DNA of 23,966 nucleotides from a virus. The notes under the pieces are model-generated. The model was given only the letters and a program-made list of their open reading frames with translations, did not search any database and had not been told where the DNA came from. Position numbers and translations under genes: made by a program. Positions 1 to 23,966 of this stretch are shown piece after piece (position 1 is the first letter of the stretch; each line of letters begins with the position of its first letter). The stretch covers positions 1 through 23,966 of the IMG/VR virus record IMGVR_UViG_3300027770_000254. One strand, written 5' to 3'.

Positions 1-2
1 CG

Positions 3-854
3 TCGCTACACAACTGGGAACTGTTCTCCCAATTCCACGATGATGTTCACATGATCCCGTTGGGTGTTGACCGTACGATTTGGTGTCCATCCGAGGACAA
101 ACCTGATGGCAAGTTCCGGTTGATGTGTGGTGGTTCAGAGTGGTATCGCAAAGGATTGGATGTGGTTCTGGAAGTGTTCAACAAGTTGCAGTTACCTGAC
201 GCAGAATTACACATAAAGATTGTGCCACCTCACCTGTCTGCACCAAAGAACTTGGATTATCCAAATGTTGTAGTGCATCGTGAATGGTTAACTGTTGAAC
301 AGGAACGTGACTTGGTGCGATCTATGGATGGTTTTGTGTCGGTGTCCCGTGGTGAAGGGTTTGGTCTTATGCCGTTGCAGGCTGTCTCAGCGGGTGTCCC
401 TACGATCCTGTCTAACGCTCATGGGCATCGAGAGTTCGCTGATCTTGCCACCCATCGCATACCAACAACAAGTGTTCCCACAAGCGAAGGTGACTGGCAG
501 AACATGGGTGACTGGGATGAACCTGACCGTGAAGCGTTGGCTGAAGCCATCAAAGACTTATATAACAAACGTGACAAGTACCGTCGTCAGGCAACCCTGA
601 CAGCCCCACAAACAGCAGCGTTTAACTGGGACACAGCAGCCGATCAGTTGTTGCAGATCGTCAAACCAAGCACCAACAGGTCTACTGGCGCGTGGAAACC
701 GTTTGAACCAACATGCGAAATCGAGGTGTCTAAACGGGTGCAGGCTGACATTGGTAAACATCGGGTGGAACTGTTACCTGGTGTGAAACATCGTGTAGTG
801 TTGAATGTACGTGACGTTCTATTTAAGGCAGGATTACTCAAATGGGATTGTTGA
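3..854 (+). CDS. Glycosyltransferase family 4-like, C-terminal part (5' partial)
   Basis: The frame is open from the left edge, before the first ATG at 51, so the gene starts outside the window. The visible part is the C-terminal nucleotide-sugar-binding half of a GT-B, group 1 glycosyltransferase. It has IPLGVDRTIW (the IPNGVD-type strand), GGSEWYRKGLDVVLEVF (donor-site entry) and GEGFGLMPLQA, the region of the E-x7-E motif. The second acidic residue of that motif appears as Gln here, which may alter donor handling. Such enzymes move a sugar from a nucleotide donor to an acceptor. In a virion module the acceptor could be a structural protein or a host surface glycan; that is inference. Residues after about 220 look like an accessory tail. 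The family call is firm, the substrate unknown. Confidence 0.85.
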   Translation, partial: SLHNWELFSQFHDDVHMIPLGVDRTIWCPSEDKPDGKFRLMCGGSEWYRKGLDVVLEVFNKLQLPDAELHIKIVPPHLSAPKNLDYPNVVVHREWLTVEQERDLVRSMDGFVSVSRGEGFGLMPLQAVSAGVPTILSNAHGHREFADLATHRIPTTSVPTSEGDWQNMGDWDEPDREALAEAIKDLYNKRDKYRRQATLTAPQTAAFNWDTAADQLLQIVKPSTNRSTGAWKPFEPTCEIEVSKRVQADIGKHRVELLPGVKHRVVLNVRDVLFKAGLLKWDC

Positions 855-902
855 AGTGTGGTAATCTGATGCCTACTCATTTGGAACGAAAGGTAAGTCA
901 TC

Positions 903-1028
903 ATGTCTGCTAAAGGCGAAAAGTACAAGTCTAAGGGTGCTATGAAAAAGCACGAAAAAGGCGAAGGCAAAAAAGAGAAGATGATGGAATACGGCAAACC
1001 TAAAATGAAGGCCAAGAAAAAGAAGTAA
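903..1028 (+). CDS. Small lysine-rich protein (41 aa)
   Basis: A short frame, MSAKGEKYKSKG to KAKKKK, with nearly half of its residues Lys and almost no hydrophobic ones. An AAAGG element lies about nine bases before the ATG, and the stop abuts the ATG at 1029, which suggests translational coupling with the next structural gene. The extreme basic charge fits nucleic-acid binding or a small virion component near packaged DNA, but I do not recognise a family. The reading frame is supported by position, ribosome-binding site and tight spacing rather than by homology. Confidence 0.7.
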   Translation: MSAKGEKYKSKGAMKKHEKGEGKKEKMMEYGKPKMKAKKKK

Positions 1029-1913
1029 ATGTCTACTGCTGGTGCGCTCATTAACAGGGTGTCACGGCAACTGTTATCTGGAACGATTGAGGAACGGAAC
1101 AAGTTAGCAACAACCGTTACATCGGCAGATACTTCTATTGTCATGTCTTACGACTTGGCTGGTTTGCGTAGCGGATCGGTGTTTGAGATTGATTCGGAAC
1201 TCATGTATATCTGGGTTGCTGAGTCGGGTTCTAAGACTTTGACTGTCGAACGAGGCTATCTAGGTACTACGGCAGCCGCGCACACGGCTGGCGCACTTGC
1301 CATTTTGAACCCTCGTTTCCCACAGCAACAACTGTTGGATTCGTTCAACCAAGAGTTAGATGATTTGTCTAGCCCGTCTAACGGTCTGTTTCGGGTGGTG
1401 AACGCCGATCTAAGTTACAACGGTTCTGACCGCCAACTTGATATTACGTCTGCTTCTACGGTGATTGATTTGATTGATGTGCGTCTAAAGTATTTGGCTT
1501 CTGATTATCCGGTGTTGCGTGGGGTGAGGTTGTCACGGGATTTGCCTACAGCAGATTTTGCGTCAGGGTTTGCTTTGACGTTTGATGAGTTGTCTATGGC
1601 AGGTACTTTGCGTGTTCGATATAAGGCACCGTTTGTGCGGGCTTCTACTACTGCATCAGATATTCAGTCGGTTTGTTTGTTGCCTTTGACCATGGAAGAC
1701 ATTGTTGAGATGGGTGTGATGGCTCGTATGTTGGCTGTGCGTGAGGTGAAACGCAACTTTATTGAATCACAGGGTGATACTCGTAGGTCGGATGAGGTTC
1801 CTGCTGGTTCTATGTCTAATTCGGTTACAAACATTTTGAGGTTGCGTCGTGATCGCATTATTGCTGAGGCTTCTAAGTTGGCTCGGCAGTATCCATTAAC
1901 TATCAGGGTTTAA
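1029..1913 (+). CDS. Phage virion structural protein, head-tail region
   Basis: A 294-residue protein starting directly at the stop of the preceding gene. Residues about 50-95 hold a compact beta module (FEIDSELMYIW, then TLTVERGYLGTTAAAHTAGA) that I know from phage baseplate and tail proteins, where an IDSE strand is followed by a TLTVTRG strand and a small His/Gly loop. The same module recurs in the fibre at 3778-4929. The rest is mixed alpha/beta without a motif I recognise. Its place just before the long tail protein suggests a connector, baseplate or minor tail part. No signal peptide or membrane segment is present. Virion protein is well supported; the exact role is not. Confidence 0.65.
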   Translation: MSTAGALINRVSRQLLSGTIEERNKLATTVTSADTSIVMSYDLAGLRSGSVFEIDSELMYIWVAESGSKTLTVERGYLGTTAAAHTAGALAILNPRFPQQQLLDSFNQELDDLSSPSNGLFRVVNADLSYNGSDRQLDITSASTVIDLIDVRLKYLASDYPVLRGVRLSRDLPTADFASGFALTFDELSMAGTLRVRYKAPFVRASTTASDIQSVCLLPLTMEDIVEMGVMARMLAVREVKRNFIESQGDTRRSDEVPAGSMSNSVTNILRLRRDRIIAEASKLARQYPLTIRV

Positions 1914-1914
1914 T

Positions 1915-3768
1915 GTGACATATCTTTTAGATTTTAGTAGCCCGTTTCGTGGTGGTGCATCGTTTTTTACGGGTACAGGTACGACACAACTTGTTCCGTA
2001 TGTTTTTCCTGTGGCTATTAACGGTCGACCGTATTTGATTGACACAAAATCTAATGAGTTCACACGCCAGTTTGATGCTCGTGTTCGTGATTCGGTTGAC
2101 CAGTCGGCTGAACCTGGTGAGGCTGCTATCAACCCACAGGGTTTGTGGAGGCGTTCACAGTCGTCTTGGCATTATGGTGCTGGACAGGATTATTCGGATA
2201 CTGCTGATGCTGAGGTGTACCGTTTTCGTTCTAACAAGGGTGTGAATGTTTGGGATCGTGGGAAGTTGTCGTTGTTGAAAGACACCACTCAAATCCTGTC
2301 TGATGCTACTGCGACACTAAAATCTATTGTTGCTGGCACACGCCTGTATGTGGCTTCGGGTGGCAACGTGACGTTCTACACAAGCCTTACCGCCAGTCCA
2401 ACCAACTGCACAGGCGAACCCACCAGTGGGGATGTTGGCTCGATGACAAGTGACGGTTACAACGTGTGGGCTTCGTTTGCTTCTCACGGCATTCATTACA
2501 CGAACACTTCTACGGGCGTGTTCAGTTCCTACATCACAGGTACAGACACGTTCACTAAAATTAAGTACACCAAAGGCCGTTTGATGGCTGCTGCTGGTGC
2601 CACGATCTACAACTTTATTTCTGGTGGTGGTCCAGGCGCAGGGTTGTTTACTCACGGGAACAGCACTTGGTCATGGGTTGGGTTTGCTGGTGGACAAAAC
2701 CACATTTATGCGGCAGGTTACGCAGGTCAAACATCGTTGATTTACAAGACCACCATCAAAACAGATGGTACGGCCTTGGATGCTCCAACTGTGGCAGCCG
2801 AACTACCTGAAGGTGAAATCGTTACAGCATTAGATTCGTATTTAGGTTATGTGCTGATCGGTACAACCACAGGGTTTAGGTTTGCTTCATCGGATGACAA
2901 CGGCAACCTTGTTGTAGGTCCGTTGATTGAGGTTGGTCAGGTGGATGCGTTTGCTTCACAAGGTCGGTTTGTTTGGTTCTCATACAAGAACATTGACACC
3001 ATATCTACAGGTTTGGGTCGTATGGACATTGGTTCACAGATTGCCACTAATCAACCTGCTTGGGCGGCAGATTTGATGGTTACAGGTACGGTTGCTGCAC
3101 CCTGTCAAGGTGCTGTGCCTTCAATCAACCTGTACGGCACACGACCAGTGTTCACGGTTACAGGCTTAGGTGTGTACTGCGAACATGCCACCGATCTTGT
3201 TGCTTCTGGAACGATTGATTCAGGTATTTATCGTTGGGGTGTACCAGACAGCAAGTTTGTTCCTAAATGGGATTTGCGTACCGAACAGTTAGATGGCACA
3301 GTTGCGTTGGCTGTTGCTTCTGATGGTGGGTCGTTTGAAACGGTTGGCTCTCAGTCTGTTGCTGACAGTTTGGAATCCACGTTTGATGGGTTTGAGACAC
3401 GCATTTTTGAGGCTGAGGTTCGGCTCACTTTGACACGTTCCGCTACTGCCACCGTTGGTCCTGTGTTGACACGGTGGATGGGTCGGGCGTATGCGGCACC
3501 GTTGCGTTCACAAATTTTTAGTGTTCCAGTGTTGTTGCATCATCAGGTAAACATTCGTGGTCGAGACTACTTTTTTGATGTGGATGAAGAACTTTCCCTT
3601 TTAAGGGCTTTGGTGGAAACCCCTTCGGTTATCACCTATCAAGAAAACTTGGAAACCTATTCGGTGATTGTTGAAGATGTACGCTGGCAGCCTGTGGATG
3701 CGGCACATTCCAGCAACGAATGGGATTGGAACGGCACATGTACGATCATTATGCGTAGTGTAAGATAA
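1915..3768 (+). CDS. Large tail/virion protein with propeller-like repeats (617 aa)
   Basis: It starts with GTG one base after the preceding stop; the nearby ATG at 1913 runs straight into TGA, so GTG is the only sensible start (protein begins MTYLLDFSSPF). Residues about 110-420 hold repeated short beta strands with aromatic and glycine turns (LYVASGGNVTFY, DGYNVWASFASHGIHY, KGRLMAAAGATIYNF), the look of a beta-propeller. The C-terminal third is again beta-rich and ends FDVDEELSLLRALVETPSVI and EWDWNGTCTIIMRSV, resembling tail proteins that finish in a receptor- or baseplate-contact fold. Position before the fibre gene supports a tail or receptor-binding role. No catalytic motif is visible. 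It may be a baseplate hub or a side-tail protein. Confidence 0.6.
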   Translation: MTYLLDFSSPFRGGASFFTGTGTTQLVPYVFPVAINGRPYLIDTKSNEFTRQFDARVRDSVDQSAEPGEAAINPQGLWRRSQSSWHYGAGQDYSDTADAEVYRFRSNKGVNVWDRGKLSLLKDTTQILSDATATLKSIVAGTRLYVASGGNVTFYTSLTASPTNCTGEPTSGDVGSMTSDGYNVWASFASHGIHYTNTSTGVFSSYITGTDTFTKIKYTKGRLMAAAGATIYNFISGGGPGAGLFTHGNSTWSWVGFAGGQNHIYAAGYAGQTSLIYKTTIKTDGTALDAPTVAAELPEGEIVTALDSYLGYVLIGTTTGFRFASSDDNGNLVVGPLIEVGQVDAFASQGRFVWFSYKNIDTISTGLGRMDIGSQIATNQPAWAADLMVTGTVAAPCQGAVPSINLYGTRPVFTVTGLGVYCEHATDLVASGTIDSGIYRWGVPDSKFVPKWDLRTEQLDGTVALAVASDGGSFETVGSQSVADSLESTFDGFETRIFEAEVRLTLTRSATATVGPVLTRWMGRAYAAPLRSQIFSVPVLLHHQVNIRGRDYFFDVDEELSLLRALVETPSVITYQENLETYSVIVEDVRWQPVDAAHSSNEWDWNGTCTIIMRSVR

Positions 3769-3777
3769 AGGACAACT

Positions 3778-4929
3778 ATGGCTGCTGTGACTAGACGACA
3801 ATACAAGGGTGCTGCCGCTGCGACAACAATTACGGCTGGTATCAACCCTTCGGATTTGACCTGTTCGTTGGCTGCTACTACTGGGTGGCCTTCTACTGCT
3901 TCTGTTCCGTTTATGGTGGTAATTGAGCCTGGTACTTCGGCTGAAGAAAAATGTTCTGCAACTATTTCGGGTTCTACTTTGACATTGACTCGCGGAGCCG
4001 ATGATACGACTGCTGTTTCGCATGGTTCGGGTGCAGCGATCTATCCGGTGTTTTCGGCTGATGAGGCTGATGAGGCAAACTTGTTTACTTCGACGATGAC
4101 TACTCGCGGTGATTTGTTGACGATGGGTGCGGGTCCGACTGTTGCCCGTTTGGGAATTGGTACATCTGGTTATGCGGTGATTTCTAACGGCACTGATCCT
4201 GCGTGGGGTCAGGTGGCTGCTGCTGGTATTGCTACTGGTGCTGTGACTTCAGCCAAAATTCTTGATGCGACTATTGTGCAGGGTGATTTGGCGTTGACGT
4301 TGTTGAAATTGCTTTGTCCTGTTGGAACTATTAGTGCTTATGCTGATTCGGCTGCTCCTGCGGGTTGGATTTTGTGTAACGGTACTGCTGTGTCGGCTGG
4401 AACCTACCCTGAACTTAATGCGATTTGTGCCACTACACCTGATTTGCGTGGGCGTTTTGCGCTAGGTAAAACAGCATCGGGTACGGGTAGCACTTTGTTG
4501 GGTACTGGTGGTTCGACAACTATTGCTGAAGCGAACTTGCCAAGTCACACTCACTCGGTTACATCCAACGTCACTATCACGAATGTTGACGAGTCTGCTC
4601 ACACTCACGCAAACACATTGGGTGGGACAACAAGTTTTGCTACAACAAGTCACGGTCATATACAAACTCATGCTTATACAAGTACCTATCAAGCGAATAA
4701 TGGTTCGTCATACACAAACGGTGGTTCGGTTGCAAACCAAGACGTTTCAACGGGTCCTGCCAGTCTTGGTGCAACTGTTACCCTTACAAATGTTGCTGGT
4801 TCTGCACACCAACACGCAAACACTCTGACCAACTATGCTGTTACCAGTGGTGGCGGAACTGGTAGTGGCACTGCTTACAACCAGCCGTTTGTTGCCGTAA
4901 ACTACATCATTAAACACGACTACGTTTAG
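3778..4929 (+). CDS. Tail fibre with phage tail collar domain
   Basis: A 383-residue protein preceded by AAAGGACAACT. Residues about 15-90 repeat the IDSE/TLTLTRG-type beta module of the protein at 1029-1913. Residues about 180-235 form a tail collar domain: GTISAYADSAAPAGWILCNG, then TYPELNAICATTPDLRGRFALGK. The C-terminal part has several HxH steps (SHTHS, SAHTHANTL, SHGHIQTHAYTS, SAHQHANTL) and ends YNQPFVAVNYIIKHDYV, the usual ending of microcystin-dependent-protein and short-fibre tips. The HxH steps probably bind metal along a trimeric needle, as in T4-type fibres. It is the best candidate for host-receptor contact here. Confidence 0.85.
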   Translation: MAAVTRRQYKGAAAATTITAGINPSDLTCSLAATTGWPSTASVPFMVVIEPGTSAEEKCSATISGSTLTLTRGADDTTAVSHGSGAAIYPVFSADEADEANLFTSTMTTRGDLLTMGAGPTVARLGIGTSGYAVISNGTDPAWGQVAAAGIATGAVTSAKILDATIVQGDLALTLLKLLCPVGTISAYADSAAPAGWILCNGTAVSAGTYPELNAICATTPDLRGRFALGKTASGTGSTLLGTGGSTTIAEANLPSHTHSVTSNVTITNVDESAHTHANTLGGTTSFATTSHGHIQTHAYTSTYQANNGSSYTNGGSVANQDVSTGPASLGATVTLTNVAGSAHQHANTLTNYAVTSGGGTGSGTAYNQPFVAVNYIIKHDYV

Positions 4930-4931
4930 AG

Positions 4932-6332
4932 ATGCGGTCTAGCCGCTGGCTGATATTTGCGCCTGTAGCAATCCTGGCGTTGTTCGCACCATCTGCTAAC
5001 GCTGAACCAGTAGCAGGGCTACAAACCACCTACTACACGATTGACGCTGTACCGCCAACACGGTCAGACAACATCTATACCGAATGCGGTAGTGAAGTGG
5101 AAAACAACATCAACCGTTCCTATGACGGTGAACCGTTTGGGGAATGCACCTACGACTTGTTCATGGTGCATATGACAGGCTTTATCGAGATACCAGCACA
5201 TGACACCATAGAGTTTTGGTTTGCATCAGATGACGGTGGCACAATCAGTATCGGTGGCTTTGAGTGGGGCAACTGGTGGGACCAGGGTTGTACGTGGATG
5301 GAGTCAGGACAGATAGACATTAGTGCAGGCAGCCAACCACTTGACTTGTGGATGTATGAGAATGGCGGAAACACTTGTGTAATGTTGGCTTGGAACATCA
5401 ACAATCAGGGATGGTCAATGGTTCCCGATGAAGCGTTCACCACCACTTACAGTCCAGCAACTACTACAACTATTGAGGAAACAACAACAACATGGGACAC
5501 CACAACAACATCCACGACTACAACGACGACCACTACTACTATTGCACCCTCTACGACTGTGCCTGTGGAAGAAGAATCAACTACTACGACACTTCAAACA
5601 ACGACCACACTGCCCCCAGACACAACGGTTCCAGAAGCAACAACAACGACAGTGGTAGAAGCGTCGACAACAACGGTAGAAGCGTCAACAACAACGGTTC
5701 TTGAACCTTCAACAACAGTTCTGGAAACGACAACGGTTCCCGATACCACCATCCCCGACACCACCGTTCCTGATACCACGGTGCCTGACACCCTGCCACC
5801 TGACACCCTGCCAGACGCACCAGAAACGCCTGTAACACTCCCAATAGACATAACCGAGGAAATACCAGCCGAACTCGTAGAAGCCCTCCTAGACGCTATA
5901 GATAGTGGTGAACCACTCACCGATGAACAGTTTGCCACTGCCGTAGAAGCACTCGGCGACCTCAACGAACAAGAAGCCGTAGCCCTCATAGACCAACTTC
6001 TAGCCACAGATGTAACAGCAGACCAAGCCACAGAACTAGCCTCAAACCCTGACGTGTTGGCTGTTATCACCTCAGACCAGGCTGAAGAAATCTTTGCCAC
6101 CATCGAAGTAGACCAACTAGACGACACACAAATAGCCGAACTCACAGAAGCAATCCAAAACGCCCCACTCGCCGTACAAAAAGCCTTTGAAGCCACCATA
6201 GACATCTTCGGAGGATTTGACGACTACGTGCCAACAGGTTCAAACATCCCTGTAGGTGAACGCCGAACCCTTATCGCCATCGCAGCAGGAACAACCCTCA
6301 CAGCAGCAGGTAGTAAGATAAAACGGAAATGA
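4932..6332 (+). CDS. Secreted PA14-like protein with Thr-rich stalk and C-terminal anchor-like tail
   Basis: Residues 1-24 are a signal peptide ending SANA|E. Residues about 28-165 resemble a PA14-type glycan-binding fold: GLQTTYYTI, then FWFASDDGGTISIGG, then WMYENGG. Residues about 175-295 are a low-complexity stalk of TTTT runs and five-residue VPDTT/IPDTT units. Residues about 300-425 are acidic and helical, with repeated ELVEALLDAI-like helices. The end has VPTGSNIPVGERR, a hydrophobic stretch LIAIAAGTTLTAAG, and the basic tail SKIKRK. That order is the plan of a cell-wall-sorted or membrane-anchored surface protein. The gene lies between the fibre and the lysis genes and overlaps the next start by ATGA. 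It may be a virion protein, a surface lectin or a superinfection-exclusion factor; I cannot decide which. Confidence 0.7.
   Translation: MRSSRWLIFAPVAILALFAPSANAEPVAGLQTTYYTIDAVPPTRSDNIYTECGSEVENNINRSYDGEPFGECTYDLFMVHMTGFIEIPAHDTIEFWFASDDGGTISIGGFEWGNWWDQGCTWMESGQIDISAGSQPLDLWMYENGGNTCVMLAWNINNQGWSMVPDEAFTTTYSPATTTTIEETTTTWDTTTTSTTTTTTTTTIAPSTTVPVEEESTTTTLQTTTTLPPDTTVPEATTTTVVEASTTTVEASTTTVLEPSTTVLETTTVPDTTIPDTTVPDTTVPDTLPPDTLPDAPETPVTLPIDITEEIPAELVEALLDAIDSGEPLTDEQFATAVEALGDLNEQEAVALIDQLLATDVTADQATELASNPDVLAVITSDQAEEIFATIEVDQLDDTQIAELTEAIQNAPLAVQKAFEATIDIFGGFDDYVPTGSNIPVGERRTLIAIAAGTTLTAAGSKIKRK
5654..5816 (+). repeat. Tandem repeats coding the Thr-rich stalk
   Basis: Two near-identical 21-base units lie at 5654-5674 and 5675-5695 (GGTAGAAGCGTC then GACAACAAC or AACAACAAC). 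They are followed from about 5730 by 15-base units coding five residues each (DTTIP, DTTVP, DTTVP, DTLPP, DTLPD). The units lengthen the surface protein's stalk and are likely to vary in number between related phages. Confidence 0.8.
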
Positions 6333-6496
6333 AACGCCTCACTGACTTACTCAAAGACAACGCATGGACATACGCAGGCACAGGACTAGTCTTGATCACC
6401 CTGTCAGGCCCAACACTCCGGCAAGCGATCTGGGTGGTTGGTGTATCATTGGTATTACACGCAGCATTAACTCTTAGCACAAAGGAATCAGAATGA
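6329..6496 (+). CDS. Small membrane protein (55 aa), holin-region
   Basis: It starts at an ATG overlapping the previous stop and ends overlapping the next start, both by ATGA, so it sits tightly inside the lysis operon. The sequence MKRLTDLLKDNAWTYAGTG leads into one or two hydrophobic segments (residues about 17-28 and 34-49) with a short charged end, STKESE. Size, charge and position fit an accessory holin or antiholin, but no family signature is visible. Confidence 0.6.
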   Translation: MKRLTDLLKDNAWTYAGTGLVLITLSGPTLRQAIWVVGVSLVLHAALTLSTKESE

Positions 6497-6729
6497 AAAA
6501 AGCACAAGACATCCTCGGTCGTATCGTCGCAGTGTTCCTGTCCTCAGCGTTGGCTATCGTTGGCGGTAGTGCTGTGATTGCCCCCGAGTTGGAAATTTGG
6601 AAGTCGGCTGTTCTTGCTGGTTTCGCTGCATGTGCCACCGTTATTCAGAAACTTGCTCAATCATCGCTTGATGGCAAACTCACAATGGAAGAAATTAACA
6701 GCGCGTTCGGCGCAAAATCCGAGAAGTAA
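6493..6729 (+). CDS. Putative holin (78 aa)
   Basis: Two hydrophobic segments are seen at residues about 9-31 (GRIVAVFLSSALAIVGGSAVI) and 37-53 (KSAVLAGFAACATVIQK), after a short basic start and before a charged C-terminal tail. This is the plan of class II and r1t-type holins, which open the inner membrane so that the endolysin reaches peptidoglycan. The gene lies five bases before the endolysin gene and has AAAGGAATC ahead of its ATG. The start overlaps the previous stop. Holin is inferred from topology and neighbours; the membrane protein at 7264 is an alternative. Confidence 0.65.
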   Translation: MKKAQDILGRIVAVFLSSALAIVGGSAVIAPELEIWKSAVLAGFAACATVIQKLAQSSLDGKLTMEEINSAFGAKSEK

Positions 6730-6734
6730 CTTCA

Positions 6735-7262
6735 ATGCCATACCCTGTTGTACCAGTCAAACTTTGTGACCACCTGAAAGGTGCTGTCCCAGGCAAACTA
6801 GCCGCAGAAAAACTACGCCAAACCGTAGGTGGCACACTCCACCATTGTGCTGCTGACGCATGGGAAGCGATGGTAGATGCCGCAGACAAGGCTGGTATCA
6901 AACTGACACCGACATCAGCAGGCGACACATACCGCACACTCGAATTACAAACCAAAGCGTTCTTTCAGCGTTATCAACTAGAAGACACAGGCAACCCAGA
7001 CACACGCACCTTTGAGGGTAAGAAATGGTATCTCAAAAAAGGTCAAGCCTGTTTGGCGACACCAGGAAAATCGCAGCATAACCTCGCTATTGCGGTCGAT
7101 GTGGCTTCAGCGTCAGGCCCTAGACTTGAATGGATGCTCGCCAACGAACACCTCTACGGCTTCTCACACGAAGTTCAATCCGAACCGTGGCACATCCGCT
7201 ACACACAAGGAAACCAAGTCCCACCAGCGGTTGTAGCACACCTCGCTACGAAAGCCGTATGA
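6735..7262 (+). CDS. Endolysin: M15 (VanY-like) D-Ala-D-Ala carboxypeptidase/L-Ala-D-Glu peptidase
   Basis: A 175-residue zinc peptidase. The M15 signature appears as SQHNLAIAVDVA, with zinc ligands His115 and Asp122, and as EPWHIRY near the C-terminus, with catalytic Glu150 and zinc ligand His153. The usual Gly in SxHxxGxAxD is Ala here. Length and the single domain match phage peptidases that cut peptide cross-links in peptidoglycan. There is no signal peptide, so it needs the neighbouring holin for export. No separate cell-wall-binding domain is visible, although residues 1-60 could contribute. The ATG follows the holin stop by five bases. Confidence 0.88.
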   Translation: MPYPVVPVKLCDHLKGAVPGKLAAEKLRQTVGGTLHHCAADAWEAMVDAADKAGIKLTPTSAGDTYRTLELQTKAFFQRYQLEDTGNPDTRTFEGKKWYLKKGQACLATPGKSQHNLAIAVDVASASGPRLEWMLANEHLYGFSHEVQSEPWHIRYTQGNQVPPAVVAHLATKAV

Positions 7263-7263
7263 C

Positions 7264-7470
7264 ATGGATGCTGTTTGGGCTGCTGGTGTTACTGGTGCTT
7301 TCGGTCTGTTAGCGGTAGTAGTTGCCAAACTAGGCAAAGAAAACCGTGAAGACCACGCCATAGTGCAAGGCATCCTACGCAACATGCACAAATCTTTGAA
7401 CCGAACCGAAGACAAAGTAGACAGAATTGACGGTGCGCTCACAGACCATGTAAGGTCCAAGCACAACTAA
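7264..7470 (+). CDS. Small membrane protein with coiled-coil tail (68 aa)
   Basis: The ATG follows the endolysin stop by one base. Residues 2-22 (DAVWAAGVTGAFGLLAVVVAKL) form a transmembrane segment. Residues 25-68 are a polar helix (ENREDHAIVQGILRNMHKSLNRTEDKVDRIDGAL), likely a coiled coil. Actinophage lysis cassettes often carry a one-span protein of this form after the endolysin, thought to help lysis as a second holin or an envelope-disrupting factor. The role here is inferred from position and topology only. Confidence 0.6.
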   Translation: MDAVWAAGVTGAFGLLAVVVAKLGKENREDHAIVQGILRNMHKSLNRTEDKVDRIDGALTDHVRSKHN

Positions 7471-7492
7471 GCCGATTGGAAGGTGCTTGCAA

Positions 7493-7684
7493 ATGTCGAG
7501 GGGATTCACTACCGTTGAGTTGACACTCATCCGTGACAGTTTGCTGAAGGTCACACCTTCACGAAACCAAGCCGATGAACTGTGGGACATCATCGAAAAA
7601 CTCAACAAAACAATCGAGGGAGCGCACGTTGAACACGCCAAAAAAATCCGTGAAGCCAAGCCTGCTACAAGAGATAAAAAATAG
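7493..7684 (+). CDS. Hypothetical protein (63 aa)
   Basis: The ATG at 7493 is chosen because GGAAGG at 7478-7483 lies nine bases before it; the in-frame TTG at 7487 is too close to that site. The protein starts MSRGFTTVELTLIRDSL and is mostly helical, with a charged C-terminal half (EKLNKTIEGAHVEHAKKIREAK) that could form a short coiled coil. No family was recognised. It opens the run of small genes between lysis and recombination. Confidence 0.55.
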   Translation: MSRGFTTVELTLIRDSLLKVTPSRNQADELWDIIEKLNKTIEGAHVEHAKKIREAKPATRDKK

Positions 7685-7709
7685 CAAACTAGTTAGCGGC
7701 AGAATACCA

Positions 7710-7892
7710 ATGCTGTTACAGATCATCAACAAACTAGATGCCCAAGACAAAGCCGATCTTCTCGCTGCACTAAACGACTACACTATTTCTGCACCGGCAA
7801 TTAGCCGAGTGTTAGAAAACCGTGGTCATCGGATCAGTGTTGGTTCGATTACTGCTTACCGCAGAGGAGAACTGATACATGTCACTGGCTGA
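7710..7892 (+). CDS. Small helix-turn-helix protein (60 aa)
   Basis: I take the start at ATG 7710, just after the previous gene; the frame is open further upstream and GTG 7650 is an alternative. Residues about 8-25 form a helix (KLDAQDKADLLAALND). Then ISAPAISRVLENRGHRIS and VGSITAYRRGEL follow, a pattern I know from small actinophage proteins in which a helix-turn-helix recognises DNA and the final segment reads SxxxxRRG. A transcription regulator or a stand-alone small terminase-like protein are both possible. It overlaps the metallophosphoesterase start by 14 bases. Confidence 0.5.
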   Translation: MLLQIINKLDAQDKADLLAALNDYTISAPAISRVLENRGHRISVGSITAYRRGELIHVTG

Positions 7893-8865
7893 TGATCTAC
7901 GGAAATCTAATGCACCTGCATGGCCGATCATCGGACAGGGCAGGCAGTATCGTGTTCCGAAACTCACACCCAGTGTTGTGTCAACAAGTAAATATCAAAC
8001 AGCAGTCATCCTGCCAGACATGCAACTCGGCTACTTTCATGCAGGTAACGAAGCGTTGGAACCAATCCACGATGAGCAAGCCATCGAGGTTGCGTTACGA
8101 ATTGTTAAAGCAGCGAAGCCAAACCAAATCATTATGGTTGGCGACAACCTAGACCTCTGTGAGTTTGGCAAATATAGGTACACGCCTGCCTTCGCCAGAA
8201 CGACACAAGCAGCGATAGACCGTGCCACAGAACTATGCGCCCAGTTACGCACGATTGCGCCACAAGCCAAAATCATTTGGATTGCAGGCAACCACGAAGA
8301 ACGCCTCGGCAACTATGTGCTGGACTCAGCAGCAGCAGCGTTCGGATTACGCCGTGGCAAAGTACCCCACGAATGGCCTGTCATGTCTGTTCCATATCTG
8401 TGTCGTTTAGATGAGTCTGAGGTGACGTATCTGAGTGGATACCCAACAAGTGCTCATTGGATCAACGAACGCCTACACGTTATCCACGGAGACAAGGTTG
8501 CTTCTGGCGGTTCCACAGCACACAAATATCTGTCAACCGTAAAAACCTCTGTGATCTTTGGACATATCCACAGGCGTGAATGGGCTGAACGAACCCGCGA
8601 CGACCACGACGGGGCAAGAACTATCTTGGCTGTATCACCAGGCTGTTTAGCACGTACTGATGGTGCTGTGCCTTCGACCCGTGGTGGGCATGATTTGGAT
8701 GGTCGCCCGTTGTACCGGTCAGAGGACTGGCAACAAGGTGTTGCTGTGGTGGAGTATGAGCCTGGTGACGGTAATTTTAATTTAGAGTTAGTACCAATCA
8801 GGGATGGTTGGGCTAGGTGGCGTGGCAAAGATTATTTATCAAACAACCCGAAGGGAAACAAATGA
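7879..8865 (+). CDS. Calcineurin-like metallophosphoesterase
   Basis: A 328-residue protein with the metallophosphoesterase motifs in order: DMQ (47-49, where most relatives have DxH), GDNLD (88-92), GNHE (137-140), HGD (203-205) and GHIH (228-231). These bind a two-metal centre that hydrolyses phosphoesters. Phage members have been linked to DNA or RNA end processing, nucleotide hydrolysis or counter-defence; the sequence does not say which. The start has a strong GAGGAGA site. The His-to-Gln change at the first motif may alter metal binding. The C-terminal 90 residues continue as a beta-rich cap. Confidence 0.85.
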   Translation: MSLADDLRKSNAPAWPIIGQGRQYRVPKLTPSVVSTSKYQTAVILPDMQLGYFHAGNEALEPIHDEQAIEVALRIVKAAKPNQIIMVGDNLDLCEFGKYRYTPAFARTTQAAIDRATELCAQLRTIAPQAKIIWIAGNHEERLGNYVLDSAAAAFGLRRGKVPHEWPVMSVPYLCRLDESEVTYLSGYPTSAHWINERLHVIHGDKVASGGSTAHKYLSTVKTSVIFGHIHRREWAERTRDDHDGARTILAVSPGCLARTDGAVPSTRGGHDLDGRPLYRSEDWQQGVAVVEYEPGDGNFNLELVPIRDGWARWRGKDYLSNNPKGNK

Positions 8866-9005
8866 GTTCAATGAAAGAGTTGCTATATCAGCGTGAGACA
8901 GCAGCGTTTATGATCGCTGAACGTATGGAAGAAATCAAACAGTTGCGGTCAGAGATTGATCGTTTGCGTCAACAGATTCGTGATGTCAGGGCGAGCCTTG
9001 TATGA
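8862..9005 (+). CDS. Small coiled-coil protein (47 aa)
   Basis: The start at ATG 8862 overlaps the previous stop as ATGA and has AAGGGAAACA ahead of it. Residues 5-44 are one amphipathic helix with a heptad look (AERMEEIKQLRSEIDRLRQQIRDV). It ends overlapping the next start by ATGA. No function can be assigned; a dimeric adaptor or regulator would fit. Confidence 0.55.
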   Translation: MSSMKELLYQRETAAFMIAERMEEIKQLRSEIDRLRQQIRDVRASLV

Positions 9006-9184
9006 GACTGTTCAACATCGGTGACAAAGTAATCCTTGATGACCTGTCAGGCACAGTTGAAGCAATCGTTATGGTTGATGGACAGCAAACAAAATATGAT
9101 GTGCGGTACACGTCAACAAACGCGATAATTGCAACTGATGTATCCGAAGATGAGATTGAGCCGTGGAAAGCAGACGAACAATGA
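9002..9184 (+). CDS. Small SH3-like/KOW-like protein (60 aa)
   Basis: The sequence MRLFNIGDKVILDDLSGTVEAIVMVDGQQTKYDVRY is a typical short beta-barrel pattern: a GDKV turn, a G-V-E-A-I strand, then a Y-V-R-Y strand. Many phages carry such one-domain proteins, described only as binding partners or nucleic-acid contacts. ATGA overlaps on both sides put it in one operon with its neighbours. Confidence 0.55.
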   Translation: MRLFNIGDKVILDDLSGTVEAIVMVDGQQTKYDVRYTSTNAIIATDVSEDEIEPWKADEQ

Positions 9185-9678
9185 GCGTCACGGTTGAACT
9201 AACCGCATGGGAATACGAACACGCTTGTGATGTTGGCATTCGTAGATATACAGCCAACTGGGGGGTGCCAGACGCACCGCACTACAGCAATAAAGCATTA
9301 CAGGAAGACAACCGAACAGCACAAGTCGCAGCCGCAGTCTGTGAACTTGCCGTTGCAAAATACACAAACCGGTATTGGTCAGGCCATGTGTGGCACAGGT
9401 CAGAACACCAGGTATATCGGGCAATCCCCGATGTAGGTAGAAATATCGAAGTGCGACGCATAAGAACGAGTAATGGTGCTGCTGTTAGAAAGAAACAAAA
9501 CGGAATAGTAGGTCTTGTTTTGTGGGTTGCGAAACCAATGATGCCCGAATTAAAAGCGGTTGAACTATTTGGCTGGAAAAAACAACTTGAAGCGTGGGAA
9601 TTGGGAACACCAACCACTTACGATCCTGAAAACACTCGAACAATTTGCATAGAAGATTTGAATGGACCAGAACTATGA
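9181..9678 (+). CDS. Hypothetical protein, possible PD-(D/E)XK-like nuclease fold (165 aa)
   Basis: The start ATG 9181 overlaps the previous stop by ATGA. Residues 48-60 (QVAAAVCELAVAK) form a helix with Glu55. Residues 82-95 read PDVGRNIEVRRIR, with Asp84 and Glu90-x-Arg92, followed by GIVGLVLWVAK and then KAVELFGW. A helix with Glu, then D(6-8)ExK/R, then a hydrophobic strand is the skeleton of PD-(D/E)XK nucleases, but the expected Lys is Arg here, so activity is uncertain. The C-terminal part resembles phage nuclease-like proteins ending in a GW turn. The fold call is inference; a structural prediction would settle it. Confidence 0.5.
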   Translation: MSVTVELTAWEYEHACDVGIRRYTANWGVPDAPHYSNKALQEDNRTAQVAAAVCELAVAKYTNRYWSGHVWHRSEHQVYRAIPDVGRNIEVRRIRTSNGAAVRKKQNGIVGLVLWVAKPMMPELKAVELFGWKKQLEAWELGTPTTYDPENTRTICIEDLNGPEL

Positions 9679-9848
9679 TCTACCAGGTACGGTGCAACGC
9701 TTGTAAAGGTGTGGTCGTTCACGACCCGAAACTCAATGTCGGCTGCTTGTGTGATTCGGATGCCCCGACATGGTGCGGTATCGGCAAAGATGGCAGGCTC
9801 ATACATTATTCACAATCCGATATGTCTGTGATCGAATACCCTGAATGA
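9675..9848 (+). CDS. Small Cys-rich protein (57 aa)
   Basis: The start ATG 9675 overlaps the previous stop by ATGA. CNAC at residues 7-10 and CLCD with a later WCG give four or five cysteines that could hold a zinc ribbon. The rest is short beta strands (MIYQVRCNACKGVVVHD). It overlaps the next small frame by ATGA. No specific function is visible. Confidence 0.5.
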   Translation: MIYQVRCNACKGVVVHDPKLNVGCLCDSDAPTWCGIGKDGRLIHYSQSDMSVIEYPE

Positions 9849-9943
9849 CTAGCCTCGGTCGTCGCAACAACCCCTGCCCATGCAGGACACCTCTACCACA
9901 ACAACCGTTCTGTGGTGATCGAGGAGTAGAAGACGATGACTGA
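9845..9943 (+). CDS. Very small Cys/Pro-containing ORF (32 aa)
   Basis: The frame MTSLGRRNNPCPCRTPLPQQ to VEDDD starts at an ATG overlapping the previous stop and ends eight bases into the next gene. The CPC pair and a later Cys could bind metal. Its only support is ATGA coupling and the absence of another explanation for these 87 bases; it may instead be untranslated spacer holding the GAGGAG site for the next gene. Confidence 0.35.
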   Translation: MTSLGRRNNPCPCRTPLPQQPFCGDRGVEDDD

Positions 9944-10181
9944 CCATGCGTTCGTTCACATCACCTGGCTAGACGCACACTCCGGCACAGACCAATGGAC
10001 ACAAATCGAGAACCTAGACCAAGAAGGATGCCTCGTACACACAGCAGGATACCTGCTACCAGACGCCAAAACAGGCCACATCACCATCTACCAGTCACGA
10101 ACCCCGAACAACGATGTAGACCATGTGCTACACGTACCTGTGGCGATGGTGCAAACAATCCAAACGATTGACTTGACTTAA
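9936..10181 (+). CDS. Hypothetical protein of a common small phage family (81 aa)
   Basis: The start has GAGGAG about nine bases upstream. The pattern VHITWLDAHSGTDQW, then EGCLVHTAGYLLPDA, then ITIYQSRT, then VLHVPVAMV is one I know from small phage proteins that begin I-x-W-x-D, have an SVGYL turn and end in an IP-x-x-x-V strand. These are beta-rich with unknown function. It is the last gene before the recombination operon, whose promoter overlaps its stop codon. Confidence 0.6.
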   Translation: MTDHAFVHITWLDAHSGTDQWTQIENLDQEGCLVHTAGYLLPDAKTGHITIYQSRTPNNDVDHVLHVPVAMVQTIQTIDLT

Positions 10182-10201
10182 CCCTGTTACACCCCTAAAG
10201 T
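10173..10201 (+). promoter_or_regulatory. Promoter for the recombination operon
   Basis: TTGACT at 10173-10178 and TAAAGT at 10196-10201 are spaced by 17 bases, a good primary-sigma pattern. It overlaps the end of the preceding gene and lies 30 bases before the exonuclease ATG, with AAGGAG in between. The call is from pattern alone. Confidence 0.6.
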
Positions 10202-10230
10202 AAACCTAACTGCAACGACAAGGAGAAATC

Positions 10231-11178
10231 ATGCAGCACGGATACAGAATACCCAAGCCACCACACGGCAGCCAAGAATGGTTGAACGCACGATGGCAAA
10301 ACGAAGACGGACAAGCACGGATCACAGCATCCGTAGCCGCCGTAGTACACAACGAACACCGATTCACCACACCAGCAGACCTCGCAGTAGAACTCTTGGC
10401 CAAGACACCCCCCGTGCCAAAAGAACAAAACGATGCGATGCGTCGAGGCACAATCCTTGAAGGCCCACTCATGTTGTGGGCATCAGAAATCTTGAATGTC
10501 ACCATCACAGAACCACAAGAACTGTTCTGCTACGAAGAAGACGGTGTACGTCTGATGGCAACATTGGATGGCAAAGATTTGTCAGGCAAAATCTATGAAC
10601 TGAAAACCTATAACAAAAGGTGGAACGGTCAACTCCCCCCATATTGGAAATGGCAAGGAGTACAACAAGCGATCTGCGCTGATGCAAACGAAATCACATG
10701 GATCGTTTTTGACTCCGATCTTCAACTGCAATTCCATACACAAACCGTCACATCCGACGAACGCCAACAACACATAGACGCAGTACGCAAATTCTTGGGG
10801 TTCATTGACATGGGGATGATGCCGGAAGGTGCTGACCCCACCTACGACAATGCTTCGGCTTTGTACCCCGAAGGATATGAGAACACTGTTGTCTTGGGCC
10901 ATGAGGTATACAACACTTTAGAGCGTCTGTCTATCGCTAAAGAACAGATTAAATCCGCCGAAGCAGTACGCGACCAGTTGCAAGGTGAATTGGGGATGCT
11001 GCTCGGTGACGCAGAGTACGGTTCGATTGACGGGGTGCAAGTTATTACCTGGAAGAACTCGTCACGCACATCGTTTGATGCCAAACAGTTTGAGAAAGAA
11101 CATCCAGCCTTACACGCAAAGTTTAAGAAAACATCAACCTTCCGCACTATGCGGATCACAGCAAAGGAGAGCAAATGA
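10231..11178 (+). CDS. YqaJ/lambda-exonuclease-like recombination nuclease
   Basis: A 315-residue protein with a YqaJ-type PD-(D/E)XK core: GSQEWLNARWQ, then RITASVAAVV, GTILEGPL with Glu77, MATLDG with Asp113, and IYELKTYN with Glu123 and Lys125. It should degrade one strand of double-stranded DNA ends to expose 3' tails for the annealing protein encoded next. A helical segment (residues about 220-255) and a C-terminal basic part follow the core. The ATG has AAGGAG seven bases before it, and the stop overlaps the next start by ATGA. Family assignment is confident. Confidence 0.87.
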   Translation: MQHGYRIPKPPHGSQEWLNARWQNEDGQARITASVAAVVHNEHRFTTPADLAVELLAKTPPVPKEQNDAMRRGTILEGPLMLWASEILNVTITEPQELFCYEEDGVRLMATLDGKDLSGKIYELKTYNKRWNGQLPPYWKWQGVQQAICADANEITWIVFDSDLQLQFHTQTVTSDERQQHIDAVRKFLGFIDMGMMPEGADPTYDNASALYPEGYENTVVLGHEVYNTLERLSIAKEQIKSAEAVRDQLQGELGMLLGDAEYGSIDGVQVITWKNSSRTSFDAKQFEKEHPALHAKFKKTSTFRTMRITAKESK

Positions 11179-12122
11179 AACTGGAAGAAATCCTCGGCAA
11201 GTACGGTGTCCCCGATCCGAAGATCGTAGGCAAACTACCCAAAGCAGGAATGCAACTTGACTTCGTAGGTCACGCAGATGTCACCAAAATGTTGATCGAG
11301 ATTGACCCTGAGTGGACTTGGGAACCAACCGCGTTTGATGCGAACGGTCTACCTGCGTACCGTGTTGAGAACGGTATGGCACACATGGCAGGCTGGCTCA
11401 CAGTGCAAGGTGTACGCCGACTCGGTATCGGCTCAGTCATGCACAACAAACCTGACCTGTTGAAAGAACTCATCTCCGACTTCATCCGTAACTCGGCTAT
11501 GCGTTTCGGTATCTGCCTTGCGTTGTGGACTAAACAAGAATGGGATGACAACCCTCACGCCACAACTAAACCTGCACCGAAACCTGTGGCACTTGACAGT
11601 AACCCACCCGTGTCGGCAGAAAACATTGAACGGTTCAAAGGTGCTTGCTCTGACGCAGCATTGGATTGGCGCGAGATTGCGAACAAGGCTGGTGTCAACC
11701 TGGACAACATGCACGAATCCGACATGGATTTGTTACGTGCCGCATACGCATACGCCAAAGCCACACCAAAACCTGTGGTCAAAGCCGAAATTGTGGACTC
11801 ATTCCAAATTAGCCCGAACGAACAAATCTTGGATGTAGGTGACGTGTTGGCCAAAGTAGTAGACCTGTTCGCCGGAGCAGAAGTGATCGAAGAATCACGC
11901 AACAACCACCCTGCCAACGGCACACCACAAATCAAAGAACCTGGCGCACCAGCCACAGCACCACAGTTGGGTAAACTTCGTGCGTTGTGCAACGGTGCAG
12001 GTATCTCCAGCAAAGAAGATCAACTCTCAATGGCATCAGATCACACGAAACGAACCATCACATCGTTCAATGATCTAACCAAAAAAGAGGCATCAGAACT
12101 CATTGGCATCCTTGCCCCGTGA
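11175..12122 (+). CDS. Rad52/Sak-like single-strand annealing protein
   Basis: A 315-residue protein. The N-terminal 115 residues carry QLDFVGHADVTKMLIEIDP, WTWEP, DANGLPAYR, GWLTVQGVRRLGIGS and DFIRNSAMRFGICLALW, the pattern of actinophage Rad52-like annealing proteins (substrate-contact beta strands, then a helix ending AMRFG). Residues about 135-205 hold a Pro-rich linker and a small helical block; the last 70 residues (LGKLRALCNGAGIS to TKKEASELIGIL) form another small helical domain. With the exonuclease it gives a Red-type pair. ATGA and GTGA overlaps tie exonuclease, annealing protein and resolvase into one operon. Confidence 0.82.
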   Translation: MKLEEILGKYGVPDPKIVGKLPKAGMQLDFVGHADVTKMLIEIDPEWTWEPTAFDANGLPAYRVENGMAHMAGWLTVQGVRRLGIGSVMHNKPDLLKELISDFIRNSAMRFGICLALWTKQEWDDNPHATTKPAPKPVALDSNPPVSAENIERFKGACSDAALDWREIANKAGVNLDNMHESDMDLLRAAYAYAKATPKPVVKAEIVDSFQISPNEQILDVGDVLAKVVDLFAGAEVIEESRNNHPANGTPQIKEPGAPATAPQLGKLRALCNGAGISSKEDQLSMASDHTKRTITSFNDLTKKEASELIGILAP

Positions 12123-12454
12123 GCAAAAATAAATCTAAAGGCACAGCGTTTGAGACACTCATCGTTGACTACCTCAAACAGTTTTATCCGAACTGTGAAC
12201 GACGCGCCCTACAAGGTGCGCTCGACAAAGGTGACATCACAGGTGTAGACAACCGCCTCGTCTTCGAATGCAAATCACATGCCACCCTCAACTTCTCTGG
12301 TTGGTTAACCGAAGCCGAAACAGAACGGATAAACGCCAACGCAGAAGTTGGGGTTGTGGTTGCCAAACGTCGAGGGTATGGTAAAGCCGAAGATCAGTAT
12401 GTGGTACTCACATTGAAAGATTTGATCAAGTTACTTACTATTACCGAATACTGA
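12119..12454 (+). CDS. Resolvase-like PD-(D/E)XK nuclease (111 aa)
   Basis: It starts with GTG overlapping the previous stop (GTGA). GTAFETLIVDYL with Glu12, then CERRALQGALDKGDITGV with Asp39, then LVFECKSH with Glu50 and Lys52 give the full PD-(D/E)XK site in the arrangement of archaeal-type Holliday-junction resolvases and related phage nucleases. Length fits that family. It probably trims branched intermediates left by the exonuclease and annealing protein. It is the last gene of the operon. Confidence 0.75.
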   Translation: MSKNKSKGTAFETLIVDYLKQFYPNCERRALQGALDKGDITGVDNRLVFECKSHATLNFSGWLTEAETERINANAEVGVVVAKRRGYGKAEDQYVVLTLKDLIKLLTITEY

Positions 12455-12504
12455 TGTAACGACAACATAAAGGGTGCGTTTTTTAGTAGGAAGCGTGTTG
12501 TTGT

Positions 12505-12540
12505 CCTCGCACAATCTAGGTCATTAGGGATTGTGTGGGG
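12505..12540 (+). terminator. Hairpin after the recombination operon
   Basis: CCTCGCACAATC at 12505-12516 pairs with GATTGTGTGGGG at 12529-12540 (12 bp including two G-U pairs) around a 12-base loop. No T-tract follows, though a T-run lies upstream at 12479-12484. A second pairing is possible between ACGACAACA near 12459 and TGTTGTTGT near 12496. It may end the operon or be a structured leader for the next gene; 12455-12594 holds nothing else obvious. Confidence 0.45.
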
Positions 12541-12575
12541 CAAAACCCTTATCCAGTAAGCAATCCGACATTTTT

Positions 12576-12583
12576 GCTATGAT
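12576..12583 (+). promoter_or_regulatory. Possible extended -10 element
   Basis: TGC followed by TATGAT lies 12 bases before the ATG of the lytic transglycosylase gene, with GGAGAC directly after it. No good -35 is visible. A transcript from here would have a leader of only a few bases. Confidence 0.3.
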
Positions 12584-12594
12584 AGGAGACACCA

Positions 12595-13116
12595 ATGCGG
12601 AAACTTGTACGGCTATTTGCCGTTTCCATAGTAGGGATTATCACCTTCGGCAGCCTCGCATCAGCAGCCAAAGCCCCACTGCCAACCCTTGAACCTCTTA
12701 GCGTGGCTGTCCGTGTGTCTGAAGGGGTGTCTGAACCTGACATTGTGTTCCGTCACGGCGACATCTCATGGCTACCAGAACTAGCCGCCAAAGCAGGCTG
12801 GCCCCCCCACACCTGGAAGCGGCTAGGTCAAATAATCTTGCGCGAGTCCGGCGGATGCCCCACCCGTATCGGCGGCTCTGTAGTGGATGAAGACTGCAAC
12901 CTGATCCGCATGGCAACCATGTCGCATTCATCAGATACAGGACTTCTACAGGTCAATGGAATAAATTGGGACATTGAACGAACCAAACTTGCAATCGTCT
13001 GTGTTCGTATGAAAGTATGCACCCAGGAGGAACTAATGAACCCGATAACAAATTTACGTGCTGGCAAACTTTTGTACGATGTGGCAGGATGGAGTCCGTG
13101 GAACCCACAGAAATGA
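12595..13116 (+). CDS. Exported lysozyme-like lytic transglycosylase
   Basis: Residues 1-26 are a Sec-type signal peptide (MRKLVRLFAV, hydrophobic core, ASAA|KA). The mature part, about 147 residues, has the lysozyme-like (SLT) pattern: LGQIILRESGG with catalytic Glu84, SDTGLLQVNGINW at about 113-125 and NPITNLRAGKLLYDVAGWSPW at the end. These enzymes cleave glycan strands of peptidoglycan. Unlike the M15 endolysin it can be exported without a holin, so it could act on the wall earlier or alongside the endolysin. GGAGAC precedes the start. It overlaps the WhiB gene by ATGA, far from the lysis cassette. Confidence 0.78.
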   Translation: MRKLVRLFAVSIVGIITFGSLASAAKAPLPTLEPLSVAVRVSEGVSEPDIVFRHGDISWLPELAAKAGWPPHTWKRLGQIILRESGGCPTRIGGSVVDEDCNLIRMATMSHSSDTGLLQVNGINWDIERTKLAIVCVRMKVCTQEELMNPITNLRAGKLLYDVAGWSPWNPQK

Positions 13117-13400
13117 GCATCATAAACGACTTTCTTGCCGAACTAAAAGACAACGATTTTGGTTGGCAAAACAATGCGAATTGTCGAGGTGCCGACACCG
13201 AAATGTTTTTTATGGAACTAGACGAAGCAGCGATCAACCACATCAAACTGCGTGAAGCCCGCAAAGTTTGTTTTGAATGCACCGTAAAAAAAGAATGCCT
13301 TGACTTTGCTGTAATAAACGACATAAATTATGGGGTGTGGGCTGGTACGACTCCTGCCCAACGAAAGGAAATGCGACATGAGCAACGACACAGAGTTTGA
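13113..13400 (+). CDS. whiB: WhiB-family iron-sulfur transcription factor
   Basis: A 95-residue protein starting at ATG 13113, overlapping the preceding stop. Four cysteines (24, 53, 56, 62) in the order NANCRG, CFEC, KKECLD bind a [4Fe-4S] cluster, and GVWAGTT (about 74-80) is the family turn, followed by a basic C-terminal helix (RKEMRHEQRHR) for DNA contact. WhiB proteins are confined to actinobacteria and their phages and bind the main sigma factor. Phage copies can redirect host transcription. Length is at the short end of the family. Confidence 0.92.
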   Translation: MSIINDFLAELKDNDFGWQNNANCRGADTEMFFMELDEAAINHIKLREARKVCFECTVKKECLDFAVINDINYGVWAGTTPAQRKEMRHEQRHRV

Positions 13401-13593
13401 ACTTGAATACTGGCAGGATCGAGTAGACGCACTTGCTGTCACCAACCAAGCGTTACAAGAAGAACGTGACCGATACATGGATGCAGCCGACTCGCTCGCC
13501 AAAGAACTTGACGCACTCAAAGCAACAATGAAACAAGCAGAGTCTGTCATCTCACGGCTACGAACTCACATCGCACAAGGCGTAGAACTCTAA
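13378..13593 (+). CDS. Coiled-coil protein (71 aa)
   Basis: ATG 13378 lies inside the end of the whiB gene with AAAGGAAA about eight bases upstream. Residues 5-64 form an almost unbroken amphipathic helix (VTNQALQEERDRYMDAAD, then AKELDALKATMKQAESVI). No family is recognised. It could be a dimeric scaffold or regulator coupled to WhiB. Confidence 0.6.
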   Translation: MSNDTEFELEYWQDRVDALAVTNQALQEERDRYMDAADSLAKELDALKATMKQAESVISRLRTHIAQGVEL

Positions 13594-13613
13594 ACAAAGC
13601 CGAGGGGCAAATC

Positions 13614-14399
13614 ATGTTGCACTGCGTACAATTTTCTACAGGTATAGGATCAGCAGAAGTTGCATATCGAGTGCAAGACATCGCCCAACCCGACGACCGA
13701 CTTGTTCTGCTCACAGCAGACACAATGGTTGAAGACGAAGACAACTGGCGATTCGCCCACGAACTTGTAGCCAAACTATCCCCCCGATGGGAATGGATTG
13801 TTGTACGTGACGGTCGAACACCCATGCAGGTTGGTCGAGATTCACGTATCGTACCTAACGACCGTATGGCTGTCTGCTCACGGGTGCTTAAACGTGAAGC
13901 ATTACACAGATGGATTAAACACAACTGCATACCAGAAGAATCAATAATCTACTTGGGTTTTGATTGGACAGAACCGCACCGGCATGAACGAGCAGCCCCT
14001 CTTTGGCTTCCATACATTGTTGATTCCCCGCTTATGCGTGAACCATACATAGAGAAATCTGCGTTGCTAGAAAAATATCGTGCTATGGGGATTGAACCCC
14101 CACGGCTGTATTCGGTTGGTTTTAGCCACGCCAACTGTGGTGGCGCGTGTGTACGGGGTGGTCAAGCAGCATGGAAGATGCTGTTGGAATGGAATCGTGA
14201 CAGATACATTCAATGGGAAGACGAAGAAGAAAAAACTAGAGCCATTCTCAAAAAGGATGTGGCGATGCTCAAAGAACAAGTGCAAGGTAAACCAGTACCA
14301 TTAACCTTGCGAAGGTTTCGTGAACGAGTTGACTCACAACCATCAATGTTTGACAAAGACGACTGGGGTGCCTGCGGATGCTTCATGGATGAAGAATAA
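13614..14399 (+). CDS. PAPS-reductase-like PP-loop protein
   Basis: A 261-residue protein with GAGGGG ahead of its ATG. The N-terminus MLHCVQFSTGIGSAEVAYRV is a PP-loop (Ser8 to Ser13) of the adenine-nucleotide alpha-hydrolase fold, though it is degenerate compared with SGGKDS. It is followed by DDRLVLLTADT. The C-terminal region has NCGGACVRGGQAAWKMLLEWN and ends CGCF, a Cys pattern I know from phage PAPS-reductase-family proteins. Phage members have been linked to sulfur metabolism or nucleic-acid modification without agreement. A partner in DNA or tRNA modification is possible. It overlaps the next gene by TAATG. Confidence 0.7.
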   Translation: MLHCVQFSTGIGSAEVAYRVQDIAQPDDRLVLLTADTMVEDEDNWRFAHELVAKLSPRWEWIVVRDGRTPMQVGRDSRIVPNDRMAVCSRVLKREALHRWIKHNCIPEESIIYLGFDWTEPHRHERAAPLWLPYIVDSPLMREPYIEKSALLEKYRAMGIEPPRLYSVGFSHANCGGACVRGGQAAWKMLLEWNRDRYIQWEDEEEKTRAILKKDVAMLKEQVQGKPVPLTLRRFRERVDSQPSMFDKDDWGACGCFMDEE

Positions 14400-14803
14400 T
14401 GAAACCAATACACATCGAACTATTTATTGACCGTTTGTGCGGTCTGTTCCCGACAACAAACATCGCACGAAACACATTGAAGTCTGCGTGGACACGCGAC
14501 GACATCATGCTCGATGCTTCCGAAGAAGACGGTAAAGCCGTACTTAAAATGTGTGAATCACTATCTAAATTCCCTGCCTCTATCGGGGAAGTACGACACA
14601 TGTTTCGACAAGTTGGTGGACACATCGGTGGCACATTCGGTTGCGAACTCTGCGACTACACAGGATGGGATATTGGCAGACAAGAACACCACAACCCCGA
14701 CCAAACAGACTGCTACCCAGGTTGCGAAACATTTTACACAATGGAATTTATGGGCGGCACATACGGTTATGTGAAACCATGCCAATGCAGGCAAGCAGCA
14801 TGA
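14399..14803 (+). CDS. Zinc-binding protein with loader-like N-terminus (134 aa)
   Basis: The start overlaps the previous stop (TAATG). Residues 1-70 form helices resembling small phage replication accessory proteins (LFIDRLCGLFP, WTRDDI, SKFPASIGEVRHMF). Residues 82-130 hold CELCDYTGWD, CYPGC and KPCQC, six cysteines that should fold around zinc. A helical N-terminus followed by a CxxC-x-GW...CxC module occurs in phage proteins near replication genes, so a helicase or primase helper is possible. This is a guess from pattern. It ends with ATGA into the methyltransferase. Confidence 0.5.
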   Translation: MKPIHIELFIDRLCGLFPTTNIARNTLKSAWTRDDIMLDASEEDGKAVLKMCESLSKFPASIGEVRHMFRQVGGHIGGTFGCELCDYTGWDIGRQEHHNPDQTDCYPGCETFYTMEFMGGTYGYVKPCQCRQAA

Positions 14804-15711
14804 AAGTCCTCAGCCTGTTCAGTGGTGTCGGTGGGTTTGACATGGGTTTAGAGAACGCTGGTATGGAAACCGTGTTCCAATGCGAATGGGACAAACATGC
14901 GAACAGCATCCTATATAAACATTGGCCTGATGTTCCCAAATGGGATGACGTATCTACGCTGACAGGCAAACATATCCTTGCTCACGCACCCGTAGTCGAT
15001 GTCGTTGCATGGGGTTCACCATGCCAAGACCTGTCCGTTGCCGGTAAACGAGCAGGGTTAGAAGGTGGAAGATCAGGCTTATTTCACGAAGGAATCCGAA
15101 TCATCAAAGAACTACAGGAGGAAACAAATGGACAATATCCAAGAATCTCTATTTGGGAAAACGTCGTTGGCGCACTTAACTCCAACGGAGGGGCTGACTT
15201 CGGGATCATCCTCGACGAAATGGCTGAAGCAGGGGCGTTGGCAATCGAATGGAGTGTGCTGGATGCACAATACTTCGGAATACCCCAACGACGAAGGCGC
15301 GTGTTCGTCATCGCTATCTTCGATCCTGTCCTCGCCAACCGATGTCCAAACCCGCTACTACCTGTCAGCGAAAGCCTGCCAGGGCATCTTGCGAAGAGCA
15401 AACCGAAGAGGCAAGGTGCTGCCACCAAGACTTCAGAAAGCATTGGAACAGATGGTCAATGGTGGGATGGCAGAGACACAGCCGAAGCCCTAACCACCAC
15501 ATCAAATGAACAACGCATGCCAAACAAGCAACGGTTTCAGGCTGTAGTAGAAGGCTACACACCGTCATCGTTTGCCAATTATTCCGATGGTGTCGGCACA
15601 CTTCGATCCAATGGTGGTGACCTAGGGGGGGGGAGCGAAACATTGTTGGTTCACTCCAAGCAAGAGACTACAAAGGAATCGGAAACCAATATGTTGAAGA
15701 AGGAAAAATAG
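14800..15711 (+). CDS. dcm: Cytosine-C5 DNA methyltransferase, N-terminal fragment (frame-broken)
   Basis: The start ATG 14800 overlaps the previous stop by ATGA. Motif I (LSLFSGVGGFDMG), motif IV (WGSPCQDLSVAGKRAGL with catalytic Cys75), motif VI (WENVVGAL) and motif VIII (IPQRRRRVFVIA) are all present, so the catalytic half is intact. The target-recognition part starts near residue 180 and the frame ends about 26 codons after a run of nine G at 15625-15633. Downstream the -1 frame is open and continues the family (GSLQARDYKGIGNQYV and on), ending in motifs IX and X in the next entry. The two pieces are one gene broken by a single-base frame change. As read here, this product lacks motifs IX and X and should be inactive alone. 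Confidence 0.9.
   Translation: MKVLSLFSGVGGFDMGLENAGMETVFQCEWDKHANSILYKHWPDVPKWDDVSTLTGKHILAHAPVVDVVAWGSPCQDLSVAGKRAGLEGGRSGLFHEGIRIIKELQEETNGQYPRISIWENVVGALNSNGGADFGIILDEMAEAGALAIEWSVLDAQYFGIPQRRRRVFVIAIFDPVLANRCPNPLLPVSESLPGHLAKSKPKRQGAATKTSESIGTDGQWWDGRDTAEALTTTSNEQRMPNKQRFQAVVEGYTPSSFANYSDGVGTLRSNGGDLGGGSETLLVHSKQETTKESETNMLKKEK
15625..15633 (+). repeat. Nine-G tract in the methyltransferase gene
   Basis: An uninterrupted run of nine G sits in the target-recognition region of the methyltransferase. The frame holding the C-terminal half is open from 15621 (after a TGA at 15618-15620), so one base gained here would rejoin the two halves. Runs of this kind slip during replication, translation or sequencing. 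Confidence 0.85.
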
Positions 15712-16607
15712 TGATAGAACCATCAGAACCGTTCGTGAAGTCAAGCCGTGCGCAAACATCAGAAGATTCAGAGACATGGATACCAGGCGAAGTGAATCCG
15801 ACACTCAACTCGTTTGATGTTGGTGACACCCGTGCCACAACAACCATCGTTGAAGTAGACCCAATCGGGACACTCCAAGCAAGACAGCACAAAGGTGCAA
15901 ACCATGAGGGGGCGAGAGATGGCCACCTGATTGTAGAACAGCCTGTTCTGATAGACGGGCAACGTGTTGGTGATGTACGCATCTACACAGAACCAGTCCA
16001 AACATTAGGCGCACGAATGGGAACAGGCGGGAACAATGTTCCGATGCTGGCCTTTGATACACAGTTTGGTAGCAACGCCAATGTGACAGAAGATGTCGCA
16101 CCAACCTTGAAAGCATCACAAGCCCCACCAAGTGTTGCTTACGGCATTACTGGCAACGCAATCGGGAGACAAGACCACAATGGTCCGAAAGGACCATCAC
16201 ACACACCAGAAGGTGGACCGATGTTCACACTTACCTCAACAGATATTCACGCTGTTGCCTACGATGAATACAACGACACCACCAACGATATTCACCATGC
16301 GCTTCGCGCAGGCACAAAACAATCCACTGGCGTATTACTTGGCAGTGAAGTCGCTGCAACCTTGCGGTCAGGTGGTGACGGTGGCGTACCATCAAGCCGA
16401 GGCGAACACCTAGTCACCGAGCCAACAATGGCAGTGAGGCGGCTCACGCCTCTTGAATGTGAACGGTTGATGGGTTGGCCTGATGATCACACCCGATACA
16501 AAGCCGACGGCACCGAACAAGCCGACACCCACCGATACAAACAATGTGGCAACGGTGTTGCTTCACCAGTAGCCGAATGGATAGCAAAACATATTTTGGC
16601 AATCTAA
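15711..16607 (+). CDS. dcm: Cytosine-C5 DNA methyltransferase, C-terminal fragment
   Basis: Read as a separate frame it would start at GTG 15711, overlapping the stop of the N-terminal piece (TAGTG), but the frame is open back to 15621 and that upstream stretch codes matching family sequence. The last 60 residues hold motif IX (AVRRLTPLECERLMGWPDD) and motif X (QCGNGVASPVAEWIAKHI). In between are repeated target-recognition units with TL(R/Q/G/K)A-type steps, such as GTLQARQHKGA, QTLGARMGTGGNN, APTLKASQ, HALRAGT and ATLRSGGDGG. Alone this piece has no AdoMet or catalytic motif. It may be made as part of a fusion by -1 frameshifting, or not at all. Confidence 0.85.
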   Translation: MIEPSEPFVKSSRAQTSEDSETWIPGEVNPTLNSFDVGDTRATTTIVEVDPIGTLQARQHKGANHEGARDGHLIVEQPVLIDGQRVGDVRIYTEPVQTLGARMGTGGNNVPMLAFDTQFGSNANVTEDVAPTLKASQAPPSVAYGITGNAIGRQDHNGPKGPSHTPEGGPMFTLTSTDIHAVAYDEYNDTTNDIHHALRAGTKQSTGVLLGSEVAATLRSGGDGGVPSSRGEHLVTEPTMAVRRLTPLECERLMGWPDDHTRYKADGTEQADTHRYKQCGNGVASPVAEWIAKHILAI

Positions 16608-16726
16608 TGAACAAACAAACCTGGTGCTGCCCACAATGCAAACAAGTGATCACCACGCATATCAAACTTGTTGAACCACCCGTATGCGAAAACAAACACC
16701 GACCAACACCAATGGAGAACAAATGA
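16607..16726 (+). CDS. Small zinc-ribbon-like peptide (39 aa)
   Basis: The ATG overlaps the methyltransferase stop (TAATG). MNKQTWCCPQCKQVITTHIK holds CCPQC, and a later CENKH could complete a zinc site. Its stop overlaps the next start by ATGA, and GGAG inside its end serves the next gene. No function can be assigned. Confidence 0.5.
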   Translation: MNKQTWCCPQCKQVITTHIKLVEPPVCENKHRPTPMENK

Positions 16727-17046
16727 ACCTACTAGACATCATCGCCGCTACCGAAGCCAAAAACCAGGCAATCGCTACCGTTACCAACAACGCTGGCCAA
16801 ACATGGCTCACAGCCTGCTATAACGTGATCGTACAAATCGCTACCACTACCGACACCTTCACTACCGACACAATTTGGCAGGCATTAGAAAACGCAGCAC
16901 TACCGACACCACACGAACCCCGTGCGATAGGTGGCGTGCTACGACAAGTTGCCAGTGACGGACTGATTTGCCCTACCGACACTTACCAACCGTCGGCGCG
17001 TGTAGCGTGTCACTCGCGGCCTGTCCGTGTTTGGCGGCGCGTATGA
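16723..17046 (+). CDS. Winged-helix-like small protein (107 aa)
   Basis: The start overlaps the previous stop by ATGA, with GGAG seven bases before it. After a helical N-terminus, residues about 45-107 read TFTTDTIWQALENAALP, PRAIGGVLRQVASDGLI, then VACHSRPVRVWRRV. This pattern (dIWxAL...PRaiGxvxrxaxxxGlI...S.r..H.RPvrvW) recurs in small phage and plasmid proteins and fits a winged helix that could bind DNA. It is probably a regulator or replication accessory. Both ends overlap neighbours. Confidence 0.6.
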   Translation: MNLLDIIAATEAKNQAIATVTNNAGQTWLTACYNVIVQIATTTDTFTTDTIWQALENAALPTPHEPRAIGGVLRQVASDGLICPTDTYQPSARVACHSRPVRVWRRV

Positions 17047-17177
17047 ACGATCAACCGTCATTGTTCGACATCACTGACCCGTACAAGGCCGGCGATAATC
17101 CGTTGGCCGACTGGACTGATGACCAGATCGAACACTTGTTATCTATGTGGGCAAAAAATATCGAAAACAATCCTTGA
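17043..17177 (+). CDS. Small acidic protein (44 aa)
   Basis: The ATG overlaps the previous stop by ATGA. MNDQPSLFDITDP followed by WTDDQIEHLLSMWAKNIEN is acidic with one C-terminal helix. The QxSLFD at the N-terminus resembles a clamp-binding (QLSLF-type) peptide, which is notable because a clamp-like protein is encoded at 20459-21082. That link is inference. The next promoter overlaps its stop. Confidence 0.5.
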   Translation: MNDQPSLFDITDPYKAGDNPLADWTDDQIEHLLSMWAKNIENNP

Positions 17178-17201
17178 CATTGTGCCGGCGATAGGTAATA
17201 C
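17174..17201 (+). promoter_or_regulatory. Strong promoter at the start of the accessory island
   Basis: A perfect TTGACA at 17174-17179 and TAATAC at 17196-17201 are spaced by 16 bases. The leader from about 17208 to the ATG at 17244 holds two hairpins. This is the best promoter match in the window and should drive the gene run from 17244 to about 19222. Confidence 0.75.
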
Positions 17202-17210
17202 TCTTGTTAG

Positions 17211-17243
17211 CCCCGCTTGACGGGGGAACAGTTGGGAGACTGT
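17211..17243 (+). promoter_or_regulatory. Structured leader with the ribosome-binding site in a hairpin loop
   Basis: CCCCG at 17211-17215 pairs with CGGGG at 17221-17225. Then ACAGT at 17228-17232 pairs with ACTGT at 17239-17243, leaving the loop TGGGAG, which contains the ribosome-binding site; the ATG follows at once. The same loop on a different but still paired stem occurs before ardA (19645-19658). Confidence 0.6.
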
Positions 17244-17855
17244 ATGAAACAAGTAACGGTTACAGAAACCGTGTTCTTGTTGGGCGAATTGTCTGATAAG
17301 GCACGTGAAAAAGCGTTAGAAAAAATGCGCTACGAATTGGCCGAGTGGCTAGACAGCAGCCAGATCACCGATTATCTCAACGGCGAACTGTATTCCGCAC
17401 TAACCGGCGCATACGAGGGCGAGATGAGGCCAAAAGACCTGTCTAAGCGTGTTGGTCTAACTGTCGAGTGGTCATTGTCAAACTGTCAAGGCGACGGGGT
17501 GGCGATCTATGGCACCCTATATAAAGATGACGCGCCCAACGTAAACTGGCACGGCGCAGATACCGCCACGTTTACGCGCAATAGTCACGGCCACCATTAC
17601 AGCCACGAAAACTGTATGACTATCGCATTGTTCACTAGTGACGATGACGGTTGTTCGATTGACACAGACACAGACACAACCGAAATGTTTGCCGAACAAT
17701 TCCGTGATCTATGCCGCGAACTAGCACGATCAGGTTACGCGGAGATCGAAAACCTAACCAGTGAACAAGCCGTAGTGGAATATCTGGAGTGGTCTGAGCC
17801 GCGCCGGTTCACGATTGACGGCGATATTCACCCAACAAAATACTGGGGGGAATAA
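17244..17855 (+). CDS. Acidic hypothetical protein, first gene of the accessory island (203 aa)
   Basis: The start at ATG 17244 lies directly after the leader hairpin. By hand count it has about 38 Asp/Glu against 18 Lys/Arg. Residues about 17-40 form a helix (SDKAREKALEKMRYELAEWL), followed by VGLTVEWSLSNCQGDGVAIYGTL, a pattern close to the FSGFWSQGDG strand of a widespread phage protein family of unknown function. A second helical half follows (EMFAEQFRDLCRELARSGYAEI, SEQAVVEYLEW). It shares the leader element with ardA, so expression early in infection and a role against host defence are attractive but unproved ideas. Confidence 0.55.
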   Translation: MKQVTVTETVFLLGELSDKAREKALEKMRYELAEWLDSSQITDYLNGELYSALTGAYEGEMRPKDLSKRVGLTVEWSLSNCQGDGVAIYGTLYKDDAPNVNWHGADTATFTRNSHGHHYSHENCMTIALFTSDDDGCSIDTDTDTTEMFAEQFRDLCRELARSGYAEIENLTSEQAVVEYLEWSEPRRFTIDGDIHPTKYWGE

Positions 17856-18028
17856 TGAAAACATTGACCGAATATATTGCCAACGAAACTAATGGCACCT
17901 GCCCGAACTGTGGCGATAATTTGTCTGCCACCATTGGCAACCTACAACCGTCGTGGTCTGATTATTTTGACAACGTTGTTTGTTGGTGGTGTAAATGTCA
18001 CCCAACCGAAACCGATAGGAGTATCTAA
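17855..18028 (+). CDS. Small Cys-rich zinc-finger-like protein (57 aa)
   Basis: The ATG overlaps the previous stop (TAATG). CPNCG at residues 16-20 and CWWCKCH at 43-49 provide two metal-binding half sites about 25 residues apart, a normal zinc-ribbon spacing. It ends TAATG into the next gene. Not recognised beyond the zinc pattern. Confidence 0.6.
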   Translation: MKTLTEYIANETNGTCPNCGDNLSATIGNLQPSWSDYFDNVVCWWCKCHPTETDRSI

Positions 18029-18186
18029 TGGCCACCAACACAATACCCGCTTGGCATTACTACCTATCACAACTAGCCGGTACGCCTTGCGCCCAATGCG
18101 CTATTTGCGGAATGGTCTACGTCTATTGGGAAACCGACGACTTGGAATATCACACTCAACAACACGAAACGGAGACAGCACAATGA
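18028..18186 (+). CDS. Small Cys-containing protein (52 aa)
   Basis: The ATG overlaps the previous stop. MATNTIPAWHYYLSQLAG is followed by CAQCAICGMVYVYW, with Cys at 21, 24 and 27, and a C-terminal YHTQQHE pair of histidines. A zinc site of Cys and His is plausible. Its last codons lie in the repeated 17-base element GGAGACAGCACAATGAA, which also provides the next ribosome-binding site and start. Confidence 0.6.
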   Translation: MATNTIPAWHYYLSQLAGTPCAQCAICGMVYVYWETDDLEYHTQQHETETAQ

Positions 18187-18416
18187 AAGTGAAATACGCA
18201 TTAGAAATGCTTACAGAACAAAACCCCGACGACGAAATCGTTATCGCCTACTGGACTAAACAATGGTTCATAGACGTACTTGGTAGAGACATCACCGATA
18301 CTCAATGGTTAGAAATCGCAGACGCTTGCGAGGACACTTTGGAGTGGAACGGCGTTGGAGACGATATACAGGCAGCAGCAATTGAGACTTTAGACAACGA
18401 GGAGACAGCACAATGA
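18183..18416 (+). CDS. Small very acidic protein (77 aa)
   Basis: The start ATG 18183 lies in the repeated element; the frame is open further upstream, but that part overlaps two other genes. MKVKYALEMLTEQNPDDEIVIAYWTK matches the opening of a common small phage family (MKVKDAIEML...NPDDEI). By hand count it has 19 acidic against 4 basic residues. The rest is helical (QWLEIADACEDTLEW, DIQAAAIETL). The function of the family is unknown to me. High negative charge would suit a DNA-mimicking inhibitor. Confidence 0.65.
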   Translation: MKVKYALEMLTEQNPDDEIVIAYWTKQWFIDVLGRDITDTQWLEIADACEDTLEWNGVGDDIQAAAIETLDNEETAQ

Positions 18417-18553
18417 ACGGTTACAAACTTAGAACGGCATTAGAAAAACTTATGCCCAACTACTCAATAGACGAGGACAACGAAGGCCAGATAATTATTT
18501 ACACCAACCTTGTCGAAACCAACAACGACACCTACACGGAGATAGCACAATGA
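18413..18553 (+). CDS. Small hypothetical protein (46 aa)
   Basis: It starts in the second copy of the 17-base element and ends in the third. MNGYKLRTALEKLMPNYSIDED resembles the start of the preceding protein (MKVKYALEMLTEQNPDDE) in length and hydrophobic pattern, so the two could derive from one ancestor. Then QIIIYTNL forms a strand. Supported mainly by position. Confidence 0.5.
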   Translation: MNGYKLRTALEKLMPNYSIDEDNEGQIIIYTNLVETNNDTYTEIAQ

Positions 18554-18840
18554 ACTTACGCGCATTACAACAATTCACCGACCAGATATTTGGTCAAGAC
18601 CGACATACCGACAGTATGAATGATTACTACCCGCACACACTGTACCTAGACACCGAACAAGGCACGTATGGTGACGCGACACGAATACAACTAATCAGCA
18701 CAACCGACTGGACACAAGATGATTGTGACACTTGGGAAACAATGACCGACAGTGAGCGCAACGAATACGCCAACGACAACGGCCAATCGAACGAAACAAC
18801 AGTCACCCCGTATATGTGGCAAGAATTGAGCAACCAATGA
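18550..18840 (+). CDS. Small very acidic protein (96 aa)
   Basis: The start lies in the third copy of the repeated element. By hand count there are 18 acidic and only 4 basic residues with no Lys at all. Features include LRALQQFTDQIFGQ at the N-terminus, then LYLDTEQGTYGD and TTDWTQDDCDTWETMTD. No family is recognised. Charge, size and place near ardA make it a candidate DNA mimic. Confidence 0.55.
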   Translation: MNLRALQQFTDQIFGQDRHTDSMNDYYPHTLYLDTEQGTYGDATRIQLISTTDWTQDDCDTWETMTDSERNEYANDNGQSNETTVTPYMWQELSNQ

Positions 18841-19064
18841 AAACAAAACAATTCGTAACACAATGGGGATTTTGCCCGCACCTATCTGGCGAACTATGTG
18901 CCGACTGTCTAACTGACCCGTCACAACGGTCATATCATCAGTCCGAACTACTTGACCTCACCCACGAACGCCAGATAGCGATATTTAGTTGGTGCCCGTG
19001 CGAGGATAACGAATGTTCAGCAGTCCAAATAGAAAACCCATACTTAGATTGCCCGACACAATGA
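18837..19064 (+). CDS. Small Cys-rich protein (75 aa)
   Basis: The ATG overlaps the previous stop. Cysteines occur in FCPHL, ELCADCLTD, SWCPCEDNEC and a final DCPTQ, eight in all, with two histidines: enough for two zinc sites. The sequence is short between sites, as in compact zinc-finger adaptors. Its stop overlaps the next start by ATGA. Function unknown. Confidence 0.6.
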   Translation: MKTKQFVTQWGFCPHLSGELCADCLTDPSQRSYHQSELLDLTHERQIAIFSWCPCEDNECSAVQIENPYLDCPTQ

Positions 19065-19222
19065 CCGACAGCCCAATATTCCGCGCTACCACCACCACAA
19101 TAATCATCACCGTAGGTATATGTGCCGTGACAGTAGGTGCCAACGCCGGCTATCTATGGTGGGCAACAATGCTCATCTCGATCTACCCGTTCACCCACCT
19201 TTACTACCGACACAAAAAATAA
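19061..19222 (+). CDS. Small membrane protein (53 aa)
   Basis: The ATG overlaps the previous stop. Residues 10-27 (TTTIIITVGICAVTVGAN) and 29-43 (GYLWWATMLISIYPF) are two hydrophobic segments separated by a short turn, and the end is basic (YYRHKK). It should sit in the inner membrane as a hairpin. Small membrane proteins in phage accessory regions often act in superinfection exclusion or toxicity, but nothing here proves it. Confidence 0.6.
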   Translation: MTDSPIFRATTTTIIITVGICAVTVGANAGYLWWATMLISIYPFTHLYYRHKK

Positions 19223-19238
19223 CGCCGCTAACAAGTAC

Positions 19239-19276
19239 CGGTAGTGGCAGACCACTCCCAACGGCTACCACTACCG
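19239..19276 (+). terminator. Hairpin at the end of the first island gene run
   Basis: CGGTAGTGG at 19239-19247 pairs perfectly with CCACTACCG at 19268-19276 around a 20-base loop. No T-tract follows. It lies just after the last gene of the run, so termination or 3'-end protection is plausible. The rest of 19223-19398 shows no gene. Confidence 0.45.
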
Positions 19277-19368
19277 CTACCGGCACCACAACCGACTACA
19301 CCGCGAAAGCACACGTAAGTTACCGGCCAGTAATCGAACTAGCGTTCGTATAGTGAATAGTCTTTACA

Positions 19369-19397
19369 TTGTCAAACCCAAAGACGCTCTATATAGG
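19369..19397 (+). promoter_or_regulatory. Possible promoter with near-leaderless start
   Basis: TTGTCA at 19369-19374 and TATAGG at 19392-19397 (17-base spacing; TATATA is at 19390) lie directly before ATG 19399. TAGGT at 19394-19398 and ACCTA at 19402-19406 flank the ATG as an inverted repeat. A transcript would begin at or near the start codon. Confidence 0.3.
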
Positions 19398-19398
19398 T

Positions 19399-19608
19399 AT
19401 GACCTACCTAATCCAAATACAAACCGCCGCCGGCCAGATCACCGTTGGCCACTTCGACACACTCACCGCCGCACGTAAATATCTCGCCGGCGTTCGTTCC
19501 GGCGTGATCGTGCCACTCATACCCGCAGACGCGGCCACCGCGCAACAACTTACAACAGCCACCCGCGATCAAATAAAAATAATACTTGACAACGTGCGCG
19601 AAATATGA
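19399..19608 (+). CDS. Small hypothetical protein (69 aa)
   Basis: ATG 19399 is preferred over the in-frame TTG 19369, although no good ribosome-binding site is seen and the transcript may be leaderless. MTYLIQIQTAAGQITVGHFD forms two beta strands, then LTAARKYLAGV a helix and a C-terminal helix TRDQIKIILDNV. The beta-beta-helix order suggests a compact alpha/beta protein. The ardA promoter overlaps its stop. Confidence 0.5.
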   Translation: MTYLIQIQTAAGQITVGHFDTLTAARKYLAGVRSGVIVPLIPADAATAQQLTTATRDQIKIILDNVREI

Positions 19609-19614
19609 TCTAAT
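19586..19614 (+). promoter_or_regulatory. Promoter of ardA
   Basis: A perfect TTGACA at 19586-19591 and TCTAAT at 19609-19614 are spaced by 17 bases; the overlapping TATGAT at 19604-19609 is an alternative -10 with a poor spacing. The promoter overlaps the stop of the preceding gene. Confidence 0.55.
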
Positions 19615-19626
19615 CATAAAGCGCAC
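19594..19626 (+). promoter_or_regulatory. Inverted repeat over the ardA promoter (possible operator)
   Basis: GTGCGC at 19594-19599 matches GCGCAC at 19621-19626, and inside it TATGAT at 19604-19609 matches ATCATA at 19613-19618. The nested symmetry covers the -10 region and the likely start of transcription. As DNA it could be an operator; as RNA most of it would not be transcribed. Confidence 0.5.
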
Positions 19627-19644
19627 GAAAACAACGAGCGCGAA

Positions 19645-19658
19645 CCGTTGGGAGACGG
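19645..19658 (+). promoter_or_regulatory. ardA leader hairpin with ribosome-binding loop
   Basis: CCGT at 19645-19648 pairs with ACGG at 19655-19658, leaving the loop TGGGAG, the same loop as in the leader at 17228-17243 but on a stem of different sequence. The ATG is seven bases downstream. Confidence 0.55.
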
Positions 19659-19665
19659 GCAAAAT

Positions 19666-20259
19666 ATGACTACCAGCCAAATCAAACAAGACGCACCTAG
19701 TGCCTGTATTGTCTGCCTAAATTGTCTAAACAATGGCCGCGCGTTAGGCGTATGGATTACCGCCGAACAAGCAGCCGCCGAAATTGACGCGGAACTAATC
19801 ACCTATGGCGGCCAAGCCGAACCAGCGCATTACGACATAGCAAACCCAAACACGGAAAACGCCTTTACACGTTGCCGGAAATGCGGCGGCGATGAGTGGG
19901 AACTAGCCGATTACGAACACACCCCGCGCACTTGCGGCACCGTTCTATCGTTCTACGAAAACGCCGAACAACTAAACAACCTTTACGACGACGACGATCT
20001 AGATCTTATAAACGATCTCGCCGCCTGTATCGACACCGGCGGCCTAATGACCCTTGACGAACTGATCACCTACCACGAAAACAACTACGCCGGCAAACAC
20101 GACAACGAACGCGAGTTTGCGCAAGAATACGCCGAAAGCGTGGGAGATGAAAACGCAGTGCCGGAACATATGCGGCCATATATCGACTGGGAACACTACG
20201 CCAGAGAACTAATGTACGACTACTGGCAATCTGGCGGCCATTATTGGCGGTCAGTATGA
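19666..20259 (+). CDS. ardA: Antirestriction protein ArdA
   Basis: A 197-residue protein starting at ATG 19666. The ArdA pattern is clear: ACIVCLNCLNNGRALGVWITA at the N-terminus, the region EWELADYEH, then GTVLSFYENAEQLNNL, NDLAACIDTG, ENNYAGKHDNEREFAQEYAESVG and PYIDWEHYARELMYDYW. ArdA dimers mimic bent B-form DNA and block type I restriction enzymes; the negative charge (LYDDDDLDLIND) fits that. Unusual points are Cys14, 17 and 20 near the N-terminus, and a CRKCGG...C segment (70-90) just before the EWELADYEH strand, which may bind zinc. The gene has its own promoter, an inverted repeat over it and a leader hairpin. Confidence 0.88.
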   Translation: MTTSQIKQDAPSACIVCLNCLNNGRALGVWITAEQAAAEIDAELITYGGQAEPAHYDIANPNTENAFTRCRKCGGDEWELADYEHTPRTCGTVLSFYENAEQLNNLYDDDDLDLINDLAACIDTGGLMTLDELITYHENNYAGKHDNEREFAQEYAESVGDENAVPEHMRPYIDWEHYARELMYDYWQSGGHYWRSV

Positions 20260-20462
20260 CCGAACTCGAAGCAATCCCGCTCACCGCGCTAGTTATGGCG
20301 TCGCCGTTCATTATTGGCGGCATAATCGGCGAACTAATGAGCCACCGCAAACCCCGCACCAAATACACCAACGCGGAACTAATCGCCCGCCAGCGAGCAA
20401 AGATCGAGCGCAACAGCGCACGAAAAACAACCAACCAACAAACCAGGAGAACAGCAAAATGA
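20256..20462 (+). CDS. Small membrane protein with basic tail (68 aa)
   Basis: The ATG overlaps the ardA stop. Residues 7-30 (IPLTALVMASPFIIGGIIGEL) form one transmembrane segment, followed by a strongly basic C-terminal tail (RKPRTKYTNAELIARQRAKIERNSARKT). It would sit in the inner membrane with the tail in the cytoplasm, where it could bind nucleic acid. No family is recognised. It overlaps the next gene by ATGA. Confidence 0.6.
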   Translation: MTELEAIPLTALVMASPFIIGGIIGELMSHRKPRTKYTNAELIARQRAKIERNSARKTTNQQTRRTAK

Positions 20463-21082
20463 GCAACGATCAGAAAACCCAACTAGGCCAAATCACCGGC
20501 ACACTAAAAGACCTTGCGCAAGTGTTCGCAATCGTCACACCGTACGCCAGCACCGACAAGCAGGCTCTACAACTAGTAACAATCACCGGCCAAGTGTTCG
20601 AGTGTTGCGACAGTTACGCAGCAGTAATACACACCACCGGCGAACAGATCACCACAACGCCGGACAGGTTCACACTACCAGCCAGCGAAGTGTCTAAAGC
20701 ACTCACAGCAGCAGCCAAACTAGCCGGAAAACACGCCGGCACCGTCACAGCCACATTGACCGCCACGCCGGAAACGTGGACACTCACAACAAACGCAGGC
20801 CAAACCCACACCGGCAACAACCCACAACACGAAACACCCAACACCGGCGCGATATGGCACAACGCACAAACCAGCACCGAAACCACGTTCGAGCCGTTCA
20901 GCCTTGCCGCTTGGCAAATCGAACGCCTCGCCAAAACCACAAAACAAACCGCCGGAACAGACCAACCCGCAACACTCACCAACTACAGCACACCCACCAA
21001 ACCAGTCATTTACACAATCACAACACCCACCAGCACCACCCAAGTATTAGTGATGCCAACGAGACTACACGCCACCCAGTAA
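20459..21082 (+). CDS. Sliding-clamp-like protein (207 aa)
   Basis: The ATG overlaps the previous stop. The middle part, FECCDSYAAVIHTTG then FTLPASEVSKALTAAAKL, resembles the A-T-D-x-x-R/Y-x-x and L-x-x-x-L-x-x-A steps of DnaN-type beta clamps. The C-terminus VIYTITT to TQVLVMPTRL resembles the conserved clamp ending VMPMRL. Bacterial clamps have about 370 residues in three domains; this is little more than half that, so it would be a two-domain form. It is Thr-rich and low in aromatic residues. The call rests on short motifs and is moderate. Confidence 0.5.
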   Translation: MSNDQKTQLGQITGTLKDLAQVFAIVTPYASTDKQALQLVTITGQVFECCDSYAAVIHTTGEQITTTPDRFTLPASEVSKALTAAAKLAGKHAGTVTATLTATPETWTLTTNAGQTHTGNNPQHETPNTGAIWHNAQTSTETTFEPFSLAAWQIERLAKTTKQTAGTDQPATLTNYSTPTKPVIYTITTPTSTTQVLVMPTRLHATQ

Positions 21083-21116
21083 CACCAGCCACCACCAACG
21101 CCGGAACACCGGCCAC

Positions 21117-21151
21117 CACTGCCCGCCCGCACCCACCGCCGGCGGGCAGTG
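21117..21151 (+). terminator. Strong GC-rich hairpin at the end of the island
   Basis: CACTGCCCGCC at 21117-21127 pairs perfectly with GGCGGGCAGTG at 21141-21151 around a 13-base loop. It lies 34 bases after the last island gene. There is no T-tract, as is common for actinobacterial terminators. It would work for transcription from either side. Confidence 0.6.
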
Positions 21152-21622
21152 TGCTATCCCGCCACAAGTCAAACACCAACCACCACGCCGGACACAACAC
21201 CAGCCAGTGAGTAGGCGAACGCCGCAGAACCTTACTATTCCGCAGCCGGCAGGCCTGTTGCCGCGCCGTATTGGGTAGCCCCCACCTATTCGACCGGCCA
21301 AACTATCTCGAAACGTGCCGGCCAAAAACAATCAGCAACCACCAGCCCAAACCCCCAGCAAAATAGATCAACTGGGGCTATGCCTTAGCACCCGCCCCCT
21401 CTATATATCTATTACTGGTTGTGTCGACGTTTGGTTTTGTGGTCACTCTGGGTGGTTGACCACTGTGTGTGGTTTGGGGTTTGTATCGTGTTGGGAGATA
21501 TATACATAAATGTGTATCTCTTGGGGTGATGTTGGCTAAAGATTGTGGTGTTTGCTCCCCCCACGGTTCGCTCCTGGGAGCAGGTCGCCGTAGCCAAGTT
21601 CTTTTAGCCGACACCTTTATTT

Positions 21623-21783
21623 TGATGAGTTGACGTTCATCACGCTGCTTGATCTATCAATTAGATCATCGAACCACGTTTCCGTGGATGATTGTCCCGC
21701 CCTGTGCAACGAGGGTACGACCGTGAAGTATTGGTTTGTCGTCATCCCGACGAGTGTGAATGTTGAGTGTAGCAGATGTTTTT
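21623..21783 (+). ncRNA. Candidate structured RNA or hairpin cluster
   Basis: Five hairpins follow each other: TGATGA/TCATCA (21623-21642), TGATCTA/TAGATCA (21650-21668), CCACG/CGTGG (21674-21687), GTC-GCCCT/AGGGT-GAC with an internal loop (21694-21721), and TCGTC/GACGA (21739-21753). A T-run ends the block at 21779-21783. ATCAT at 21665-21669 can pair instead with ATGAT at 21688-21692, which excludes the second hairpin. A weak promoter (TTGACG at 21630, TCTATC at 21653) overlaps it. RNA or DNA function cannot be told apart by eye. Confidence 0.35.
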
Positions 21784-21860
21784 AATGTTGGTGGGCGAGG
21801 GGAGAACCGGAGTTAGTAACCCGACGAAACTATCTCAACGGACACACCCACCAACAGGTG

Positions 21861-21866
21861 TATGAT
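21861..21866 (+). promoter_or_regulatory. Possible -10 element for the terminase gene
   Basis: TATGAT lies ten bases before the terminase ATG, preceded by TG. No clear -35. Like the TATGAT at 12578, it would give a nearly leaderless transcript. Confidence 0.3.
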
Positions 21867-21875
21867 AGCACCACA

Positions 21876-23852
21876 ATGACTGCTGGAAGATCAGGGCGAC
21901 GACAAATACCGCCACAAGATGTAGCACGTTTCTGGCAGGCACGGGCATCAGGTATGTCAATCAAAGATGCAGCGAAGATTGCTGGTGTGCATATCAACAC
22001 TGCACAAAAATGGGACTCTAAGAAACGCAAGGTAAAGGCTGAGTTGGAGTTGGCGAACCTTGATGGGGCTAAAGTACGCAAAAAAGAAGGTGGTGTTCAG
22101 GCTGACGCATGGCAAAAGGTTATGGATGTGTCCGATTTGCCACCGGTTATCCCGTATGACCGACTAAAACCTGAAGCGCAACGGGCGTTAACCGATTTCG
22201 ATTATTTCCGTAGACGCTATTTGGGTCGTGTGCCTTCCCCGTGGCAGGTTGATGCTGCATATCAAATCGAAGCATGGCTGTTGAATGATGATAAAGAGTT
22301 TGTGGTGTTGAACTGTCCCCCAGGTGCAGGCAAATCTACCCTGTTTCACGATGTGGCTGTGTGGCAGATCGTAAAGAACCGCAAGATTCGTGTGATGATC
22401 GGTTCCGTGTCGCAGGCTTTGGCAAAAATGTATTCGCGTCGTATCCGTGAAACCTTGGAACGCCAGTTTCCCCTTGACCCTGACCCGATCCTGATAGACA
22501 AAGGGTTAGCAATCAAAGCCGAAGCATGTTTGGCTATAGACTTCGGCAGGTTTAAGCCATCAACAAGTGGTAGTCTGTGGCGAGCCGAAGAATTTATTGT
22601 CGAACAGGAGGACATGGGTGGACTGGACAACAAAGAACCTACTGTTAGTGCTTATGGTATCGAGTCTGAGTTCATTGGCCACCGTGCGGATCTCTGTCTA
22701 TTTGACGACGTTGCGAGTCCGGAAAATGCTAAAGAAAGTGCGGCGCGAGATAAACTTATCGAACGTTGGGACTCAATGGCAGAAGCCCGTGTTGACCCAG
22801 GTGGACTCCTCGCAGTCATTGGACAAAGACTTGGACCACTTGATCTCTACGCTCACTGTCTCGCCAAAATCACGTACGAAGATTTTGAAGACAACTACGA
22901 CGGGTCAGACACCACCGACATCTCCGAAGAAAAAGAACCCCTCAAAAAACACAAGTACCACCACCTCATCTACAAAGCGTATTACGAAGAACTAGACACA
23001 GGTAAACTTTCTAAACGCAACACAGCAGCCGCATGGCCTGTTGGACCGTTGCTAGACCCGTATCGTTTGTCGTGGAAAGACTTGTCGTATGTGAAGCATT
23101 CTAATCCTGCGAAGTTTGCTGTGGTGTATCAGCAAGAAGATCAGGCTGAAGGCAACTATCTGATTGAACGGGTGTGGGCGACTGGTGGTGTGGGTGCTGA
23201 TGGTGTGATGTATCCAGGGTGTATTGACAATGATCGTCGACCAGGACATATCCCACAAAATTTGCAGCCACCACTTATTTCGATTGCTTCAGTTGACCCG
23301 TCACCAACCATGTTTTGGGCTATCCAATGGTGGATTTACCAACCTGAAACGAACCTGCGGTTCTTGATTGACTGTGAACGAATCAAACTGACCGCTGAAG
23401 GTCTACTTGGATACGACATTTCAGGGCGTAGTTATTCGGGGATCATGGAAGAATGGCAAAACAGGTCGTTTGAATACGGCTATCCAATCTCCCATTGGAT
23501 TGTGGAAGTGAACGCAGCACAACGATTCTTGTTGGCACACGACTTTGTTCGCAAATGGCAGGCACTACACACCGTAAACGTAATTCCCCATACCACTAGC
23601 CGCAACAAGTTAGACGAAAACTTGGGTGTGGAAGCGTTACTACCCAACTTGTGGCGTACCGGTCAGGTGCGTTTGCCGACCATGCGTGAAAACTGGAAAA
23701 CTTTGGCGTTCATTGAGGAGATGTCTTCATGGACTAGAGACAAAAAAGCGGGTACTGACCTTGTGATGGCACACTGGTTTGCTGAACTACATGCACCGAA
23801 ACTTCGACAAGGTATTGCACCACCGAAACAATGGCGACCGTCTTGGATTTAG
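21876..23852 (+). CDS. terL: Terminase large subunit with N-terminal helix-turn-helix
   Basis: A 658-residue protein from ATG 21876 (the frame is open to GTG 21858). Residues about 18-50 (WQARASGMSIKDAAKIAGVH and on) form a helix-turn-helix like that of small terminase subunits. The ATPase has Walker A CPPGAGKST (about 147-155) and Walker B ADLCLFDDVA (about 271-280). The C-terminal nuclease has SVDPSPTMFWA (Asp near 475), WIVEVNAAQRF (Glu near 545) and GTDLVMAHW (Asp near 629), as in RNase H-like terminase nucleases. It cuts and pumps DNA into the head. No separate small terminase is evident nearby, so the fused domain may recognise the packaging site. Confidence 0.88.
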   Translation: MTAGRSGRRQIPPQDVARFWQARASGMSIKDAAKIAGVHINTAQKWDSKKRKVKAELELANLDGAKVRKKEGGVQADAWQKVMDVSDLPPVIPYDRLKPEAQRALTDFDYFRRRYLGRVPSPWQVDAAYQIEAWLLNDDKEFVVLNCPPGAGKSTLFHDVAVWQIVKNRKIRVMIGSVSQALAKMYSRRIRETLERQFPLDPDPILIDKGLAIKAEACLAIDFGRFKPSTSGSLWRAEEFIVEQEDMGGLDNKEPTVSAYGIESEFIGHRADLCLFDDVASPENAKESAARDKLIERWDSMAEARVDPGGLLAVIGQRLGPLDLYAHCLAKITYEDFEDNYDGSDTTDISEEKEPLKKHKYHHLIYKAYYEELDTGKLSKRNTAAAWPVGPLLDPYRLSWKDLSYVKHSNPAKFAVVYQQEDQAEGNYLIERVWATGGVGADGVMYPGCIDNDRRPGHIPQNLQPPLISIASVDPSPTMFWAIQWWIYQPETNLRFLIDCERIKLTAEGLLGYDISGRSYSGIMEEWQNRSFEYGYPISHWIVEVNAAQRFLLAHDFVRKWQALHTVNVIPHTTSRNKLDENLGVEALLPNLWRTGQVRLPTMRENWKTLAFIEEMSSWTRDKKAGTDLVMAHWFAELHAPKLRQGIAPPKQWRPSWI

Positions 23853-23892
23853 TATGGTATCTTTGTTCTAATTCTCATATTTAGGAGTGCGT

Positions 23893-23966
23893 TTGCTTAC
23901 CACTGAAGAAATCGTTGCTCTCTATGAGCAGAGGCGCAGAGCGCAGGGTCCTTTGCAGGAACAAAT
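23893..23966 (+). CDS. Probable portal protein, N-terminus (3' partial)
   Basis: TTG 23893 is chosen because AGGAG at 23883-23887 lies five bases before it; GTG 23887 in the same frame is an alternative. The visible start LLTTEEIVALYEQRRRAQGPLQEQ matches the opening helix of actinophage portal proteins. Position directly after the large terminase is the usual place for portal. The frame is open to the window edge. Confidence 0.6.
   Translation, partial: MLTTEEIVALYEQRRRAQGPLQEQ

Follow-up and report, generated by a model that had tools for sequence, protein, structure and literature searches.

Introduction

How should a viral gene be read when its two halves lie in different frames on either side of a run of nine Gs? 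The window considered here, the whole 23,966-base stretch of a virus record with its Gs counted in one assembled contig, carries such a gene, and a search for a DNA match to it among phage records returned none. A first-pass annotation described a C5-cytosine methyltransferase broken by one base beside the G9 tract, and offered slippage that switches the enzyme, programmed -1 frameshifting or a base-calling error as explanations. Comparison with relatives indicates that the window most likely shows a G-tract switch in its 'off or split' state, within what looks like a widespread, phase-variable, split, multi-TRD (target-recognition) family of phage methyltransferases without close cultured relatives; by tblastn against cultured phages, the first (alpha) part of the gene found only distant matches (<60%), and those of the second (beta) part were mostly distant.

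A C5-cytosine methyltransferase in two frames

The window holds motifs I-VIII and IX-X of a C5-cytosine DNA methyltransferase (Pfam PF00145, DNA_methylase). Such motifs usually, if not universally, share one continuous open frame; here frames A and B separate at the G9 tract, as the first-pass annotation had reported. The features, all on the + strand, are as follows.

ATG 14800 to TAG 15709-15711, +: frame A (alpha part), 303 aa by translation
about 14800-15400, +: methyltransferase motifs I-VIII, frame A
about 15466-15545, +: TRD-like module, frame A
about 15550-15651, +: TRD-like module D, frame A
15621-16607, +: frame B open stretch, by translation and Pfam match
15625-15633, +: G9 tract, read in frame A as the GGG of GGDLGGGSETLLV; site of the proposed switch
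15634-15655, +: two-frame junction AGCGAAACATTGTTGGTTCACT, read as SETLLV (module D end, frame A) or ERNIVGS (module C start, frame B)
15636-15710, +: TRD-like module C, frame B
GTG 15711 to stop 16607, +: possible restart ORF (putative beta part), its GTG overlapping the frame-A TAG by 1 nt
about 15717-15850, +: TRD-like module A, frame B, with about six further TRD-like modules in the same frame
about 16430-16607, +: motifs IX and X, at the end of frame B

Frame A matches positions 1-169 of the 324 in the PF00145 profile (E 1.4e-43), covering motifs I-VIII, and has the catalytic-loop PCQ within WGSPCQDLS; frame B matches only the profile end (270-323, E 5.4e-10), covering IX-X. In fused form the gene would encode a phage enzyme of the C5-cytosine methyltransferase class containing about ten small TRD-like modules. 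These short units lie in an array that separates the catalytic part from motif IX; every one contains a TL-like core, and it is from this pattern that we take them to be candidate TRDs. The best solved relative of L007, itself a single-chain relative of the window enzyme, is M.HhaI; an AlphaFold model of the closest single-chain relative showed confidence of any degree in the catalytic part alone, and was poor elsewhere.

The break as an overlap of two modules

The tract is the sole G/C run of at least eight within the 24 kb window. In frame A it encodes part of GGDLGGGSETLLV, the terminal part of the upstream module D, and a break located within the tract itself is ruled out because the SETLLV that follows it is family sequence in that frame; the suspicion in the annotation that the true break lies downstream was well founded. 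The approximately 17 nt just past the tract (AGCGAAACATTGTTGGT) code both the end of module D and the start of module C (ERNIVGSLQARDYKGIGNQYV in frame B), with ERNIVGSLQ read opposite SETLLV. The annotation had also held that frame B, open from 15621, already codes target-recognition sequence before the GTG at 15711, and that stretch, ERNIVGSLQARDYKGIGNQYVEEGKIVIEP, proves to be a genuine module present in relatives. Judged from its translations, the break at about 15634-15655 is an out-of-frame overlap of two TRD modules, a feature that the annotation missed. As module C in genes that lack module D (L159, L163) begins with near-identical bases in its own frame, the overlap represents an out-of-frame fusion of two real modules and not a random lesion. 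The same kind of D/C overlap occurs in L131, L138, L148 and L151-L168. L159 and L163 also have an out-of-frame junction from module C to A, yet without a long G tract, and L163 was confirmed to be split over its whole length, so a split can occur without a switch.

With nine Gs, frame A stops 25 codons past the tract, ending in SETLLVHSKQETTKESETNMLKKEK-stop, for a predicted product of 303 aa; ten Gs would give 602 aa, in agreement with the earlier estimate of about 600 residues from one additional base, and eleven would give 299 aa. The predicted peptides spanning the junction are GGGERNIVGSLQAR versus GGGSETLLVHSK. Modules C and A are in frame with each other in the window, so a single base decides the whole protein. 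Chance is a poor explanation of the tract, since the homology-retrieved set has six G tracts of at least eight in 136 kb of methylase genes, all within the five broken genes, against five G/C tracts of that length in 621 kb of other sequence from these contigs.

Tract-bearing and tract-free relatives

Around 300 loci were gathered by homology searches of viral contigs and by pattern searches. Distinct genes with both ends numbered 173, of which 82 lack any G run of at least seven and form a single ORF, one is tract-free yet split, 87 bear one or more tracts and are opened by no tract length, and three (the window, L156 and L284) open at another tract length; the tract-bearing genes were mostly retrieved through their tract patterns, and these counts do not measure prevalence. 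In the homology-fetched set a G run of at least eight is present in every broken gene and in no intact one, and the close single-chain relatives of the window all lack a tract. The idea that every tract-bearing gene might be opened by tract length alone thus fails for 87 of 90, which leads to a split-gene reading for these relatives and makes a single-chain ON state peculiar to the window, L156 and L284. Among the relatives, a second contig with the exact junction of the window at ten Gs was not found.

Tract length is itself variable between near-identical genomes of the family. L172 (G8) and L186 (G9) share 99.0% identity over 4.9 kb, L245 (G8) and L250 (G9) about 98% over 4.1 kb, and in each pair the tract is the sole gap in the compared block; further near-identical pairs with differing tracts are L212/L255, L215/L227, L227/L228 and L248/L279. 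Module-D tracts, the type found in the window, range from G7 to G11 at the same codons and occupy all three frame states: of 35 contexts, 20 continue into SETL, seven read into module C and eight are dead. The tract within GGV of module A in beta (G7-G9) could be classified in 99 cases, 78 of them in frame and 21 out of frame, with four more unclassified. Near-identical contigs obtained from separate metagenomes agree in tract length (L078/L079, L153/L156, L158/L165), and all 108 in-gene tracts of at least eight in the pattern-fetched set are of G on the coding strand; both facts argue against random error. The annotation had proposed that relatives with always-separate frames and a fixed tract length would count against a switch: separate frames are usual in the tract-bearing relatives, and tract length varies.

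The module-A type of tract (G7-G9 within ETWxxGGVxPTLN) occurs in at least 120 viral contigs (L170-L281), in most of them where a separate beta ORF begins, and the same pattern retrieved none from GTDB bacterial and archaeal genomes. A third tract position lies in a module coding REGKPGGGKGP in several split genes (L215:7533, L218:3407 and L171:3410, in gene orientation), and in L218 this tract is out of frame. The distant methyltransferases L291, L297 and L284 carry three to four G tracts apiece, and the L291 contig has an additional G14 run elsewhere.

Split genes under selection

Tract-bearing relatives share a recurrent layout that the annotation overlooked, namely two ORFs that probably encode two subunits, with a separate beta start. 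Alpha comprises motifs I-VIII and at least one module; beta lies in another frame with its own start, a TRD bearing G7-G9, and motifs IX-X at its end. Beta typically begins W[FYW]xKxRRAQ...ETWxxGGVxPTLN, differing in a few distant genes such as L291 and L297. The codon preceding W[FYW]xKxRRAQ is TTG in 54 of 88 contexts and ATG in 13, and in almost all the others an ATG, GTG or TTG occurs a few codons earlier, the modules that precede it being varied. Selection acts on both parts. For IX-X of beta the median dN/dS is 0.084 in split genes (321 pairs) against 0.064 in single-chain genes, the pairs being non-independent owing to shuffling and shared ancestry; purifying selection acts on beta of the split genes much as on the corresponding part of single-chain genes. 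On this evidence the split genes may well yield two working subunits.

Mosaic origin of the window gene

A tree of the catalytic part places the window inside a supported clade whose 14 relatives are single-chain and tract-free, with 98% identity to L013, and segment-wise BLAST gives single-chain relatives as the nearest matches to both its catalytic part (92%) and its module A (97%). One segment departs from this pattern, and a second locus bears on how it may have arrived.

15580-15694, +: probable imported cassette, closest to split-type L153/L156 (89.6%) with differing flanks, by segment-wise BLAST and tree
10231-12122: genes for a RecE-like exonuclease and a single-strand annealing protein, side by side

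As this segment is nearest to the split type and its flanks and the tree are single-chain, a tract-bearing cassette appears to have moved into a single-chain enzyme: the window would encode a single-chain enzyme into which one tract-bearing TRD cassette was apparently imported from the split group, an event that the annotation did not recognise. Relatives hold the same TRD-like modules in other orders. Among the single-chain relatives L002-L147, modules of about 30-45 aa are extremely shuffled, with protein lengths from 345 to 650 aa and module orders that differ among phages with very similar catalytic parts. The RecE-like exonuclease and annealing protein are possible drivers of this shuffling and fit frequent recombination.

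Proposed mechanism and alternatives

The reading we lean towards, with somewhat more confidence than doubt, is that of a multi-TRD phage C5-methyltransferase that acquired a cassette, is switched by tract slippage and allows the population to hedge its methylation. TRD modules would be shuffled through recombination, and a cassette (module D end, G tract and module C) would have come from split, phase-variable methyltransferases that form a sister group, with D and C joined out of frame such that tract length decides the product. At G9, as assembled, the predicted product would have motifs I-VIII and two TRDs, accompanied at best by a separately re-initiated beta part; G10 would extend the reading frame across module C as far as motif X, yielding a single enzyme, and G11 would stop early. 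Slipped-strand mispairing during replication, at a presumed rate, would alter the tract and switch the enzyme, and the phage population would thereby hedge its presumptive methylation pattern; defence against the restriction systems of hosts would be the most plausible purpose, a role suggested by the known activities of phage orphan methyltransferases. Variation of tract length is observed at family level; the altered products are those predicted by translation. A more tentative extension, to which we give appreciably less credence, is that slippage acts as a specificity selector: TRD modules overlap in different frames around G tracts, and length would pick which TRD is added, beyond simple on/off control, alongside module shuffling and a separately switchable beta.

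Several other explanations bear on the G9 state. An unlikely one is that it is no 'off' state at all and encodes a two-subunit enzyme, with frame A as alpha and the ORF from GTG 15711 as beta, the tract deciding only the inclusion of module C and the fusion of the chains. M.AquI is divided in the same way (PMC3404938), and the layout of 87 of 90 tract-bearing relatives, the placement of the beta start codon, which lies at W[FYW]xKxRRAQ or precedes it by a few codons in almost all 88 contexts, and the low dN/dS of beta IX-X in split genes (median 0.084) all agree with it. In the window the GTG overlaps the stop, and a sequence like a ribosome-binding site, AAGAAGGA, lies 7 nt upstream. However, the window falls in the single-chain clade and lacks the conserved start-W of the split beta proteins, and the bases resembling a Shine-Dalgarno sequence also encode the conserved EEGK of module C, so the likeness may be coincidence. 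An M.AquI-type two-ORF architecture under selection therefore fits the 87 relatives, and the window offers just a possible GTG restart. An error in this one assembly, with a true tract of ten Gs and an intact single-chain enzyme, is improbable: a single base in a homopolymer and intact close relatives would be compatible with it, but long G tracts recur at this codon position in independent contigs (G7-G11), identical lengths are reproduced across metagenomes, and, even were ten Gs correct, that length would correspond to the ON state of a tract variable among relatives.

It is very improbable that the gene is a dead end, inactivated by out-of-frame recombination of TRD modules; the junction is indeed out of frame and the gene mosaic, but the D|C overlap persists with intact module sequences in many divergent phages, and all other modules and motifs of the window are intact. 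Least probable is programmed or leaky -1 frameshifting, by ribosomal or RNA polymerase slippage on G9, which would supply a fraction of full-length enzyme. Slippery heptamers lie within the tract and the direction needed is -1, but relatives with the same junction vary in tract length and frame, some being already in frame for module C, and no RNA structure better than shuffles was found around or downstream of the tract (z +0.38 and -0.34). Programmed -1 frameshift genes have a conserved slippery site and frame relation and usually a stimulator, a combination not found here. With tract length not conserved, three frames in the relatives and structure absent, we reject programmed frameshifting as the main explanation; of the options that the annotation had raised, slippage gains good support and a fixed frameshifting device does not.

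Comparison with known systems

Precedents are known for split C5 enzymes, for phage enzymes with multiple TRDs, for bacterial methyltransferases switched by repeats and for a switch of that kind in a phage receptor-binding protein, and methyltransferases rank among the most variable phage genes (PMC7468147). A slippage switch is well known in bacterial enzymes, but for DNA methylases encoded by viruses it has apparently gone undescribed: neither tract-switched nor split methyltransferases of phages are described in the open-licence literature surveyed, which is itself weak evidence of novelty. If the tract-switch reading is true, phages as well as their hosts vary DNA methylation via hypermutable tracts, countering bacterial restriction systems that are themselves phase-variable. 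More than 100 environmental phage contigs are then available in which switching is checkable from existing reads, together with a natural set of split, modular C5-methyltransferases whose genes automated annotation would label as broken.

In Mod phasevarions and the type IIG enzymes of Campylobacter, according to the accounts in PMC4889913 and PMC11868660, slippage of repeats or homopolymers shifts the frame and switches the methyltransferase. Tract-length change would act likewise here, in a phage-encoded enzyme of the C5 class with the tract at TRD-module positions. Repeat-driven phase variation in a phage gene has a precedent in a receptor-binding protein with simple sequence repeats (Sorensen et al., as cited in PMC11868660), which is an adsorption protein and not a DNA methyltransferase. 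Multispecific C5-methyltransferases of temperate Bacillus phages, as outlined in PMC12707154 (citing Trautner 1996), carry several TRDs per polypeptide and protect against many restriction systems; the window enzyme would similarly combine several candidate TRDs in one chain, but with about ten short modules extensively shuffled between phages, and with homopolymer switches and split forms among its relatives. In M.AquI the large subunit comprises motifs I-VIII and part of the variable region, and the small subunit the rest with IX-X (PMC3404938). The split phage relatives share their point of division with this enzyme, which, like M.EcoHK31I, is a naturally split C5-methyltransferase; they differ from both in being phage-borne, in having many TRD modules on both sides of the division and in carrying poly-G near the beta start and within alpha, whereas the window gene belongs to a single-chain lineage and has a single two-frame junction.
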